The notes beneath the pieces were generated by a model. That model worked only from the letters and a program-made list of their open reading frames with translations, was not told the DNA's origin and did no database searches. DNA of 64,000 bases. Origin: Armatimonadota bacterium. Lineage in GTDB: Bacteria; Armatimonadota; UBA5829; DSUL01. Made by a program: the position numbers and the translations under genes. The first letter of the stretch is position 1. Every line of letters starts with the position of its first letter. The stretch lies in assembly GCA_025998755.1 (NCBI GenBank), contig AP024674.1:1168162-1232161 (forward strand), in the 5' to 3' direction. Shown piece after piece: positions 1 through 64,000 of the stretch.

Positions 1-2
1 CG

Positions 3-1226
3 ATGTTCTGGGTGGTTCTGGCCGGCGGTTTGGCATCCCTTCTACCAATGAGCGAGGGAGTGATCCCGTCCCACGCTGCAGGCGCGGCCCCTGCAAGCGT
101 CTCAGGACTGGAAGCTCTGGCGCCGCTCATCGAGAACGCCATCCTTGAGGGAGCCTTTCCCGGCGCGGCTCTGGTGGTTGGCCAGGGTGACAGAATCCTC
201 TTCGCCCGCGGCTTCGGCACGTTGACCGGCGAACCCGGCTCGCCGCCTGTAACGCTGGACACGGTGTATGATCTGGCCTCCGTCACCAAGGTGGTGGGAA
301 CATCAACCGCGGCGATGCTATTGCTGGAGGACGGACGCCTCCGGCTGGATGACCGCGTGGCGGACTTCATCCCTGGGTTCGGCACCGCAGGAAAGGACAC
401 CGTGACAGTCCAGGACCTGCTGACGCACACATCCGGGCTGAAGGCCTACGAGACATGGCAGCACGTGGAGGAGAAACGCCGGCCCGGGGAGCCTCCGGCA
501 GACGCTCTTTTGCGCCACTACGCCGGGTTGCCGGTCTCCTACCCACCGCGGACCCGGATCCGCTACAGCTGCCTGAATATGCAGGTTTTGGCTCGTGTTG
601 TTGAAAACGCAGCGGGCGAGCGGATGGAAGATCTCCTGGTCCGCAGGGTCTATTTGCCCCTCGGTATGGGCAACACTTGCTACACCCTGAATTCGAGGCT
701 TATCGAACGCAGCGCCCCCACTCTGCGGCTTCCTGATGGGTCACTTCTGAAAGGAACCGTTCACGATCCTCTGGCGCGTTATCACGGCGCTGCCGGGCAC
801 TCTCCGGGTAACGCCGGTCTGTTCTCCACGGCGCGGGATCTATCGCGCTTCTGCCGGATGATTCTGCGCGGAGGAGAACTGGACGGCATCCGAGTGATGA
901 AGCCCGGCACGGTGCACCGGATGACGTCAAACCTTGCCCCCTCCGCCACCGGCGAGACCAGAGGTCTGGGCTGGGGCATCTACGGTCCGGGGCCGTATGC
1001 TTCGGCCTTGAACGGTGCCGATGACAGCCGAGCTATCGGCCACACCGGATATACCGGTACTTTCCTCTGGCTCGACAAGCGGACTAAGGCGTATGTGGTG
1101 CTGTTGACCAACCGGACATTCCCGGACGAGAAGGACCAGCCGGAGGGAAAGCCCAGCTTCTTCAGCGTCCGCGAACAGGTGGTGAAGACCGTGCGGGCGT
1201 ATGTGGAGGGTCAGGTCACTCCCTGA
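3..1226 (+). CDS. Serine hydrolase of the beta-lactamase (class C / DD-peptidase) family, probably exported
   Basis: A 407-residue protein of the penicillin-binding/class C beta-lactamase superfamily, whose members hydrolyse esters, D-amino-acid peptides or beta-lactams with a nucleophilic serine. The SxxK motif is S93-V-T-K96. The position of the usual Tyr-x-Asn motif reads Y188-S-C190, and an HTG triad stands at 347-349, in the place of KTG. The middle also has the family pattern NAGLFSTARDL. The first residues are hydrophobic but carry no basic residue before the hydrophobic run, so the true start may lie before the window and the ATG at base 3 may be internal. The substrate cannot be told. 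The gene converges on the pseudopilin gene, with a hairpin between them. Confidence 0.85.
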   Translation: MFWVVLAGGLASLLPMSEGVIPSHAAGAAPASVSGLEALAPLIENAILEGAFPGAALVVGQGDRILFARGFGTLTGEPGSPPVTLDTVYDLASVTKVVGTSTAAMLLLEDGRLRLDDRVADFIPGFGTAGKDTVTVQDLLTHTSGLKAYETWQHVEEKRRPGEPPADALLRHYAGLPVSYPPRTRIRYSCLNMQVLARVVENAAGERMEDLLVRRVYLPLGMGNTCYTLNSRLIERSAPTLRLPDGSLLKGTVHDPLARYHGAAGHSPGNAGLFSTARDLSRFCRMILRGGELDGIRVMKPGTVHRMTSNLAPSATGETRGLGWGIYGPGPYASALNGADDSRAIGHTGYTGTFLWLDKRTKAYVVLLTNRTFPDEKDQPEGKPSFFSVREQVVKTVRAYVEGQVTP

Positions 1227-1286
1227 CCTGACGCCCCTGCTTCCCGGGTCCGGGCACAGAGCGAGCGGACAGGGGCTCAAATGGAA

Positions 1287-1310
1287 GAGGGGGCACTGCT
1301 GCGCCCCCTC
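1287..1310 (-). terminator. Hairpin terminator between converging genes
   Basis: A perfect 8-bp stem, GAGGGGGC/GCCCCCTC, with an 8-base loop. It lies between the converging serine hydrolase and pseudopilin genes. Read on the minus strand it is followed by TTCCATTT, so it fits the end of the pseudopilin transcript best; it could act in both directions. Confidence 0.55.
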
Positions 1311-1343
1311 GGAGATTAGGTCCTTCAGAACCCCGCGTTTGGC

Positions 1344-2042
1344 TCAGTAGATGTCCCAGAGATAGCGGTTCGGCATCTGGGGATCGCGCGTCGTGCGCTC
1401 TTGATCCATCGCCTCGTAGGAGAGGCGCTTCGCGTGCCCGTCCAGATAGGAAACGATGGTGCCGTCATAGTGGACCTTGGAGCCCAGGTCCGGAACGCCC
1501 GCGTAATCCCAGTCGTAATAGCCGTCGTTGATGGAGTCGCGTGCCTCGTGGATCATCAGGAGCACCTGCGAGAGATCCTTGGAAGCCCCGTCCACCTTGA
1601 AGAAGTGGAGTTTCTCGTTAACAGCGTAGGAAAGGCGATATTTGCGCTGGTCTTCCTCCGTCCCCCGGATCTTGGTGGCCTTCTTGTTCTTGTCCGTGGG
1701 GCACAGGTAGACCTTGTCGCTCTTGACGTAGGGCCACAGGCTGCCCTGTTCAAGCTGGGCCGGCTGGAAAACGATTGTGCCCGCCCAGTCCGGGGCGCGC
1801 TTGTCCGTGGTCCAGTTGACGGACGGCATCCGGCCCTTGTTATCATCCATATACTGGCGGAAGGAGAGCCAAAGTTGTTTCTGGTTGCTGATGCACATCG
1901 TCTGCCGCCCCCGCTCGCGCGCGTTCGCGAACACCGGGAACAGGATGGCGGCCAGAATGGCGATGATGGCGATGACAACCAGGAGCTCGATGAGGGTGAA
2001 TCCTCGCGCGGCTCCCCTTCGCGGGTGTGAATGATGAGACAC
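1344..2042 (-). CDS. Type II/IV pseudopilin-like protein with H-X9-DG C-terminal motif
   Basis: A 232-residue prepilin-type protein. A short basic leader ends in Gly before F-T-L-I-E-L-L, the site for prepilin peptidase cleavage and N-methylation, followed by the hydrophobic helix [17 protein letters not shown]. Near the C-terminus is [12 protein letters not shown], exactly the H-X9-DG signature seen on such proteins in Planctomycetota and Armatimonadota. I chose the GTG at 2042 because AAGGAGGT stands 8 bases before it; an in-frame start at 2081 has no such site. No other pilus or secretion genes adjoin it. The role is probably as a minor surface or secretion-system subunit; the exact function is unknown. 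Confidence 0.88.
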
Positions 2043-2218
2043 GCTGACAGACCTCCTTGGAAGGGACGCGTAACCGGTCACGCACCCATTGTATCACACA
2101 TGACTGCTTCCAGCGTGTTTCCCGCACGTCAAGATCCTGTAAGGTAATTCCCTCACCACCCGTGACAGATTCAGCCGCATGCGTCAGAATCTACTTGTCA
2201 CACAGAGGAGGGACAACA

Positions 2219-3010
2219 GTGACTATTTCCGCGTCATCCGACCTGAAAGAGCAACGCGCTCAGTTTGACGATCTTGGCTATGCCATCTTCCGGCAAGCCG
2301 TTCCCCGCGATCTCATCGAGGAAGCAAGCCGGCACGTCGAGTGGCTGCAGGAACAGCACCCCGAGCTGCGGCCGGAACAGCTGAACTATCAACTGGTCAT
2401 AGACGACCCGTTCTGGGTCCGGCTGGTCAGCGAGCCGGGCCTGCTGGACATCGCGGAGCAGTTCATCGGCCCGGATATTGCCCTGTTTGCGTCGCACTAC
2501 ATCTCCAAGCCGCCGTTCGACGGTCAACCGGTGCTCTGGCACCAGGACGGCAGCTACTGGCCCCTGGAACCGATGGAGGTGGTGACGCTGTGGCTGGCGG
2601 TGGACGAAAGCACCCCGGAGAACGGATGCATGCGGGTCATCCCGCGCTCACACAGGCTTCCGCTGCAAGAGCTCCAGCCGAACACCGATGTGCCGAGCGT
2701 CCTGGGATCGCAGATCGATCCGGCTCTGGTGGACGAATCGTTGGCAGTGGACGTCATTCTCCAGCCGGGAGACGTGTCCGTTCATCATCCCAACGTCATC
2801 CACGGATCCAACGCGAACACGTCACCGAAACGGCGATGCGGCCTGACTATACGCTACATCCCGACAACCACCCGTATCGTGTCGGACAAAGCTTATCCCA
2901 CCTTCCTGCTGAGGGGGGAGGCAAAACCGGGCATCAACGAGTACCTGCCCCGACCGCGATATGTCCCGGGGAAGCATTTCCCCTTCCGGGGCTGCGAGGA
3001 GTGGATGTGA
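2219..3010 (+). CDS. Phytanoyl-CoA dioxygenase (PhyH) family protein
   Basis: A 263-residue Fe(II)/2-oxoglutarate-dependent dioxygenase of the PhyH family. The metal-binding set is visible as H-Q-D in WHQDGSYW near the middle and a distal His in VIHGSN, followed by an Arg (LTIRYIP) suited to bind 2-oxoglutarate. The family hydroxylates diverse small molecules, so the substrate cannot be named. The start is the GTG at 2219, placed 6 bases after AGAGGAGGG; the reading frame continues upstream but without a ribosome site. It stands alone on the plus strand and a hairpin directly follows its stop codon. Confidence 0.85.
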   Translation: MTISASSDLKEQRAQFDDLGYAIFRQAVPRDLIEEASRHVEWLQEQHPELRPEQLNYQLVIDDPFWVRLVSEPGLLDIAEQFIGPDIALFASHYISKPPFDGQPVLWHQDGSYWPLEPMEVVTLWLAVDESTPENGCMRVIPRSHRLPLQELQPNTDVPSVLGSQIDPALVDESLAVDVILQPGDVSVHHPNVIHGSNANTSPKRRCGLTIRYIPTTTRIVSDKAYPTFLLRGEAKPGINEYLPRPRYVPGKHFPFRGCEEWM

Positions 3011-3032
3011 AGACGCTTCTCAGGAGGCGTTT
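3011..3032 (+). terminator. Hairpin directly after the PhyH gene
   Basis: AGACGCTTC and GAGGCGTTT can form a 9-bp stem (with G-T pairs) closed by the tetraloop TCAG. It begins one base after the stop codon. Only a short pyrimidine stretch follows, so it is a moderate candidate. Confidence 0.45.
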
Positions 3033-3047
3033 CTCCAGGTAAATGGC

Positions 3048-3077
3048 TTGACAGGGCGGCGGGCCCTCCCGTAGACT
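3048..3077 (+). promoter_or_regulatory. Sigma-70-type promoter for the secreted protein gene at 3134
   Basis: A consensus -35 box TTGACA (3048-3053), an 18-base spacer and a -10 box TAGACT (3072-3077, 4 of 6 consensus bases). It lies 57 bases before the start codon of the next gene, which has its own ribosome site. Confidence 0.55.
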
Positions 3078-3133
3078 GGAATAAGAGGGGGAATCATCCT
3101 ACCTTTTCACCTGCGGGAGAAAGGACGCATCTG

Positions 3134-4408
3134 ATGAACAAGCGCATCGCCGCCCTGATCGCTGCGGTCGCAGCGGTCGCCACGTCGCCCGTCTCGGCCC
3201 AGACCGTGGTGACGGTCACCCCTGAAAACATGCAGGGCTGGAGCATCGAGGCCAATGCGGGGGGCTATGGCGCGTTGGCTGCTTTCGGACCCGCACTGAA
3301 CGAGTCGGCGGACGGTTTCAAGACGTCCACAGGCTTGAACCTGGGCAGGGGCGCCTTCTATGCCTCCTGCACCTACGCTGGACAGACAGGTGGCGACTAC
3401 GACAAGACCCCGTCCACCGTGTGGCTGGGACTGGACTTCCACAACGGACGCCCGCTGGCTGGGGTCACACTGAACCGGATCACCTCACTGCGATACTGGT
3501 CCTTTGTCTCTAAAATCCCCACACGCCACGGCGGAAACTCCAATCTTTGGGACAGTTGGACCTGGTGGCGCTATCCCAAGCAGCCGATCGCCGTAACACT
3601 CACCATTGAGAAGGCGGACGGAACGGACCGCAGGCAGCTTTGGTATCGCCCGTGGGGGACAACGGTCAAGGGCGATGACCTGAACGAAAACGCCATCGGG
3701 AAGTGGCAGTATTTCAACTGTCTTAACCAGGGCAGGTGGCTGCTGCTCCCGGATTACGACGGGAACCCTTCGCTGTCGTTCGAGAACTGGAATCAGGTAC
3801 TCACAGCATACGGCAACTACCGTCTGGCGGCCACTTCTGACGTGCCGTGGAGCCAGGGCGGCTGGAAGAGTCCGGGCTGGAAGGGATCCACCATACCCAC
3901 GGGCAATCCGAGGTGCACCGGCACCGGCAAGGCATTGAACCTGATGGTGGGAGCCCGGTTCTACACCTTCCGCTGGCCAGGCGAGTCCACATCCACATCC
4001 TGGTGGCCAGAATCCGTGGGTTTCCGCGGACACGTGGACTACTTCAGTCTGGGAATAGACGGGGTGGAAGTGACCTACAACTTCGAGCCCAGCCCCAGTG
4101 ATCCGGGGCCTGACCTCCTTTACACCACCCAGAAGGCGCTTACCCACCCCATCTTCCAGATGCCTGCCGTCCAGCTGCAACACCGTTTCAAGATCGCTGG
4201 CCGGGTGGTTGAGCGGGCAAACCCTTACTTTAGCATAGACGACGGAACCGGCCTGTCCCTGCCCACCCGCGTCTACTGGATGAACAACACCGCAGCGGTG
4301 GGGCAGTATTGGGAAGCCTGGGGCTACATCGAACGCCCGCGCTTCACGGCGGTGAGCGCCCCATTCATCGTCTGGACGGACCCAAGCCATTGCCGCCGCC
4401 TGCAATGA
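3134..4408 (+). CDS. Secreted protein of unknown function
   Basis: A 424-residue protein starting with a clear Sec signal peptide: basic MNKR, a hydrophobic Ala/Val stretch, and cleavage likely after SPVSA. The mature part is rich in Trp, Tyr, Gly and Asn, like extracellular beta-sandwich carbohydrate-binding or structural proteins. The last 85 residues (from about 335), containing KIAGRVVER and YFSIDDGTG, resemble the small beta-barrel (OB-like) tail found on secreted proteins of Armatimonadota and relatives. I recognise no catalytic motif. A gggagaaagga ribosome site precedes the ATG, and a promoter lies just upstream, so it is probably transcribed alone. Confidence 0.75.
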   Translation: MNKRIAALIAAVAAVATSPVSAQTVVTVTPENMQGWSIEANAGGYGALAAFGPALNESADGFKTSTGLNLGRGAFYASCTYAGQTGGDYDKTPSTVWLGLDFHNGRPLAGVTLNRITSLRYWSFVSKIPTRHGGNSNLWDSWTWWRYPKQPIAVTLTIEKADGTDRRQLWYRPWGTTVKGDDLNENAIGKWQYFNCLNQGRWLLLPDYDGNPSLSFENWNQVLTAYGNYRLAATSDVPWSQGGWKSPGWKGSTIPTGNPRCTGTGKALNLMVGARFYTFRWPGESTSTSWWPESVGFRGHVDYFSLGIDGVEVTYNFEPSPSDPGPDLLYTTQKALTHPIFQMPAVQLQHRFKIAGRVVERANPYFSIDDGTGLSLPTRVYWMNNTAAVGQYWEAWGYIERPRFTAVSAPFIVWTDPSHCRRLQ

Positions 4409-4426
4409 TCGGCACAGCCTGTTGGC

Positions 4427-5494
4427 TCACACCTTGAAGCGGATGTAAAGACAGTCCCCGTCCTCGATGACGTGCTCTTTACCCACCAGGCGAAGCTTGC
4501 CAGCGGCCTTCGCCTGGTCCCACCCCCCGGCGTCGCGGATGTCCGGCCAGGAGATCACCTCGGCCCGGATGAACCCTCTTGCGAGGTCCGAATGGATGCT
4601 GTCCGCCGCATCCAGAGCCGTGCTGCCCGCCGGAAGAGGCCAGGCATGGACCTCCTTCTCGCTGACCGTGAAGAAGGTGATGAGGCGGCATCGCTCGTAT
4701 ACGGAGCGGATAAGCCGGTCCCGCACCGGCTCCTGAATGCCGTAGCCCGCCAGATACTCGGCCTGCTCCTCCTCAGGAAGTTGCGCCACTTCCTTTTCGA
4801 TCTCCGCCGAGAGGCAAAAGGCGGGGGAGCCCGCCTCTTGCAACGCGCTGAGCGCCGGGCCCAGAATTTCTGTGGCATCAGGGATGTGGTCTTCTCCGAC
4901 ATTTACGGCAAAGATGACCGGCTTGGCCGCCAGCAGCTGGAACCCCGCCACGGCCCGCGACTCGTTCTCCGGCAGATCAAGATCGCTCACCTTGCGTCCA
5001 GCCTCCAGCGCCTCCCTGACCTTCTCCAGAGCATCCTGCTCCACTTTGAGAGCAGCAAGGGCCTGCGGTCCGCGGACCTGCTTTGCGATCCGCTCCAGCC
5101 TTCCCTCGACGATCATCAGATCCCGCAGGGAGAGCTCCTCCAGGAACTCCACAGCCTCCGCGCGCACGGCATCGGCGTCCGGGGCGCTCGAATCGAACGC
5201 GTCAATGACGTAGGTGATGGCGTCGGTGGTGCGCAGCTCCCCCATCGCCTCGTCGGAAAACACCCTGCCCCTCTCCGTGCCCAGGCGCGCGATATCATCC
5301 ACGAAGTCTATGGTGGCGGGGCTGATCTTCTTGGGATTGTAGAGACGCACGAGGTGGTCGAACCGCTCGTCCGGCACCACCACAACGCCGTGCACCGGCT
5401 CTTTGGAATGAGACACCTGCGCCTGTCCCCGGCAGAGTGCCTGAAACAGCGTGGTCTTCCCGGATGCCGGTCTGCCAACGATCCCGATCTTCAT
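4427..5494 (-). CDS. ychF: Redox-regulated ATPase YchF (Obg-like)
   Basis: A 355-residue P-loop protein of the YchF/OLA1 family, close to the usual 363. The P-loop is GRPASGKT (7-14). The specificity loop reads N198-V-G-E201, the family's NxxE version that favours ATP over GTP. A coiled-coil insertion spans roughly 125-170, and the last 80 residues form a TGS domain ending in DGDCLYIRFKV. YchF binds ribosomes and is linked to translation and stress responses. It is followed by the converging secreted-protein gene, and htpX lies upstream on the same strand with a terminator-like hairpin between. Confidence 0.95.
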   Translation of the reverse strand: MKIGIVGRPASGKTTLFQALCRGQAQVSHSKEPVHGVVVVPDERFDHLVRLYNPKKISPATIDFVDDIARLGTERGRVFSDEAMGELRTTDAITYVIDAFDSSAPDADAVRAEAVEFLEELSLRDLMIVEGRLERIAKQVRGPQALAALKVEQDALEKVREALEAGRKVSDLDLPENESRAVAGFQLLAAKPVIFAVNVGEDHIPDATEILGPALSALQEAGSPAFCLSAEIEKEVAQLPEEEQAEYLAGYGIQEPVRDRLIRSVYERCRLITFFTVSEKEVHAWPLPAGSTALDAADSIHSDLARGFIRAEVISWPDIRDAGGWDQAKAAGKLRLVGKEHVIEDGDCLYIRFKV

Positions 5495-5524
5495 ATCCTG
5501 CTCTGGGCCCCCCGAAACAGCAGA

Positions 5525-5561
5525 AGGCCCCGCTCCGGAAGGTTCTGTGTTCCGGCGGGGC
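5525..5561 (-). terminator. Terminator after htpX
   Basis: GGCCCCGC pairs with GCGGGGCC, and inside it TCCGGAA pairs with TTCCGG, giving a long GC-rich hairpin. Read on the minus strand it lies after htpX and is followed by TTCTGCTGTTT. It separates htpX from ychF. Confidence 0.6.
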
Positions 5562-5640
5562 CCTCCCGGGATCCTGTAATCCCGAGATATTCCCGATGCT
5601 ACTTAGCGCAAATCCCTACGGGCCGCCAGAGGCGCGCGCC

Positions 5641-6516
5641 TCAGCGGTATGTGCCAGCCAGCCCCACTCCGCGGCGCGCCATCTCCTCCAGGCGCGCGAT
5701 GCGCTGGGCCGTCGGAGGGTGCGTGCTGAACAGCGACAGGAAGCCGCCTCCGCGCAGCGGATTCACAATGAACATGTGAGCCGTGGCTGGCTCAGCTTCC
5801 ATGGGCATAGCTTCCACGCCGCGCTCCAGTTTGGCCAAAGCGCTCGCCAGTGCCCGGGGATTGCCCGAGATGCGGGCACCCCCCTCGTCCGCCAGAAACT
5901 CCCGACTGCGGGAGATGGCCATCTGCACCAGCATGGCAGCGATGGGCATCACGATGATGGTCAGCAGCATTGCGATGGCATTCGCCCCGCCATTCTCGCG
6001 ATCCCGGTTGCCCCCGGCGAAGATCATCCCCCACTGGGCGATGTGCGCCAGATAGCTGATGGCCCCGGCGATTGTGGCCGCAAGGGCGGAGATGAGAGTA
6101 TCACGATGCTTCACGTGCGCAAGCTCGTGCGCCATGACCGCCGCCAGCTCCTCGCGGGTGAGCAGGCGCATGATGCCTTCCGTGGCGGCAACGGCCGCAT
6201 GCTGCGGGTCGCGGCCCGTGGCGAAGGCGTTGGGCGTCATTGTGGGGATGACGTAGACCTTAGGCATCGGAAGGCCGGCGTTGACCGTCAGATCCCTCAC
6301 CAGCGCAACCAGCTCCGGATACGTACTTTCATCCGCCGGCTTCGCCCGGTACATCGCCAGCACGATCCGGTCGCTGAACCAATATGCGCCGATATTCATC
6401 ACGGCGGCGAATACCAGACCGACAAGCATCCCCTGCTTGCCGCCGACCGCCTGTCCGGCAACCATCAGAAGACCTGTTAACAACCCGAGCAGCAGGACGG
6501 TTTTGACCTGATTCAT
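5641..6516 (-). CDS. htpX: Membrane zinc metalloprotease HtpX
   Basis: A 291-residue M48-family protease. Two N-terminal hydrophobic segments (about 5-25 and 28-48) precede the zinc motif H130-E-L-A-H134, and the third ligand Glu lies in [11 protein letters not shown]. Two further hydrophobic stretches lie between them. HtpX degrades misfolded membrane proteins, with its active site facing the cytoplasm. AGGAGG stands 9 bases before the ATG. A TATAAT sequence on the minus strand at 6582-6587 is a candidate -10 box. Confidence 0.94.
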
Positions 6517-6581
6517 CGGGGAATCCTCCTGTGAACAACCTGAGCCGGGGTATTAGCCCCCGAATATCCTCGCTCAGAATC

Positions 6582-6587
6582 ATTATA
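6582..6587 (-). promoter_or_regulatory. Possible -10 box for htpX
   Basis: A perfect TATAAT on the minus strand, 65 bases upstream of the htpX start. A TTGCCC hexamer lies 15 bases further upstream, a short spacing, so the assignment is tentative. Confidence 0.35.
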
Positions 6588-6695
6588 TCCATACCCCGTC
6601 ACGGGCAACCCAAGGTTCCCCGTGGGCGTCTCTTTCATGGTATAGAGAGGCGGGGCGCGCGAGCGAGCGCCCGGGACCGACCGTTGAGACTGCTT

Positions 6696-7418
6696 ATGCG
6701 CATCACTGCTTTTTTGCTTCTGGCTGTGGCGATTCCCCTGGCACTGGTCGCCGGTGGCTGCGCGGACGGGCTCGCCCGGGGCAAGGCGGAAAAAGAGATC
6801 CTGAACGTGCTGCCGCAGATCATCGGTCCGGCGGACAGCTATCAGGTGAAGGTGGACGGCAGCGCGTCCGCCATGCTGAAAGGCGAGCTACGCGGCATCA
6901 GGATCACGGGAAGCAATGTGCGGCCCGAGGGGCTTCCGAGGCTTGCCCGCCTGGAAGCCACCGCCAGAGACGTGAAGGTGGACACGCGCACCTACCGGAT
7001 CGTTTCCGCCCAGCAGGCAACGTGGAAAGGCTGGCTTGACGAAGAGGAACTTTCGGTGCTGCTGCGCGACCGTGTGCCGTATCTGCAGGAGATAAGCGTC
7101 CGCGTCACGGACGAATATCTGGAAGCCACTGGGCGGGCGGCTTACGGCCGCGTGGGCACAGATGGCTCCGTCAGAGCTGTTCCCGCCGTGCGCAACGGCC
7201 GCGAAATCTGGCTGGTGCCGCGCCGAGTCTCAGCCCTCGGTATTGGAGCGTCCGTGCCGGACTGGGCCGGACAGCGGGTATCCAGCATTGTGAACCCGGT
7301 CTATGTGATCCCCACAGAAGGGCTGCCGCTCACGGTGGAAAAGATCGCCACCGAGCCGGGCCTGCTAAGGCTGGAAGGCTCCCTGGATGTCACGAAACTT
7401 GCGGCGCCGCGCCGGTAG
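6696..7418 (+). CDS. DUF2993 (LmeA-like) putative lipoprotein
   Basis: About 240 residues. The N-terminus MRITAFLLLAVAIPLAL followed by VAGGC reads as a lipoprotein signal with a slightly atypical lipobox. The rest matches the DUF2993 pattern: a SYQVKV beta strand, a KGELRGIRITG segment, an ELSVLLRD helix, and a C-terminal GLLRLEGSLDV strand. DUF2993/LmeA proteins have a lipid-binding fold related to BPI/TULIP domains and act at the cell envelope. I start at ATG 6696 because it begins the signal; an in-frame TTG at 6684 and a much earlier ATG are possible. It converges on the FmdB-like gene with no gap. Confidence 0.75.
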   Translation: MRITAFLLLAVAIPLALVAGGCADGLARGKAEKEILNVLPQIIGPADSYQVKVDGSASAMLKGELRGIRITGSNVRPEGLPRLARLEATARDVKVDTRTYRIVSAQQATWKGWLDEEELSVLLRDRVPYLQEISVRVTDEYLEATGRAAYGRVGTDGSVRAVPAVRNGREIWLVPRRVSALGIGASVPDWAGQRVSSIVNPVYVIPTEGLPLTVEKIATEPGLLRLEGSLDVTKLAAPRR

Positions 7419-7775
7419 TCAGTAAATCCGGTCCGGATCGGAGTCCTCGCCGTCCTCCTCGTCCTCCGGACGGTCCATTTCCTCCAGCAACTCCTCCAGA
7501 TCGTCGCCCAGATCCTCGTCCATGGACTTGCTCATCTCGCGGACCCACTTCTTAAGCTTTTTGGGATCCTCCTCTATGTCTCCGTAGCGGTCTATGTCCG
7601 CAAGATCGTCCAGCACCTGATCCTGGCTTCGCGGAGAGCCAAAACGGCTCATCAACCTCTGCAGTTTCACCGATCCGCAGCGAGGGCAGGCGGGATCGCG
7701 GGAGTCCGCCACCACGCCCACCAGCGCCGTAAACCGACGCGAGCAGTCCTGACAGCGATACTCATACAGCGGCAT
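7419..7775 (-). CDS. FmdB-family zinc ribbon protein
   Basis: A 118-residue protein with the FmdB signature MPLYEYRC. C8-x2-C11 and C30-x2-C33 form one zinc ribbon. The C-terminal half is very acidic (runs of Glu and Asp with EELLEEMDRPE), which is longer than the usual 70-80 residue family member. FmdB proteins are putative regulators with few proven roles. Its start overlaps the end of the FGGY kinase gene by 14 bases, so the two are probably co-transcribed. Confidence 0.88.
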   Translation of the reverse strand: MPLYEYRCQDCSRRFTALVGVVADSRDPACPRCGSVKLQRLMSRFGSPRSQDQVLDDLADIDRYGDIEEDPKKLKKWVREMSKSMDEDLGDDLEELLEEMDRPEDEEDGEDSDPDRIY

Positions 7776-9297
7776 CCGTCACCTCCAGAGCGCGCAGGCG
7801 CACGCGCAGTCTGGCAAGATCATCATAGGCTGCCTTTAGACGGGAATACAGGTCTTCAAACAGGGGCTGCATCGCTTGGTACAGTGCGGAGTGCGCCGCC
7901 ACGGGCCGGACGGTATGCGCCGGAGGAACAAGACGGGCGCTCTCCTGGAAGCCGGCAATGGCGCCCAGGCCAACCGCGGCCGCGGCGTACGCCCCGCGCG
8001 AAGTGGCCTGCCCCACTTCGTCCGGACAGGCGCATGGCCGGGAGAAGCAGTCCGCCAGAATTTGCCTCCACAACCGGACGCGGGCTCCTCCCCCGATCAG
8101 ACGGATCTCATCGGGCGCGTCTTCGGAACAGCGGCAGATATCACAGAGAATGCCGCCCAGAGCCAGCGACACCCCTTCCAGCACCGAACGGAGCAGCTCC
8201 CCCACCCCGTGCGAGGTTGAAAGCCCAAACCAGACCCCTCGGGCATTGTCGTTCCAGATGGGTGAGCGCTCACCGGCCAGATACGGCAGGAACAGAAGGC
8301 CGTTGGAACCCGGAGGAGTCGCCGCGGCCAGAGACTCGGCCGTCTCGAAATGGGCCTCGCATAGCCGCGTCACCGCCCAGTCCCATGCTGCTCCGGCACT
8401 TTGCACCGTGCCTATGGAGGTGAACCGTTCCGGAACGATGGCCAGGGTGAAAAGGCGGCCTTCGGGGTCTATCACCGGCTCCCGTGCAGTCCGGGCCACC
8501 CAGGCCGTACTGCCAATGTATGTATAGCAGGAGCCCGGCTCCCAGGCTCCCGCGCCCACTGCCGCAGACGCGCCGTCTCCCAGTCCGATGAACACCGGGA
8601 CTCCCACCGGAAGCCCGAGTTCCCTGGCGGCCTCGGGACGCAACTGCCCTGCCTTCTCACCTGCTCGGGCCACGCGCGGCAGCCGGTCCTGCTCGATGCC
8701 TGCCGCTTCGCACAGTTCGCCGCTCCAGTCCATCCGATGGAAATCCCAGCATCCATAAAGAGATGCATCGGAGTAATCGGTAACAGGCTCGCTTCCCGTG
8801 AGCCAGGAGGTCACGTAGTCCTTGCACTGGACGAAAAGCCGCGCCGCACGGTAGCTGTCCGGCTCACTGTCTCGAAGCCAGGCGATCTTCAGCCAGGGAT
8901 AATGCACATCCAGCGGATTTCCCGCGATCCGGTGGATCCTTGTCGGGAGATCTCCCCGCCGGAGCCGTCTGGCCTGAGCCGCCGCGCGGATATCGCTGTG
9001 AAGGATGGCAGGCCTCACCGGACGGTTAGCAGCGTCCAGCGCGACCACCCCCATCATATGGCCGGAGAGCGAGATGCCCGCGATGTCTCCCGGGCGCACG
9101 CGCGCTGCGTGAAGCACCTCCCGGGTTGCGTGAGCCATCGCAGAAAGCCAGTCCGCGGGGTTCTGCTCGAACCCTCCGCCGGGCAGTTGACGCGTGGAGT
9201 AAGGTTCCGTATGGGAGGCGATGAGCTCCCCCTTCAGGCTGAACAACGCCGCCTTGTCGCCTGTGGTCCCCAGATCATGAACCAGGATGCAATCCAT
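7762..9297 (-). CDS. FGGY-family carbohydrate kinase, xylulokinase-like
   Basis: A 511-residue sugar kinase with the two actin-like domains of the FGGY family. The N-terminus carries the phosphate-binding HDLGTTGDKAALF; the C-terminal half has the nucleotide-binding IRLIGGGARVRLWRQILAD, and the family pattern AYAAAAVG lies near the end. Such enzymes phosphorylate xylulose or related sugars with ATP. The exact sugar cannot be fixed; it aligns best in layout with XylB. It is followed by the FmdB-like gene with an overlap, and preceded by maf after 48 bases. Confidence 0.88.
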   Translation of the reverse strand: MDCILVHDLGTTGDKAALFSLKGELIASHTEPYSTRQLPGGGFEQNPADWLSAMAHATREVLHAARVRPGDIAGISLSGHMMGVVALDAANRPVRPAILHSDIRAAAQARRLRRGDLPTRIHRIAGNPLDVHYPWLKIAWLRDSEPDSYRAARLFVQCKDYVTSWLTGSEPVTDYSDASLYGCWDFHRMDWSGELCEAAGIEQDRLPRVARAGEKAGQLRPEAARELGLPVGVPVFIGLGDGASAAVGAGAWEPGSCYTYIGSTAWVARTAREPVIDPEGRLFTLAIVPERFTSIGTVQSAGAAWDWAVTRLCEAHFETAESLAAATPPGSNGLLFLPYLAGERSPIWNDNARGVWFGLSTSHGVGELLRSVLEGVSLALGGILCDICRCSEDAPDEIRLIGGGARVRLWRQILADCFSRPCACPDEVGQATSRGAYAAAAVGLGAIAGFQESARLVPPAHTVRPVAAHSALYQAMQPLFEDLYSRLKAAYDDLARLRVRLRALEVTDAAV

Positions 9298-9345
9298 TAG
9301 AACCCCTCCCCCACAAAGGAGCGAGCCTCCGGAAACGGCTCCGCG

Positions 9346-9936
9346 TCACCAGAGCCGCCAGGCCGGCCAGCCACAACCCTCTAATAACTTCCCCAGCAGA
9401 TGGAGCGGCAGGCCCACCACGTTGAAGTAGCACCCCTCGATCTCCTTAACGAAGATGCTGGCACGCCCCTGAATGCCGTAGGCGCCCGCCTTGTCGAACG
9501 GCTCGCCGCTTGCCACATAGGCCGCGATCTGCTCGTCGGATATCCGGTCGAACACGACGCGGGTGCTCTCGCAGCCCGTTCTTAGCGCGCCCTTCAGGGC
9601 AACCGCCACGCCGGTCAGGACCCGGTGCTCCCGTCCCGAGAGCAACCGAAGCATCCGCGCCGCGTCTTCCGCACCGGACGGCTTGCCAAGGAGCTCGCCG
9701 TCCACCGCCACAACGGTGTCCGCGGCGATCACGAGCTCTTCGGGAAAGGATGCGGCCACCGCCAGGCATTTGGCGCGCGCCACATCCTGGATCCCCTGTT
9801 CCAGCGGCGGAGCAAAATGGACCTCTTCATCTATACCCGGCTCAACCACCCGGAATTCCCGGACAATGCAGCCCAGCAGCTCCCGCCTGCGAGGGGACGC
9901 CGACGCGAGGACCACCCGGGGAGGCGCTGCTTTCAC
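9346..9936 (-). CDS. maf: Maf-family nucleoside triphosphate pyrophosphatase
   Basis: A 196-residue Maf/YceF/YhdE-type protein that hydrolyses non-canonical or m5/dTTP-type nucleotides to monophosphates. It shows the N-terminal LASASPRRRELL, the central AADTVVAVDGELLGKP with the catalytic Asp, and GAYGIQGRA near the C-terminus. The GTG start at 9936 overlaps the yvcK stop as GTGA, showing translational coupling with the uvrC-to-maf block. Confidence 0.93.
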   Translation of the reverse strand: MKAAPPRVVLASASPRRRELLGCIVREFRVVEPGIDEEVHFAPPLEQGIQDVARAKCLAVAASFPEELVIAADTVVAVDGELLGKPSGAEDAARMLRLLSGREHRVLTGVAVALKGALRTGCESTRVVFDRISDEQIAAYVASGEPFDKAGAYGIQGRASIFVKEIEGCYFNVVGLPLHLLGKLLEGCGWPAWRLW

Positions 9937-11345
9937 AGCCGCGGGGCCCTCTCAAAAAGAAGCCGCATCACCGCGGACGCCAGTTTGTCCGGGTCGTGCC
10001 GGACAACTTCCGTCTCACTGATGAGGGGCGCAACGACCGGGTGATAACCCATCTGCCGGACGCCTTCCACATCCGGCGGAACCAGGTCCGCGCCTTCCCG
10101 GCGGTAGCGCTCCAGCAACTCTATGGATGGGACGCTGTCGTTCATCAGAACATAGTCGAACAGACGGACGGCGGGCGCGTGCCGCTCAATAGCCCGGATG
10201 TGATCCACCACCCCGAACCCGTCGGTCTCTCCCGGCTGCGTCATGACGTTGCAGACGTAGACTTTCAACGCCTTCGACCGGGCGATCGCCTCGGGAATGC
10301 CGCGGACAAGTAGGTTCGGGATGATGCTGGTGAACACGCTCCCCGGCCCGATGATAATGGCTTCGGCTTTGTGGATCGCATCCAGCGCTTCTGAAAGCGG
10401 CTGCACCTCCGGCGGGTTCAGGTAAATGCTTTTGATGGCCCCTGGCGCTTTCAGGATAGAGGTCTCGCCCTCCACCACGGAGCCGTCTTCCATCTCCGCC
10501 ATAAGCGAGACGTTCTGAACAGTGGAGGGGAGCACCCGGCCGCGAATGGCGAGGACCCGGCTGGTCTCCTTGACCGCCATCTCGAAGTCACCGGTCAGAT
10601 GGGTCATCGCCGCAAGAAGAAGATTGCCAAACGAATGCCCTTCGAGCGAGCCGGGTGTGCCTGACTGCCGTAGCCCTCCTTCCTCCGACTGCTGATTCCC
10701 CCTGCCGTCGAACCGGTATTGCAGGAGCTCCGTCATCAGGGTCTCTGCATCCGCCAGCGCCACGAGACAGTTACGGATGTCCCCCGGCGGGAGCATCCCG
10801 AACTGACGCTGAAGCGCCCCGCTGGACCCACCGTCGTCCGTCACCGTGACGATGGCAACGATATTGCTGGTATACTGCTTGAGACCGCGCAGGAGTGTGG
10901 AGAGTCCGGTCCCACCCCCGATGGTCACCACCCTCTGACCTTGGGCAAGATACCGCTTCTGGAACACAACATCCGCCAGGCGCCGCTTGTCCATGGTGAC
11001 CAGGGCGGACGTGATGGACCCAATGGTCTGCTTGATGGAAACGAAGATCAGCAGCAGCCCCGCCGCCATGAATGCCAGGCTGACTGGCACATAGACGCGC
11101 GGGAGGTTGAGCTCCACTCCAAAGCGCAGGAACACGGTGCGAGCAAGGTCGTCCAGGAGGCGCAGATAATCGAAGGTCCGCAGATTCGTGATGAGCCCCA
11201 CCCCGATGATGACCAGACTGATCCCCACGGGGACGAGCAAAAGCCACCGCTTCACCCGCATACCGGGGTAGAGCCATTTCAGCGAGCTCCGCAGCCACAG
11301 CGCGGCTTCGGAGAAGCGCGAGCTCTCAGAGCGGACCTGTGCCAA
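9933..11345 (-). CDS. yvcK: YvcK family gluconeogenesis/cell-shape factor with N-terminal membrane anchor
   Basis: About 470 residues. After a leader containing LKWLYPGM come two hydrophobic segments (LLLVPVGISLVIIGVG and VPVSLAFMAAGLLLIFV), then the YvcK/CofD-like domain with VVTIGGGTGLSTLLRGLK, TVTDDGGSSG and PPGDIRNCL. YvcK binds UDP-GlcNAc and controls carbon flux to the cell wall. The start is uncertain: the frame runs into rapZ, and I chose the TTG at 11345 (GGAG 10 bases upstream), which overlaps rapZ by 20 bases. The ATG at 11261 would remove the conserved KWLYPG stretch. Confidence 0.9.
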   Translation of the reverse strand: MAQVRSESSRFSEAALWLRSSLKWLYPGMRVKRWLLLVPVGISLVIIGVGLITNLRTFDYLRLLDDLARTVFLRFGVELNLPRVYVPVSLAFMAAGLLLIFVSIKQTIGSITSALVTMDKRRLADVVFQKRYLAQGQRVVTIGGGTGLSTLLRGLKQYTSNIVAIVTVTDDGGSSGALQRQFGMLPPGDIRNCLVALADAETLMTELLQYRFDGRGNQQSEEGGLRQSGTPGSLEGHSFGNLLLAAMTHLTGDFEMAVKETSRVLAIRGRVLPSTVQNVSLMAEMEDGSVVEGETSILKAPGAIKSIYLNPPEVQPLSEALDAIHKAEAIIIGPGSVFTSIIPNLLVRGIPEAIARSKALKVYVCNVMTQPGETDGFGVVDHIRAIERHAPAVRLFDYVLMNDSVPSIELLERYRREGADLVPPDVEGVRQMGYHPVVAPLISETEVVRHDPDKLASAVMRLLFERAPRL

Positions 11346-12210
11346 CGTCCCTGTGCTCCACAATGACGTTGTAGTCCCTGTCCGACAGGAACCGCGCCAG
11401 CTCGTTGGCCACCACCACGGAGCGATGGCGTCCACCCGTGCATCCGATGGCGATGGTGAGATAGGCCTTCCCTTCCCGGGCGTACTGCGGGATGCTGAAC
11501 TCAACCAGATCGAACAGCCGCTGCAGCAGAGGCTCCGTCAGCGGGTCCGACATAACGTAGTCGCGCACCGGCTCGCAGTTGCCGTCATAGGGACGCAGGC
11601 GGGGGACATAATGGGGATTGGCAAGGAAGCGCACGTCGAACACGACGTCGGCCTCCAGCGGAATACCGTGCTTGAACCCGAAGGACACAACCGTGATGAC
11701 CAGCGACTCGGCCGGACTCTGACCCGAAAAATAGCGCTCGATGGCCTTGCGCAGTCCCAGCGGCTCCAGCTTGGTGGTGTCAATAATCTTGTCCGCCCGC
11801 TCCTTGAGCGGCGAGAGGAGTTCGCGTTCGTAGCGGATGCTCTCCATAATGCCGCGCGTATCGGTCACCAGAGGATGGCGGCGGCGTGTCTCCTTGAACC
11901 GCTGCACCAGCACCTCGTCGCTTGCGTCCAGAAACAGCACCTTGGGGCGCTGGAAGCCGTCCACGGGAGACTCTCGCATCCTGTCAAAAGTCTCGATGAG
12001 GTGGTCGAACATCGTGCCGGCCCGGGCATCCACCACCAGCGCCAAACCCTTCACATCGGCCCGATCCTGTGTCAGAAGACGGGCAGCCTCCGGCATTAGC
12101 TCCGGGGGCAGGTTGTCTATACAGTAGAAGTTCAGGTCTTCGAACACGTGGATGGCGAGCGTCTTGCCCGCCCCGGACATGCCCGTGACCACCACAAGCT
12201 CGCGGGACAC
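11326..12210 (-). CDS. rapZ: RapZ (YvcJ) nucleotide-binding RNase adapter protein
   Basis: A 294-residue protein of the RapZ family with P-loop GMSGAGKT (9-16), the middle signature DVRFLANPHYVP, and the C-terminal IGCTGGRHRSVVVANEL. RapZ senses glucosamine-6-phosphate and directs small-RNA processing in Enterobacteria; in other bacteria it is paired with yvcK, as here. The GTG start follows GAGGA by 7 bases, next to the stop of the small membrane protein gene. Adjacent rapZ and yvcK suggest cell-envelope precursor control. Confidence 0.95.
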   Translation of the reverse strand: MSRELVVVTGMSGAGKTLAIHVFEDLNFYCIDNLPPELMPEAARLLTQDRADVKGLALVVDARAGTMFDHLIETFDRMRESPVDGFQRPKVLFLDASDEVLVQRFKETRRRHPLVTDTRGIMESIRYERELLSPLKERADKIIDTTKLEPLGLRKAIERYFSGQSPAESLVITVVSFGFKHGIPLEADVVFDVRFLANPHYVPRLRPYDGNCEPVRDYVMSDPLTEPLLQRLFDLVEFSIPQYAREGKAYLTIAIGCTGGRHRSVVVANELARFLSDRDYNVIVEHRDVGTGPL

Positions 12211-12211
12211 T

Positions 12212-12589
12212 TCAATCCTCCCTGACCAGCCGCAGGAACCGGTTCACTATTCCTCCCAGTATACTCAGCATCACCGCGCAGAATACCGCGGCCCCCACGG
12301 AACCGATCTCAAATCCGGGGACCAGCTCACTGACCACCCACAGCACCAGCACATTTACGGCGAAACCGAGCAGCCCCAGGCTCAGGCAGTTCAAGGGCAA
12401 AAGGAGGGTCCTCATCACCGGACGCACCACAGTGTTGGCGCAGGCAAGAACGAACACCGTAAGAACCGCGTCCCAGAACCCTCTGAGGCTGATCTGCATG
12501 TTCAGCGCCTTGCCCGTGGCCACCACGGCCCAGAGGATCAATGCGTGCGCCACCCACCTCAGCAGGATCTCTTTGATTCTGTCGCTCAT
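12212..12589 (-). CDS. Small four-helix membrane protein of the phage holin IV / YvlD family
   Basis: A 125-residue protein with about four hydrophobic helices (about 10-28, 36-56, 62-83 and 92-115), typical of the YvlD/phage holin family 4 that occurs widely on bacterial chromosomes outside prophages. The inner sequence ANTVVRPVMRTLLLPLN is characteristic. The ATG at 12589 overlaps the ogt stop as ATGA, which fixes the start; the frame continues upstream without support. It lies in the uvrC-ogt-rapZ-yvcK block. The biological role is not established. Confidence 0.8.
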   Translation of the reverse strand: MSDRIKEILLRWVAHALILWAVVATGKALNMQISLRGFWDAVLTVFVLACANTVVRPVMRTLLLPLNCLSLGLLGFAVNVLVLWVVSELVPGFEIGSVGAAVFCAVMLSILGGIVNRFLRLVRED

Positions 12590-13137
12590 TCCAGATCTCC
12601 CGCGCCCGGACAGTCGCCTGGCGGCAGCGCCAGGTCGAACCCTTCCAGAGCAAGCAAGCGCTGTTTCCAGTGCAAACCGGCCGAGTATCCTCCAGGGCCG
12701 CCGTTTGCCGCAACCACCCTGTGACACGGGACGAGCACCGGAAAGGGATTATGGGCCATCACCTGACCGCACGCGCGCGCCGCATCGGGCCGGCCACTTT
12801 CCGCCGCCAGCCAGCCATAAGTTCGCACTTCGCCCCAAGGGATGCGCATCGCCGCCCGCAGAACTGCCGCCGAAAACAGCGAAGCCCCGCTCAGGTCCGG
12901 CACCAGATCAAAGCTTCGCCGCTCGCCCCGGAAATACTGCTCAAGCTGAAGGCAAGTCTGCGCGCAGGCGTCCGCATTTTCGCCCCGAGCGCTCTCGACG
13001 ATATCCAGCGGCGCGCTTCCGGGCAACCAGATGCGCACAAGCCGCTCGCCTCGGCACGCCACAAGACCGCTGCCCCACAAGGTCTGGTAGCTTCCGAAGC
13101 ACAGTCCTTCCTCAAGCGGCATGGGCACCCTCACCAT
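12586..13137 (-). CDS. ogt: Methylated-DNA--protein-cysteine methyltransferase
   Basis: A 183-residue O6-alkylguanine-DNA alkyltransferase that transfers the alkyl group from DNA to its own cysteine. The acceptor lies in VPCHRVV, followed by GGPGGYSAGLHWKQRLLALEG. The helix-turn-helix part reads IPWGEVRTYGWLAAESGRPDAAR. Its start overlaps the end of uvrC by 26 bases, so two repair genes are coupled. Confidence 0.94.
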   Translation of the reverse strand: MVRVPMPLEEGLCFGSYQTLWGSGLVACRGERLVRIWLPGSAPLDIVESARGENADACAQTCLQLEQYFRGERRSFDLVPDLSGASLFSAAVLRAAMRIPWGEVRTYGWLAAESGRPDAARACGQVMAHNPFPVLVPCHRVVAANGGPGGYSAGLHWKQRLLALEGFDLALPPGDCPGAGDLE

Positions 13138-15028
13138 CTTCGCCGGAATGCAGACGCTCGTATAGGGCCATCGCCACAGTGCGGTTCATCCCGGGGGCTC
13201 GGGCCAGATCCTCCACGGAGAGCTTTCTCATCTCCTCCACCGACCCGAACTCCCGGACCAGCCGCGACCGCCGCGCCGGGCCGATGCCAGGAACGCTATC
13301 GAGCAGCGAGGCCAGGCTGCCCTTCCCTCTCAGCTTCCGGTGATATGTGACAGCAAAACGGTGGGCCTCGTCGCGAACATGCTGCACCAGTCTTAGGGCG
13401 GCAGAGTGACGCTCCAGTCTCACGGGCTCGGGGCTGCCCGGCAGGAAGATCTCCTCCTCCTTCTTGGCAAGCGATGCGACCGATAGTCCTTCTATTCCCG
13501 ACTCCCGCACCGCCTCCAGCGCGGCGCTCAACTGACCGCGGCCTCCGTCTATCAACATCAGGTCCGGCAGTTCCCCGAACCGCCCACTCCCCTCGCGGGC
13601 GTTCGCCAGTCTACGGCTGATGACCTCTCTCAAGCTACCAAAATCATCCTGTCCCTTTACGGTGCGAACGCGGAAATGCCGGTACTCTTTGCGCGCTGGA
13701 AGGCCGTCCTCGAAGACTGCCATCGAACCGACCACATAGCCGCCCTGCAGGTTGGAGATATCGAAGCATTCGATGCGAACGGGGGGAGTCTCCAGGCCCA
13801 GGGCCTCTGCCAGCTCCATGCACGCCTGCTCAGCCCGTGCCCGGTCCGATGCGCTGCGAAGCACCCGCTGCTTCAGCTCCAGCTCCGCGTTGCGTGTGAC
13901 CATCTCCACCAGCTTTCTCTTCTCTCCCCGGACCGGCGCAATCAGGCGCACGCTCCTCCCCCTCCGTTCGGTAAGATAGTTGCGTATGGCTTGTGCATCC
14001 CCGGGCTGCACGGGGATGATCACCTCGGCCGGGATGGTGGGAGCCCCCTCGTAATACTGCTTGAGGAACTGCTCCACCACCGAGGCATCCGGTTCGGCGG
14101 GGTCAGCCTCCAGGGTAAAGTTCTCCTGCCCGATCAGCCTGCCTGTCCGGATGAAGAACACGTGCGCCACCACGTCGCCGCCATCCCGCGCAACTCCGAT
14201 CACATCCTGGTCGGTTCCGTCCACGGAAAAGACCTTCTGGCGCTCCGCCAGTTGAGAGATTGCACGGATACGGTCGCGCAGCGCTGCGGCACGTTCGAAC
14301 TGCAGGTTCTCCGCAGCTTCCTCCATCTGCGCGGAGAGCTGGCGGATGACCTCATCGTGACGGCCTTCGAACAGCTTGCACACCTGGCGGACAGCCCGCA
14401 TATACTCGTCACGGTCCACCTCGCCCGTGCACGGTCCCATACACTGGTTCAAGTGGTAGTAAAGACAGGGGCGGAGGCGCTCCTGGCCCGTGAAACGCGG
14501 ACGGCAACTCTGAATACCGAAGATGCGGCGTGCAGTCCGCAGTGTATCGCGGACGGCGCGCGCGTTGGTGAAGGGACCGAAGTAAAGATTCCCGTCGCGG
14601 GTCAGGCGGTGGCGGCGGGTAAAGAAGACGCGAGGATAAGGATCATTGATGGTGACGCATACGTAAGGATAGCTCTTGTCATCCTTGAGCCGGACGTTGA
14701 AGTAGGGCCGGTGCTTCTTGATGAGCGTGCTCTCCAGGATGAGCGCCTCGACCTCATTGTCCGTCACCATCCATTCGACATCAGCAGCCGAGCGAACCAT
14801 CTGCGCCGTCCGGGGCGGATGAGAGGCTCCTTTCTGGAAGTAACTTCGCACGCGGCTGCGCAGGTTGACGGCCTTGCCAACATAGATGACGTTCCCTGCC
14901 GCATCCCGGAACAGGTAGCATCCGGGGAGCGCCGGCACGACATCCAGCGCTGCGGAAAGGCTGTTGCTGAGAGTGGAGGTCCTGTTCTCTGACATGGCGA
15001 CGGCGCCGGCGGAACCGGCATCACACAT
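13112..15028 (-). CDS. uvrC: UvrABC system protein C
   Basis: A 638-residue excinuclease subunit that makes both incisions in nucleotide excision repair. The GIY-YIG nuclease domain is at the N-terminus (LPGCYLFRDAAGNVIYVGK), the UVR motif in the middle (AAENLQFERAAALRDRI), the RNase H-like incision domain after it (ECFDISNLQGGYVVGSM), and a helix-hairpin-helix pair at the end (VPGIGPARRSRLVREFGS). The ATG at 15028 has GGGAGGG 4 bases upstream and is preferred over the GTG at 15043 and the ATG at 14995. Confidence 0.97.
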   Translation of the reverse strand: MCDAGSAGAVAMSENRTSTLSNSLSAALDVVPALPGCYLFRDAAGNVIYVGKAVNLRSRVRSYFQKGASHPPRTAQMVRSAADVEWMVTDNEVEALILESTLIKKHRPYFNVRLKDDKSYPYVCVTINDPYPRVFFTRRHRLTRDGNLYFGPFTNARAVRDTLRTARRIFGIQSCRPRFTGQERLRPCLYYHLNQCMGPCTGEVDRDEYMRAVRQVCKLFEGRHDEVIRQLSAQMEEAAENLQFERAAALRDRIRAISQLAERQKVFSVDGTDQDVIGVARDGGDVVAHVFFIRTGRLIGQENFTLEADPAEPDASVVEQFLKQYYEGAPTIPAEVIIPVQPGDAQAIRNYLTERRGRSVRLIAPVRGEKRKLVEMVTRNAELELKQRVLRSASDRARAEQACMELAEALGLETPPVRIECFDISNLQGGYVVGSMAVFEDGLPARKEYRHFRVRTVKGQDDFGSLREVISRRLANAREGSGRFGELPDLMLIDGGRGQLSAALEAVRESGIEGLSVASLAKKEEEIFLPGSPEPVRLERHSAALRLVQHVRDEAHRFAVTYHRKLRGKGSLASLLDSVPGIGPARRSRLVREFGSVEEMRKLSVEDLARAPGMNRTVAMALYERLHSGEDGEGAHAA

Positions 15029-15070
15029 TCTACCCTCCCGCACCGGCGCCCGCGACGCGGCAGTGGCCGG

Positions 15071-15604
15071 TCAGGATCCCGGGAGATCCTGCCAGAGGCG
15101 TCCTCCGCACTCCGGACATTCCGCGGCCATCAGGCTGACCGTCTGGAGAATGTCCGCCGCTGCCATGTCCGGCTCCTTCCAGGCAGCGTAGACAACGCCA
15201 AAGCGGTCCACCAGCACTGCGGCATTGCCATTACCCGGCAGATTAGCCGGCTGTGGACAGCTCACCACATTCCAAGAGGCAGGCAACGGGATGCCGCAAG
15301 CAGCACTGTCCGCTGCCAGCACCCAGACAGACACCTCAAACCAGTCCAGCTCAGGTGCGCCGGCGGCGAGCTCCCGAAGCAACTGGACGGAAGGCCCTTC
15401 AGGGCGCACAGCCAGGATCAGCAGCGAGCGGCGCTGGCGGAGATCCCAGCTATCCATTTCCCGTCCATCCCGACTGCGGAACCGCAGGCGGGGAAGAACG
15501 TCTCCGGCGCAAAGTGAAAAGGGCACCTCAAACGTCCTTTCTTGTTCTTTCGGTCTCACCCGGCATAGTTGCCGGGAACAAGCCGCACCGTCTTGCGCGT
15601 CCAT
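15071..15604 (-). CDS. Redoxin-like (thioredoxin-fold) protein without catalytic cysteines
   Basis: A 177-residue protein whose middle looks like a peroxiredoxin/TlpA fold: a strand ending LPRLRFRSRDG, then SLLILAVR in place of the usual strand leading to a catalytic Cys, and VLVDRFGVVYAAW as the later strand. There is no cysteine at the redox position. The C-terminus has CPECGG, a half zinc-ribbon. Function unknown. It ends 42 bases before uvrC on the same strand and may be the first gene of that block. The candidate RNA at 15688-15906 lies upstream on the other strand. Confidence 0.6.
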   Translation of the reverse strand: MDAQDGAACSRQLCRVRPKEQERTFEVPFSLCAGDVLPRLRFRSRDGREMDSWDLRQRRSLLILAVRPEGPSVQLLRELAAGAPELDWFEVSVWVLAADSAACGIPLPASWNVVSCPQPANLPGNGNAAVLVDRFGVVYAAWKEPDMAAADILQTVSLMAAECPECGGRLWQDLPGS

Positions 15605-15621
15605 CAGGCAAATGGTAAGAT
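15593..15621 (+). promoter_or_regulatory. Possible promoter in front of the structured RNA region
   Basis: TTGCGC (15593-15598), a 17-base spacer and TAAGAT (15616-15621). Transcription would start near 15628, about 60 bases before the candidate RNA. The match is moderate. Confidence 0.35.
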
Positions 15622-15687
15622 GGAATCGGGCGGCGGGAAGGCTGGCTTAGTCTCCCAATCCGTATCCGTCATAAGTGACGGGCGGAC

Positions 15688-15906
15688 CCGCCGGGTTATT
15701 GCCCTGCGGTATTCGAGGATTGCTCCGAAGGTTTTGAGCCGACACCTAGATCTCTAGGAGCCCGAGTGGACCGGAGGACGAGGAATTCCCGGAGGCGCAA
15801 GCTTCCGGGAAAAGCTCAGAGGCCGGACCCGGGGCACCCCTTTTGTTTTGAGGGTTCATAAAACCGAGGGGCACACGGTACAGGCGGGGCGCTGAGGTAT
15901 CGGCGG
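15688..15906 (+). ncRNA. Candidate structured RNA with a 6S-like architecture
   Basis: This gene-free stretch folds into a defined set of stems. A closing stem can form from 15688-15693 with 15901-15906 and 15701-15707 with 15884-15890. A long apical rod runs from 15760 to 15835: GCCCG/CGGGgC, GGaCCGG/CCGGaCC, GAG/CUC, then an 11-bp stem capped by a GCAA tetraloop (15786-15811). A side hairpin lies on the 3' side (15837-15871, CCCCU...AGGGG and GUUUU...AAAAC), and a small one on the 5' side (15745-15758). G-U pairs in two stems make sense only on the plus strand. Closing stem, open centre with a 3' hairpin and a long rod are the layout of 6S RNA, but I cannot prove the family. Confidence 0.45.
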
Positions 15907-15914
15907 CGGACAGG

Positions 15915-15943
15915 TTGCGGATTCTGTCAGATTGCGGTAATCT
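15915..15943 (+). promoter_or_regulatory. Possible tRNA-Glu promoter
   Basis: TTGCGG (15915-15920), a 17-base spacer and TAATCT (15938-15943), placing the transcript start a few bases before the tRNA at 15957. The -10 match is weak. Confidence 0.35.
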
Positions 15944-15956
15944 GTCTGCCGTCCGT

Positions 15957-16032
15957 GCCCCCGTGGTGTAGCGGTCAACATGCCTGGTTCTCAGCCAGGA
16001 GATCGAGGGTTCGAGTCCCTTCGGGGGTACCA
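15957..16032 (+). tRNA. tRNA-Glu (anticodon CTC)
   Basis: A full cloverleaf of 76 bases. The acceptor stem GCCCCCG pairs with CGGGGGT (one G-U at the end). The anticodon stem CCTGG/CCAGG holds the loop TTCTCAG with anticodon CTC, reading GAG. The T arm has TTCGAGT. CCA is encoded at 16030-16032. Confidence 0.95.
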
Positions 16033-16125
16033 TCCCTTTCTTTTCGACCCGCCCTGTAGTCTTCTTCTTGCATCGTCTGAGGGTGCTCGTGTCTGCGAAG
16101 CCGTGCAACCCGCGCGAATGGCCTG

Positions 16126-16131
16126 TATAAT
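16126..16131 (+). promoter_or_regulatory. Possible -10 box for the leuB-like gene
   Basis: A perfect TATAAT 128 bases before the leuB start, in the 226-base gap after the tRNA. The region 17 bases upstream reads GTGCAA, a weak -35. I see nothing else in this gap. Confidence 0.4.
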
Positions 16132-16258
16132 CCCTTGGCTTATCGAGCAGCCGACCCATCGGCCGCGCGCTTGCATCCCTCGTGCCCTCCCGGGCAGCTT
16201 CACACCAGATCAAGCCGCAGGCCATCCTGAAGGACTTATGTAGAGGAGACCAGTCTCG

Positions 16259-17320
16259 ATGTACAAGATCGCAGTCATTCCGGGAGACGGGACCGGCCCG
16301 GAGGTCACAGCAGAGGCGCTGAAAGTGCTGAACGCCGTCGCCGCGAAGGTGGGCTTCAAATATGAGACCCAGGAATACGACTTCGGGGGCGACCGCTACC
16401 TGAGGACCGGGGAGGTGCTCCCGGAGAGCGCTCCGGACGAACTGCGCTCCTTCGACGCAATCCTTCTGGGAGCTATCGGTCATCCGGATGTCAAACCCGG
16501 CATCCTGGAGCAGGGCATCCTTCTGAAGCTGCGGTTTACACTGGACCAGTACATCAACCTACGGCCCGTCAAGCTTTACCCCGGTGTCTGGACGCCCATC
16601 AAGGACAAGGGGCCGGAGGACATTGACTTCGTCGTCGTGCGGGAAAACACGGAAGGTGCTTACGTCGGAATGGGCGGGTTCTTCAAGAAGGGCACTCCGG
16701 ACGAGATCGCCATTCAGGAAGACGTCAACACTCGCAAGGGCGTCGAACGCTGCATCCGCTACGCCTTCGAGTATACCCGCAAGCGCAACAAGGCCAACCA
16801 GTTAACCCTGTGCGCCAAGACCAACGTTCTGACCTACGGGCACGACCTTTGGGACCGCGTGTTCCACGAGGTGGGACAGGCGGATTATCCCGACATCAAG
16901 CGGGAGTATGCCCACGTGGACGCCACCTGCATGTGGATGGTGAAGAACCCGGAATGGTTCGACGTGATCGTGACGCCGAACATGTTCGGGGACATCATCA
17001 CCGACCTGGGCGCCATGATTCAGGGCGGAATGGGCATCGCGGCAGGCGGCAATATCAACCCGAACGGAGTCTCGATGTTCGAACCGATCGGCGGCAGCGC
17101 CCCGAAATACACCGGCAAGGGGGTCATCAACCCGCTTGCGGCCATCTGCAGCATGCAGATGATGCTGGAGCATCTGGGCGAGGAGAAGGCCGCCGCGCTG
17201 GTGGAGTCCGCCGTGGCGTGGGCGACCAGCGAGAAGCTGCAGAGTATGTCCGCCGGCAAGATGGGCTACAGCACATCGGAGGTGGGCGATATGATCGCGC
17301 AGCATGTCGCGGACTCCTGA
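16259..17320 (+). CDS. leuB: Isocitrate/isopropylmalate dehydrogenase family protein, probably 3-isopropylmalate dehydrogenase
   Basis: A 353-residue decarboxylating dehydrogenase. It shows the N-terminal [10 protein letters not shown], the substrate segment [29 protein letters not shown], and the nucleotide-binding C-terminal half with [14 protein letters not shown] and [12 protein letters not shown]. Family members oxidise 3-isopropylmalate (leucine synthesis), isocitrate, homoisocitrate or tartrate. The IDH/IPMDH family is certain; the leuB identity is likely but not proved, since no other leucine gene is near. A GAGGAGA site precedes the ATG. The last 17 bases overlap the following transporter gene. 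Confidence 0.82.
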
Positions 17321-18644
17321 CAGGCGGCCGCCCCTGGCAGCAGCGGGGGCCGTTCTGGCATCGGTTTTTCTGGGGGCGGCGCTCCTGACGGCTCCGGGGT
17401 GCGCCCCCGGCCGCTCCGCCCGGGAGGGGAAGGTCACTGTCCGATGGGTGGTGGACCCGAACCCTGTCCGTCAAGATCAGATCGCGGGCTTCTACCGCAC
17501 GCACGGGCGAGGCATAGAGATCATCCTGGATCCGGACGCCGGGCGGCAGAAGGTGCTGACCCAGCTTGCCGGTGGCATCTACCCGGAGCTGTTCGCCATC
17601 TATGACCCGGCCACCGTGCAGGTGTTCGCCCGGAAGGGCGTGCTAACGGACCTGCGGCCGATGATGAAACGTCACGGCATCCGGCTGGAAGACTTCTGGC
17701 CGCAGCTCGCTCCTTATATGCTTTATGGCGACCAGGTCGTGGGCCTGCCCGACAACTGCGGCACCTATGTCGTCTTCTATAACAAGCGCCTCTTCCGCGA
17801 AGCCGGAGTCCCCTACCCCCGGGAAGGCTGGAACTGGAACGATCTGCTGGAAGCCGCCCGCAAGCTGACCAGGCGCGACGAGCGGGGAAGAACGCTCCAG
17901 TTCGGAATCGGCTACATCGAGCCCTGGACCATCTTCTGGCAGTACGGCGCGCGGATGTACTCCGAAGACGGCAAACGGTGCCTGCTCGACTCGCCTGAAG
18001 CGAAAAAGGCTGCCGAGTTCTGGGCGTCATTTCGCCTGACGGAGCGGGTGACCCCTACCCCGAGCGAGGAGCAGGGGCTTGCGGCCATGGGCGGATGGGG
18101 CGGCACGGCCAACCTTTTCAAAGCCGAGAAGATCGCCATGCACATCGTGGGGCGCTGGATGAGCGTGGAATACCGCAAGAACAAAGACCTGGAATGGGAC
18201 GTGGCGCCGGTCCCGCAGACAGGCAAGGTGCGCGCGACACTCCTGGCCAGCAAGGTCTACGCCATCCCCAAGGGCAACAGGAACAAGGAGGCAGCATTCA
18301 CGTTCCTGAAATATCTAATGAGCAAGGAGAATCAGCTCATCGTGGCCGCCACCGGCGACGGCATACCCAGTATCCGCGCCTACGGGCAAAGCCGGGAGTT
18401 CCTGTACAACCCGGACTATCCGAACGAACGAAACAATCAGGTCTTTCTGGACGAGATGCGGTGGGCTCGGCCACCTGAGGTTTCGCCCTATATCTCGGAG
18501 CTAGACGCTACGGCAATTTTCAACGAGGAGATGGATCTGATGTGGCAGCGCGAGCAGACCCCGTTTCAGGCGTGCGAGCGCATTGCCCGGAGGATCAATG
18601 CCATCATCCGCCGCAACATCGCCAACCCGAACCTGTTGGACTGA
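17304..18644 (+). CDS. Sugar ABC transporter substrate-binding lipoprotein
   Basis: A 446-residue extracellular solute-binding protein of the MalE/UgpB class (family 1). The signal sequence ends in TAPGC with the lipid-modified Cys at about 33. Later segments typical of the family include GLPDNCGTYVVFYNKRLFREAGVPYP and TFLKYLMSKENQ. It should capture an oligosaccharide or polyol for the two permeases that follow 9 bases later. Its start overlaps the leuB end, which suggests read-through or shared transcription. No ATPase gene is nearby. Confidence 0.92.
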   Translation: MSRTPDRRPPLAAAGAVLASVFLGAALLTAPGCAPGRSAREGKVTVRWVVDPNPVRQDQIAGFYRTHGRGIEIILDPDAGRQKVLTQLAGGIYPELFAIYDPATVQVFARKGVLTDLRPMMKRHGIRLEDFWPQLAPYMLYGDQVVGLPDNCGTYVVFYNKRLFREAGVPYPREGWNWNDLLEAARKLTRRDERGRTLQFGIGYIEPWTIFWQYGARMYSEDGKRCLLDSPEAKKAAEFWASFRLTERVTPTPSEEQGLAAMGGWGGTANLFKAEKIAMHIVGRWMSVEYRKNKDLEWDVAPVPQTGKVRATLLASKVYAIPKGNRNKEAAFTFLKYLMSKENQLIVAATGDGIPSIRAYGQSREFLYNPDYPNERNNQVFLDEMRWARPPEVSPYISELDATAIFNEEMDLMWQREQTPFQACERIARRINAIIRRNIANPNLLD

Positions 18645-18653
18645 AAGCCTTCG

Positions 18654-19592
18654 ATGACCAGAAGACAGAAAGCAGAAAGCCTGGCGGCGGTCGCATTTCT
18701 TGCGCCCAATGTGGCAGGGTTCCTGGTGTTCACACTGCTGCCCGTTCTGGGAGCATTTGTGCTGGCGTTCACCAACTGGGACCTGTTCCGGCCACCCCGG
18801 TGGGTGGGGTTGTTCAACTTCGTCAGCCTGCTGGGCTGGCACTATGATGAATACGCCGGAAGGACGGTGATGAACGACCCGTTCTTCTGGAAATACGTCT
18901 ACAACACGCTGTTCCTGATGATGGCTATTCCGATAGGGATCGCCGGGAGCTTGATCTGCGCCTTGCTGATGAATCAGAAGCTGCGCGGAATCACCGCGTT
19001 CCGCACCATCTACTTCCTCCCGACGGTCTGCAGCGGGGTGGCCATTCTGATCCTGTGGAAATGGCTTTACAACAATGACATCGGGTTGTTCAACACGCTG
19101 ATCCGTCAGTTTGGAGACTGGATCGGGGTGCCTCTGCGGGGCCCCAACTGGCTGGGTAGTACGGAGTGGGCCAAGCCGTCCCTGATGCTGATGGGACTCT
19201 GGACAGGTCTGGGCGGGTTCAATATGATCCTGTATCTGGCGGCGCTGCAGGGTGTCCCCCGCGAGCAGTATGAGGCGGCTGCGATGGACGGGGCCAGCGC
19301 CTGGCAGACCTTCTGGGCCGTTACCTGGCCGGGAATCAGTCCCACCACGTTCTTTATCCTCATTATGAGCGTGATCGGCGGATTCCAGGGCGGATTTATG
19401 ACGGCCAACGTCATGACCCAGGGAGGTCCGGCCGGGTCTACCACCACTATCGAATACTACATATACAACGTGGCGTTTACCCGGTTTTTGATGGGTTATG
19501 CTTCGGCCATCGCGTGGGTGCTTTTTATAGTGATCCTCGCCATCACCCTGCTTACGTGGCGGTTCGGAGGACGGAAGGTAACCTATGTCTGA
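18654..19592 (+). CDS. Sugar ABC transporter permease, MalF type
   Basis: A 312-residue inner-membrane permease with six predicted hydrophobic helices. The EAA loop that contacts the ATPase reads EQYEAAAMDGASAWQTFWAVTWP. It pairs with the MalG-type permease that starts 8 bases before its end. The import substrate is unknown but the neighbours indicate a carbohydrate. Confidence 0.93.
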   Translation: MTRRQKAESLAAVAFLAPNVAGFLVFTLLPVLGAFVLAFTNWDLFRPPRWVGLFNFVSLLGWHYDEYAGRTVMNDPFFWKYVYNTLFLMMAIPIGIAGSLICALLMNQKLRGITAFRTIYFLPTVCSGVAILILWKWLYNNDIGLFNTLIRQFGDWIGVPLRGPNWLGSTEWAKPSLMLMGLWTGLGGFNMILYLAALQGVPREQYEAAAMDGASAWQTFWAVTWPGISPTTFFILIMSVIGGFQGGFMTANVMTQGGPAGSTTTIEYYIYNVAFTRFLMGYASAIAWVLFIVILAITLLTWRFGGRKVTYV

Positions 19593-20436
19593 CAGGACGC
19601 GTTCCGTTCGGAAGACGGCCCTCTGGAAGGCGGCGCTGACATATCTGGTGCTGGGGCTCGGAGCGGTGACCATGCTAGTTCCGTTCTACTGGATGGTGCT
19701 GACCAGCCTGCAGCCCCCGGAAATGGCGTTTTCGATGGGACAGATCCGATGGATCCCGGAGCGAATCGTCTGGCAGAACTACCCGGAAGCCTGGAAAGCG
19801 ATAGATATTCCCCGGCTTTACTGGAACAGCATCGTTGTGGCCGTGTTGGGGACTCTGGGGCAGGTATTGACCAGCAGCCTGGCCGCGTTCGCTTTCGCGA
19901 GGCTGGAGTTTCCGGGTCGGGACCGGCTGTTTTTTGCCTATCTTGCGACCATGATGGTTCCGGGATCCGTGACCATGATCCCGAACTTCGTGCTTCTGCG
20001 CTGGCTGGGGTGGATAGACACGTATCAGGCGCTCATCATCCCGGGAATGTTCAGCGCATACGGGACCTTCCTGCTGAGGCAGTTCTTCATGGGTTTGCCC
20101 ACGGAGCTGGAGGATGCGGCCAAGATCGATGGTTCAAGCTACGCGGGCATCTGGGCTCGGGTGACGCTTCCCCTCTCCCGGCCGGCGCTCGCCACGCTGA
20201 CGACATTCACGTTCATGGGCTTCTGGGGAGCGTATATGTGGCCGCTCATTATCATCCAGAGCCCGGAGTTGCGCACACTGCCCATCGGTCTGGCGAGCTT
20301 TGTCGGCCGGTATTCCGCCGAATACAGCCTCTGGATGGCGGCTTCCGTGATCGCGCTGATTCCCGTCCTGCTGCTGTTCATCTTCAATCAGCGCTACTTC
20401 CAGGAAGGGATAAAGATGAGCGGCATCAAAGGTTGA
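19585..20436 (+). CDS. Carbohydrate ABC transporter permease, MalG type
   Basis: A 283-residue permease with about six hydrophobic helices and the EAA loop ELEDAAKIDGSSYAGIWARVTLP. The C-terminal FNQRYFQEGIKMSGIKG is typical of MalG/LacG-type partners. It overlaps the MalF-type gene by 8 bases. The missing ATPase is probably a shared MsmK/UgpC-type protein encoded elsewhere. Confidence 0.93.
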   Translation: MSDRTRSVRKTALWKAALTYLVLGLGAVTMLVPFYWMVLTSLQPPEMAFSMGQIRWIPERIVWQNYPEAWKAIDIPRLYWNSIVVAVLGTLGQVLTSSLAAFAFARLEFPGRDRLFFAYLATMMVPGSVTMIPNFVLLRWLGWIDTYQALIIPGMFSAYGTFLLRQFFMGLPTELEDAAKIDGSSYAGIWARVTLPLSRPALATLTTFTFMGFWGAYMWPLIIIQSPELRTLPIGLASFVGRYSAEYSLWMAASVIALIPVLLLFIFNQRYFQEGIKMSGIKG

Positions 20437-20510
20437 TGGGGCCGCCGGCCGCCTCCGCGAAGCCGCGGCGGATGCCGCAGCGGCCTTACGGTGAGGGGTA
20501 ATGGTCGGCG

Positions 20511-23018
20511 ATGGGACTTGAGCTGCAAGACCCGGGAGTTCTGGAGGGATTCGCTCCGCAGATCGTCCGGGTCATTTTTCACAACCCGGCCGCCGCAGCG
20601 GGAGAAGGCTTCCTGGTGGACCTGCACTGGCAGAACATCGGGGATGAACCCGCTCAAAAGGACTACTGGATCTTCGTACAGTTTTGCCCAGAAGGGCAGA
20701 CGGACGAGCCATCTCCCGGCCGGGGCTTCTCGTGGGAATTCCCCCCTGCGCGGGACACCAGCCGGTGGCAGACCGGATTCGTTGTGAAAGAAGAGGGATG
20801 CTTCTTCCGTATTCCTCCCGACGTGGAGCCAGGACGCTACACGGTGCTGGTGGGATTGTTCGACCGGGAAGGAACGCGGGAGCGGGTGCCTCTGCGCAAT
20901 CGCAACCGCGATGTAGGAGGCCATCGCTATCGTATCGGCTGGGTCCGCGTCACATCCGAGCCGCAGCAACCCGGGCGGGTTCTGGCCTACCGACTGGTCT
21001 GGAGGGTCCGAGAGCCCGCCTCTGACAGACCGGCACGCCCGCCACGATTCATAGGGCGTGGCCGTCTCAGGGTTGGGGTGGACCCCGAACGCCCGGTGAT
21101 CCAGAGCTGGAGACTGGGCGACCAGGAGCTGCCGTTTTGCGGGGATCCCACCGGCCAGGGCGTGGAGGCGGAGTTCGCGGCGTTGGACACGAACCGGGTG
21201 CACACTTCGCTTGCGCTCGGTTCTGAATGGATGTTCAACTGCCGCATCACCGCCGACACCGCCGTATACCGTTGCCGCCTTCGATTCCGCCAGCAGGAGA
21301 TAGCTCGCTTCGAGCTGCGCTTCAAGACGACGCGTACCGGTTTGGAAGCGCGTCTGGGTCAGGTGCGGGAGGCGAAGGGTTTCCATCTGCTTTCGGTCAC
21401 GGTGCCCGCGCTGGCGGGTGTGGCGGAGAAAGAGACAGGCTCTGCGTTGGTGATCCCGGCGATGGGCGGACGGTTGGTGGACATCGCGAAGTCCGGCCGC
21501 CATCGCGAAGTGCACCGTCTCTCGGCATCCGATCCCCTGCCCTGTGCGGCTGTTGTGTGCCACCGTGCCCTGGCCGGGATCTGGACCCGGTCGCTTGAGG
21601 ATCACGTGGTCACGGAGACGCTCGAAGCCGACGGGCAGCGCTATGCGACGCTGGGGGTCCGTTTCACTCACCGCCACCGTGCCGAGCGCCCCGATCTTCA
21701 GTTTGCGCCGGGAACGACGGGCGCGGCAGAGGTGACGATGTCTCCGGCTGCCACCGGAGCCAGGATGGACTGGACGGACGCGGCCAAGCTGTTCGCCCGG
21801 AATTACCGGTGCCGTCCCGGAGCGCTGCACCTCAACGCATTCTCCTACCGTCTCCGCTTGATCGACGCTGACGGGAAGACCTGCACTACCTGTGACCAGG
21901 CGGCGGAAATGATCCGGCGCGTGGCCGCACTAACGGGCGGGCATTCGCAGGTCGTCTACCTTTGCGGCTGGGAAAGCCTGAGCTGGTCAGAGGAAGGGCG
22001 GGCGCAGCTGCAGGCGCTCCGGGAAGAGGCGAGCGACTCAGGCGCCTTGGTCAGCTATCAGGTGGATCTGGACACTGTCTGCGAGTCATCACCGGAAGCG
22101 GCGGAGATCGCTGCGATGGACGGGCGAGGTTGCCCGGCGCGGAGCGGGGAGCGCTACATCGTCAGCCCGGCCTCGTGCGTCCGTTCGGGGCGCTCCGCAA
22201 GCCGGATCGAGGAACTCCTGAAGCAGACCCGGTTGGAGAAAACACTCATGCTCAGCCGGATGACGGGAGATGTTTGCCGCGTGGACTACAACCCCCTGCA
22301 ACCTGCCGGCGCGGAGGAGAACCACAATGCTCGTCGCGAGATGTTGACACTGCTGCGCCGCGCAGGGCTGGAGATCAGCGGCGAATCGTTGACCGGACCT
22401 TTCGCCGGCGCTGTCACCCACTTCCACTCCGCAGACTTTCGTCAGGAGGGAGGGCCGTATTCTGCATACACGCCTGTGCCGCTGGTCCCTTTGATCCTTC
22501 ACGGAAAGGTTACCTATGCGGCGGATGTGGACCGGCGCTACGGAGAGTGCCTGTCCATTCTTTACGGGTGCACTTGCAGTGAGGAGTGGACGGCAGCGAC
22601 TCCGCTCAGGCATATTACCGACAGGTTTTACCTGGTGGCGCTGCCGTGGTCGCGGCTGGCAATAAAGCCGATGCTTGCGTGGCGGCGAAGCGACACTACG
22701 CAGACCATCATTTTCGGCGAGTCCGATTACGTACAGGCCGACCTGGAGCGGGAATCTTATCGCGTTGTGGTGGGCGGGTATACCATCGCACGTGATTGGG
22801 TGACCACCTGCCCGCTGGGCCGGAGGCGAATGGCGGTTTATTCGAAGTACGGAGCACCCTTGCGGCTGAAGCTGCCGCCTGGCTGGCTGGAGACGGGCGA
22901 AATCCGCGCGCTGTTGCTGCGGGAGGACGGGCAACACGAAGAGCAGCGCCTGAGAAGCCGCGAGGGACATCTGGAGATGGAAGCGCCGGAGGGCAGACCC
23001 ATCATTCTGTCTGCCTGA
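20511..23018 (+). CDS. Large cytoplasmic protein of unknown function, possibly carbohydrate-active
   Basis: An 835-residue protein without a signal peptide. The first 170 residues look like a beta-sandwich: LVDLHWQNIGDEPAQKDYWIFVQF and PGRYTVLVGLFDREG. Residues 260-430 look like another beta-rich region. From about 455 onward the pattern (VVYLCGWE, ALVSYQVDLD, CRVDYNPLQP, EISGESLTGPF) suggests an alpha/beta barrel as in GH101-like or DUF5696 proteins. Several Asp and Glu residues could be catalytic, but I cannot pick them. It lies between the sugar importer and a sugar oxidoreductase/isomerase pair, so a role in processing the imported sugar is likely. Confidence 0.6.
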   Translation: MGLELQDPGVLEGFAPQIVRVIFHNPAAAAGEGFLVDLHWQNIGDEPAQKDYWIFVQFCPEGQTDEPSPGRGFSWEFPPARDTSRWQTGFVVKEEGCFFRIPPDVEPGRYTVLVGLFDREGTRERVPLRNRNRDVGGHRYRIGWVRVTSEPQQPGRVLAYRLVWRVREPASDRPARPPRFIGRGRLRVGVDPERPVIQSWRLGDQELPFCGDPTGQGVEAEFAALDTNRVHTSLALGSEWMFNCRITADTAVYRCRLRFRQQEIARFELRFKTTRTGLEARLGQVREAKGFHLLSVTVPALAGVAEKETGSALVIPAMGGRLVDIAKSGRHREVHRLSASDPLPCAAVVCHRALAGIWTRSLEDHVVTETLEADGQRYATLGVRFTHRHRAERPDLQFAPGTTGAAEVTMSPAATGARMDWTDAAKLFARNYRCRPGALHLNAFSYRLRLIDADGKTCTTCDQAAEMIRRVAALTGGHSQVVYLCGWESLSWSEEGRAQLQALREEASDSGALVSYQVDLDTVCESSPEAAEIAAMDGRGCPARSGERYIVSPASCVRSGRSASRIEELLKQTRLEKTLMLSRMTGDVCRVDYNPLQPAGAEENHNARREMLTLLRRAGLEISGESLTGPFAGAVTHFHSADFRQEGGPYSAYTPVPLVPLILHGKVTYAADVDRRYGECLSILYGCTCSEEWTAATPLRHITDRFYLVALPWSRLAIKPMLAWRRSDTTQTIIFGESDYVQADLERESYRVVVGGYTIARDWVTTCPLGRRRMAVYSKYGAPLRLKLPPGWLETGEIRALLLREDGQHEEQRLRSREGHLEMEAPEGRPIILSA

Positions 23019-23068
23019 CGACCGGCAATCGCGTGAGGCTTGCCGCCCTGAGCGGCGGCGGAGGAGCA

Positions 23069-24214
23069 ATGGAGAGACGAATCGGAATCATCATGAACGG
23101 CGTGACGGGCCGGATGGGCACCAATCAGCATCTGGTGCGCTCCATCCTGGCCATCCGGGATCAGGGCGGAGTGCGCGTGGGCGACGACAGCCTGATGCCC
23201 GATCCCATACTGGTGGGACGCAACGAGCACAAGTTGCGGACTCTGGCTGAGAGGCACGGTGTCGCGCGCTGGAGCACCGATCTGGACGCCTGCCTGGCCA
23301 ACCCGGAGGACACGGTGTACTTCGACGCGCTGGCGACCACGCAGCGCGCGGCCGCTGTCCGGAAAGCACTGGAGGCCGGCAAGCACGTCTACTGCGAAAA
23401 GCCCTTGGCCGTGACTCTGCAAGACGCAATGGACCTGGTCCGTCTGGCAAAAAAGGCCGGGGTCAAGACGGGGGTGGTTCAGGACAAGCTGTTCCTGCCG
23501 GGATTCCTGAAGCTGAAGCGACTGATAGACAGCGGCTTTTTTGGGCAGATCCTCTCTGTGCGGGGCGAGTTTGGCTACTGGGTGTTCGAGGGGGACTGGC
23601 AACCGGCGCAGCGTCCCTCGTGGAACTACCGGGCCGAAGATGGCGGAGGCATTATTTCGGATATGCTGCCGCACTGGCGTTATCTGCTGGACAATCTGTT
23701 CGGACCGGTGCGCTCCGTCTGCTGTCTGGGGGCGACGCACATCCCGGAGCGGGTGGATGAGAACGGCATGCGCTATACCTGCACGGCGGAGGATGCGGCC
23801 TATGCTTCCTTCCTGCTGGCCGGCGGCATCGTGGCGCAGATCAACTCGTTGTGGTCCGTAAGGGTTTACAGGGATGAACTCTTCGTCCTGCAGGTGGATG
23901 GCACGCACGGCAGCGCTGTTGCCGGACTGAGGGAATGCAAGAGCCAGTCCCGCGTGAACACTCCGCGGGCGGTCTGGAACCCGGACATCCCGAACCCCAT
24001 CAATTTCCGGGAAGGATGGTCCGACGTGCCTGCGAACGCAGAGTTTGACAACGCGTTCAAGGCGCAGTGGGAGCTGTTCCTGAAACACGTGGCCTGCGAC
24101 GCGCCGTTCCCGTGGGACTTTCTGGAAGGAGCAAGAGGAGTCCAGATGGCCGAGGCTGGAATGCAGTCCTGGCGGGAACGTCGGTGGGTGGACCTGGAGG
24201 ACCTGACAGCTTGA
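23069..24214 (+). CDS. Gfo/Idh/MocA family oxidoreductase
   Basis: A 381-residue NAD(P)-dependent sugar or inositol dehydrogenase-like protein. The Rossmann part contains the cofactor-site sequence KHVYCEKPLAVTLQDAMDLVRLAKKAGVK with the EKP motif. The N-terminus MNGVTGRMGTNQHLVRSIL differs from the usual GxGxxG and is seen in a subgroup of the family. The ATG at 23069 follows GGAGGAG; the frame runs further upstream over the previous gene without reason. Its stop overlaps the TTG start of the isomerase gene, showing coupling. Confidence 0.88.
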   Translation: MERRIGIIMNGVTGRMGTNQHLVRSILAIRDQGGVRVGDDSLMPDPILVGRNEHKLRTLAERHGVARWSTDLDACLANPEDTVYFDALATTQRAAAVRKALEAGKHVYCEKPLAVTLQDAMDLVRLAKKAGVKTGVVQDKLFLPGFLKLKRLIDSGFFGQILSVRGEFGYWVFEGDWQPAQRPSWNYRAEDGGGIISDMLPHWRYLLDNLFGPVRSVCCLGATHIPERVDENGMRYTCTAEDAAYASFLLAGGIVAQINSLWSVRVYRDELFVLQVDGTHGSAVAGLRECKSQSRVNTPRAVWNPDIPNPINFREGWSDVPANAEFDNAFKAQWELFLKHVACDAPFPWDFLEGARGVQMAEAGMQSWRERRWVDLEDLTA

Positions 24215-25026
24215 ACAATGCGCCCGAGATCTCCCGCCTCAGCCTGAACCAGATCACCACCAACAACTGGTCCCTGAAGGAGGCCGTCGAAGGATGCCAA
24301 CGCGCGGGCCTGGAGTGGATCGGGATCTGGAGGCACAAGATCGAGCCGCTGGAGGAAAGCGTCCGCATCGTGAAAGACAGCGGTCTTGGAGTCTCGGGGC
24401 TTTGCCGTGGAGGGATGTTCCCCGCCGCGACAGCCGAGGAGCGACGCAGGCGCATTGAGGACAATCTGCGCGCCATTGACGAGGCCGCCGCGCTGGGGAC
24501 GGACGTTCTGGTGCTGGTGAACGGCCCCGCTCCGGACCGGGACATCGCCGGCGCGCGCTCGATGGTGGCGGACGGGATTGCGAGCATCATCCCCCACGCG
24601 CGGGAGCGCGGGGTCAAACTGGCCATTGAGCCACTGCACCCTATGTTCGCCGCCGAGCGGTCCGTCATCTGCACGCTGAGAGAGGCAAACCGGCTGGCTG
24701 AGCGCCTGGACTTGCCCGATGTGGGCATCATCGTGGACGTGTATCACGTGTGGTGGGATCCTGACCTCTATGAGGAGATCGAGAAGGCCAGCGGGCGCAT
24801 ACTGGGCTTCCATGTCTCTGACTGGATCGTCCCGGCCCCGGACATGTTGATGGGCCGCGGGATGATGGGGGACGGGGTCATCGAGATCCGCAAGATCCGG
24901 CAGGCCGTGGAGCGGGCCGGATACACGGGGCCCATTGAGGTGGAGATCTTCAATCAGGAGATCTGGGACGCTCCGGGCGACGAAGTGCTGGCCCGGATGA
25001 AGGATGCCTATCTGGCTCACGTCTGA
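24211..25026 (+). CDS. Sugar phosphate isomerase/epimerase family protein (xylose isomerase-like barrel)
   Basis: A 271-residue TIM-barrel protein of the AP endonuclease 2/xylose isomerase-like family. Metal-binding segments are visible: AIEPLHPMFAAE, VGIIVDVYHVWWDPD, FHVSDWIVP and PIEVEIFNQEIWD. Such proteins isomerise or epimerise keto sugars or inositol products. The start is TTG 24211, overlapping the stop of the oxidoreductase (TTGA) with GGAGG upstream; the nearby ATG is out of frame. The two adjacent enzymes probably act in turn on the sugar brought in by the transporter. Confidence 0.88.
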   Translation: MNNAPEISRLSLNQITTNNWSLKEAVEGCQRAGLEWIGIWRHKIEPLEESVRIVKDSGLGVSGLCRGGMFPAATAEERRRRIEDNLRAIDEAAALGTDVLVLVNGPAPDRDIAGARSMVADGIASIIPHARERGVKLAIEPLHPMFAAERSVICTLREANRLAERLDLPDVGIIVDVYHVWWDPDLYEEIEKASGRILGFHVSDWIVPAPDMLMGRGMMGDGVIEIRKIRQAVERAGYTGPIEVEIFNQEIWDAPGDEVLARMKDAYLAHV

Positions 25027-25050
25027 GAACTTCCTTCCCTGAGACAGGCC

Positions 25051-25632
25051 TTGAAGACTCCTGAAGGACAGCAGCAGACGCAACGTCCCCGCCTGGCCGC
25101 GGCGGGCATCGCCGTGGGCATTGTGCTGGCAGTTGCGCTCTTTGCGGCAATCTATGCCCTGAGACAGACCGCGCAACCCGAAGAGCCTCCGGGCGTCGCT
25201 TTGCTGGAAGGGGACACCGGCCCTGCACCGGATGTCTCATACCTGTGGACCGCGGGCATCGTTCTGTCCCTCAGACAGCAGGAACGTCTGCGGGAGCTGG
25301 AGGGGCGCCAGCAAAAGGAGCTCGGGCCGCTGCTGCAACGGCTGGAAAAGGCGGCGGATGCGCTGGATGCCGCGTTGAATCGCCGCACGGATGCTCCGGA
25401 TGAGAACAAAGAAGCCCGCCCGGCAGACAACGAGGCCGCGAGCTTGAAAGAGCTTTCGGCCAAGGTCAACAAAGTCCGCGAGAAATACTGGGAGGAGGCG
25501 CTGAGTCTTCTGACCGAGGAGCAACGGGCCACCGTCGAAGCAAAGCGGCGGCAGGAGTGGGCCGAGATGCTCAAGCGCCTGGGAATCCCGGCGGCTCCGG
25601 CCGGCAACCCGAACGCACCATCCCGTCCCTGA
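25051..25632 (+). CDS. Membrane-anchored protein with Spy/LTxxQ-like helical domain
   Basis: A 193-residue protein with one N-terminal hydrophobic segment (about 17-38) and a charged, helical remainder. The segment LTEEQRATVEAKRRQEW resembles the LTxxQ repeat of Spy/CpxP-like periplasmic chaperones, and a long coiled-coil-like stretch precedes it. The likely start is a TTG at 25051. It follows the isomerase gene by 24 bases. Function is not established. Confidence 0.6.
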   Translation: MKTPEGQQQTQRPRLAAAGIAVGIVLAVALFAAIYALRQTAQPEEPPGVALLEGDTGPAPDVSYLWTAGIVLSLRQQERLRELEGRQQKELGPLLQRLEKAADALDAALNRRTDAPDENKEARPADNEAASLKELSAKVNKVREKYWEEALSLLTEEQRATVEAKRRQEWAEMLKRLGIPAAPAGNPNAPSRP

Positions 25633-25633
25633 T

Positions 25634-26488
25634 TCAGATTCTCGCTGACGGCGGAGAAAGCTGAGCGGTGGCTCCCCCGTCCACCACCAGAGTATGTCCT
25701 GTGATGTAGGAAGACTGTCCGCTCGCCAGAAACGCCACGGCGGCCGCCATCTCTGCGCAGGTTCCGTGCCGTCCCATTGGCACATGCGGCTGGCGGAACG
25801 CTGACGCCGACGTGGGAGTCTCGAACCCCAGTTCCAGAAGGGCGCGGGTGACAGGATCCTTTACAGATTCGTCCACCGGCCGAAGGCGCGTGGAGCCGGG
25901 AGCCAGGCTGTTCACCCTGATGCCGTGCGGAGCCAGCTCCAGAGCAGCGGCGCGCGTAAAGGACTCTAGCGCGCCCTTGCTGGCGTCATACGCCACCAGA
26001 TAATGATGCGCCCGGAGCGCGCCGATGGTGGACACCAGAATGATGCTTCCGGAAGCGCGAGGGACCATCAGGTCCGCGGCGCGGCGCACCAGCAAAAAGG
26101 CCGCCTCAGTGTTGACGGCGAAGATCTGGCGCCAGTGCTCCAGATCCGTTGCCATCAAGGGGTGGCTGTGAAGCTGCGCAGCGTTGTGCACCAGGATATC
26201 CAGAGAGCCGGATCCGTCTTCGACAGCTTCAAAGACCGAGTCCACTCCGGCCACACTCGAGAGGTCGGCCCGAATGGCGCGGCAATCGCCTCCTTCCCGC
26301 TCAATGATGCGGGCCGTCTCATCCAGCGTCTCCCGGGTGCGGCCGCAGAACAGCACGCGCGCTCCTTCGCGGGCCAGGCGCACGCAGATGGCCCGCCCGA
26401 TGCCGGACCCTCCGCCGGTGACCAGGGCCACCTTGCCTCTGAGATCTACGTAGCACGTGCTAGCAGGCGCTTCACTCAGGATATCCAA
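25634..26488 (-). CDS. SDR family NAD(P)-dependent oxidoreductase
   Basis: A 284-residue short-chain dehydrogenase. Cofactor motif TGGGSGIG near residue 23, NNAG-type motif as HNAAQ, catalytic Ser in LVSTIGA and Y-D-A-S-K as the YxxxK pair, then the usual VDGGA near the C-terminus. An insertion of about 30 residues between the active site and the end (DESVKDPVTRALLELG) is longer than in many members. It converges with the preceding gene one base apart. The start is TTG 26488 with GAGGAGG upstream. Substrate unknown. Confidence 0.9.
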   Translation of the reverse strand: MDILSEAPASTCYVDLRGKVALVTGGGSGIGRAICVRLAREGARVLFCGRTRETLDETARIIEREGGDCRAIRADLSSVAGVDSVFEAVEDGSGSLDILVHNAAQLHSHPLMATDLEHWRQIFAVNTEAAFLLVRRAADLMVPRASGSIILVSTIGALRAHHYLVAYDASKGALESFTRAAALELAPHGIRVNSLAPGSTRLRPVDESVKDPVTRALLELGFETPTSASAFRQPHVPMGRHGTCAEMAAAVAFLASGQSSYITGHTLVVDGGATAQLSPPSARI

Positions 26489-26639
26489 ACCTCTGTTTCC
26501 TCCTCATCCATCGGCCCGCATCGCGCGGCGGGCCAACCCAGGCGATGCCGCAGGCAGAGCATTTTGCAATAGGGACGCCCAGGCGTCCAGCGTGGAAAAC
26601 GGCTAAGAACCGGTGTCTCAAACAGGCGCGGAAATCCGC

Positions 26640-26645
26640 TATAAT
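26640..26645 (+). promoter_or_regulatory. Possible -10 box for ktrAB
   Basis: A perfect TATAAT 81 bases before the ktrA start, in the 237-base divergent gap between the SDR and ktrA genes. No clear -35 box is present at the right spacing. Confidence 0.4.
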
Positions 26646-26725
26646 CCCTGTGGTGGCAGGGGGCAGACCCGCCTTTTGAAGCCCGTCTCCGCCTGCGCTG
26701 AAGAACGTCTCGCAGGATTTCACCT

Positions 26726-27463
26726 ATGAAACTGCGCAATCTTGTCTCCAAGATCTCCGGCTCCGACAGGAAGCCCGCCCCTGCCGGTCTGCTGTCCGGA
26801 TCGGCCACGGTCCCCATGAGCCGCGAGTTCGCTGTTGTGGGACTTGGCCGCTTCGGCGTCAGCCTTGCCCGCACACTGCTGGAACGCGGATTCCACGTTC
26901 TGGGCATAGACAAAGATCAGCACCTGGTGGACTACTATGCTCAGGAGCTGACCCAGACCATCGCCCTGGACGCCACGGACGAGCATGCTCTGCGGGAGAT
27001 TGACATCGGGTCTTTCGACACTGTGGTTGTGGCTATTGGCGACCACCTGGAAGACAACGTTCTGGCAACCGCCACGCTCAAGGATCTGGGCGTTCGTCAG
27101 GTGGTGTGCAAGGCGGCATCCCGGCGGCAGAAAGAGATTCTGCTCCGGGTGGGCGCTGACCGCGTGGTGCAGCCGGAGTACGACGCAGGTAAGCATCTGG
27201 GCCAGCAGCTCGCAAAGCCCAACGTCATCGAACAGATCGTCATCGGCCCGGTCCAGAGATGCTCGCTGGTAAAAGTCACTGAAAGCTTCATAGGAAAGAC
27301 CCTGGAAGAAGCCGATCTGGAAAAGCGCTTCAACGTGAAGGTGATCGCCGTGGTCCGTGATGACCAGGCCGACGTGAATCCTCCGGCCGACCACCTCTTT
27401 CAGGAGGGCGATATGATCGTTGTGTTCGGACACCGCAACGACATCGCCAAGCTGGCACGCTGA
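26726..27463 (+). CDS. ktrA: TrkA/KtrA-type potassium channel regulatory subunit
   Basis: A 245-residue cytoplasmic RCK protein. The Rossmann-type TrkA-N domain starts with VVGLGRFGVSLARTLLERG and includes the acidic residue after the second strand (GIDKD); the TrkA-C domain follows from about 160, with FIGKTLEEADL. A 30-residue N-terminal extension rich in Ser/Pro precedes it. It gates the KtrB channel by nucleotide binding. Its stop overlaps the ATG of the next gene as TGATG. Confidence 0.93.
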   Translation: MKLRNLVSKISGSDRKPAPAGLLSGSATVPMSREFAVVGLGRFGVSLARTLLERGFHVLGIDKDQHLVDYYAQELTQTIALDATDEHALREIDIGSFDTVVVAIGDHLEDNVLATATLKDLGVRQVVCKAASRRQKEILLRVGADRVVQPEYDAGKHLGQQLAKPNVIEQIVIGPVQRCSLVKVTESFIGKTLEEADLEKRFNVKVIAVVRDDQADVNPPADHLFQEGDMIVVFGHRNDIAKLAR

Positions 27464-28857
27464 TGCCGGATCCCCGCGGCCTGAGTCAGGCTCAACTCAA
27501 ACTGCAGGAAAAGGCCCGCCGCCAGGCGGCACAGGCTGCGGTTCGGGTGCCCGCCCGGCTGGTGAGTGGGCTGGCTTTCCTGGTGTTGCTGGGCACGTTC
27601 CTGCTGATGCTCCCTCCCATGGGCAGGGAGGATCCCCTCAAACTGAACGAGGCGCTCTTCACAGCCGTATCGGCCCTTACCGTCACCGGACTTTCGATCA
27701 TTACACCCTATCAGGATCTGACCGGGCCGGGTAAGATCGTCCTCCTGCTGCTGATCCAGCTCGGCGGCGTGGGCTATATGGCACTGGCCATCACCGTGTT
27801 CCGCATCCTGGGGCGGCAGGTCACCCATACCGACCGGCTGGCGCTCTGTGACTCGCTGGGGCTCGTCAGCACAGGCGGCATCATGCGGCTGTTCTGGAAC
27901 ATCCTGCTGACTGTCACGTGCATCGAGATGGTGGGAGCAGTGCTCCTGTGGTGGCACTGGCGAAGTATCCTGCCGCCACACGACGCGGCGTTCTATGGCC
28001 TCTTCCACGCAGTCTCTGCATTCTGCAACTGCGGGTTTGACCTGTTCGCCGGGCGGGCGGGGTTCGAGACTGGCATCCCCACTGACACGTTCACCCTGGT
28101 GGTCCTCGCGGTGCTTATCTTTCTCGGAAGCGTGGGGTTCCCGGTGCTCTACGACCTCCTAAACTGGCCGGCCCGCCGCAGCTTCACTCTGCACACGAGG
28201 ATCACTCTTCCCCTTGTTCTGTTTCTGGTATTCGGAGGAGGATTGACACTTCTCTTCTCCGAGGGCCCTTCGGGCGGCATTCTCAACTCCGAGCCTCTGT
28301 CTCGCCGGTTGATCATTTCAGTCTTTCAGTCGGTCTCAGCACGGACCGCGGGATTCACGGCGATACCGGATCTCTCTCAAATCGCGCCCGCCAGCAAGCT
28401 TGTGCTGATGATGCTGATGTTCATCGGAGCATCTCCTGCATCCATGGGCGGCGGAATCACAACGGGGACCTTCGCAACCTTGATTCTTGCGCTGTGGGCA
28501 CACGTGAAAGGACTGGATACTCCCATCGTTGGTGGCCGAGCTCTTCCAGGCGAGCAGATCCGCCGTGCTGGCGCGGTTTTAACGGTCTGTCTCTCCCTTG
28601 TTCTGCTGAGCAGCTGGGCGATACTTGTTACACACAACCTATCGCTGGACAAGGCGGTCTTTGAAGTCATCTCGGCTTTCGCGACCTGTGGACTCTCCCT
28701 GGGCGCCACGCCTCAGATGAACATCTTCGGGCAGGTTGTCCTGATGGTGGTGATGTTCTGGGGACGCCTGGGCGCGCTGACCATCGTCGTGGCACTGGCG
28801 CGGCCGCGGCCCAAGCGTCTGGTTACCTATCCCGAGGAGCGGATCCTTATCGGTTAG
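27463..28857 (+). CDS. ktrB: TrkH/KtrB-type potassium transport subunit
   Basis: A 464-residue membrane protein of the TrkH/KtrB superfamily, made of four M1-P-M2 repeats. The four selectivity-filter regions can be seen as SALTVTGLS, SAFCNCGFDL, SARTAGFTA and SAFATCGLSL, each with the conserved Gly. It takes up K+, using Na+ or H+ in known relatives. Co-translation with ktrA makes this a complete two-gene system. Confidence 0.94.
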   Translation: MPDPRGLSQAQLKLQEKARRQAAQAAVRVPARLVSGLAFLVLLGTFLLMLPPMGREDPLKLNEALFTAVSALTVTGLSIITPYQDLTGPGKIVLLLLIQLGGVGYMALAITVFRILGRQVTHTDRLALCDSLGLVSTGGIMRLFWNILLTVTCIEMVGAVLLWWHWRSILPPHDAAFYGLFHAVSAFCNCGFDLFAGRAGFETGIPTDTFTLVVLAVLIFLGSVGFPVLYDLLNWPARRSFTLHTRITLPLVLFLVFGGGLTLLFSEGPSGGILNSEPLSRRLIISVFQSVSARTAGFTAIPDLSQIAPASKLVLMMLMFIGASPASMGGGITTGTFATLILALWAHVKGLDTPIVGGRALPGEQIRRAGAVLTVCLSLVLLSSWAILVTHNLSLDKAVFEVISAFATCGLSLGATPQMNIFGQVVLMVVMFWGRLGALTIVVALARPRPKRLVTYPEERILIG

Positions 28858-28876
28858 GCCGGAAAAACAGCCGGAT

Positions 28877-29656
28877 CTAACGGGCGGAGTAGAACTCCTT
28901 CAGGAACCGGACACCGTTCGCGGTGGCCGCCTCCATGATGATCCGGCCGGTCTCAGCGGTGGCGCCGGTGGGGTCGCCGTAGACGCCGGTCTTGCTCTGC
29001 TGAAGATACCAGGTGGACCAGACCACACGCTGGCGCCCGAGGAAGTTGTCGCCCGCGACAAAGTCGGAGTGATATCGCATCGTATCCACATCCGAAGCAC
29101 GGGACATGTCCACCACTTCCGGGCTGATGTGCAGCACCAGGCTGGTCTCCCACTCTCCGGCGTGGATGGCCCCACCCTGACCTGAGACGCGGACCGCGTT
29201 GAATTCGTCCCGCGACAGCACGGCCGGGCTGATGATGGCGATAGCGGTATCCGTGGCGTCGCAGAGTTCGCGGCTCACCACGCTGAGCGCCCCGCCGTGA
29301 TGCCCGTGGCAGTCCAGCAGGACAAGCTTGCGGAAGCCCATCTGCAAGATGCTGGAGCAGATATCGAATACCAAGTCCATGAAGACCCGGCTCCGGACGA
29401 TCAGCGTGCCCGGCCACTGGCGCATGATCTTCATTGAGTAGCCATAGCGGATGCCGTCCATTAGCAGAACAGGCAGTTCGCCCTCCAGCGCGCGGGCCAG
29501 GCTGAGCCCGTAGGCATCAGCGATACGGGCGTCTGTGTCCACTGGCAGATGCGGTCCATGCTCCTCCGTGGTGCCCACGGGCAGGATGACCAGCGAGTCC
29601 CGGTCAAGGTGCTCCTGCAGAGTGACTGTATTCTGGTCGCGGAAGAACAATGTCAT
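28877..29656 (-). CDS. Creatininase family protein
   Basis: A 259-residue metal-dependent amidohydrolase of the creatininase/MftE fold. Motifs: PVGTTEEHGPHLPVDTD (metal ligands Glu, His, Asp), CHGHHGG where most relatives have NGHGGN, and HAGEWETS near residue 175. Relatives cleave creatinine, formamides or peptide ends in cofactor synthesis, so the substrate is open. It precedes the second FGGY kinase only by position; the two are on the same strand, separated by 15 bases, with the kinase upstream, so an operon is likely. Confidence 0.88.
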   Translation of the reverse strand: MTLFFRDQNTVTLQEHLDRDSLVILPVGTTEEHGPHLPVDTDARIADAYGLSLARALEGELPVLLMDGIRYGYSMKIMRQWPGTLIVRSRVFMDLVFDICSSILQMGFRKLVLLDCHGHHGGALSVVSRELCDATDTAIAIISPAVLSRDEFNAVRVSGQGGAIHAGEWETSLVLHISPEVVDMSRASDVDTMRYHSDFVAGDNFLGRQRVVWSTWYLQQSKTGVYGDPTGATAETGRIIMEAATANGVRFLKEFYSAR

Positions 29657-29671
29657 TGCTTGCTTTTCTCC

Positions 29672-31165
29672 TCACCAAGGTCCGGGCGTACATGCCGCCT
29701 GCGTGCAGCCGTAGTAGCGTTCGTAAAGCTCCCGGAAGCGTCCATACACCTTGTCCATAGCCTCCGCCGCCCGCGGATCCGGCTCGAAGACACGGTCCGG
29801 ACGATACCAGCTATCCGCAGCCTCCTCCAGCGTCCCGAATCGGCCCGTCGCTTTCGCGGCCATCATCCCCGCTCCCAGCGAGGCTGCCTCGGAGCACGCC
29901 GGCCGCTCCACAGGTATTCCCAACATATCCGCTTTCATCTGCAGCCACAGGCCGCTTCGCGCAGCGCCTCCCAGCGAGCGGACCAGACGGACCGGTCCCG
30001 AAACACTGGACGCGACCTCGACACACTGCCGGAGCAGGCAGGCGCAGGACTCCATCGCCGCCCGCGCCAGGTGCTCCCACCCGTGCGACAGGGTCAGGCC
30101 GGCGATGATCCCCCGTGCATCCGGCCGGAAATCCGGGGATGCTGCGCCCGAGAAGTGCGGGAGAACCGTCAACCCGTCGCAGCCGGGCGGTACCCTGGCA
30201 ACATCACGCAGGAAGCTGTTGTAATCCTCTCCGGGGCTGATGAGATCCCGCAGCCACTTCAGGACCGCCGCGGCGGTGTTCGCGAACGGCATGGCGAAAA
30301 AGAGGCCGGGAACGGCGTGACGTCCCGCCATCATTCGGCAGTCCGAGTGCAGTTCGGTCATACTTGTCACCACAGCCAGGGCGGTGCCGGTAGTCTCCGT
30401 GGTGTCTCCGTGACGGCAGCTGCCTGCCCCCAGAGCTCCCGCGATCTGGTCGTTGGCCCCGAGACACACGGGAATGCCCGTCCGTAGCCCCAGATCCCGT
30501 GCGGGGCCTTCCCGCAGCCGCCCGGCTATCGCGCCCGGTTCCCCGACCGCCGCAAGCTGGTCCTCGCGCAGCCCGGCGGCTTCGAGAAAAGAGACATTCC
30601 ATCGGCCGGTCCCGAGATCATAGAGGCCCGAAAACTGAGCCGTTACCCGGTCGGTGAGCACCTCGCCTGTCATCCAGTGAACCAGGAACTCCGGTAGACA
30701 CAAGAGCTTCCAGGTATCGCCGAACCATGGGGCATTGCGCGCCAGCCAGGCCGCTTTGAAGACGGTCAACTCAGGAGGGTGCCAGGGATAGCCTGTGCTC
30801 CTGAAGAACGACTCGCGTGAGATGAATCCTTCCTCCCACTCCCGCGCGATGTCAGCAGCCCGCCGGTCCAGCCAGACGATTGCGGGTCCCATGGGTTTTC
30901 CCCCGCGGTCCAGACAGACGAAGGTCTGTCCCTGAGACGAGAGGCCGATGGCATCCACTGAGTCTGCGCCCACGCCGGCGCGTTCCAGCACGTTCCGGCA
31001 ACCGGCGGCGCAGGCGCGGATATAAGCCTCGGGATCCATTTCCGAACGGTCCGGAAGTGGTGTGGAGGGAGTGTACTCAACCGTATGGAGCGCCGCGATC
31101 CGCCCGTCGTCTGCGATGAGGGCCGTCTTCAGCGCGCTGGTACCAATGTCAAAGGTGAGGATCAT
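29672..31165 (-). CDS. FGGY-family carbohydrate kinase (second copy)
   Basis: A 497-residue sugar kinase. The N-terminus reads ILTFDIGTSALKTALI, the phosphate loop of the family; GLSSQGQTFVCLD and VRSLGGAARSGLWLQMKADMLGIPV are typical of the FGGY C-terminal domain. It differs in sequence from the kinase at 7762 and so is a paralogue of other specificity. The ATG at 31165 begins directly at the conserved strand; an earlier GTG at 31210 has no ribosome site. It probably forms a two-gene unit with the creatininase-like gene. Confidence 0.87.
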   Translation of the reverse strand: MILTFDIGTSALKTALIADDGRIAALHTVEYTPSTPLPDRSEMDPEAYIRACAAGCRNVLERAGVGADSVDAIGLSSQGQTFVCLDRGGKPMGPAIVWLDRRAADIAREWEEGFISRESFFRSTGYPWHPPELTVFKAAWLARNAPWFGDTWKLLCLPEFLVHWMTGEVLTDRVTAQFSGLYDLGTGRWNVSFLEAAGLREDQLAAVGEPGAIAGRLREGPARDLGLRTGIPVCLGANDQIAGALGAGSCRHGDTTETTGTALAVVTSMTELHSDCRMMAGRHAVPGLFFAMPFANTAAAVLKWLRDLISPGEDYNSFLRDVARVPPGCDGLTVLPHFSGAASPDFRPDARGIIAGLTLSHGWEHLARAAMESCACLLRQCVEVASSVSGPVRLVRSLGGAARSGLWLQMKADMLGIPVERPACSEAASLGAGMMAAKATGRFGTLEEAADSWYRPDRVFEPDPRAAEAMDKVYGRFRELYERYYGCTQAACTPGPW

Positions 31166-31276
31166 GGGTCCTGGAGGAGAGTATCGCACGCGGGGCCGTA
31201 CGCCGTCCACCCAGGCCGGATGAGAACCGCTGGCCCTCAGGATGAGCCGAACTCCTCGCTGTAAGATTGGGGTCCG

Positions 31277-32425
31277 TCAGTAGAAAACGAGGTCCACTTC
31301 CTTGCCGCGCTCCCGGAGCTGCGCGGCAAGCTCCTCCGCCACCACCCGGCGCAAGAAGATGGACTCCGGCAATCCCGTGTTCTGATGGGCCGGGTTGCGG
31401 GCCGTGCCCACGAGAAACGTGATGCCGTCGGCGTCCATCAGGTGATCCAGCAGACAGGTGGCCGCGTCGGTACGCCCGGCAGGAGTACCGCGTCTGAGGT
31501 ACTCCGCAGCCCGCGTCAGCGTGAGGATGCCCTCCGTCACCAGGTCCATCCCCCGGATCTTGCCGCCGGGAGGCAGGTCGGAATCCAGGAAACGGTCATC
31601 CACTTCCAGCGGTACATCCAGATGGCGTGCCAGCAGATGCGCTGTAGTCCCTCCACACACCAGCCGCGTACCTTCCCTCCCCAGGAAGTCCTGCAGCATC
31701 GCGGGCAACCTGTCCGGTGATGACGGCGGCCCGGTGAGAAGCACCGCATGCCGCGCCTTCCGGTAGCGCGCACACACCACCGTGCCATCGTCCCCGGGAG
31801 CGCCTTCCCAGTATTCCAGCGCTTGCTCCGCAAGCCGGTTTGCCTGCGCTGCGCAATCACCGCGCAGCGCGGGAGCTGTGGTCGATAGGAACTGGAAGAT
31901 GCCCTCCTCCTGCCAGCCCATCGGGAGCCTGTGTCCCACACCCGCCCACACTATGCCGTCCGTGTACTGCAGCAGAACATCACCCGGCTGCATCTGGAAA
32001 TAGGCCACCCGAATGTTGCGATCCATCACCGTGCGCTCGAACGTCTCCACGAACTCCGGCCGGATCCCACCTGCAAGCTTCAGGGTGGGCGGGCAATCAT
32101 ACTCAGCCAAGGCGACCCGCCCGGTATCGTAAATCCGGATGACAGAGAACGTGGAATATGCGATGTTCCGCCATTTGCAGACCGGCAGCGTGGCGATCAG
32201 GGTCTCGACGATATCCTGTAGCGACAGGTCACCCTGAGACAGACCGCAGGCAACCTCCACGGTGAGGGTGGCCAGGACGTTCGCCTTCACCCCGCTCCCT
32301 AGACCGTCCGACACGCTGATGATGGTGGAATCCGGCGTATGGGCCACGCGAACGGCGTCCCCGGCGATGTCCTCGCCGTGCTTCTGGAACTGTCGGGTGG
32401 CGATGTCCAGAGCGTAGCGCTTCAC
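31277..32425 (-). CDS. SpoIIE-type (PP2C) serine phosphatase of the sensory hydrogenase operon
   Basis: A 382-residue protein whose first 225 residues form a SpoIIE/PP2C phosphatase: metal-binding Asp in SVSDGLGSG, a Gly-Asp pair in QPGDVLLQYTDG and the last Asp in GDDGTVV. The remaining 155 residues (from about 228) form an extra domain with LVCGGTTAHLLARHL and a Cys in ATCLLDHLMDADG that I cannot assign. It has no membrane segment. GTGA overlap with hydS indicates strict coupling. In known [FeFe] hydrogenase clusters, such phosphatases accompany HydS; it probably dephosphorylates an anti-sigma-antagonist type partner in response to HydS, but no partner is in view. Confidence 0.85.
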   Translation of the reverse strand: MKRYALDIATRQFQKHGEDIAGDAVRVAHTPDSTIISVSDGLGSGVKANVLATLTVEVACGLSQGDLSLQDIVETLIATLPVCKWRNIAYSTFSVIRIYDTGRVALAEYDCPPTLKLAGGIRPEFVETFERTVMDRNIRVAYFQMQPGDVLLQYTDGIVWAGVGHRLPMGWQEEGIFQFLSTTAPALRGDCAAQANRLAEQALEYWEGAPGDDGTVVCARYRKARHAVLLTGPPSSPDRLPAMLQDFLGREGTRLVCGGTTAHLLARHLDVPLEVDDRFLDSDLPPGGKIRGMDLVTEGILTLTRAAEYLRRGTPAGRTDAATCLLDHLMDADGITFLVGTARNPAHQNTGLPESIFLRRVVAEELAAQLRERGKEVDLVFY

Positions 32426-34167
32426 GGGACCTTCTCCGGTGCGGCCTCCTCGGAGAGGTCTTCGCTCATCAGGCGGGTAAGCCGGCGCAGCAGCACGCGC
32501 GTCTCGCTGGTGGTCTCACCCAGGATGCTCGCAATTTCCTGAGCCATCAGCATCTGCTTGCGGATGACCTGCTCCGCGCTTGCCAGGGTCTCCTCCCGGA
32601 TGCGGTCCAGCTGGGTGAGTTCGCGGCTACCCTTCACGGCGTTCGAAAGGATGCCCACCACCCGGTCTTCGCCCTCAAGGCGGTAGACATTCAGCCTGCC
32701 GGTCACGTGATAAGCCGGGTACGACACGGGTCTGTTCGTAATGCGATCCTGCCTGCCTGTGAGCACCTGCTCGAAATCCGTGGGATCCATCAGCGACGAC
32801 AACGGACGTCCAATGAGCGCCGGTGTGCAGGCGAACAGCGAAGCAAGTGCGCGGTTGAACTCCACAATCCTGAGCTGCGAGTCCACGATGATGATGCCGT
32901 TCGGACTCTCGTCTATGATCTTGTCCGCACGGCGCTCGGCGACCTGGCGCATCCACGGGATGCACATGGAACGCTCGGCCATTCCCGAAAGGACGGCCCG
33001 GGCGTTATCACGGCAGGTCTCATAGCCGCAGGCCCCACAGTTCAGCTCGTCCTCCGGGGTGTTTTTGCCCATCCTTGCCAGGATCTCGCGAAGATCTTCC
33101 TCGGATGCGTTGGCTGAGGGAAGGGGCCTTTCCGGCACGTCGCGGCCAAGCTCCGTCTCCCGGAGCGCAGCCAGGATCTCATCTTCCGAGGGCCGGTGCA
33201 CGGCGCGCTTCTCGTGCTGCAGCAGCCGGTTTTTGCGCTGAAACAGGTCGCGCCCATCTCCGAAACAAGCGCCGTTGATGCACCCGCCACCACAGAATAG
33301 CGCCTCGAACAGCCGGACTGCGCCGCCCTCGCGGACGTTCGCCAGCATTTCCCGTACCTCCGTCCAGCCTGATACGGCGGCGAAGTCGGGCCGAAGGAGC
33401 TCTGCGGGTATCGCGGCCGCCTGTGCCAGACCGCCCTCCAGGGGGAAGAGGCGCGCGGTCCCTGCCGGAAGGTCATCGAAATCAGCGGGCTTTGCCTGCA
33501 GGGCGGTACGGCTATCTGCCAGCCATTGACGGAGCTCGTCGAAGGTCAGGACGGCGTCCACGGCCCCGGCGCACTCTGGGAGCTCCGCTTCGGCCTTCTT
33601 GGCCGGACAGGGGCCGATGAACACCACCTTCAGATCAGTGCCGTAGACCCTTTTCAGGTGACGCGCGTGCGCCACCATCGGGGATGCCAGCGGTGTTACA
33701 CGGCCGGCAGCCCAGGGTTCGTATTTTTCGATGTATTTTACAACGGCAGGGCAGGCCGACGTGATGAAGGTGCCGTCCTCCTGATGCAGCATCTCGGCCG
33801 TCTTGCGCGCCACCATCTCGGCCCCTGCGGCGGTCTCAGCCACCAGGGCGAATCCGAGCGACCTTAGCACTCCCGGGAACAGGCTTCCGCCATACTCCGG
33901 AAAGGCCGCTATCCAGGAAGGCGCGACGGATGCCGCGACGCGCGGGTGAAGTTCCACCATCCGCCGCACGCGTTCCAGGTCGCTGCGGACTTGCTTGGCG
34001 TGCTGCGGGCATTCACGCACGCAGCTTCCGCAGACGATGCACCGCTCCGGATCCACCTGCGCCTGTCCATCGCGGATGCGGATGGCCTTCACCGGACAGA
34101 CCCGCACGCAGCGGTAGCAGTCGCGGCAGCGCGCCTTATTTGTCGAGATGACCCCCTGCGCCGACAC
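32422..34167 (-). CDS. hydS: Sensory [FeFe] hydrogenase, HydS-type (group C), with PAS domain
   Basis: A 581-residue protein. Domains in order: two [4Fe-4S] ferredoxin sites (C14-C24 and C43-C53), the H-cluster domain (about 70-320), an extra [4Fe-4S] domain (C377, C380, C385, C402), a PAS domain (about 415-515), and a helical tail. H-cluster motifs are TSACP (136-140), PCPAKK around C187, and FCGGGC with C292 and C296. The usual first Cys of TSCCP, the proton relay of catalytic enzymes, is Ala138. This fits the sensory class seen in Thermotoga. It probably reports H2 or redox state to the phosphatase encoded downstream. Start GTG 34167, inside the end of the small ferredoxin gene. Confidence 0.92.
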   Translation of the reverse strand: MSAQGVISTNKARCRDCYRCVRVCPVKAIRIRDGQAQVDPERCIVCGSCVRECPQHAKQVRSDLERVRRMVELHPRVAASVAPSWIAAFPEYGGSLFPGVLRSLGFALVAETAAGAEMVARKTAEMLHQEDGTFITSACPAVVKYIEKYEPWAAGRVTPLASPMVAHARHLKRVYGTDLKVVFIGPCPAKKAEAELPECAGAVDAVLTFDELRQWLADSRTALQAKPADFDDLPAGTARLFPLEGGLAQAAAIPAELLRPDFAAVSGWTEVREMLANVREGGAVRLFEALFCGGGCINGACFGDGRDLFQRKNRLLQHEKRAVHRPSEDEILAALRETELGRDVPERPLPSANASEEDLREILARMGKNTPEDELNCGACGYETCRDNARAVLSGMAERSMCIPWMRQVAERRADKIIDESPNGIIIVDSQLRIVEFNRALASLFACTPALIGRPLSSLMDPTDFEQVLTGRQDRITNRPVSYPAYHVTGRLNVYRLEGEDRVVGILSNAVKGSRELTQLDRIREETLASAEQVIRKQMLMAQEIASILGETTSETRVLLRRLTRLMSEDLSEEAAPEKVP

Positions 34168-34417
34168 CTTTTCTCACCTTCGGGAGGATCCGCTCTCGGA
34201 AGAAGTCCTCGGCACGATCGGGTGTGACCCCGCCGAACGGCTCGCCATCCACCAGCACATTGGGAGCTCCCAGACAGGAATCCAGACAGAGGTCGGCCCT
34301 CAGCGAGACCTGCCCCTGAACCCCCGCATCATTGATGAGCGAGTGAAGCAGCTTCAGGGTCTTTGCCCCGCCGCGCAGATGACACGAGCTTCCGACACAA
34401 ACCCGAACATCCACCAT
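34136..34417 (-). CDS. Small [2Fe-2S] thioredoxin-like ferredoxin
   Basis: A 93-residue single-domain protein like the NuoE/HndA C-terminal fold. The four cluster ligands are in CVGSSCHLRG and CLDSCLGAPN. It should carry electrons between the HydABC enzyme and HydS, or act as a partner of either. It starts 5 bases after the hydA stop with a GGGAG site, and its end overlaps hydS by 32 bases, so it belongs to the same transcript. It resembles the domains fused to HydA and HydB in this same operon. Confidence 0.9.
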   Translation of the reverse strand: MVDVRVCVGSSCHLRGGAKTLKLLHSLINDAGVQGQVSLRADLCLDSCLGAPNVLVDGEPFGGVTPDRAEDFFRERILPKVRKGVGAGGHLDK

Positions 34418-34422
34418 CGGCG

Positions 34423-36438
34423 TTACTCCCTTGCCACCGCACAGCTCCGCGCGTCCGCAAGCGGGAGCAGCCGTGAGCGGAAGAACTCCTCGGCTTCCTC
34501 GGGCGTCACTCCGCCGTGGATCTCCTCGCCCACCCGGACGTTCGGGCTGGCCTTGCAGTTCTCGAAGCAGAAGGTGGCCTGGAAGTCGAACGCCTGCTCC
34601 AACCCCTCCCGGCGGGCCGCTTCCATCAGCCGCTTCAGCGTGTCATACGAGCCCCTGAGGTAGCAGTTTGTGCCGATGCATACCGAGACTGGCACGCGGG
34701 CAGCCGCCGGTTTCTCATCCAGTTCGATGACCTGGCCATCTATCCGCCGCCGCGGGCGATAGCCCGTGTGCAGCAGGCTGTGCGCTCCGTGTCCATCCGA
34801 TCCGCCAATGCGCTCCAGGCACTCCGACACGAACGGATTGTCTGCAGCGTTGTGCAGCGGCTGAACAGCATCGCAGTCGTAGAGCATCTCCGCTCTTTCA
34901 CGCCGCGTGTCGCTGTCGGCCGGCCAAGGCTGCCCGGCGCCGCCAACACATCCTCCGGGACAGGCCATCACCTCCACAAGCTCAAAGCTCTTCAGACCGG
35001 CGCGGATCTCCTCCAGAAGAGCCCGCGCGTTGCCAAGCCCGCTCACCACTCCCACGCGGACGGCGCGGCCGTCCAGCTCCAGTTCGGCCTCTTTCAGACC
35101 GTTCAGGCCGCGGACCTCCCGGAACTTTACGTGGCCTCTGCCGCCGGCCAAAAGCCGGAGCACAGCCTCCGCCACTCCACCGCTGGCGCCGAACAGCACA
35201 CCCGCGCCCGTCTTGAATCCGAATGGCAGATCCAGAGCGCCAGCAGGCAGTTCGGCGGGCTTGAGTCCGGCCTGGTCTATCATCCGGATCAGCTCCTGTG
35301 TGGTCAACACGGCATCCACATCGGGGCGTCCGTCCTGCGCAAACTCCGGCCGCGCCGCCTCGAACTTCTTGGCGCTGCAGGGCATCACGCTGACAACGTA
35401 GAGATCCTCCGGCCGGATCCCCATATCCGCCGGCAGATGCTTCCGGGCAAGCGCGCCGAACATCTGCTGGGGACTGCGGCAGGTGGAGAGTTGCCCCAGG
35501 AGGTCCGGCTGGAACTGCTCGGCGTACTTGACCCACGCCGGGCAGCAGCTGGTGAACATCGGGAGAGGCCCTCCGCTGGCACGGCGGCGGAGGAACTCTG
35601 CTCCCTCCTCCACGGTGGTCAGATCCGCCGCGAAGCTGGTATCGAACACCCGGTCGAAACCGATACGGCGCAGGGCTGTCACGGTCTTTCCAAGGGCATG
35701 CTCGCCGCCGGCGATGCCGTAGTGCTGTGCCAGCGCGGCCCGTACTGCCGGAGCGACCTGGACCACCACAGTCCTGGCCGGGTCGTGGATGGCCTTCCAG
35801 ACCTCGTCAATGGCACTGCGGACCGTGATGGCCCCAGTGGGACAGATGGCGGCGCACTGCCCACAGTAGACGCACTCCACCTCGTCAATGGACCGACCGA
35901 AGGCCGGAGCCACACGGACATTGCTGCCGCGCCCGGCGAAGTCCAGCACTCCGATGCCCTGGACCTCGCTACACATCCGGACGCAGTCTCCGCACAGGAT
36001 GCACTTGGCCGGATCGCGCACCAGCGCCACGCCCTCATCCACCAGCGTCTCCCGTTTTCCCGGCGCCTCAAAGCGCACGCGGCGCACCCCCAGCCGGTCG
36101 GCAAGCGCCTGCAGGCGGCACCGCATGTTGCGGTCGCAGGTCTGGCACTGCCCCTGGTGATTGGCCAACAGCAGCTCCAGCGCCATCTTCCGGATGCGCT
36201 GAGTCGCTTCGGTGGTGGTGCGCACAACCATCCCATCCTCTGGAGGAGTGGAGCAGGCCGTCTGCAACCCTCTACCCTTAACCTCCACGACGCACATGCG
36301 GCACGCGCCATAAACCGAAAGGTCCGAGCAGTAGCAGAATGTGGGAAGCTCCACGCCGGTGGACCGGATCAGCTCCAGCAGGTTGCGGTGCCCGTTGACC
36401 GGCACCGGCGCGCCATCAATGATGACTGTGGGCTTCAT
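34423..36438 (-). CDS. hydA: [FeFe] hydrogenase catalytic subunit, HydA of the NADH-dependent trimeric type
   Basis: A 671-residue catalytic subunit. Order of domains: plant-type [2Fe-2S] (C35, C46, C49, C62), His-ligated [4Fe-4S] (H94, C98, C101, C107), two [4Fe-4S] ferredoxin sites (about 146-200), the H-cluster domain with TSCCP (296-300), MPCSAKKFE (352-360) and MACPGGC (491-497), and a C-terminal [2Fe-2S] thioredoxin-like domain (CIGTNCYLRG, CFENCKASPN). All catalytic residues including the relay Cys298 are present. It reduces protons with electrons from NADH and ferredoxin, or the reverse. ATG 36438 has AAGGAGG 8 bases upstream; the GTG at 36456 lacks one. Confidence 0.96.
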   Translation of the reverse strand: MKPTVIIDGAPVPVNGHRNLLELIRSTGVELPTFCYCSDLSVYGACRMCVVEVKGRGLQTACSTPPEDGMVVRTTTEATQRIRKMALELLLANHQGQCQTCDRNMRCRLQALADRLGVRRVRFEAPGKRETLVDEGVALVRDPAKCILCGDCVRMCSEVQGIGVLDFAGRGSNVRVAPAFGRSIDEVECVYCGQCAAICPTGAITVRSAIDEVWKAIHDPARTVVVQVAPAVRAALAQHYGIAGGEHALGKTVTALRRIGFDRVFDTSFAADLTTVEEGAEFLRRRASGGPLPMFTSCCPAWVKYAEQFQPDLLGQLSTCRSPQQMFGALARKHLPADMGIRPEDLYVVSVMPCSAKKFEAARPEFAQDGRPDVDAVLTTQELIRMIDQAGLKPAELPAGALDLPFGFKTGAGVLFGASGGVAEAVLRLLAGGRGHVKFREVRGLNGLKEAELELDGRAVRVGVVSGLGNARALLEEIRAGLKSFELVEVMACPGGCVGGAGQPWPADSDTRRERAEMLYDCDAVQPLHNAADNPFVSECLERIGGSDGHGAHSLLHTGYRPRRRIDGQVIELDEKPAAARVPVSVCIGTNCYLRGSYDTLKRLMEAARREGLEQAFDFQATFCFENCKASPNVRVGEEIHGGVTPEEAEEFFRSRLLPLADARSCAVARE

Positions 36439-36452
36439 GTTATTTGCCTCCT

Positions 36453-38354
36453 TCACGCCACCACGGCCCCGAGGCGGCAGACGTCCAGGCAGACCCCGCA
36501 GCGGACGCAGGTCTGCGGATCAATGGTGTGCGGCTGCTTCAGCTCGCCGCTGATGGCCCCAACTGGGCACTTTTTCGCGCACAGCGTGCAGCCTTTGCAC
36601 TTCTCCGGATCTATGCTGTAGTGGCAGAACGCCTGGCACGAGCCGGCCGGGCAAACGCCATCCACCACGTGCGCAAGGTACTCATCCCGAAAGTAGCGCA
36701 GCGTGGACAGAACCGGATTGGGAGCAGTCTTCCCCAGACCGCAAAGCGACCCGTCGCGGACGGCGATAGCCACCTCCTCCAGCAAGCCGACATCGTCCAC
36801 CGTCCCCCTGCCGGATGTGATCTTCTCCAGGATCTCCAGCATCCTGCGGGTTCCCTCACGGCAAAGCACGCACTTGCCGCAGGACTCGCTCTGGGTGAAC
36901 TGCATGAAGAAGCGTGCAACCTCCACCATGCAGGTGGAATCGTCCATCACGACCAGGCCCCCGCTGCCGACCATCGCTCCCACGCTGCGGAGCGAATCGT
37001 AGTCCAGCGGAAGGTCCAGGTGTTCCTCGGTCAGGCATCCTCCCGACGGACCGCCGATCTGGACGGTCTTGAACTTACGGCCATTGCGGATGCCGCCTCC
37101 GATCTTGAAGACGACGTCTTTCAACGTGGCGCCCATCGGAACCTCGATAAGCCCGGTGTTCACAACATCCCCGGTTAGCGCGAAGACCTTGGTGCCGGGC
37201 GAGGCCGGGACGCCCACGCTGCGGAACCAGCCAGCCCCGTTCAGGATGATGCGAGGGACATTGGCCAGTGTCTCCACGTTGTTGACGACCGAGGGCATGC
37301 CGAACAGCCCCGATTGCGCCGGGAATGGCGGCTTGGGAGACGGCATCCCGCGCCGGCCCTCGATGGAACTGATGAGCGCTGTCTCCTCTCCGCAGACGAA
37401 CGCGCCGGCGCCCTCCTTGATGTGGATGCGAAAATTGAAAGCGCTCCCAAGAATGCACTCGCCGAGGAGGCGCGCTTCTTCCGCCTGGCGGATGGCTACT
37501 CGCAGGCGCTTCACGGCCAGAGGATACTCCGCTCGGCAGTAGATGTAGCCCTCGTCCGCGCCGACGGCATAGCCTGCGATCGCCATCCCCTCCAGAACGG
37601 CGTGAGGGTTGCCCTCCAGGATGCTGCGGTCCATGAAGGCGCCGGGATCGCCCTCGTCGGCGTTGCAGATGATGTATTTCTTGGAACCCTCCGAGCGGCG
37701 GGTGAGCTCCCACTTACGGCCCGTGGGGAATCCTCCCCCTCCCCTGCCCCGCAGTCCCGCATCTGTCACCTCGCGGACGACATCCTCCGGAGTCATGCCG
37801 AACAGGCAACTGGCCAATGCGCGGTATCCCTCGTGCGCGATATACTGGCGAATGTCCTCCGGCTCGATGACTCCGCAGTCCGCCAGAACCACACCGGCCT
37901 GTTCCCGGTAAAAGGGGATCTCATCTCGCGTGGCGAAGCATTGGCCGGTCGCTTCGTCGCGGAACAGCAGATGCTGGACCGGCTCCCCGTTCAACACCGT
38001 GCGCTCCACGATGGCAGCGGCGTCCTCGGGTTGGACCCGCACATAGAAGAAGTTGGCCGGAAAGACGCGGACGATGGGCCCGACCTCGCAGAACCCTGAA
38101 CAGCCTCCGAACCCGGCACGCACCGCGCCGTCCGGGTGCTCCTCCAACAGGTCCGCCACAAGGGGCAAACCACGCGCAGCGAGCTCCGCGTTCAGTGCCT
38201 CAAGCACCCGCCTGGAACCGTTCGACGTGCATCCGGTGCCACCACACACGACGAGGCGGGTGCATCCCGATTCCAAAGCCTGAAGCGCCCTCTTCCTCAG
38301 GGCGATCAGGTCGGCCGGCGAGCCGAGAGCCGCTCCGAGAACCGCAGAGGTCAT
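36453..38354 (-). CDS. hydB: NADH-binding flavin subunit HydB (NuoF-like) of the [FeFe] hydrogenase
   Basis: A 633-residue protein. The N-terminal 120 residues are a thioredoxin-like [2Fe-2S] domain (CGGTGC, GCSGFCEVGP). The NuoF core carries the FMN/NADH glycine-rich segment GLRGRGGGGFPTGRKWE and the SLBB region, then a [4Fe-4S] site in ESCGKCVLCREG. Two C-terminal [4Fe-4S] ferredoxin sites follow (CKGCTLCAKKCP, CVRCGVCLDVC). It takes electrons to or from NADH and is the likely bifurcation site with HydA and HydC. The ATG at 38354 overlaps the hydC stop as TGATG. Confidence 0.95.
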   Translation of the reverse strand: MTSAVLGAALGSPADLIALRKRALQALESGCTRLVVCGGTGCTSNGSRRVLEALNAELAARGLPLVADLLEEHPDGAVRAGFGGCSGFCEVGPIVRVFPANFFYVRVQPEDAAAIVERTVLNGEPVQHLLFRDEATGQCFATRDEIPFYREQAGVVLADCGVIEPEDIRQYIAHEGYRALASCLFGMTPEDVVREVTDAGLRGRGGGGFPTGRKWELTRRSEGSKKYIICNADEGDPGAFMDRSILEGNPHAVLEGMAIAGYAVGADEGYIYCRAEYPLAVKRLRVAIRQAEEARLLGECILGSAFNFRIHIKEGAGAFVCGEETALISSIEGRRGMPSPKPPFPAQSGLFGMPSVVNNVETLANVPRIILNGAGWFRSVGVPASPGTKVFALTGDVVNTGLIEVPMGATLKDVVFKIGGGIRNGRKFKTVQIGGPSGGCLTEEHLDLPLDYDSLRSVGAMVGSGGLVVMDDSTCMVEVARFFMQFTQSESCGKCVLCREGTRRMLEILEKITSGRGTVDDVGLLEEVAIAVRDGSLCGLGKTAPNPVLSTLRYFRDEYLAHVVDGVCPAGSCQAFCHYSIDPEKCKGCTLCAKKCPVGAISGELKQPHTIDPQTCVRCGVCLDVCRLGAVVA

Positions 38355-38896
38355 CACTGCTCCTCCTTTCCGTCACCGACGGCCGCCTCGGCGCGCTCGA
38401 TCTCATCCAGGACGGCCTTCATTTTGTCAGCGGTCATCTGCCCGTAGACACGGTCATTGATGACCACCGCAGGGGCGAGCGCGCAGGCGCCGATGCAACT
38501 GACAATCTCCAGGGTGTAGCGCATATCGGACGTGGTCTTCTGCCCCTCCTTCAGCCCCAGCCGGCTCCGCAGGCTGGAGATGAGCGCCTGGTTTTTGCGC
38601 ACGTGGCACGCGGTCCCGTCACAGACCTTGATGACGTATTTGCCCACCGGCTCCAGGGAGAACTGAGCGTAGAACGTGGCCACGCCGAACACCGTGGACG
38701 GTGGAAGGTCCAGAGCGGTGGCGATGAAGGTCAGGATCTCTTCGGGGAGATAGCGGTACTCCTCCTGCGCCTTTTGCAGGATTGGGATCAGGGCGCTTCG
38801 TGAAGCTCCATACTCTTCGACGAGCTGCTGGATCCTGTCGAATCGCCGGCCGGCGGCATCCTGCGCCGGCTCTCGTACTGCCACAGCCTGACTCAT
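38354..38896 (-). CDS. hydC: NuoE-like [2Fe-2S] subunit HydC of the [FeFe] hydrogenase
   Basis: A 180-residue thioredoxin-fold [2Fe-2S] protein of the NuoE/HndA family: helical N-terminal half, then CDGTACHVRKN and CIGACALAP with the four ligands. It is the first gene of the hydrogenase operon. A GGAGG site stands 7 bases before the ATG. Together with HydB and HydA it gives the trimeric complex known to couple NADH and ferredoxin to H2 production. Confidence 0.95.
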   Translation of the reverse strand: MSQAVAVREPAQDAAGRRFDRIQQLVEEYGASRSALIPILQKAQEEYRYLPEEILTFIATALDLPPSTVFGVATFYAQFSLEPVGKYVIKVCDGTACHVRKNQALISSLRSRLGLKEGQKTTSDMRYTLEIVSCIGACALAPAVVINDRVYGQMTADKMKAVLDEIERAEAAVGDGKEEQ

Positions 38897-38941
38897 TGAG
38901 CGACCTCCGTATCAGGACGATGCGCGCCGTCTGGCGGCGTC

Positions 38942-38985
38942 AGCTCCGCGTGGTTGCCGGGAGCGGAGCCGGTCCCCACGGAGCT
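38942..38985 (-). promoter_or_regulatory. Stem-loop in the hydrogenase operon leader
   Basis: AGCTCCG pairs with CGGAGCT, extended by TGG/CCA, giving a 44-base hairpin in the roughly 105-base untranslated leader before hydC. It could stabilise the message or regulate translation; no known riboswitch is recognised. Confidence 0.35.
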
Positions 38986-39003
38986 TTGTGCAAAACCTCA
39001 CAA
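38986..39003 (-). promoter_or_regulatory. Operator-like palindrome at the hydrogenase transcription start
   Basis: TTGTG-CAAAACCT-CACAA, an 18-base inverted repeat with perfect 5-base arms. It lies just past the -10 box, over the expected transcript start, where a bound repressor would block. The arms fit Rex (TTGTGAA....TTCACAA) or CRP/FNR-family sites. Confidence 0.5.
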
Positions 39004-39007
39004 TCTT

Positions 39008-39036
39008 ATAATAGGCAGGAGGCGGGACAATGTCAA
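39008..39036 (-). promoter_or_regulatory. Sigma-70-type promoter of the hydrogenase operon
   Basis: On the minus strand: a consensus -35 TTGACA (39036-39031), a 17-base spacer and -10 TATTAT (39013-39008, 5 of 6 bases). The transcript should start near 39001. The same stretch reads TATAAT on the plus strand at 39007-39012, so a plus-strand promoter for the DUF6807 gene may share it. Confidence 0.7.
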
Positions 39037-39042
39037 GGGGTA

Positions 39043-39060
39043 TTGTGATATTTCTCACAG
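39043..39060 (-). promoter_or_regulatory. Operator-like palindrome upstream of the hydrogenase -35 box
   Basis: TTGTGA-TATTTC-TCACAG on the plus strand, matching 11 of 12 arm bases of the Rex-type form TTGTGA-N6-TCACAA. The core TGTGA-N6-TCACA also equals the CRP consensus. Its centre is about 50 bases before the expected transcript start and 57 bases from the second palindrome. Confidence 0.55.
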
Positions 39061-39145
39061 ATATTTTCGCTCTCCGGTGCCACGAGACTTGGGGGCAGGA
39101 AGACGGGCACAAGGCGGCGAACGCAAGGGGCAGGAGCCTGGACCG

Positions 39146-40111
39146 ATGAGTAACCGTTTCCACCGGTGGGCCAGACTGCAAGGGTCCCTGGCCCTGGTAG
39201 GTGCAGCCGTCATCTTTATGATGTCCGGCAGCCTGTCCGAGGCTGCCCCTTCCCCCTTCCGGCTGACGCTAGATCCTGACTTCGTGACCCTTTTTGAGGG
39301 TGAGGATCCCGTCTTGCGGTATGTCCGGGGGGAGATCCTCGCGCCCGGGGCCCCGGAAGACAGGCGCAGGAGCACGTACATCCATCCTCTTTACTCCGTC
39401 GACGGCCTGCCCCTGACGGATGACTTCCCCGCCGACCATCTCCACCACCGGGGTGTGAGCTGGATGTGGTACAGGGTGGTCTGCGACGGCGTTACGACCG
39501 ACCTGTGGACTTTGAAGGGGGTCCGGCAGCGGTTTGAAAGGATGCTAACGCCTGCCCTGTATCAGAATCGGGCCGTCCTCCGATTTCGCAACGGGTGGTA
39601 TCAGGAGGCCGACGGCAAGCGCATCCTGGAGGAGCAGGTTACGCTGACGGCCTACCGGACTGACGGACGAGGACGCATCATCGATGTGGAGTTGCTCTTT
39701 TCCGCACAGGGCTCGCCAGTGACGCTAGGGGTCTCGAACACGGGATACAGCGGGTTCGGCGTGCGCATCGGCCCTTGCCAAAGCAAGACCATCCTGACCT
39801 CCAGCGGGCCCATCACGGCGGACGAGAACCGCAACCCACACCGCTGGGCGGACTTCACGGCGCGCTTCACGGATACGCTGCGGCTGGACGGCATTGCGGT
39901 CTTCGACCATCCCTCCAACCCGAACAGCCCGCCGGGATGGACGCTACGGTTCTACGGATATCTGAATCCCGCGTTCACTTCTCGAACGGGAGACTACACC
40001 ATCCAGCCGGGAGAGCCCCTGCGGTTGCGGTATCGTTTGTTGGTGCATCGCGGGCGGTCGTCAACGGAGCTATTGGAGCAGATCTATCAGGATTTCGCCC
40101 GCCGGAACTAG
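39146..40111 (+). CDS. DUF6807 (PmoA-like) secreted protein
   Basis: A 321-residue protein with a signal peptide (basic RFHRWARLQG, hydrophobic LALVGAAVIFMMSG, cleavage near SEAA). The mature part has the DUF6807 pattern: YIHPLYSVDG, the His-rich FPADHLHHRGVSWMW, and the C-terminal GEPLRLRYRLLVHRG. This family is annotated as 'PmoA family' but is unrelated to methane monooxygenase; it is common next to Gfo/Idh/MocA genes in heterotrophs and may act on sugars. The ATG at 39146 follows AGGAG. The next gene begins 44 bases later and is probably co-transcribed. Confidence 0.82.
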   Translation: MSNRFHRWARLQGSLALVGAAVIFMMSGSLSEAAPSPFRLTLDPDFVTLFEGEDPVLRYVRGEILAPGAPEDRRRSTYIHPLYSVDGLPLTDDFPADHLHHRGVSWMWYRVVCDGVTTDLWTLKGVRQRFERMLTPALYQNRAVLRFRNGWYQEADGKRILEEQVTLTAYRTDGRGRIIDVELLFSAQGSPVTLGVSNTGYSGFGVRIGPCQSKTILTSSGPITADENRNPHRWADFTARFTDTLRLDGIAVFDHPSNPNSPPGWTLRFYGYLNPAFTSRTGDYTIQPGEPLRLRYRLLVHRGRSSTELLEQIYQDFARRN

Positions 40112-40155
40112 CCGGGCGACTTCCGCACAACACGCTCGGAAAAACAGGAGGCGCA

Positions 40156-41388
40156 ATGTCAGGGCAGCAAATGACTCGCAGGGAGTTTCTCGGACGCGGC
40201 GCGGCCGGGGCGGCGGTCGCGCTGGCAGGGGCGACGTTTGTGCCGTCACGGGCCTTCGGCGCGAATGACCGGATCCGTATCGGGCTCATCGGAGCGGGCG
40301 GACGTGGATACAGCCTGGCCGGAGAGATGCACGGCTTCGACAAAGAGGTCAAAGCGGAAATTACGGCCATTTGCGACACCTGGCACGAGCGCCGCGAGCA
40401 GGTCGCCGAGACCATGAAAGAGTGGTATGGCGGAGAGGTCCGTCAGTTCGTGGACTATCGCGAGCTGCTGGAGTGGGACGGGGTGGACGCGGTGATCATC
40501 GCGCCCCCAGACTTCGCCCACGCCATCATCCTGCGCGACGCTGCGCGTGCCGGCAAGGACGCCTACGTGGAGAAACCGTTCGCGACGGAGCTTGACGAAG
40601 CGAACGAGGCCCTCGACGCGGTCCGCGCGTCGGGGAGCATCGTGCAGGTGGGGACGCAGCGGCGCTCAGAGGGACTCTGGAGGGCCGCCGCCAAAGCCAT
40701 CCAGTCCGGAATACTGGGGAAGGTCAGCCGCGTGGAGATCATGTGGAACGACTCGAATCCGCGCTGGAATAAGGGAAACTTCGAGCTGAAGGAGCAGGAT
40801 GTGGACTGGAAGGGGTTCCTGTTGAACCGGCCGTATCGTCCGTTCGACCCCCACCGCTACCGGGAGTGGCAGCTGTATCGCGATTACACCAACGGGACGT
40901 TCGCGCTGCTGGGGACGCACTTCTTTGACGTGGTGCACTGGTTACTGCAGACCGGCTACCCGGCGACGGCCGTGGCAAGCGGAGGCAAGTACGTCTGGAT
41001 GGATCATCGCGAGCACGAGGATACGGCCACGGCCCTGCTGGAGTATCCGGAAGGGTTCCAATGCCAATACACGTCCATGCTTGGCAACTCCACCGGAAGC
41101 GGCTGCCGCATCTACGGCACCAATGGCATGTTCTCGGACGCCACCTGGACCATTAGCGGCTCGGGAGGTGGCAAAGATGCCATCAAGGAAGCCATCAAAC
41201 TGACACCCGAACCGGGAGAGAGCCACGTGCGCAACTGGCTGGAGGCCGTCCGCGCTCGCACGCAGCCCGCCGCCCCCGTGGAGGCGGGTCACAAGCACGC
41301 AGTGGCCAACATCCTGGCTTACCAGGCGCTCATCCGGGGCAGGAAGATGCGCTACGTCCCGGAAACGCGCAGCATCGTGGAAGCCTGA
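40156..41388 (+). CDS. Tat-exported Gfo/Idh/MocA family oxidoreductase
   Basis: A 410-residue protein with a twin-arginine signal (TRREFLGRGAAGAAVALAG), so it is exported folded, with its cofactor. The Rossmann motif GLIGAGGRGYSL follows, and VEKPFATELDEA is the EKP signature. Later residues (GTHFFDVVHWLLQ) carry the family His pair. Periplasmic members act on sugars or glycosides by way of 3-keto intermediates. AGGAGG lies before ATG 40156. It pairs with the DUF6807 gene upstream. Confidence 0.9.
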   Translation: MSGQQMTRREFLGRGAAGAAVALAGATFVPSRAFGANDRIRIGLIGAGGRGYSLAGEMHGFDKEVKAEITAICDTWHERREQVAETMKEWYGGEVRQFVDYRELLEWDGVDAVIIAPPDFAHAIILRDAARAGKDAYVEKPFATELDEANEALDAVRASGSIVQVGTQRRSEGLWRAAAKAIQSGILGKVSRVEIMWNDSNPRWNKGNFELKEQDVDWKGFLLNRPYRPFDPHRYREWQLYRDYTNGTFALLGTHFFDVVHWLLQTGYPATAVASGGKYVWMDHREHEDTATALLEYPEGFQCQYTSMLGNSTGSGCRIYGTNGMFSDATWTISGSGGGKDAIKEAIKLTPEPGESHVRNWLEAVRARTQPAAPVEAGHKHAVANILAYQALIRGRKMRYVPETRSIVEA

Positions 41389-41397
41389 AAAGCCGGG

Positions 41398-44300
41398 TCA
41401 CCGGTAGACGTATACGGGAAGGCTCTCCGTGGCGAGGGTCTTCCCTTCGTCATCCTTCACTGTGAGAGCCAGGCGGTACCTGCCCGGAGTGGCCACAATC
41501 CTGGCCTTCACGAGAAAGGCGGCTGGCTCGGAGGCTACCTGCACCTCTGCGCTCGCCTTTACGGGACGGGCGCGAGGGTTGTCTGCCGGCGTTAGCTGAG
41601 TCTCCACAGTGAAACGCTGCCCTTCCCTGCCCACCGCGGACAGCGTGAGTTCTGCTGCGCCGCCGGGCTTCAGGCAGCGCCGCTCCCAGAAGAGCGCCGC
41701 TCCCCATGGCTGAAATCCGTCCGGCTGCTGGAAGCGCCAGAGCGAAAAACGATGCAACCTCTTGCCTGCCGTCATAGCCAGCGGGTCGAGCTCCAGGCGC
41801 GCCTTACGGGTCTCACCGTCGTCGCTGTCGTTGACCACAAGGCTCAGACCCACGGTATCCCACATCGACGGGGAAAGAGGAGTAAGCTCATCAAGGGGAA
41901 TGGCCAACTCATAGAGAGTGCGTCCACCCACACGGCGCACCGCGGCCGGGACGTTCGGCATCGGCCCGACGGTCTGCCCCCGGCGGCCTGCCCAGCGCAC
42001 CACCACAGTCCTGCCGCTGCCATCCAGTGCAAGGCCGATCTCATGACCCGTCTCTCCGTAGCCGTCCGTCCTGGCCAGCACCGGGTCCAATCCGACCTGC
42101 AGGCTGTCGTTCATCCACAAATCCAGGCACGCCATGGTCTGCGCGTGGACGTCATCGGTGATATCCGCCGCCACGTAAAGGAAGCGGTCATCCCAGGCCA
42201 GCGCGAACCGGCCGGCAAGGTCAGAGGGTCCGGTGTGCCGGTCGCGCCCGCCCCGCCGGATCCGGACGGGAACGGATGCCCCGGCATTCTTCTTGAGGCG
42301 GTCAATCTCTCCCCAGAGCTCGAAAGCCCAGCGGATGTTGCGGCCGCCGATCCGTAGGAGCACATCTCCTTCCCGAATGCCCGCCTGCGCGGCCGCGGAG
42401 CCAGGCTCCACGGAGGTGACGACCACCTCATCCGGGTGGTATCCGTCCAGCATGTACTTCTCCCGGTACTGCGGCGTGATGCCGTCCCACTGCATCCCGA
42501 ACGCGCGCTCCGGACGCAGCTCTGCCGCTCCTTCTGGAACGGCAAGCTGTAGGTCAAGCAGCCAGTTGTCCGCCTGGATGTGGGCCTCATCGGAGATGTC
42601 CACCCACTGGGCGTTGCTCCAGTCCGATAGATCACCATCTATGGTCACGGCGTCTGCCCTGGGAATGGGGCGCACCGGGGCACCGGCAGCGTCAGGCTGA
42701 GACGCACTGCCGGAGGGCGCAGCCCCGCCTCGGAGTCCTGGGCGCTCCTCCTCAAGAGTCCGGAGAGCAATCTGCTTGACCCGCCCGGTCACGGCATCAG
42801 GACCGGGTTGCTTCTCCACCTCCAGACGTATCGACTCGGCGGCGGGGGGAGCCAGTCCGGAGCGGGAAAGATCCACCGAACCATCTTCTCCGATGCGGAT
42901 CAGCCGGCGGTAGCCGGCCTTTTCCAGACCGGGATGATGGAAAACGGTATCATACTCGATGCCCTGGCGGCTGTAGAGGATGCCATAGAAGGTGGCGGCC
43001 GCCGCGATGTCCGCATAGCTGGCCCCGGAAGGTGTCCGGGCCTCGCGCGGCACGCCGAAGATACCACTCTCGTTCGGGATGAAGCCGGCGGGAAGGACGA
43101 CCGCAGCCTCGGCGAGCGCATTGCGCTCCGTGCGGGATGAAGGGCGGGGATGATTCTCGATGTGCGCCTTCAAGCCACGCAGAACACGGACCCGCTGGGT
43201 GTACTCCAACCCCGGCCCTCCCCAGAACCAGAAGTTCCGCGCGCCCTGGTCATAAGCGCGGATGAAGGCGGGCACCATCAGCGCCGGGTCGCCCTCGGGG
43301 TAGACACTCACGCCCCATTCCCGGTCCCACTGACGCGCCGCTCCACGAAGGAACGAGTTGAAATAGTCGAACTGCTGGCGGTCGTCCAGACCCTCCAGTC
43401 CCTCTCCCAGCAGCAGCTCCGGCGCCCACCCGTAGCCCCGAAGGACATAACGCCCTTCATAGGTCAGCGCGCTGGCGCCACCCGCCATCTGGTAGGATGC
43501 CGTCCACAGGAACGTCTCCCACGAAGGGCACGGATCCAGCAACGGAAACACTGCGCCGGTGTTGTCAATCCCAGCCATTCCCATTATCCGCCGGTCCGGG
43601 CGCTGCAAGGCCTCCACGCGCATCTGCACCGCGTTGGCGAACGCCTCCGGGCCGGGAAGCTGCCCTGGAATCCCTTTGTCCCACCCGAAACGGATGGCGG
43701 GCTCGTCGATATAGAAGTGAGTGGGAGCATAGTTGGAGCGGTAAAAGTCATCCGGAAAACGCGCCGGACCATTCCAGTAGACCGGCTCGTCGCGGACCCA
43801 GTCCACCGCCTCGGCGGTCGGCGGGTGGAAATAGTTGGCTCCGGCCTGGATGAGCTCCGCATACTCCTCCCGGGTCAGAGGCTGGCCGTGGCGCTCTTCA
43901 ACAGGAACGGATGGGTCCCGGTCCTCGCGCGCATCCACATGCCAGCCTATGCGCAGGTCTTCCCGCAGGCGCAGAATGCGCGGGTTCTCAAAGCTCAGAG
44001 AGGGGAAAGGACGCACAGGGTAGCGCACCAGCGCGTGCCCGAAGAGGCGGCCCGTATCGGCAAAGCCTCCCGTATACCGGGAGAACTCCGCCGGTTGCGG
44101 GAAGAAATCCCGAGTGAAGGTGGAATGCTCCGAGAGGGCCGCCCGCCCGGTCAGCGCATTGACATACTCGATGGGCCCGCCATCCACCGGCCGGTAGATG
44201 TAACGGACAACATCCCCCACCCCCTCCGGACCGGTCAAGGGCACTCGCTCGCTCAATACCCGGACTCCGAACACCCGCGGACCGGCCTCCACATTGATGG

Positions 44301-44529
44301 CCTCCGGACCGGGCTTTTCCAGGGTCATCTCCCACCACTGGTATGAGCGGCCTTTCAACCGCTCCGTCGCTCCGGCGACGATGCGCACGCGTCGGACAGG
44401 CACACTCTGATGCTCAGACCCGGCATTGACGTAATACTGGGCCTCCATTCCGGGGGCAACAGCCGTATACCCACGGGTGGCCGCAAGAAAACAGATGCCC
44501 AGACAAAAGATGAAGTGCGCAGGCCTCAC
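41398..44529 (-). CDS. Large secreted protein with glycosidase-like region and a CBM9-like domain split by a PDZ domain
   Basis: A 1043-residue protein with a signal peptide (HFIFCLGICFLAATRGYTA). The part up to about 600 looks like a beta-rich region followed by an alpha/beta barrel (YFHPPTAEAVDW, FYIDEPAIRFGWDKG, GGASALTYEGRYVLRGYGW, FWFWGGPG). From about 626 a CBM9-like carbohydrate-binding domain begins (IDGDLSDW), is interrupted at about 690-763 by a PDZ domain (EPGSAAAQAGIREGDVLLRIGG), and resumes with FLYVAADITDD and YELAIPLDEL to about 928. A last beta domain ends in ESLPVYVYR. It probably degrades or binds polysaccharide. GTG start with GGGAG 8 bases upstream. Confidence 0.75.
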   Translation of the reverse strand: MRPAHFIFCLGICFLAATRGYTAVAPGMEAQYYVNAGSEHQSVPVRRVRIVAGATERLKGRSYQWWEMTLEKPGPEAINVEAGPRVFGVRVLSERVPLTGPEGVGDVVRYIYRPVDGGPIEYVNALTGRAALSEHSTFTRDFFPQPAEFSRYTGGFADTGRLFGHALVRYPVRPFPSLSFENPRILRLREDLRIGWHVDAREDRDPSVPVEERHGQPLTREEYAELIQAGANYFHPPTAEAVDWVRDEPVYWNGPARFPDDFYRSNYAPTHFYIDEPAIRFGWDKGIPGQLPGPEAFANAVQMRVEALQRPDRRIMGMAGIDNTGAVFPLLDPCPSWETFLWTASYQMAGGASALTYEGRYVLRGYGWAPELLLGEGLEGLDDRQQFDYFNSFLRGAARQWDREWGVSVYPEGDPALMVPAFIRAYDQGARNFWFWGGPGLEYTQRVRVLRGLKAHIENHPRPSSRTERNALAEAAVVLPAGFIPNESGIFGVPREARTPSGASYADIAAAATFYGILYSRQGIEYDTVFHHPGLEKAGYRRLIRIGEDGSVDLSRSGLAPPAAESIRLEVEKQPGPDAVTGRVKQIALRTLEEERPGLRGGAAPSGSASQPDAAGAPVRPIPRADAVTIDGDLSDWSNAQWVDISDEAHIQADNWLLDLQLAVPEGAAELRPERAFGMQWDGITPQYREKYMLDGYHPDEVVVTSVEPGSAAAQAGIREGDVLLRIGGRNIRWAFELWGEIDRLKKNAGASVPVRIRRGGRDRHTGPSDLAGRFALAWDDRFLYVAADITDDVHAQTMACLDLWMNDSLQVGLDPVLARTDGYGETGHEIGLALDGSGRTVVVRWAGRRGQTVGPMPNVPAAVRRVGGRTLYELAIPLDELTPLSPSMWDTVGLSLVVNDSDDGETRKARLELDPLAMTAGKRLHRFSLWRFQQPDGFQPWGAALFWERRCLKPGGAAELTLSAVGREGQRFTVETQLTPADNPRARPVKASAEVQVASEPAAFLVKARIVATPGRYRLALTVKDDEGKTLATESLPVYVYR

Positions 44530-44562
44530 GGTTTTATCTCCCTTGAGGGCGGTCTGGTGGAC

Positions 44563-45204
44563 TCAGGCTCCGCTGACAGACTGGAGAACAACGACGAAAT
44601 GGCAGATGCTGCCGCCCAGAACGAAGACATGCCAAAGATCATGGGCGCTGAAACGCCCCGGCCAAAGGTGCGGCCGATCCAGCGCGAAAACGACCGCACC
44701 GACGCTGTACACCACCCCGCCCGCCACCAGCCAGCCGAAGGCTGCCGGAGGAAGTGACGCTGCCAGGGGGACAATGGCGATGACCGCCAGCCAACCCATC
44801 AAGATGTAAAGGACCATCCTGACCCAGGCGGGAGCGTCCTTCCAGAGCAGAGTGATTCCGATGCCCGTGGCGGCAAGGGCATATTCGATGCCCAGCAGGC
44901 TCCAGCCCCATCCTCCGCGCAGCACAGTCAGACAGACCGGAGCATACGTCCCGGCAATGAGCAGATAGATACCAATGTGGTCGAACTGCTGCAGGCGCCT
45001 CTCCCAGTGCGGTGGAACGCGCAGGCTATGGTACAGCGTGCTGGCCAGATACAGCAGGATGAGGCTGGAACCGTAGATGGCAACGCCTGTGACGCTCCAG
45101 GCGCTGCCGGCCGCCAGAACAGCGAGCACAGCAAGCGCGGCGACCGACATACCCAGACCGGCAAAATGCGAGAGGCCGCTGAACGGCTCACGGATCCAGC
45201 GCAA
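44563..45204 (-). CDS. trhA: Hemolysin III family (PAQR-like) membrane protein
   Basis: A 213-residue protein with seven hydrophobic helices. Metal-site residues of the family are visible: LASTLYHSLR in helix 2 (Ser, His), FDHIGIYLLIAGTY (Asp, His) and DLWHVFVLGGSICHF (two His). Members affect membrane fluidity in E. coli (TrhA). A TTG start with GGAGGAG 9 bases upstream. A minus-strand TATAAT at 45273-45278 may be its -10 box. Confidence 0.88.
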   Translation of the reverse strand: MRWIREPFSGLSHFAGLGMSVAALAVLAVLAAGSAWSVTGVAIYGSSLILLYLASTLYHSLRVPPHWERRLQQFDHIGIYLLIAGTYAPVCLTVLRGGWGWSLLGIEYALAATGIGITLLWKDAPAWVRMVLYILMGWLAVIAIVPLAASLPPAAFGWLVAGGVVYSVGAVVFALDRPHLWPGRFSAHDLWHVFVLGGSICHFVVVLQSVSGA

Positions 45205-45317
45205 GGCTCAGGACTCCTCCAGGAAGTGCGAAGCGGCGGACCATTCGGGGGTGGGCGCGCCGCCTACGGCGCATTATACCCGCTTCGGGTTCACCGCGCG
45301 ACCCGGGAAGAAGGCGA

Positions 45318-45346
45318 TTGCCCGCACCAGCGCCGGCAGATATAAT
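45318..45346 (+). promoter_or_regulatory. Promoter of the UroD-like methyltransferase gene
   Basis: TTGCCC (45318-45323), a 17-base spacer and a perfect TATAAT (45341-45346). The transcript would start near 45353, leaving a 75-base leader before TTG 45428. The 223-base gap holds nothing else recognisable apart from the trhA -10 candidate. Confidence 0.65.
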
Positions 45347-45427
45347 GGCGGGAGTGCGGGAGAGAGACGCACGGAGATCCCGGCGCTCCTGCAAGCGAGA
45401 GAGCGCCGCTGAGAGGTTGCCGATCCT

Positions 45428-46438
45428 TTGACTTCACGCGAACTCGTCAGACTGACCCTTGAACACCGCCCTGTGGAGCGAGTGCCCAGAGACCTCTGGA
45501 CGCTCCCCGGAGTTCACTGGTTCCGCGCCGCGGAGCTGGAGACCGTTCTGCGCCGTTTCCCCCCAGACTTCGGCATCCCGGATTACCGGTACGGGACAGC
45601 AGAGCGAGCGAAGGGCGAACCGTGTCGGCGGGGCCAGTACGTGGATGCGTGGGGCTGCGTTTGGCACGTGGCCGAGGACGGTGTTGTGGGCGAAGTCAAA
45701 GAGCCCGCCATCAAAGAGCTGGCGGACGTCGCCAGCTACCGGCCACCTTTCGAGCTGCTGGACAACGCGGATCTTTCCCGGGTGAACCAGAGCTGTGCAG
45801 AGTCAGATCTGTTCATGCGCGTCGGCACCGAGACCCGTCCGTTCGAGCGGTTGCAGTTCCTGAGAGGAACGGAGCAGTTGCTGATGGACCTGGCCTACGG
45901 GGAGCCGGCCATCGAGACCCTGATCCGGATGCTCCACGACTTCTATTGCCGCGAAATGGAGATGTGGGCGTCGACAGACGTGGACGGGGTGCACTTCATG
46001 GATGACTGGGGATCGCAGACAGCCCTCCTCATCTCCCCGCAAATGTGGCGCGACCTTTTCAAGCCGCTCTACCGTGACTACAGCAACATCCTGAAGTCGC
46101 GGGGGAAATACGTGTTTTTCCACTCCGACGGCAACATCGAGGCGATCTTCCCGGATCTTATCGAAATCGGGATTGACGCTGTGAACTCTCAGCTGTTCTG
46201 TATGGACATCGAAAAGCTGGGCGAGCTGTACCGGGGAAAGATCACGTTCTGGGGCGAGATAGACCGCCAGCAGATCCTTTCGTTCGGGACGCCGGAAGAC
46301 GTGCGCGCCGCGGTCCGGCGCGTGCGCGCGGCTCTGGATCGCGGTCAGGGGGGGGTCATCGCCCAGTGCGAATGGGGGCTGGATACTCCCGCGGAAAACA
46401 TCGCGGCGGTCTTCGAGGAGTGGGAGAAGCCATTATGA
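45428..46438 (+). CDS. Uroporphyrinogen decarboxylase (URO-D) fold protein, probably methyltransferase-like
   Basis: A 336-residue URO-D superfamily protein. Family pattern: FLRGTEQLLMDLAYG, FMDDWGSQTALLISPQMWRDLFKPLY and VFFHSDGNIEAIFPDLIEIGIDAVN. It lacks the N-terminal heme-synthesis signature of HemE and belongs to the large MtaA/corrinoid methyltransferase-related group. His and Cys residues (FHSDGN, FCMDIE) could bind zinc. No corrinoid protein gene adjoins it. TTG start with GAGAGG upstream and a clear promoter. Confidence 0.82.
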   Translation: MTSRELVRLTLEHRPVERVPRDLWTLPGVHWFRAAELETVLRRFPPDFGIPDYRYGTAERAKGEPCRRGQYVDAWGCVWHVAEDGVVGEVKEPAIKELADVASYRPPFELLDNADLSRVNQSCAESDLFMRVGTETRPFERLQFLRGTEQLLMDLAYGEPAIETLIRMLHDFYCREMEMWASTDVDGVHFMDDWGSQTALLISPQMWRDLFKPLYRDYSNILKSRGKYVFFHSDGNIEAIFPDLIEIGIDAVNSQLFCMDIEKLGELYRGKITFWGEIDRQQILSFGTPEDVRAAVRRVRAALDRGQGGVIAQCEWGLDTPAENIAAVFEEWEKPL

Positions 46439-46478
46439 CACGCCGTGCGCCAGACCCGCTCCGGAAGGAGCGGCGCCA

Positions 46479-46649
46479 ATGGAAAAGCTGACAGGAACAG
46501 GGCTGGCAGCTGCACTGAACATCGGAGTGCAGGACCGGATCTGCGTCGCGGGCTGGCTGGGTACCGGGGACAGCGTCACCCTGCAGTTCGAGGCCGTCCC
46601 ATCTGCGCCCCTGACGAAGATCAGTCTCTTCCCTCCCCCTGCTATGTGA
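46479..46649 (+). CDS. N-terminal fragment of an apparently frameshifted conserved protein
   Basis: A 56-residue open frame with a strong ribosome site (GGAAGGAG, 7 bases upstream). It begins MEKLTGTGLAAAL and runs through VTLQFEAVPSAPL to a TGA at 46647. Its sequence flows sensibly into the frame that continues downstream after a -1 shift near CCCTCCCCCT (46631-46640). Either it is half of a gene broken by mutation or sequencing error, or a short coupled gene. Confidence 0.45.
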   Translation: MEKLTGTGLAAALNIGVQDRICVAGWLGTGDSVTLQFEAVPSAPLTKISLFPPPAM

Positions 46650-46999
46650 GCACTCATCTGGCCCGATGGGAACTGACCCGGAATGACACCATTCTGGCCC
46701 GTTGGGAGGATGAGCCCGAAGACCTAGGGCGGGCGCTGGGACCGCTGATTGGCCAGAAGGTGACCTCCTGGGCGACACACGAGCCGACGGCGGGACTTGT
46801 GCTGAACTTCGAAGGAGGTCTGCGGTTCGAGCTGGTGGGGCTCGAGGGCGTGGCTGTCCAGAAAAAGGACTCGTGGCGGCTGAGACTTCCTGACGCCCGG
46901 ACCCGGCACATCCGGTGCGACGGCGCGATGTTTGTGACAGCGGATGGCGAGCGTTATACGGATGCCGAGGTGCAGGAGATGCTGGCGCAGGAAGACTGA
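46646..46999 (+). CDS. C-terminal part of the same protein, or a small coupled gene
   Basis: A 117-residue frame that starts with GTG overlapping the previous stop (GTGA) but has no ribosome site of its own. The sequence HLARWELTRNDTILARWEDE, LIGQKVTSW, LVLNFEGGLRFELVG looks like a small beta-rich conserved hypothetical whose N-terminal half is normally fused. The final 30 residues DGAMFVTADGERYTDAEVQ look intact. Reading the two parts together gives about 173 residues. I recognise no function. Confidence 0.55.
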   Translation: MSTHLARWELTRNDTILARWEDEPEDLGRALGPLIGQKVTSWATHEPTAGLVLNFEGGLRFELVGLEGVAVQKKDSWRLRLPDARTRHIRCDGAMFVTADGERYTDAEVQEMLAQED

Positions 47000-47009
47000 C
47001 ACTCCGGTG

Positions 47010-47015
47010 TATACT
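47010..47015 (+). promoter_or_regulatory. -10 box next to dapL, suggesting a leaderless transcript
   Basis: TATACT ends 8 bases before the dapL ATG, so transcription would begin at or within two bases of the start codon. No Shine-Dalgarno sequence precedes the ATG. No clear -35 box is seen. Confidence 0.4.
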
Positions 47016-47023
47016 GTAGCGCC

Positions 47024-48253
47024 ATGCCTTACGCCAACGAGAACTACCTGAAGCTGAAGGCCGGCTATCTCTTTCCGGAGATAGCCCGGCGTGTGAAAAT
47101 CTTCTGCGAAGAGAACCCGGACGCCCGGGTCATCCGTCTTGGCATCGGGGATGTCACGGAGCCTCTGCCACCCGCCATCACGGAAGCCATGCGCCGCGCC
47201 GTGGAGGAGATGGGGCAACGGGAGACCTTCCGCGGATACGGGCCGGAGCAGGGCTATGAGTTCCTGCGGGAAGCCATCGCAGAGCACGACTTCCGGTCGC
47301 GAGGGTGCGACATCTCTCCGGATGAGATCTTCGTCTCGGACGGGAGCAAGTGCGACACAGGCAACATTCTGGAGGTCTTCGGCCCCGGCAACCGGATCGC
47401 CGTGACGGACCCGGTGTATCCGGTATACGTGGACACCAACGTGATGGCCGGCAACACAGGTCCGGCGAACGAATCGGGAGAGTTCGAGGGGCTGGTCTAC
47501 CTGAAAGCCTCGGCTGAGACCGGCTTCAACCCTCCTTTGCCGGAAGAAAAGGTGGACATCATCTATCTGTGTTCGCCAAATAATCCCACCGGCACGGCTC
47601 TAACGCGCAACCAGATGGAGGAGTGGGTCAGCTACGCCCGCAACAACAGCTCCATCCTGCTGTTCGATGCGGCCTATGAGGCGTTCATTCAGGACCCGGA
47701 GATCCCCCACTCCATCTACGAGATTCCCGGCGCGCGGGATGTCGCGATAGAGTTCCGCAGCTTCTCCAAGCTGGCGGGCTTCACGGGGGTACGCTGCGCG
47801 TTCACCGTGATACCATCCGATCTGGAGGCCCGAACGCGGGACGGACGGATGGTGAAGCTCCACGCTCTGTGGACACGGCGACACACCACCAAGTTCAACG
47901 GTGTTTCCTATATCACCCAGAGGGGCGCGGAAGCTGTCTATTCGCCCGAGGGCAGACGACAGACGCGGGAAATTATCGCCTTCTATCTTGAAAACGCCCG
48001 CATCATCCGCGAGACACTTCAGGAAGCAGGGTTGACTGTTTTCGGCGGCGTAAACGCCCCTTACGTATGGGTGGAGACTCCCGGAAGGATCTCATCGTGG
48101 GAGTTCTTCGATACACTCCTAAAGCGGGCGCACGTGGTCTGCACGCCTGGCAGCGGTTTCGGCGCGGCAGGAGAAGGCTACATCCGCATCAGCGCCTTTA
48201 ACAGCCGCGAGAATGTTATGGAAGCGATGAGGCGGTTGCGCCAGGCGCTCTGA
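47024..48253 (+). CDS. dapL: LL-diaminopimelate aminotransferase
   Basis: A 409-residue class I/II PLP aminotransferase that makes LL-diaminopimelate directly from tetrahydrodipicolinate for lysine and peptidoglycan synthesis. The N-terminus [18 protein letters not shown] is the DapL signature. PLP-binding residues are visible: [29 protein letters not shown] and S-F-S-K249-L-A-G-F-T-G. Lysine synthesis by the DapL route is found in Cyanobacteria, Chloroflexi, Chlamydiae, Armatimonadota-like lineages and others. A hairpin spans its stop codon. Confidence 0.95.
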
Positions 48254-48263
48254 CGCAACCGCC
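48231..48263 (+). terminator. Hairpin at the end of dapL
   Basis: GGCGGTTGCG pairs perfectly with CGCAACCGCC (10 bp) around a 13-base loop that contains the stop codon region. The converging DegT gene ends 28 bases later. No T run follows, so action as terminator is likely but unproved. Confidence 0.5.
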
Positions 48264-48290
48264 CTTGACCTCCGCCGGGCGCTCGGCCTC

Positions 48291-49613
48291 TCAGCGCCTG
48301 CGGACCTTCTCCGCAGCGTTGCGGATGCCGGAAATCATGTCCTCGATCTCGCGGTCAGTCAGCCGGGGGTGCATCGGGAGATTGATCTCGCGGCGGTAGA
48401 AGAACTTCTCCGCGACGGGGCAGAGGTTGTCCGCATACCCCAGCTTCTTCAGACCGGTGAAATGGTATGTGGGCTGGTAGTGGAGGATTCCCTGCACTCC
48501 TTCCTCGCGATAGAGGACGCGCATAAAGTCGTCGCGGCTGGCGCCGAGCTCCTCTTCTTCGACGCACAGTGTATAGAGGTGATAGACGTGGTAGGCGTAG
48601 GGAGCCTCGCGTGTCGGTGTGATCCCGGGGATGCCCTCGATGCCCGCGGTGATGCGCCTGCCGATCTCGCGGCGCCTGCGGTTCAGCTCGTGGAGCCGGC
48701 GCAGCTGCGCTCTGCCCACCGCAGCCTGCACTTCGTTCATCCTGTAGTTGTTGCCCCACCGCCCGCTGACGTCAACGACGTCAAAATGCGACGGGATCCA
48801 GTAATCCTTCTGATCCGGCCAGTGCTGCAGGTTCATGCACCGGAGTTTTTCGATGGCATCCACGAAATCGTCGCGGTTGGTGGTGATCATGCCACCTTCG
48901 CCGCAGGTGGTCATATTCTTGAGTGAGTGGAAGCTGAAGCACCCCACGTCCCCCACCGCCCCGGCCATTCGGCGCTTGCAGGGCTGCCTCGGCTCCAGGG
49001 GACAGTCAAGATCGGGCTTCGGGCACTCCGGCGGACAGATGAAGGCCCCCGGCGCATGAGCACAGTCTTCCAGCACGAACAGACCGTGCTGTCGGGCGAT
49101 CTCCATGATGGGATCCATGTCGCACATCTGACCGCCGTAATGGACCACATAGATCGCCTTCGTGCGAGGGGTGACCTTGCGGGCAACATCCTCAGGATCT
49201 ATGTTGAAGGTGACCGGGTCAATATCGGCATAGACCGGCCTTGCGCCCTCTTTCAGAATCACGAGCGAGGTGGCGATGAACGTGTTGGGAGTCACAATGA
49301 CTTCGTCGCCCGGTCCGATCTGAAAGACCTGGGTGGCCACGTGCATCGCTGTGGTGCAGTTAGTGACGGCGAAAGCGTATTTCACGCCGCACATGGCGGC
49401 GAACTCGCGCTGAAAGGCCGCCACCTGAGGGCCCATCGTTAGGGTGTCCTGCTGCATGGCTTCCCAGGCAGCCTCTCTCTCCTCCTCCCCGTAGATGGAC
49501 CCGAAGAAAGAGTATGGGACCTTCAGCTGAACGCCGTCATCCACGGCGTAACTGGAAGTGATGCCGCCTTCCGTTTCCGCCCCGGGAGCGACGGCGGCGC
49601 GTTCCTCTGACAT
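48291..49613 (-). CDS. DegT/DnrJ/EryC1/StrS family aminotransferase with Cys-rich insertion
   Basis: A 440-residue PLP-dependent sugar aminotransferase. PLP-site residues: VTNCTTAMHVA, the Asp in LEDCAHAPGA (183) and Lys232 in CFSFHSLKNMTTCGEGG. Between the Asp and Lys is an unusual insertion of about 28 residues with C193, C197, C204 and C212, which could hold a metal ion. Family enzymes aminate nucleotide-linked keto sugars for surface polysaccharide or antibiotics. ATG 49613 with GGAGG 7 bases upstream is preferred over TTG 49619. No sugar-nucleotide genes adjoin it. Confidence 0.9.
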   Translation of the reverse strand: MSEERAAVAPGAETEGGITSSYAVDDGVQLKVPYSFFGSIYGEEEREAAWEAMQQDTLTMGPQVAAFQREFAAMCGVKYAFAVTNCTTAMHVATQVFQIGPGDEVIVTPNTFIATSLVILKEGARPVYADIDPVTFNIDPEDVARKVTPRTKAIYVVHYGGQMCDMDPIMEIARQHGLFVLEDCAHAPGAFICPPECPKPDLDCPLEPRQPCKRRMAGAVGDVGCFSFHSLKNMTTCGEGGMITTNRDDFVDAIEKLRCMNLQHWPDQKDYWIPSHFDVVDVSGRWGNNYRMNEVQAAVGRAQLRRLHELNRRRREIGRRITAGIEGIPGITPTREAPYAYHVYHLYTLCVEEEELGASRDDFMRVLYREEGVQGILHYQPTYHFTGLKKLGYADNLCPVAEKFFYRREINLPMHPRLTDREIEDMISGIRNAAEKVRRR

Positions 49614-49720
49614 CGGCAAACCTCCGCATCAGAAAGGTTGGTCTGCCAGTCAGTGTACCAGCCCCGGCCTGAGTGCTCTATGAAAAAAGGAACGATAAAG
49701 CGCGCTTTGGCGGCGGCGCG

Positions 49721-50098
49721 TCAGACTTTCATCACTTCGATCTCGTAGCCGTCCGGGTCATCTATGAAGTAGAACGCGCCGTTGACCGGCCCCTCGGACG
49801 GCCAGAACTCGATCCCTTCTGGCTCCCACTTCCGGCGGAACTCGGCAAGATCCGGCACGCTGAAGGCGAAGTGGAAGATATCCTCAGGGAATTCGAAGTC
49901 CCCGAAATCTGGGCTGTAGCAGAGTTCCAGCTTGGTGGGATTGTCAGGCAGCTCCAGGAAGCAGAGTTGATTGCCGGCCGGAGAGATGCTGCGGCGCAGC
50001 TCCCGGAAACCGAAAACCTCCGTGTAAAAGCGCACCGACCGCTCCAGGTCGCGCACGCGGATACGGCAGTGGAGAAACTGGGGTTTGAACTCACTCAC
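49721..50098 (-). CDS. VOC family protein, glyoxalase I-like
   Basis: A 125-residue vicinal oxygen chelate protein. Pattern: HCRIRVRDLERSVRFYTEVFGFRELRR at the start (metal His), FLELPDNPTKLELCY, HFAFSVPDLAEF and FYFIDDPDGYEIEVM at the end (Glu ligand). The whole length and motifs match lactoylglutathione lyase, but the substrate could be another. I start at GTG 50098, which follows AAAGGAG; a TTG at 50122 is in frame but has no site. Confidence 0.85.
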   Translation of the reverse strand: MSEFKPQFLHCRIRVRDLERSVRFYTEVFGFRELRRSISPAGNQLCFLELPDNPTKLELCYSPDFGDFEFPEDIFHFAFSVPDLAEFRRKWEPEGIEFWPSEGPVNGAFYFIDDPDGYEIEVMKV

Positions 50099-50149
50099 GG
50101 CTTCTGATACTCCTTTTTTCAAGACGTCGAGGGCCGGACTCCGATCGAA

Positions 50150-51139
50150 TCAGCTGAGCTCCAGCCCTTCGAAAACCCGGGTGATCTGCTGCAGTTCCTC
50201 CGGGGAGAGCCGGATATCGGCGGCCGCCGCATTCTCCCGCGCCTGATCCGCGGTGCGGGCTCCGGCGATGGCCGATGTCACCCCCGGCTGATGCACCACC
50301 CACGCTATGGCCAGTTGGCCGAACGTGCAGCCGTGACTCTCTGCGATAGGCCGGACCTGCCCAAGAGCATCCAACACCTTCCGGCGATTTTCCGGAGTGA
50401 ACCTTGGATGAGAGGCCCGCAGATCCCCGGGAGGAAACTCCCGGTCCGGCGTCACCCTGCCCGTAAGCAGTCCCTGGGCAATGGGGCTGTAGACGATAAC
50501 CCCAATGCCGTTTTCCCGGCAATACGGCAGGACGTCTTTCTCGATGGACCGGTCAAGGAGGCTGTAACGGGGCTGGTCACTGGCGATGGGACCCACCGCC
50601 AGGCACTGGCGCATCATCTCAGGAGTGAAGTTGCTGACCCCGATCTCCCGGATCTTGCCCTGCTGGCGCAAATCCAGCAGCGCCTCCATTGTATCCTCCA
50701 GGGGCGTCGTGGAATCCGGCCAGTGACACTGATACAGGTCTATGTAGTCCGTCTGCAGACGGACCAGACTGCGCTCGCACTCCAAGCGGATGGAATCGGG
50801 ACGCAGGTTCCGGTACACTTCCACGTCGCCCATTCCCTGGACGGTCGCACGAAAGTGGAACTCCCCCTCTGCGGAATCCGAGCGCAATCCGCACTTAGTG
50901 GCTATAATGGCGCTCTCGCGGCGGCCTTTCAACGCCTTACCGACCACCTCCTCGCTGTGTCCGCATCCGTAGATGGGAGCGGTATCTATGCAGTTCGCCC
51001 CGGCGTCCAAGGAGGCGCGGATAGCATCCTCCGCGGAGGCGTCATTGGTGGCCCCCCACGCCCATCCTCCGATGGCCCAGGCGCCGAAGATCACGGCCGG
51101 GACCTCCAGACTGCTGTTGCCAAGCTTGCGATACTCCAT
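50150..51139 (-). CDS. Aldo/keto reductase
   Basis: A 329-residue NADPH-dependent reductase. Catalytic tetrad visible: Asp and Tyr in CIDTAPIYGCGHSE, Lys in IIATKCGL, His in LYQCHWPDSTTP. The C-terminal GARTADQARENAAAADIRLS binds the cofactor phosphate. An insertion after IIATKCGLRSDS (about 30 residues, with FRATVQGMGDVEVYRN) is longer than usual. ATG 51139 has AAGGA 9 bases before it. Probable substrates are aldehydes or sugars. Confidence 0.92.
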   Translation of the reverse strand: MEYRKLGNSSLEVPAVIFGAWAIGGWAWGATNDASAEDAIRASLDAGANCIDTAPIYGCGHSEEVVGKALKGRRESAIIATKCGLRSDSAEGEFHFRATVQGMGDVEVYRNLRPDSIRLECERSLVRLQTDYIDLYQCHWPDSTTPLEDTMEALLDLRQQGKIREIGVSNFTPEMMRQCLAVGPIASDQPRYSLLDRSIEKDVLPYCRENGIGVIVYSPIAQGLLTGRVTPDREFPPGDLRASHPRFTPENRRKVLDALGQVRPIAESHGCTFGQLAIAWVVHQPGVTSAIAGARTADQARENAAAADIRLSPEELQQITRVFEGLELS

Positions 51140-51186
51140 CGGCAAAAGTCCTTAACTCCGGCAAGGTTGTCTTTCCTGGAGCGCCG

Positions 51187-51900
51187 CTACTTCGCCGCAG
51201 CGGGCAGCTCCGTAAGATAGATATCTTTGAACGCCAGCGGACACCCGTGGTCCTGGAAGCCGATATAGCCCGAGCGGGGCAGGTCCTTCAGCGGGACGGA
51301 GAACTTCCCGATGGGCCGGTCGTACTCGTCCAGATCGGCTTCGATGATCTGCTCGCCGTTCAACCAGACCTCGACGTGCGGCTCGTGCGCAACGATCTGC
51401 ATCTCATTCCATTCGAAGGCGGGCCGGGAATTCTCAATGCGGGGCTTGATAATGTCGTAAATGGCTCCGGCGGAATGGACCGTTGGCTGCTGCCCGTGCG
51501 TGTCCAGGATCTGCACCTCCCAGCCTGTCCAGGGCGGGTCTCCATCACGCCTGCAGCGGACAAAAACGCCGCTGTTGGCGCCCCGCGAGAGCATATACTT
51601 CAGGCTGAGAATGAAGTCGGCGACCGGCCGCTCATATCTCAGCCACCATCCGCCCCGCCCGTTGCACAGTATGGCTCCGCCCCGAACATAGAAAGCGTTT
51701 TTATTCCCCCCGACGACCGTCCATCCGTCCAGGTTGCGCCCGTTGAAGATAGGCTCCGGCTTCAGACCCGCAAACTGCCGGGCGTACGGCGGGAGCTCGG
51801 GTGGCGGCCCGACCAGCGAAAGGTCACAGGCAGCCGGGAGCGCACCGGCGCAGGACACCAGAGCCCCCACCGCCAGCAGGGAAGTAACAAAACGCGACAA
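51187..51900 (-). CDS. DUF1080 (3-keto-disaccharide hydrolase) secreted protein
   Basis: A 237-residue protein with a signal peptide (RFVTSLLAVGALVSCAGAL). The DUF1080 beta-sandwich follows: FNGRNLDGWTVVGG, ADFILSLKYMLSRGANSGVFVR, GWEVQILDTHG, WNEMQIVAHEPHVEVWLNGE and YIGFQDHGCPLAFKDIYL. Members hydrolyse 3-keto-glycosides or bind glycans, in step with Gfo/Idh/MocA dehydrogenases like the two found here. The TTG at 51900 has AGAGGT 7 bases upstream and begins the signal cleanly. Confidence 0.88.
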   Translation of the reverse strand: MSRFVTSLLAVGALVSCAGALPAACDLSLVGPPPELPPYARQFAGLKPEPIFNGRNLDGWTVVGGNKNAFYVRGGAILCNGRGGWWLRYERPVADFILSLKYMLSRGANSGVFVRCRRDGDPPWTGWEVQILDTHGQQPTVHSAGAIYDIIKPRIENSRPAFEWNEMQIVAHEPHVEVWLNGEQIIEADLDEYDRPIGKFSVPLKDLPRSGYIGFQDHGCPLAFKDIYLTELPAAAK

Positions 51901-51997
51901 AGCAGGCACCTCTTTTCCCAAAAGGTTCCGGCGCCAGAGCGCCAGGGTGCAGTTTATGCATCCGGGCGCCATTGCGCAAGCCCCGAACCGGCCCCTT

Positions 51998-54178
51998 CTA
52001 CCGCCCGCTGTCAGGAGTGCCCCAGCGAACCACCGCGCACTGATCCTGATAAAGTGTCCCCGTCATCAGGCTTCCGGCTGCCCGAAGCTCCGGGTTTTCG
52101 ACAGGCAGGCCATCGCGGTCGTAGAGAATCAGTGAGGTTATTTCGCCGGGAGCAGCCACCTTCCCCGTCCAGTCTGAATCCGTCCAGAGAAGCATCCGGC
52201 CGTCCGAAATCTGAATGCGAGGGCCGGAAGGGAGCGCAGGAGCGATGATGCCGGCCAATTCCAGTGCGTCCTGCCCGTAGCCCGCATCGCGTCCCCGCAA
52301 GCCGCTTCCATCCATGGGGAGTCCTGCATACAGAACCAGTCCCTCGCCACGGCGCACCCGCAGTGCCACGGGTTCCTGCGACCTCTCCAGCACGGCCGTG
52401 ACCGTGACTTCCGGCGGGAAACCTCCTCCGGTTCCTGCGAGTTCCAGTATGCCAGCCCCATTATACTCGCGCTGCCGAAACCCCCATCGGCCCGATGCAG
52501 GGGTCGTGCTGACCAGCTGAAGGCCCTCCCTACGCACCTGTCTGATCCCGGTCCAGGCCGGCGGCCCCTCCTCCCGGTATCCCAACAACAGAACGCCTCC
52601 TGAACCCACCCACTTCTGCATCGCCAGCGATTCCAGAAACGAAAGGTCCAGCCCGCTGTCGTCCGGGATCCATATCAGGCGGACGCTCTCCGGCAGGAAG
52701 CGAAGCAAAGAAGCGCCTCCCGGCCCTTCGGGGGGAGAGGTCGCATCCGCCGCCGGCTGCAAGTAGGCATCCGGCACCAGGTCATCGGACATTATCGCCA
52801 GGCAGACCGCGCCGGCACGGTGCGCCAGATCGGCGACGGCGTCAAGCACGCCCTGGAAGCGTTCGTGGTCCGCAGACCTCACAGACAGGGCACATGCCGG
52901 CATAACCACGGCCACGGTGGGGTCAGGCGCCCTACCTCGTCCCGCCGGGCCAGAGGTGTCCCGCACAAGTGCTGCCATTTCAAGTGCCGCATCAGCGCCC
53001 TTCAGAAGGGACCCGTCCGAATAACGCATCCCCCACGGGAAGCCCTCCGGGTCGAACTCATTCCAGGCATAAATCGTCTGAATCGCTGCGCCTGCCAAAC
53101 TCTGTTGGAGGAGCATCCGCAGGGTTCGTGCTTTTCCGGTGAGAGTCTCGGCGGTCCGCGTGAGATTGGTCTCGCTAATGATGACAGGACAGGGAGCCGA
53201 CTGCTGCAGGGCAATAAGTCCCGCACTCACTCTGTAGTTGTCGAAGCCCAATACGTCCGCCCGAAGAAGCCTCCACGAGAGATGCAAGCCGAACGGGGAA
53301 CTAAACGCATCCACCGCCTGATAAGGAGACACCTTGTGGCCCACAGGGATGAAGCGCGGCCGAGCGCGACGCGCCTCCTCATACAGGGTGTTCCAGAACT
53401 CGATCAGACTCAGGCGGCGAAAGCGATTCCAGTCGACCCACATTGTTCCCGCATCTTGGGAAGGAATGGGAGCATCGTCCAGTTTCTCCAGTGACGTGCC
53501 CCATCGCTGGTTCCAGAAGGCGACATCCGGCTGAACGCGGCCCAGCCAATGCCACCACGCTCTCAAACCCCACTCCGAGCGGTCCGGCCAGCTTTTTCCG
53601 AACCCCATCTCGTTCGTCAGCCAGAAGCAGAGGATATTGGGGTAGCGCGAGAAATGCCGGACCGCGGCCCGCTGGAAGGCGACGAGGTCGGAGACGGCCG
53701 GGCTGTAAGGGCTGAACGGCAGGGACTGGCCGTCCACGGGCTGGCCGTCCGTACCCCGCATCCGGATATCCCCGTGCTTCCGGAAGACCCAGTCCGGCAC
53801 ATATTGCGGAGCCAGCAGGAGCTGTACCCACAGGCCCTCTTCCGCAGCCCAGCGAATCACGCTGTCCGCAGCCGTCCTACCCAGGGCCTGGCGCCGTTCG
53901 GTCGGGAAGCACTCTTTCCATCCGGTCTCGATGCTGATGCCGGTGAACCCCAGGCTGCGAATGCGGCGGAGCTCAGCGCGGATCTCTTTCTCTCTCGCGG
54001 CCACATCGGATGGAATGTGCCAGAAGACAAACATCCCCCGCACCGGCTTACCGTCCGACAGAATATCGCCGCCCCTCACAGAGAGGACCGGGGCCTGCTG
54101 GAAGGCCGGCTGCAGTCCCTGCGCCGAGACTCCGGCAGCGTTCCCCGCCCGGCTGAATGCGGCCGTTAAAAGCAGCAC
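51998..54178 (-). CDS. Putative beta-galactosidase-like glycoside hydrolase (GH42-related)
   Basis: About 726 residues. A (beta/alpha)8 domain begins near VRGMFVFWHIPSDV. The likely acid/base Glu is in CFWLTNEMGFGKSWP and the nucleophile Glu in PVIISETNLTRTAE, as in clan A glycosidases. A trimerisation-like alpha/beta domain (VAVVMPACAL, GGVLLLGYREEGPPAW) and a C-terminal beta domain follow. A short hydrophobic stretch (LIVLLLTAAFSRAGNAAG) suggests export. The start is uncertain: GTG 54178 gives a minimal signal, and no ATG occurs before the pilT gene on the other strand. Confidence 0.8.
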   Translation of the reverse strand: MLLLTAAFSRAGNAAGVSAQGLQPAFQQAPVLSVRGGDILSDGKPVRGMFVFWHIPSDVAAREKEIRAELRRIRSLGFTGISIETGWKECFPTERRQALGRTAADSVIRWAAEEGLWVQLLLAPQYVPDWVFRKHGDIRMRGTDGQPVDGQSLPFSPYSPAVSDLVAFQRAAVRHFSRYPNILCFWLTNEMGFGKSWPDRSEWGLRAWWHWLGRVQPDVAFWNQRWGTSLEKLDDAPIPSQDAGTMWVDWNRFRRLSLIEFWNTLYEEARRARPRFIPVGHKVSPYQAVDAFSSPFGLHLSWRLLRADVLGFDNYRVSAGLIALQQSAPCPVIISETNLTRTAETLTGKARTLRMLLQQSLAGAAIQTIYAWNEFDPEGFPWGMRYSDGSLLKGADAALEMAALVRDTSGPAGRGRAPDPTVAVVMPACALSVRSADHERFQGVLDAVADLAHRAGAVCLAIMSDDLVPDAYLQPAADATSPPEGPGGASLLRFLPESVRLIWIPDDSGLDLSFLESLAMQKWVGSGGVLLLGYREEGPPAWTGIRQVRREGLQLVSTTPASGRWGFRQREYNGAGILELAGTGGGFPPEVTVTAVLERSQEPVALRVRRGEGLVLYAGLPMDGSGLRGRDAGYGQDALELAGIIAPALPSGPRIQISDGRMLLWTDSDWTGKVAAPGEITSLILYDRDGLPVENPELRAAGSLMTGTLYQDQCAVVRWGTPDSGR

Positions 54179-54316
54179 GATCAGAGCAGGCGGAAATGCC
54201 TTTCCGATTAGAGGGACGAGCGCGGTCCGTGTCGAAGCTTTCCGGCGGGAGAGCGGCCGGCAGTGAGAGCCGCGCGCCGGGCGGCGCCAGGACGCGCCCG
54301 GGCAGGAGGATGCGCA

Positions 54317-55516
54317 ATGATCGACATCAGGGAGCTTCTGGACAAGATGATCGATATGGGGGGATCGGACCTCCATATCCTGGTGGGCGAGCCGCCGACC
54401 GTCCGCCTGCACGGCGGACTTCACCGCATGCAAGAGTACGGCGATCTGACGCCCGAGATGACCGACCAGCTGATGCGCCAGATCGCCCCCCAGCGGGCGA
54501 GGGAAGAGCTGAAAGAGGTCCAGGGGTCTGACTTCGGGTTCAGTTACGGCGACAAGGCCCGGTTCCGCGTGAGCATCTTCATCCAGAAAGCGACGGTGGC
54601 CATCAACCTCCGCCTGATCCCCTACAAACTGCTCAGCTTTGAGGAGATCGGCATTCCGAAGGCCGCCAAGGAGCTTCTGATGCGCCCCCGCGGCCTCATC
54701 CTGGTGGTAGGCCCCACGGGTTCCGGCAAGACCACCACGCTGGCCACGATGCTCGACTACATCAACGAGAAGCGTCAGGCCCACATCATCACCATCGAAG
54801 ACCCGATCGAATACTATCATACGCACAAGACCTCCGTCATCACGCAGCGAGAAGTCGGGCGCGACGTGCCGGACTTCGCCACCGGCGTGATCAAGGCCCT
54901 GCGCCAGGACCCGGACGTAATCCTGGTGGGAGAGATGCGGGACCTGGCCACCATCCAGGCTGCCATCACCGCGGCGGAGACCGGCCACCTGGTCTTCTCC
55001 ACCCTTCACACCACGGGGGCTGCCCGCACGGTGGACCGTATCGTGGACGTCTTCCCGTTCGACCAGCAAGAGCAGATCCGCACGCAGCTTTCGGGCAACC
55101 TGATCGCGGTCATCTCCCAGCTTCTGCTTCCGCGATTGGACGGGCAGGGCCGCGTGGCCGCCTTCGAGCTGATGATCGCCACACCCGCAATCCAGCACAT
55201 GATCCGTGAGAAGAAGACCCACAGCATCTTCTCCGCCATCCAAACAGGACAGCACCTGGGGATGATCAGCCTTGACATGTTCCTTTTCGAGCTGTGGGCG
55301 CACAGAAAGATCTCCTACGAGGAGATGCTCCGAGTGGCGGAGAAGCCGGACGAGCTGGAGGAGAAAGCGCGGGTGCTGATCGCTCAGGCACAGGCGAAAG
55401 GCGGGAAGGTCTCGCCGCAGGACATTCAGGCCGTTCAGGCCGCGGGAGCGAGGCCTGCTCCTCCTCAGCAGGAGGGAGGAGCCCCGGCACAGGGCCAGCG
55501 TCCGGGAGGGCATTGA
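54317..55516 (+). CDS. pilT: Twitching motility ATPase PilT
   Basis: A 399-residue type IV pilus retraction ATPase. Walker A is GPTGSGKTTTLATMLDY, the Asp box contains IEDPIEYYH, Walker B is VILVGEMRD, and the His box is VFSTLHTTGAARTVDRI. The family AIRNLIRE segment is absent as such; the C-terminus carries a Gln/Ala/Pro-rich tail of about 30 residues. AGGAGG lies before ATG 54317; an earlier ATG at 54263 is less likely. No pilin or assembly genes are adjacent, except the distant pseudopilin at 1344. Confidence 0.94.
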   Translation: MIDIRELLDKMIDMGGSDLHILVGEPPTVRLHGGLHRMQEYGDLTPEMTDQLMRQIAPQRAREELKEVQGSDFGFSYGDKARFRVSIFIQKATVAINLRLIPYKLLSFEEIGIPKAAKELLMRPRGLILVVGPTGSGKTTTLATMLDYINEKRQAHIITIEDPIEYYHTHKTSVITQREVGRDVPDFATGVIKALRQDPDVILVGEMRDLATIQAAITAAETGHLVFSTLHTTGAARTVDRIVDVFPFDQQEQIRTQLSGNLIAVISQLLLPRLDGQGRVAAFELMIATPAIQHMIREKKTHSIFSAIQTGQHLGMISLDMFLFELWAHRKISYEEMLRVAEKPDELEEKARVLIAQAQAKGGKVSPQDIQAVQAAGARPAPPQQEGGAPAQGQRPGGH

Positions 55517-55522
55517 AGCCGG

Positions 55523-55909
55523 CTAGAGGTCCGAAGGGTCCTCGCCCACCCCAAGGATGCTGCAGGCAACCACCGTCTCCAGCCCCAGTTCGGCAGCCCG
55601 TTGCAGGAGTTCGGGGCTTTCGGAGCCGGGATTAAACCACACGCGCCGGATGCCCACCGCCGCGACGTCCTCGATGACCTTCAGACCCACTTCCGGCGGA
55701 ACGTAGAATGTGGCCTGATCGGGAGTCTCGGGCAGGTCCCGCACCGAAGGATAAGCCTTGAGACCCTCCACCTCAGCCGCCCCGGGATTGACGGGGTAGA
55801 CCGTAAAACCCTGACGCAAGTAGGCCCGGACCGCCTTGTTTCCATACTTGCTGCGGTCCGTAGAAGCTCCGATGACTGCAATGCTTCCGGGCACTTTTTC
55901 GCTCTCCAT
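55523..55909 (-). CDS. CoA-binding domain protein (YccU-like)
   Basis: A 128-residue Rossmann-type CoA-binding protein: SIAVIGASTDRSKYGNKAV at the start, YPVNPGAAEVEGLKAYPSV and the final WFNPGSESPELLQRA. It is the stand-alone form of the domain found in succinyl-CoA synthetase alpha subunits. It may regulate acyl-CoA metabolism or protein acetylation. It converges with pilT after 6 bases and diverges from the VanW gene. Confidence 0.9.
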   Translation of the reverse strand: MESEKVPGSIAVIGASTDRSKYGNKAVRAYLRQGFTVYPVNPGAAEVEGLKAYPSVRDLPETPDQATFYVPPEVGLKVIEDVAAVGIRRVWFNPGSESPELLQRAAELGLETVVACSILGVGEDPSDL

Positions 55910-55975
55910 TTCCTCGCTCTGTTGCAGCCCATCCCGGGCCGCGCCTGGTCATTGTACAGGAGAAGCGGCTTCCTG

Positions 55976-55984
55976 TGCTAGAAT
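55976..55984 (+). promoter_or_regulatory. Extended -10 promoter candidate for the VanW gene
   Basis: TGC-TAGAAT: the extended -10 form TGnTAnAAT. Transcription would start near 55991. No -35 match at normal spacing, as is usual for extended -10 promoters. Confidence 0.45.
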
Positions 55985-56087
55985 GAAATGAGTTGGTGGA
56001 AACTCCCGCCTGATGAGCGGCTGCGTTCGAGCCGATAAAACGGGCGAAGTGTACGGCCGCCGACCAGAGGCACTCTCGAACCCTCCG

Positions 56088-57155
56088 ATGACCTTCCGAC
56101 AGGCAACCGGGCTGTTTTTTGCGGCGCTCGGCAGCGTGGCTGCGGCGGCGGGGCTCTGGCTTCTTTCCCCCTCTCCCGAACTGGGGACGCGGCCCCTGAA
56201 GCCGCCACCCGCGGAAGCGCGTAAACCCGACTCCCCTGTCTGGCTCGCCTGCCTGACTCCACTGGACCAGGCGCTCCGGCAACCCGATACGGTCTACCGC
56301 TCGATTCTGCCGTCCCGCGGCCTGGCCACGGCGGCGATGATGCGGCCCTCCGTGGTGCTCGCCTCCTACGAGATGGAGCACCACCAAGATGGCCCCGAGC
56401 TGGTTAACCTGACACTGGCCACGGAGGCTATGGACAGACTGGTCATTCCGCCGGGGGCGGAGCTGTCGTTCAACCAGATCGTGGGCCCGCGTCTGGAGGA
56501 GAGAGGATTCCTGCCCGGCCTGATGTTTGCTCAGGGCAAGGTGGTCCGTGGGGTGGGAGGCGGAGTGTGCGTGGCGTCCACCGCGCTCTACAATGCGGCG
56601 CTGCTCGGCGGGCTTCCCGTGCTGGAGCGCTGGATGCACTCCGGCCCCACCAGCTACGCTGCTCCCACCCGGGACGCAGCGGTCGTCTACGGCGCAAAGG
56701 ATCTGCGCATCAAGAACAACACGAATCACCCAATCTGGCTGAGGGCCATTCTGGATGAGGGACGCGTCCGGGTTAGCCTGCTGACACTCCAGCGGCCGCA
56801 TCTGGAGGTCCGGCTGGTGGAAGAAGGGGAGGCCTTTATCCCGCCGCCGCTAGAGACAAGGCCCGGCAGCGGATCCCGGCCCGTCGTGCTGGAGGAAGGG
56901 TCGCCTGGCTGCGACCGCCGGCTGATCCGGCAGTTCTTGAAGAACGGCCGGGTGGTGGCCGAAGAGGAGATCTGCCGTGACGTGCGCAAGCCTCGGCCGC
57001 GCGTTCTGGAGTTGCCGGGAGCTGCGGGAGATCCAGCCACGGTATCGCCGACGCCGTCTGTGGAGGATCCGTCACATCCGGGACTCGCGCCCGCAGACGC
57101 CCCGCCGGCTGGTATCGCTCTGCCGGAGATGCAGCCCCGGCCCAGCCTGGAATAG
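56088..57155 (+). CDS. VanW family protein
   Basis: A 355-residue protein with an N-terminal membrane segment (FFAALGSVAAAAGLWLL) and the VanW core: LVIPPGAELSFNQIVGPRLEERGF, VVRGVGGGVCVASTALYNAALLGGLPVLERWMHS and DLRIKNNTNHPIWLRA, which includes the family Cys. The Pro-rich C-terminal 70 residues are poorly conserved. VanW is linked to glycopeptide resistance clusters but is widespread, with unknown biochemical role at the cell envelope. An in-frame ATG at 56013 is possible; the shorter form places the signal at the very start. Confidence 0.88.
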   Translation: MTFRQATGLFFAALGSVAAAAGLWLLSPSPELGTRPLKPPPAEARKPDSPVWLACLTPLDQALRQPDTVYRSILPSRGLATAAMMRPSVVLASYEMEHHQDGPELVNLTLATEAMDRLVIPPGAELSFNQIVGPRLEERGFLPGLMFAQGKVVRGVGGGVCVASTALYNAALLGGLPVLERWMHSGPTSYAAPTRDAAVVYGAKDLRIKNNTNHPIWLRAILDEGRVRVSLLTLQRPHLEVRLVEEGEAFIPPPLETRPGSGSRPVVLEEGSPGCDRRLIRQFLKNGRVVAEEEICRDVRKPRPRVLELPGAAGDPATVSPTPSVEDPSHPGLAPADAPPAGIALPEMQPRPSLE

Positions 57156-57161
57156 ACCCCG

Positions 57162-58331
57162 TCAGTTATTGGAGGCTGATGCGCGGCCCAGTTCCCGGAG
57201 CGCGCGAACAGCGTCACCCACCTTCTCTGCCGCGCGGACGATATCGTCCTCAGTGTTGAAGCGCCCAACGCCGAAGCGCAGCGCCGCATAAGCCATCTCG
57301 TCCGAGAGGCCGAGGGCCTTCAACACATGCGATGGCTGACGAAGAGAAGATGTGCATGCCGAGCTGGACGATACGGCCACGTCCCCCAAATGCGTCAGAA
57401 GGCTTTCCCCCTCTACGCCGGGGAAGCTGAGATTCAGGTTGCCCGGCAGGCGTTGCTCCGGGTGCCCGTTCAGCATCGCGTCCGGGACTCTTTCCAGAAT
57501 GGCCTGCAGGAACCGGTCACGCAATGCGCGGACGCGCTGCATCTCAGAGGCCATCTCCTGTGCGGCGATGCGGCAGGCGGCCCCGAATCCTACGATCCCC
57601 GGAGTATTCAGAGTGCCCGAGCGCAGGCCGCGCTCGTGGCCACCGCCGTGAATGAGAGGTTGCAACGGCACCCGCGGCTTCCGGCGAACGAAGAGCCCCC
57701 CCACCCCGCGCGGCCCATACAGTTTGTGCGCGGAGAACGACGCCATTGCAACACGCGCCCTCCGGACATCCAGGGGAATCTTGCCGAGAGCCTGCGCCGC
57801 ATCGGTGTGCAAAAGAATGCCGCGCTCCTCGCACAGCGCGCCGATCTCCTCCAGAGGCGCCAGCACGCCGATCTCGTTGTTGGCGGCCATCACACTGACC
57901 AGCACGGTATCCGGGCGCAGAGAACTCTCGAGCAAGCCGAGATCGTGGAGGCCGTCGCGCTCCACGGGCAGCAGTGTCACGTCGAAGCCTTCCCTGGCAA
58001 GGACTTGGAGGGGATCCAGCACCGCCTTGTGCTCCGTGACGTATGAGACGACGTGCCGTCCTCGGCTTGCAAGCGCCCGTGCGGCACCCAGCAGCGCCAG
58101 GTTGTTGCTCTCCGTTGCCCCTCCGGTGAAGATGATCTCCTCCGGAGAGGCATTCACGAGCGCTGCCACCTCCTCACGGGCCTTTTCAACCGCCTCCCTA
58201 GCAACCCATCCGAACAGATGATTGCTGGAAGGATTTCCGAAATGCTCCGTGAGATATGGCAGCATCGCCTCCAGCACACGAGGGTCCAGGGGGGTGGTGG
58301 CATGGTTGTCCAGATATATGGCGGAGCTCAT
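57162..58331 (-). CDS. iscS: Cysteine desulfurase (NifS/IscS family)
   Basis: A 389-residue PLP enzyme that takes sulfur from cysteine for Fe-S clusters and thio-modified tRNA. N-terminus YLDNHATTPLDPRVLEAMLPY; PLP Lys in FSAHKLYGPRGVGGLFVR; persulfide Cys in SSSACTSSLRQPSHVL. The short active-site loop is of the NifS/IscS type. No iscU or nifU gene adjoins it. It could supply the many Fe-S proteins of the hydrogenase operon, though they are 19 kb away. The ATG at 58331 lacks a clear ribosome site. Confidence 0.94.
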   Translation of the reverse strand: MSSAIYLDNHATTPLDPRVLEAMLPYLTEHFGNPSSNHLFGWVAREAVEKAREEVAALVNASPEEIIFTGGATESNNLALLGAARALASRGRHVVSYVTEHKAVLDPLQVLAREGFDVTLLPVERDGLHDLGLLESSLRPDTVLVSVMAANNEIGVLAPLEEIGALCEERGILLHTDAAQALGKIPLDVRRARVAMASFSAHKLYGPRGVGGLFVRRKPRVPLQPLIHGGGHERGLRSGTLNTPGIVGFGAACRIAAQEMASEMQRVRALRDRFLQAILERVPDAMLNGHPEQRLPGNLNLSFPGVEGESLLTHLGDVAVSSSSACTSSLRQPSHVLKALGLSDEMAYAALRFGVGRFNTEDDIVRAAEKVGDAVRALRELGRASASNN

Positions 58332-58392
58332 TGGCGCATGTCAGGGACGGATGGCCGCGCCCGTCCCTTTTCACAGACACGGCCACTCAGAA

Positions 58393-60135
58393 TCAGGAAG
58401 CAGCTTGCGGATCCGGAGGCGCAAGCGCCAGCTTCTCCAGAGCCCCGGAGACGGCGGCCGAAAGGGCTCCGGCCGAATCTGTGATACTCTCCTCGCCCTC
58501 AGGAGGGCGCACACGCGCCAAGCATCCCGGTGTGGTTTTCTCCTTGAAAAGCACCAGCACCGGTGGCTGACGCTCGCGCAGGCAGGCGCGGAGGAGATCG
58601 TCGCGTTCTGGTGAACCGGGGCCGCATTCCAGCGTGACCAGCACCGGCTCCGCGAAGATCTCTAGCAATCCCAACCCGAAGCCGGCTGCCTCCACACCGA
58701 TCCTCTCGAAGACGCCCGTGAACGCCGCAAGCGCTGCGGCCGCCCTCTCCAGCCACTCATCTTCACCCGTCAGGCGAGCCAGCCGGGCGAAGAGAACGGC
58801 GACACTTACGTTATCCTCGTAACAACGGTCGAGGAGGCTTAGCCTGCGCAGCCCACAGGGGTCGGCGGAGTCAAGATAGCCCGGCCGCCCTGGCTCCCTG
58901 AGCTCGTCGTGGATCCGGCGGCAGAGCCTAGCGGCAGTCTGCAAGAACCTGCTTTCGCCGGTAACCTGACACGCTTCCAGGCATGCTAGAGCCAGAGCAG
59001 CCTGATCCTGCAGCAGGCCCGGAACGTTCGGCTGGCCGTCTTCCAGATAGTGGAACGCGAACCCGCCCGGCGGGCACCCCTTCTGGAGCAGGGCATCTAC
59101 CGTCCGCACTCCCATCTCAACCCACGAGTCCTCGTGCAGCATTCCGCCGGACACCATCAATGCCCTCGCCATCTCGGCGTTGGCGTCGGTGAAGACCGTG
59201 CGGTCCACGTCGGCGGAGCGCAGATATCCGCGCCCCCCTTCCAACGTGTCAAGACTTTCCACGTCAGACGCCTGCGCAGCGGCAAACAGTCCTGACGCCG
59301 GGTCGTAGAGCCAGTCCCGGCAGTATTCCAGGGTCCCCTCGGCCGCTTCGCGATATTCCATCTCGCCCGTCAGGCGATGCAGCCAGGCGTTCAACCGCAG
59401 ATGCGAGGCCTGGTCAGCCAGAAGCTTTTCCATGGACGGAGCGGACCAGTCGGCCGTGAGGGAGCAGCGGAAATAGCCGCCGTAATCCCAGTCGTAGAGC
59501 CCGTTCTGGGTCATGGCATCCACTGCATCGCTGGCAAGCTGGCGGAGCCGGTCATCCCGGAGCCGCAGCGACAGGTGAAGCAAAAGCTCGATGGCCGGAA
59601 ACCGCGGATACTTCGGAGCCCCGCCGAACCCTCCTTGATCGCGGTCGGCCGATTCGCGGACCATATCCAGCACGCGCGTGAGCATCCACGGGCTGGGCTT
59701 GCGGGCCGGGTCGGAGCGCGCCGCAAGCTGCGCCTCGCGGGCACGCTCCATCTCGATCAGGCGGCGGCGCACTTCGCCACTCTTATCCCGCATCATCTGC
59801 CGCACGTTTCCGACAGCGTTCACCAGGACATCCGGGGACATAAAGGTGGAGCCTGCGATCGGCCCGGCATCCGGCGTCAGGAAGACCAGCGAGGGCCAGG
59901 CTCCCATCCGGAAACGGCGGTCTATGTCGGGCCGGCGACTGGCGTCCACGCGCACGCACAGGAAACCGTCCGCCAGGGCTTCGGCCACGCGGGCATCGGT
60001 CCACACCTCCCGGTCCATCAGGCGGGAAATGGGGCACCAGCGCTGCTCCAGCAGGAGGAAGATAATCTTTCCCGTCTCCTCCGCCTCGCGGAACACATCA
60101 GCCGACCAATCGCACCAGATCACTCCATCCGCCAT
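58393..60135 (-). CDS. DUF255 thioredoxin-domain protein (YyaL/SPATA20-like), lacking the CxxC motif
   Basis: A 580-residue protein: a DUF255 thioredoxin-like domain (about 1-130) followed by a six-hairpin alpha/alpha toroid like that of glycan epimerases. The N-terminus WSADVFREAEETGKIIFLLL aligns with the family, but the redox motif (usually CHWC) reads W-C-P-I-S. About 100 residues shorter than typical members. Function of the family is poorly known. ATG 60135 with GAGGA upstream. It and the cysteine desulfurase gene may be co-transcribed, 61 bases apart. Confidence 0.85.
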   Translation of the reverse strand: MADGVIWCDWSADVFREAEETGKIIFLLLEQRWCPISRLMDREVWTDARVAEALADGFLCVRVDASRRPDIDRRFRMGAWPSLVFLTPDAGPIAGSTFMSPDVLVNAVGNVRQMMRDKSGEVRRRLIEMERAREAQLAARSDPARKPSPWMLTRVLDMVRESADRDQGGFGGAPKYPRFPAIELLLHLSLRLRDDRLRQLASDAVDAMTQNGLYDWDYGGYFRCSLTADWSAPSMEKLLADQASHLRLNAWLHRLTGEMEYREAAEGTLEYCRDWLYDPASGLFAAAQASDVESLDTLEGGRGYLRSADVDRTVFTDANAEMARALMVSGGMLHEDSWVEMGVRTVDALLQKGCPPGGFAFHYLEDGQPNVPGLLQDQAALALACLEACQVTGESRFLQTAARLCRRIHDELREPGRPGYLDSADPCGLRRLSLLDRCYEDNVSVAVLFARLARLTGEDEWLERAAAALAAFTGVFERIGVEAAGFGLGLLEIFAEPVLVTLECGPGSPERDDLLRACLRERQPPVLVLFKEKTTPGCLARVRPPEGEESITDSAGALSAAVSGALEKLALAPPDPQAAS

Positions 60136-60151
60136 CGTTCTTGTCCTCTGT

Positions 60152-61375
60152 TCACCGCCGCGCCTTTATTCCACCGGAGACTTTCAGCCCTCGCCACTGC
60201 AGCCATGCCCCGGCAAACACCAGCAGCATGCCCACCAGGAAGACCCAGCGCACATCCCGGCCCGAATGCTGCAGCCACTGGGCCATCACCGCGCCGACAA
60301 AAGGAGCCACACATCCGCGCAGTCCCAGGAGCAGGCTGTGGACCCCCTGATACCTTGCTGCGGTCTGCGGAGTAGAGAAATGCATCACGCTGTTGAAATA
60401 GGAAAGCTCTATGCCGGCGTTGACCACCCCGTTCACCAGCGCCATCGGCAGCAGCATCCAGACGTTGGTGGCGATGATGTGATTCAGCGGCATCACAGCG
60501 CCCAGCAACGTATTCACCAGCACCAGGCGAAGGGGGCTCACCCGGTCCACTATTCTGCCCCAGAACACATAGGACAGCATCCAGACTACCTGCGTCACGA
60601 TGTTCAGCGTGGCAAGCTGAGCCGACGATATCTTCAGCACATCCACCTGATACATGGTGCAGACCGGCACGCTCATCAGGTTGCCAAAGCCATAGACGAA
60701 TACGGCAAACGAGAACCATCGGAAGGCCGGATCCTCCTTCAGGAGGCGCAGAGCTCCCAGAGTATGCCGGACGACATCGCTCTCCGGGGCAACGGCCGCC
60801 CCGCCTGGGATCCTGATGCGGGAATAGATGAACATGGCCACCAGCCCCAGCGGGGCATAAGCCAGGAACACCCAGCGATAGGAGAAGCGCTCAATGAGCA
60901 CCCCGGCGACGAGCGTAGAAACAATCATTCCTCCCAGAAGGAGGAATCGCGAATAACTGAGAAGCCGGCCAACCCATTCCAGCGGATAGATCTGGCGCAG
61001 GACCGTGGCGGCCAGGGGGGCAGACACTGCGCTGACACACTGAACGGCAAACACCACCCAAGCGAAGGCCACACTTCCGTGAACGAAAGAGGCGGCAACC
61101 ATCGTGAATCTGGCAAGAGTATGCGCCAGCGCCACAGCCCGAACCGGATGTCCCCGGTCCAGAAAGTGAGAGAGAGGCAGAGCGATGAGATTGCCCACAA
61201 AGGGAGCCGCCGTCATTAGGCCGAGCTCGAACCCCCCGGCCTGGAGCCGGTCCCGTGCAATGAATGCTGTGAACGGAAAGATGCCGCCCGCATACAGTCC
61301 GGACAGAAAAGCGGCGGAAGCATCCAGTCTGAAGTTGGGCCGCGCCCTCCAGGGCACCAGATTGTCGAATCGCAT
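60152..61375 (-). CDS. Major facilitator superfamily transporter
   Basis: A 407-residue MFS protein with 11-12 predicted membrane helices. The inter-helix loop LSHFLDRGHPVRAVALAHTLARF matches the usual motif A position (GxxxDRxGRR) in loose form. The second half has RIVDRVSPLRLVLVNTLLGAV at the equivalent place. The DUF255 gene starts 16 bases after its stop, so co-transcription is likely. Substrate unknown. The ATG at 61375 directly follows an in-frame GTG (61378), which might also serve. Confidence 0.87.
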   Translation of the reverse strand: MRFDNLVPWRARPNFRLDASAAFLSGLYAGGIFPFTAFIARDRLQAGGFELGLMTAAPFVGNLIALPLSHFLDRGHPVRAVALAHTLARFTMVAASFVHGSVAFAWVVFAVQCVSAVSAPLAATVLRQIYPLEWVGRLLSYSRFLLLGGMIVSTLVAGVLIERFSYRWVFLAYAPLGLVAMFIYSRIRIPGGAAVAPESDVVRHTLGALRLLKEDPAFRWFSFAVFVYGFGNLMSVPVCTMYQVDVLKISSAQLATLNIVTQVVWMLSYVFWGRIVDRVSPLRLVLVNTLLGAVMPLNHIIATNVWMLLPMALVNGVVNAGIELSYFNSVMHFSTPQTAARYQGVHSLLLGLRGCVAPFVGAVMAQWLQHSGRDVRWVFLVGMLLVFAGAWLQWRGLKVSGGIKARR

Positions 61376-61429
61376 CACGCTCTACCCGCACAGTGTAGCA
61401 CGCATCGGCCCTTCCGGCGGGCGATGAAG

Positions 61430-61461
61430 AAGAAAACGGGGGCGGCGCCCGCCGCCCCCGT
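61430..61461 (-). terminator. Rho-independent terminator of serA
   Basis: ACGGGGGCGGC pairs with GCCGCCCCCGT: an 11-bp perfect stem with loop GCCC. On the minus strand it is followed by TTTTCTTCTTC. It lies 26 bases past the serA stop codon and is a textbook intrinsic terminator. Confidence 0.85.
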
Positions 61462-61486
61462 CCGGCTCCTACCGCAGCCTGATAGC

Positions 61487-63067
61487 CTAGAACTCCACAA
61501 CGCGCAGGCGTTCGATGCCTTCGAGAGAAGCCAGCTCCTTCACCACCTCCGGTGGGACAGGATCATCCACGGAGAGGATCATCACAGCCTGCTTCCCACG
61601 CGCCTCGCGCCCAAGATGCATTCCAGCAATATTGATGCCGGCTTTCCCGAGCACTGCGCCGAACTTGCCAATGATGCCAGGCTTGTCCACGTGAGAGGAG
61701 AAGATAACAATCCCCTGGGGGACCACATCTATTCCGAAGCCGTCTATCTGTGTGATCCGAATATCGCTTTTGCCGAACACCGTCCCGCTCAGCCTGCGCT
61801 CTTCGGTGTCCGTAACAAACCGAATGGTCATAAGGTCCTGATATTCCTCATGAGCCCCGGCCTTTGCTTCGGTCACCTTGATGCCCCGGCTTTCTGCCAG
61901 CATCGGAGCGTTCACGTAGTTGACGTTCTCCGTGCAAAACGGCTGAAGGAAGCCCACCAAGGCAGCCCTGGTCACCGGACCGACGTCGGATTCGGCGATG
62001 GAGCCATAGTAGGTGATCTCCACGGAACGCGCCGCGCCGTCGGTAATGCAGCTTGCCAGCGTGCCCATCGCCTGTGCGAGCCTCATATACGGCTCCACGA
62101 TCCCCAGATCCTCCAGGCTGAGAGCCGGCATGTTCACCGCGCTGCGAGCGGGCTTCCCGGACAGCACGTCCACGATCTGCTCCGCAACGTCAATAGCCAC
62201 GTTGACCTGCGCCTCCTCGGTTGAAGCGCCAAGATGGGGAGTGGCCACCACCTGCTTCATCGACAGGAGGGGATGATCCGCGGGAGGCGGCTCTTGCTCG
62301 AACACGTCTACGGCCGCCGCGGCCACCTTGCCCGACTCCAGCGCCCGGACCAGCGCCATCTCGTCGATAATGCCGCCCCGCGCGCAGTTGACGATGCGCA
62401 CACCGTCCTTCATCCGGGCAAACTGATCATCCGAGATCATTCCGGCAGTCTGAGGATTCTTCGGAAGGTGCAGGGTGATGAAATCGCTCTTGCTGATCAG
62501 CTCATCGAGCTCCACCAGCCGGATACCGGCCCGAGCAGCCGTCTCCGCCGACTGGAAGGGATCGTAAGCCAGAACCTCCATCTCGAAGCCGAGAGCACGC
62601 CGGGCGACCTCTCGTCCGATCTTGCCCAGCCCGATGATCCCCAACACTTTCTTGTAGAGTTCCACCCCGGTGAACTGCTTGCGTTTCCATTCCCCATTCT
62701 TCAGGGAGACGACGGCAGCGGGGATGTTGCGCGCCATCGCAAGCATCAGCGCCATGGTCAGTTCGGCCGCCGCGATGGTGTTTCCCCCGGGAGAGTTCAC
62801 GACAAGGATGCCGTGCCTTGTGGCGGTGGGGACGTCAATGTTATCCACCCCCACGCCGGCCCGCCCGATGATCTTCAGCTTTTTTGCGGCTTCGATGACA
62901 TCCGCCGTGACCTTCGTCTCGCTGCGCACCGCCAAAGCGTCATACTCTCCGATGATGGAGATGAGCTCCTCCTTGCTGAGACCGGTCTTGACGTCCACTT
63001 CACCGCACTGCTCAAGGATCTTGACTCCTTCAGCAGCGATCGGGTCGCTCACAAGGATCTTTGCCAT
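61487..63067 (-). CDS. serA: D-3-phosphoglycerate dehydrogenase
   Basis: A 526-residue enzyme for the first step of serine synthesis. Substrate-binding half starts MAKILVSDPIAAEGV; NAD motif LGIIGLGKIGREVARRAL; catalytic Arg, Glu and His in NCARGGIIDEMAL, and PPPADHPLLSM. An extended middle domain and a C-terminal ACT domain (KPGIIGKFGAVLGKAGINIAGMHLGRE) give the long, feedback-regulated form. The ATG at 63067 follows GGAGGG; the frame runs further upstream without support. A strong terminator follows. The 178-base upstream gap holds a candidate TATTAT but no -35. Confidence 0.96.
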   Translation of the reverse strand: MAKILVSDPIAAEGVKILEQCGEVDVKTGLSKEELISIIGEYDALAVRSETKVTADVIEAAKKLKIIGRAGVGVDNIDVPTATRHGILVVNSPGGNTIAAAELTMALMLAMARNIPAAVVSLKNGEWKRKQFTGVELYKKVLGIIGLGKIGREVARRALGFEMEVLAYDPFQSAETAARAGIRLVELDELISKSDFITLHLPKNPQTAGMISDDQFARMKDGVRIVNCARGGIIDEMALVRALESGKVAAAAVDVFEQEPPPADHPLLSMKQVVATPHLGASTEEAQVNVAIDVAEQIVDVLSGKPARSAVNMPALSLEDLGIVEPYMRLAQAMGTLASCITDGAARSVEITYYGSIAESDVGPVTRAALVGFLQPFCTENVNYVNAPMLAESRGIKVTEAKAGAHEEYQDLMTIRFVTDTEERRLSGTVFGKSDIRITQIDGFGIDVVPQGIVIFSSHVDKPGIIGKFGAVLGKAGINIAGMHLGREARGKQAVMILSVDDPVPPEVVKELASLEGIERLRVVEF

Positions 63068-63245
63068 CTGTTTATGAACCCTCCAGAATAATAAGCTGAC
63101 ATTTCCTGCCCGGCCGCGGCGACCACGCCTCCGGCAACAGGCTTTCACCGGCCGCCCTCATCGCCCCCGGAGCCCGACCGGACGCACTACAAGGCTTCTT
63201 ACACGCGCAAACCGGCTCTGCCTGCAAAAATTACCGGCCCATCTG

Positions 63246-64000
63246 CTAGATATCCACTTCCAGTTCCAGCCCGTCATACGCCAGACGGACACCTGGTGGC
63301 AAGCGCCCTTCGGTCTCCCGATGTCCCAGATCATGGGCGATATGCGTGAAATAGGTCCTGCCCGGCCGGATGATATCGAGAAGATCCAGCGCTTCCGACA
63401 CAGAAAGATGGGTGGGGTGCTCCCTCCAGCGCAGCACTCCCAGCACAAGCGTGTCCAACCCCTGCAACAGAGGCAGAGTCTCCTGCGGGATGGTCTTGAC
63501 ATCCGTCAGATAAGCGAAACCTCCAGTGCGGAAGCCTGTGACCGGAGTGGGTCCGTGCCAGACCGGAAGGGTGAGGAACTCCAGATCGCCCACGCGGAAC
63601 CTGCCATCCACGGGAATCAGCCGGAGCACTGGCAGCCCTCCCCCGTAATGGCGCGTGCCGAAAGCGTAGCGAAAAGTTTTGCGGATCTCGCGCAGGGTCT
63701 CCCTCGTCCCGTAGCACTCGATCGGGCCGTCGCGCTCCACGTTGAAACGCCGGATGTCATCGAGCCCGAAGATGTGGTCGGCGTGATGGTGCGTGAAAAG
63801 GACCGCGTCCACCCGATCCACTCCGTAGCGGATACAGGCCAGGCGCAGTTCGGTTGGGGCGTCAACCAGGAGACTCAGATCCTCCGTGCGCAAAAGAAGT
63901 CCCGGCCGGTTGCGGTGGTCGCGGGGATCATCCGAGGTGCACACTTGGCAACGGCAACCGATCATCGGGACGCCGTGCGACGTCCCTGTCCCCAGAAACA
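63246..64000 (-). CDS. MBL-fold metal-dependent hydrolase, 5' end beyond the window
   Basis: A metallo-beta-lactamase-fold protein of the PhnP/YcbJ-like group. The metal motif is FTHHHADHIFGLDD; C-terminal FTHIAHDLGHRETEGRL gives more His ligands. Upstream of the first in-frame ATG (63965) the frame continues as FLGTGTSHGVP to the window edge, a typical family start (GTGTSHGVP followed by CRCQVC, probably a zinc-binding Cys cluster). So the gene is cut by the window end. Relatives hydrolyse cyclic phosphodiesters or lipoate-type esters; the substrate is unknown. Confidence 0.88.
   Translation of the reverse strand, partial: FLGTGTSHGVPMIGCRCQVCTSDDPRDHRNRPGLLLRTEDLSLLVDAPTELRLACIRYGVDRVDAVLFTHHHADHIFGLDDIRRFNVERDGPIECYGTRETLREIRKTFRYAFGTRHYGGGLPVLRLIPVDGRFRVGDLEFLTLPVWHGPTPVTGFRTGGFAYLTDVKTIPQETLPLLQGLDTLVLGVLRWREHPTHLSVSEALDLLDIIRPGRTYFTHIAHDLGHRETEGRLPPGVRLAYDGLELEVDI

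Follow-up and report, generated by a model that had tools for sequence, protein, structure and literature searches.

Rex-type operators predicted to flank the promoter of an [FeFe]-hydrogenase operon in an Armatimonadota bacterium

Two 18-bp palindromes that bracket the promoter of a hydABC-type [FeFe]-hydrogenase operon in an Armatimonadota genome are, with high probability on the basis of comparative sequence analysis, operators of the housekeeping redox sensor Rex, which would repress the operon until NADH accumulates. Rex control had been proposed in an earlier note on this DNA, and the proposal is now strengthened by the genome's own Rex gene, the same motif at rex orthologues, a predicted redox regulon and clusters of rex with hydrogenase genes in relatives. 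The mechanism is a known one in a new lineage, as Rex control of hydrogenase is established in other bacteria, and a search of the literature returned no earlier report of Rex with hydrogenase in Armatimonadetes. The window analyzed here is the whole 64-kb stretch of DNA, and its relevant features are as follows (coordinates are those of the window unless prefixed C1).

31277-32425, minus strand: SpoIIE-type phosphatase, final gene of the run (Pfam PF07228)
32422-34167, minus strand: [FeFe]-hydrogenase-like protein with FeS and PAS domains (Pfam PF02906, PF04060, PF00989)
34136-34417, minus strand: small thioredoxin-like [2Fe-2S] ferredoxin (Pfam PF01257)
34423-36456, minus strand: HydA, catalytic [FeFe] hydrogenase subunit (Pfam PF02906, 2.9e-90)
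36453-38357, minus strand: HydB/NuoF-like subunit binding NADH and FMN (Pfam PF01512, PF10589)
38354-38896, minus strand: HydC/NuoE-like [2Fe-2S] subunit, first gene of the operon (PF01257, 3.8e-52; NCBIfam NuoE/HoxE)
38904-38908, minus strand: Shine-Dalgarno GGAGG, 7 bp ahead of the ATG at 38896 (from sequence)
38986-39003: predicted operator site 2, TTGTGCAAAACCTCACAA, 18 bp, best Rex-matrix score in the window
39008-39013, minus strand: -10 hexamer TATTAT (sequence and promoter pattern search)
39031-39036, minus strand: -35 hexamer TTGACA (sequence and promoter pattern search)
39043-39060: predicted operator site 1, TTGTGATATTTCTCACAG, 18 bp, second-best Rex-matrix score in the window
39146-40111, plus strand: divergent DUF6807 gene (Pfam PF14100)

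HydA, a NuoF-like HydB and a NuoE-like HydC are encoded within this single operon, the composition of an NADH-linked enzyme of the HydABC type. HydA exceeds the NCBIfam cut-off for TIGR02512 (group A), and its best NCBIfam match is NADH-dependent [FeFe] hydrogenase group A6, at 687.6 bits and thus under the cut-off of 765. The [FeFe]-hydrogenase-like PAS protein is probably sensory; at the end of the operon (31277-34167) this protein and the SpoIIE-type phosphatase look like partners in sensing, the signal perhaps being H2 or redox state. The opposite border of the hydrogenase intergenic region is formed by the divergent genes for DUF6807 and a GFO/IDH/MocA oxidoreductase (39146-41388).

The minus-strand promoter reads TTGACA-17-TATTAT (39036-39008) and is the sole match in the 64-kb window with at most one mismatch to TTGACA-17-TATAAT, against 0.02 expected from shuffling. 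The earlier note had described this promoter and two accompanying palindromes, and its letters and coordinates are exact to the base. Both palindromes are of the TTGTG-N8-CACAA type and one lies on either side of the promoter. The placement of both at the promoter stands, but site 1, said to abut the -35 hexamer directly, is separated from it by 6 bp (39037-39042), with its center at about -50 relative to the predicted start. Site 2 begins 4 bp downstream of the -10 hexamer and spans the predicted transcription start (~39001). As 18-bp inverted repeats of the TTGTG(A/C)A type within a promoter, the sites have the form of a Rex operator, for which the overall consensus reported in Caldicellulosiruptor bescii is TTGTGAANNNNTTCACAA, 18-20 bp (PMC6391272).

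The bare pattern count proves little alone, since TTGTG-N8-CACAA with at most one mismatch occurs 3 times in the window against 0.98 expected, and 9 of 100 shuffles reach 3; what makes the sites significant is where they lie, together with evidence from beyond the window. Conservation in the congeneric genome G001, whose hydC is 97% identical to that of the window, is stronger evidence than pattern counting. All 36 bases of sites 1 and 2 are identical between the two genomes, compared with 37 differences in the 212 other intergenic columns (Fisher p = 0.004 against 0/36 in the operators). Six of the 17 positions of the promoter spacer differ, and the -10 hexamer in G001 is TAATAT.

Each of the two regulator families considered in the earlier note has a confident member in the genome, a single 3.29-Mb contig: one CRP/FNR gene and one Rex gene, the latter at C1:2,231,091-2,231,720. 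The closest matches that carry a name come from Armatimonadetes MAGs. The Rex protein carries winged-helix and NADH-binding domains, matches PF06971 at 1.5e-17, passes the curated thresholds of several NCBIfam Rex models and aligns with Thermotoga maritima Rex at 166 bits; a genome search using a divergent Rex paralogue as query recovered the same gene only. In T. maritima Rex, Arg48 and Lys49 contact bases and the wing contains Gly61 (PMC8836258), and all three residues are conserved in the protein of the window genome. The minor-groove wing residue Arg60 of T. maritima is replaced by Pro, as it also is in class Rex orthologues that carry the TTGTG motif. Housekeeping Rex orthologues occur throughout the class at 59-98% identity with a nearly invariant recognition region, RKDLSYFGEFGRPGIGY, so the TTGTG motif should be common to them.

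To link TTGTG-N8-CACAA to Rex, we used an unseeded motif search covering every 5-base half-site and gaps of 2-12 in the 120 bp upstream of 16 rex orthologues from other genera of the class. The top motif was TTGTG-N8-CACAA, present at 8 of 16 genes with at most one mismatch, a count that shuffles brought to 3 at most; depending on the mismatches allowed, the motif precedes rex in 8-10 of the 16. A Rex matrix was then built from nine autoregulatory sites of other genomes, gathered at up to two mismatches to TTGTG-N8-CACAA. Scanning the window with this matrix ranked site 2 first (19.9) and site 1 second (18.3), with the third match at 14.6 and a best score of 16.4 in 60 simulated 64-kb sequences. 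The ranking is not fully independent because the nine sites were gathered with the same pattern, a partial dependence that the unseeded search answers. The autoregulation expected of the window genome's own rex was not found, the region ahead of the gene having no clear TTGTG site.

Genome-wide statements here are based on pattern searches and chosen stretches of the genome; TTGTG-N8-CACAA has 46 matches with at most one mismatch, against 22 for a reversed control. The earlier note had suggested a search for the same palindrome before other fermentation genes. In this genome the motif lies ahead of nuoA, of gapA and a GTP-PEPCK gene, and of a second [FeFe]-hydrogenase operon, and several of these sites are conserved in more than one genus. 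The nuoA motif, TTGTGCAAAACCACACGA, lies ~55 bp upstream of the gene and has counterparts in G001 and G002. The second hydrogenase operon (L130, C1:3018000-3034000) starts with a DRTGG gene, extends to hydG and also encodes an anti-sigma-like ATPase and NuoE/NuoF pairs; a Rex-type site, TCGTGACTTTTTTCACAG (plus strand), lies ahead of its first gene, with counterparts in G002, G003 and G004. Between gapA and a GDPD gene the motif falls just past a TATAAT on the gapA strand, the GTP-PEPCK motif is also present in G001, and a further motif (the 1551118 site) precedes an unclassified membrane protein gene here and in G001 and G002. These predicted targets agree with the categories described for Rex-controlled genes, which are energy conversion, redox metabolism, glycolysis, fermentation and hydrogenases (PMC6391272). 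Separately, strong Rex-type sites were seen before serA-like genes, named from sequence by eye, in three genomes of the class (G004, G017 and G024; L237, L240 and L241).

The palindromes could alternatively belong to another protein family. Assignment to a CRP/FNR-family regulator (TGTGA-N6-TCACA), which the earlier note had left open, is now much weaker and in our view highly improbable. A perfect TGTGA-N6-TCACA core is present in site 1 and the genome does hold its one confident CRP/FNR gene (a second CRP-like match, L003, is weak, at 25 bits and below cut-off), but site 2 reads TGTGC-N6-TCACA, so that only site 1 has the form of a CRP operator. CRP recognizes DNA through Arg180/Glu181/Arg185, and an E-x-x-S-R recognition helix is of the FNR/DNR type, which reads TTGAT-N4-ATCAA. 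The closest solved structure to the genome's sole confident CRP/FNR protein is DNR, the two recognition helices being PETLSR and PETFSR (DNR), and the position of CRP Arg180 is occupied by Pro (P-E-x-x-S-R). The TTGTG motif is instead found upstream of rex orthologues and before redox genes. Control of the hydrogenase operon by a different dimeric repressor with a TTGTG-type site is likewise very unlikely. A motif by itself does not identify the protein that binds it, roughly half of the 46 genome matches are expected by chance, and some matches (C1:1396, 86165 and 3247333) share an ACGTT core and are closer to each other than to the Rex sites; against this, both the Rex autoregulatory sites and the set of redox genes agree closely with Rex.

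Two further alternatives accept Rex and differ in how the sites would work. Site 2 alone might be the hydrogenase operator, with site 1 serving mainly the divergent DUF6807 gene or being a by-product, a reading we consider improbable. Site 1 does lie between the two divergent genes and is 85 bp away from the start of DUF6807, and most rex-hydrogenase operons of relatives have a clear operator at the site-2 place only. However, site 1 is unchanged in G001, operators 6-7 bp upstream of the -35 hexamer occur in some relatives' rex-hydrogenase operons (for example L112 and L102), and a promoter search of the window found none for the DUF6807 gene, which is a possible second target of site 1. The earlier note had also suggested that a DNA loop bridges the two sites, an arrangement that two sites for one dimeric protein might invite. 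Looping is very doubtful because the centers are only 57 bp apart, or ~5.4 helical turns, which places the sites out of phase on opposite faces of the helix at a distance that is very short without a bending protein, and Rex has been reported to be a homodimer (PMC8836258). The sites merely flank the polymerase site, and the two Rex operators proposed here probably act by steric exclusion.

In many Armatimonadota a rex gene lies directly upstream of homologous hydrogenase genes. Nearly all of these hydrogenase-linked Rex proteins share only 36-45% identity with housekeeping Rex, and they form separate clades. One clade (L101-L107 and L109) shares with the window homologous hydrogenase genes, a TTGACN-17 promoter and an operator at the position of site 2, but its dedicated, divergent Rex has Arg-Gln rather than Arg-Lys in the recognition helix, and its operators are TCGTTAA-N4-TTAACGA or a near variant, exactly 4 bp after the -10 hexamer in 8 of 8 cases. 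Genome searches of the window's genus and family, which include two incomplete genomes, found no dedicated paralogue, and the genus seems to use housekeeping Rex for this operon instead. As an independent observation, G009, G021 and G025 contain hydC homologues (48-59% identity) and returned no match in the housekeeping-Rex search. In the simplest reading, operator and Rex changed at a hydrogenase promoter whose layout was retained. We lean modestly toward a regulator exchange in which the operator stayed in register 4 bp after the -10 hexamer, with a dedicated Rex and TCGTTAA-N4-TTAACGA in the class and housekeeping Rex and TTGTG in the genus. The residue that follows Arg48, either Lys or Gln, appears to covary with the operator sequence; Lys49 contacts half-site bases (PMC8836258), and therefore a change between Lys and Gln could accompany a change of operator.

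By analogy with the Rex family, from which DNA binding, NADH-dependent release and repression are inferred, a switch can be outlined for this promoter. When NAD+ dominates, Rex dimers would occupy both promoter flanks, upstream of the -35 hexamer and over the transcription start, and would prevent RNA polymerase from initiating transcription of the hydABC-type operon. As NADH accumulates, it would bind Rex and change its shape so that Rex leaves the DNA, after which the hydrogenase would be made and electrons from NADH would pass to H2. Because the promoter is flanked by two Rex-type sites, the cell probably makes this hydrogen-producing enzyme when NADH accumulates.

This arrangement has counterparts in characterized Rex systems. 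Streptomyces Rex controls the nuo and cyd operons, with the nuo Rex site near the start, as predicted for nuo in the window genome, to which predicted control of [FeFe] hydrogenase is added here. In C. bescii, gel shift supports Rex binding upstream of hydrogenase genes, and Rex sites likewise precede multi-subunit hydrogenase and maturation genes (the Hyd operon and hydG) (PMC6391272); the present genome belongs to a different phylum, its two sites bracket one promoter and its rex has no clear site. T. maritima, also of a different phylum, has an NADH-responsive Rex that controls hydrogen production genes (PMC8836258, its reference 15), and its protein has the recognition residues Arg48 and Lys49 in common with the window genome's Rex and differs at wing residue 60, Arg in place of Pro.

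Together, these analyses would assign a named redox sensor, with testable target genes, to the control of hydrogen production in a phylum that is little studied and largely uncultured. The paralogue exchange is mildly novel and is the part most worth specialist attention. If true, it would provide a natural pair for studying Rex specificity and cross-talk, and a comparison of the two paralogues, each with its own operator at one promoter position, would be a clean case for how Rex specificity evolves.
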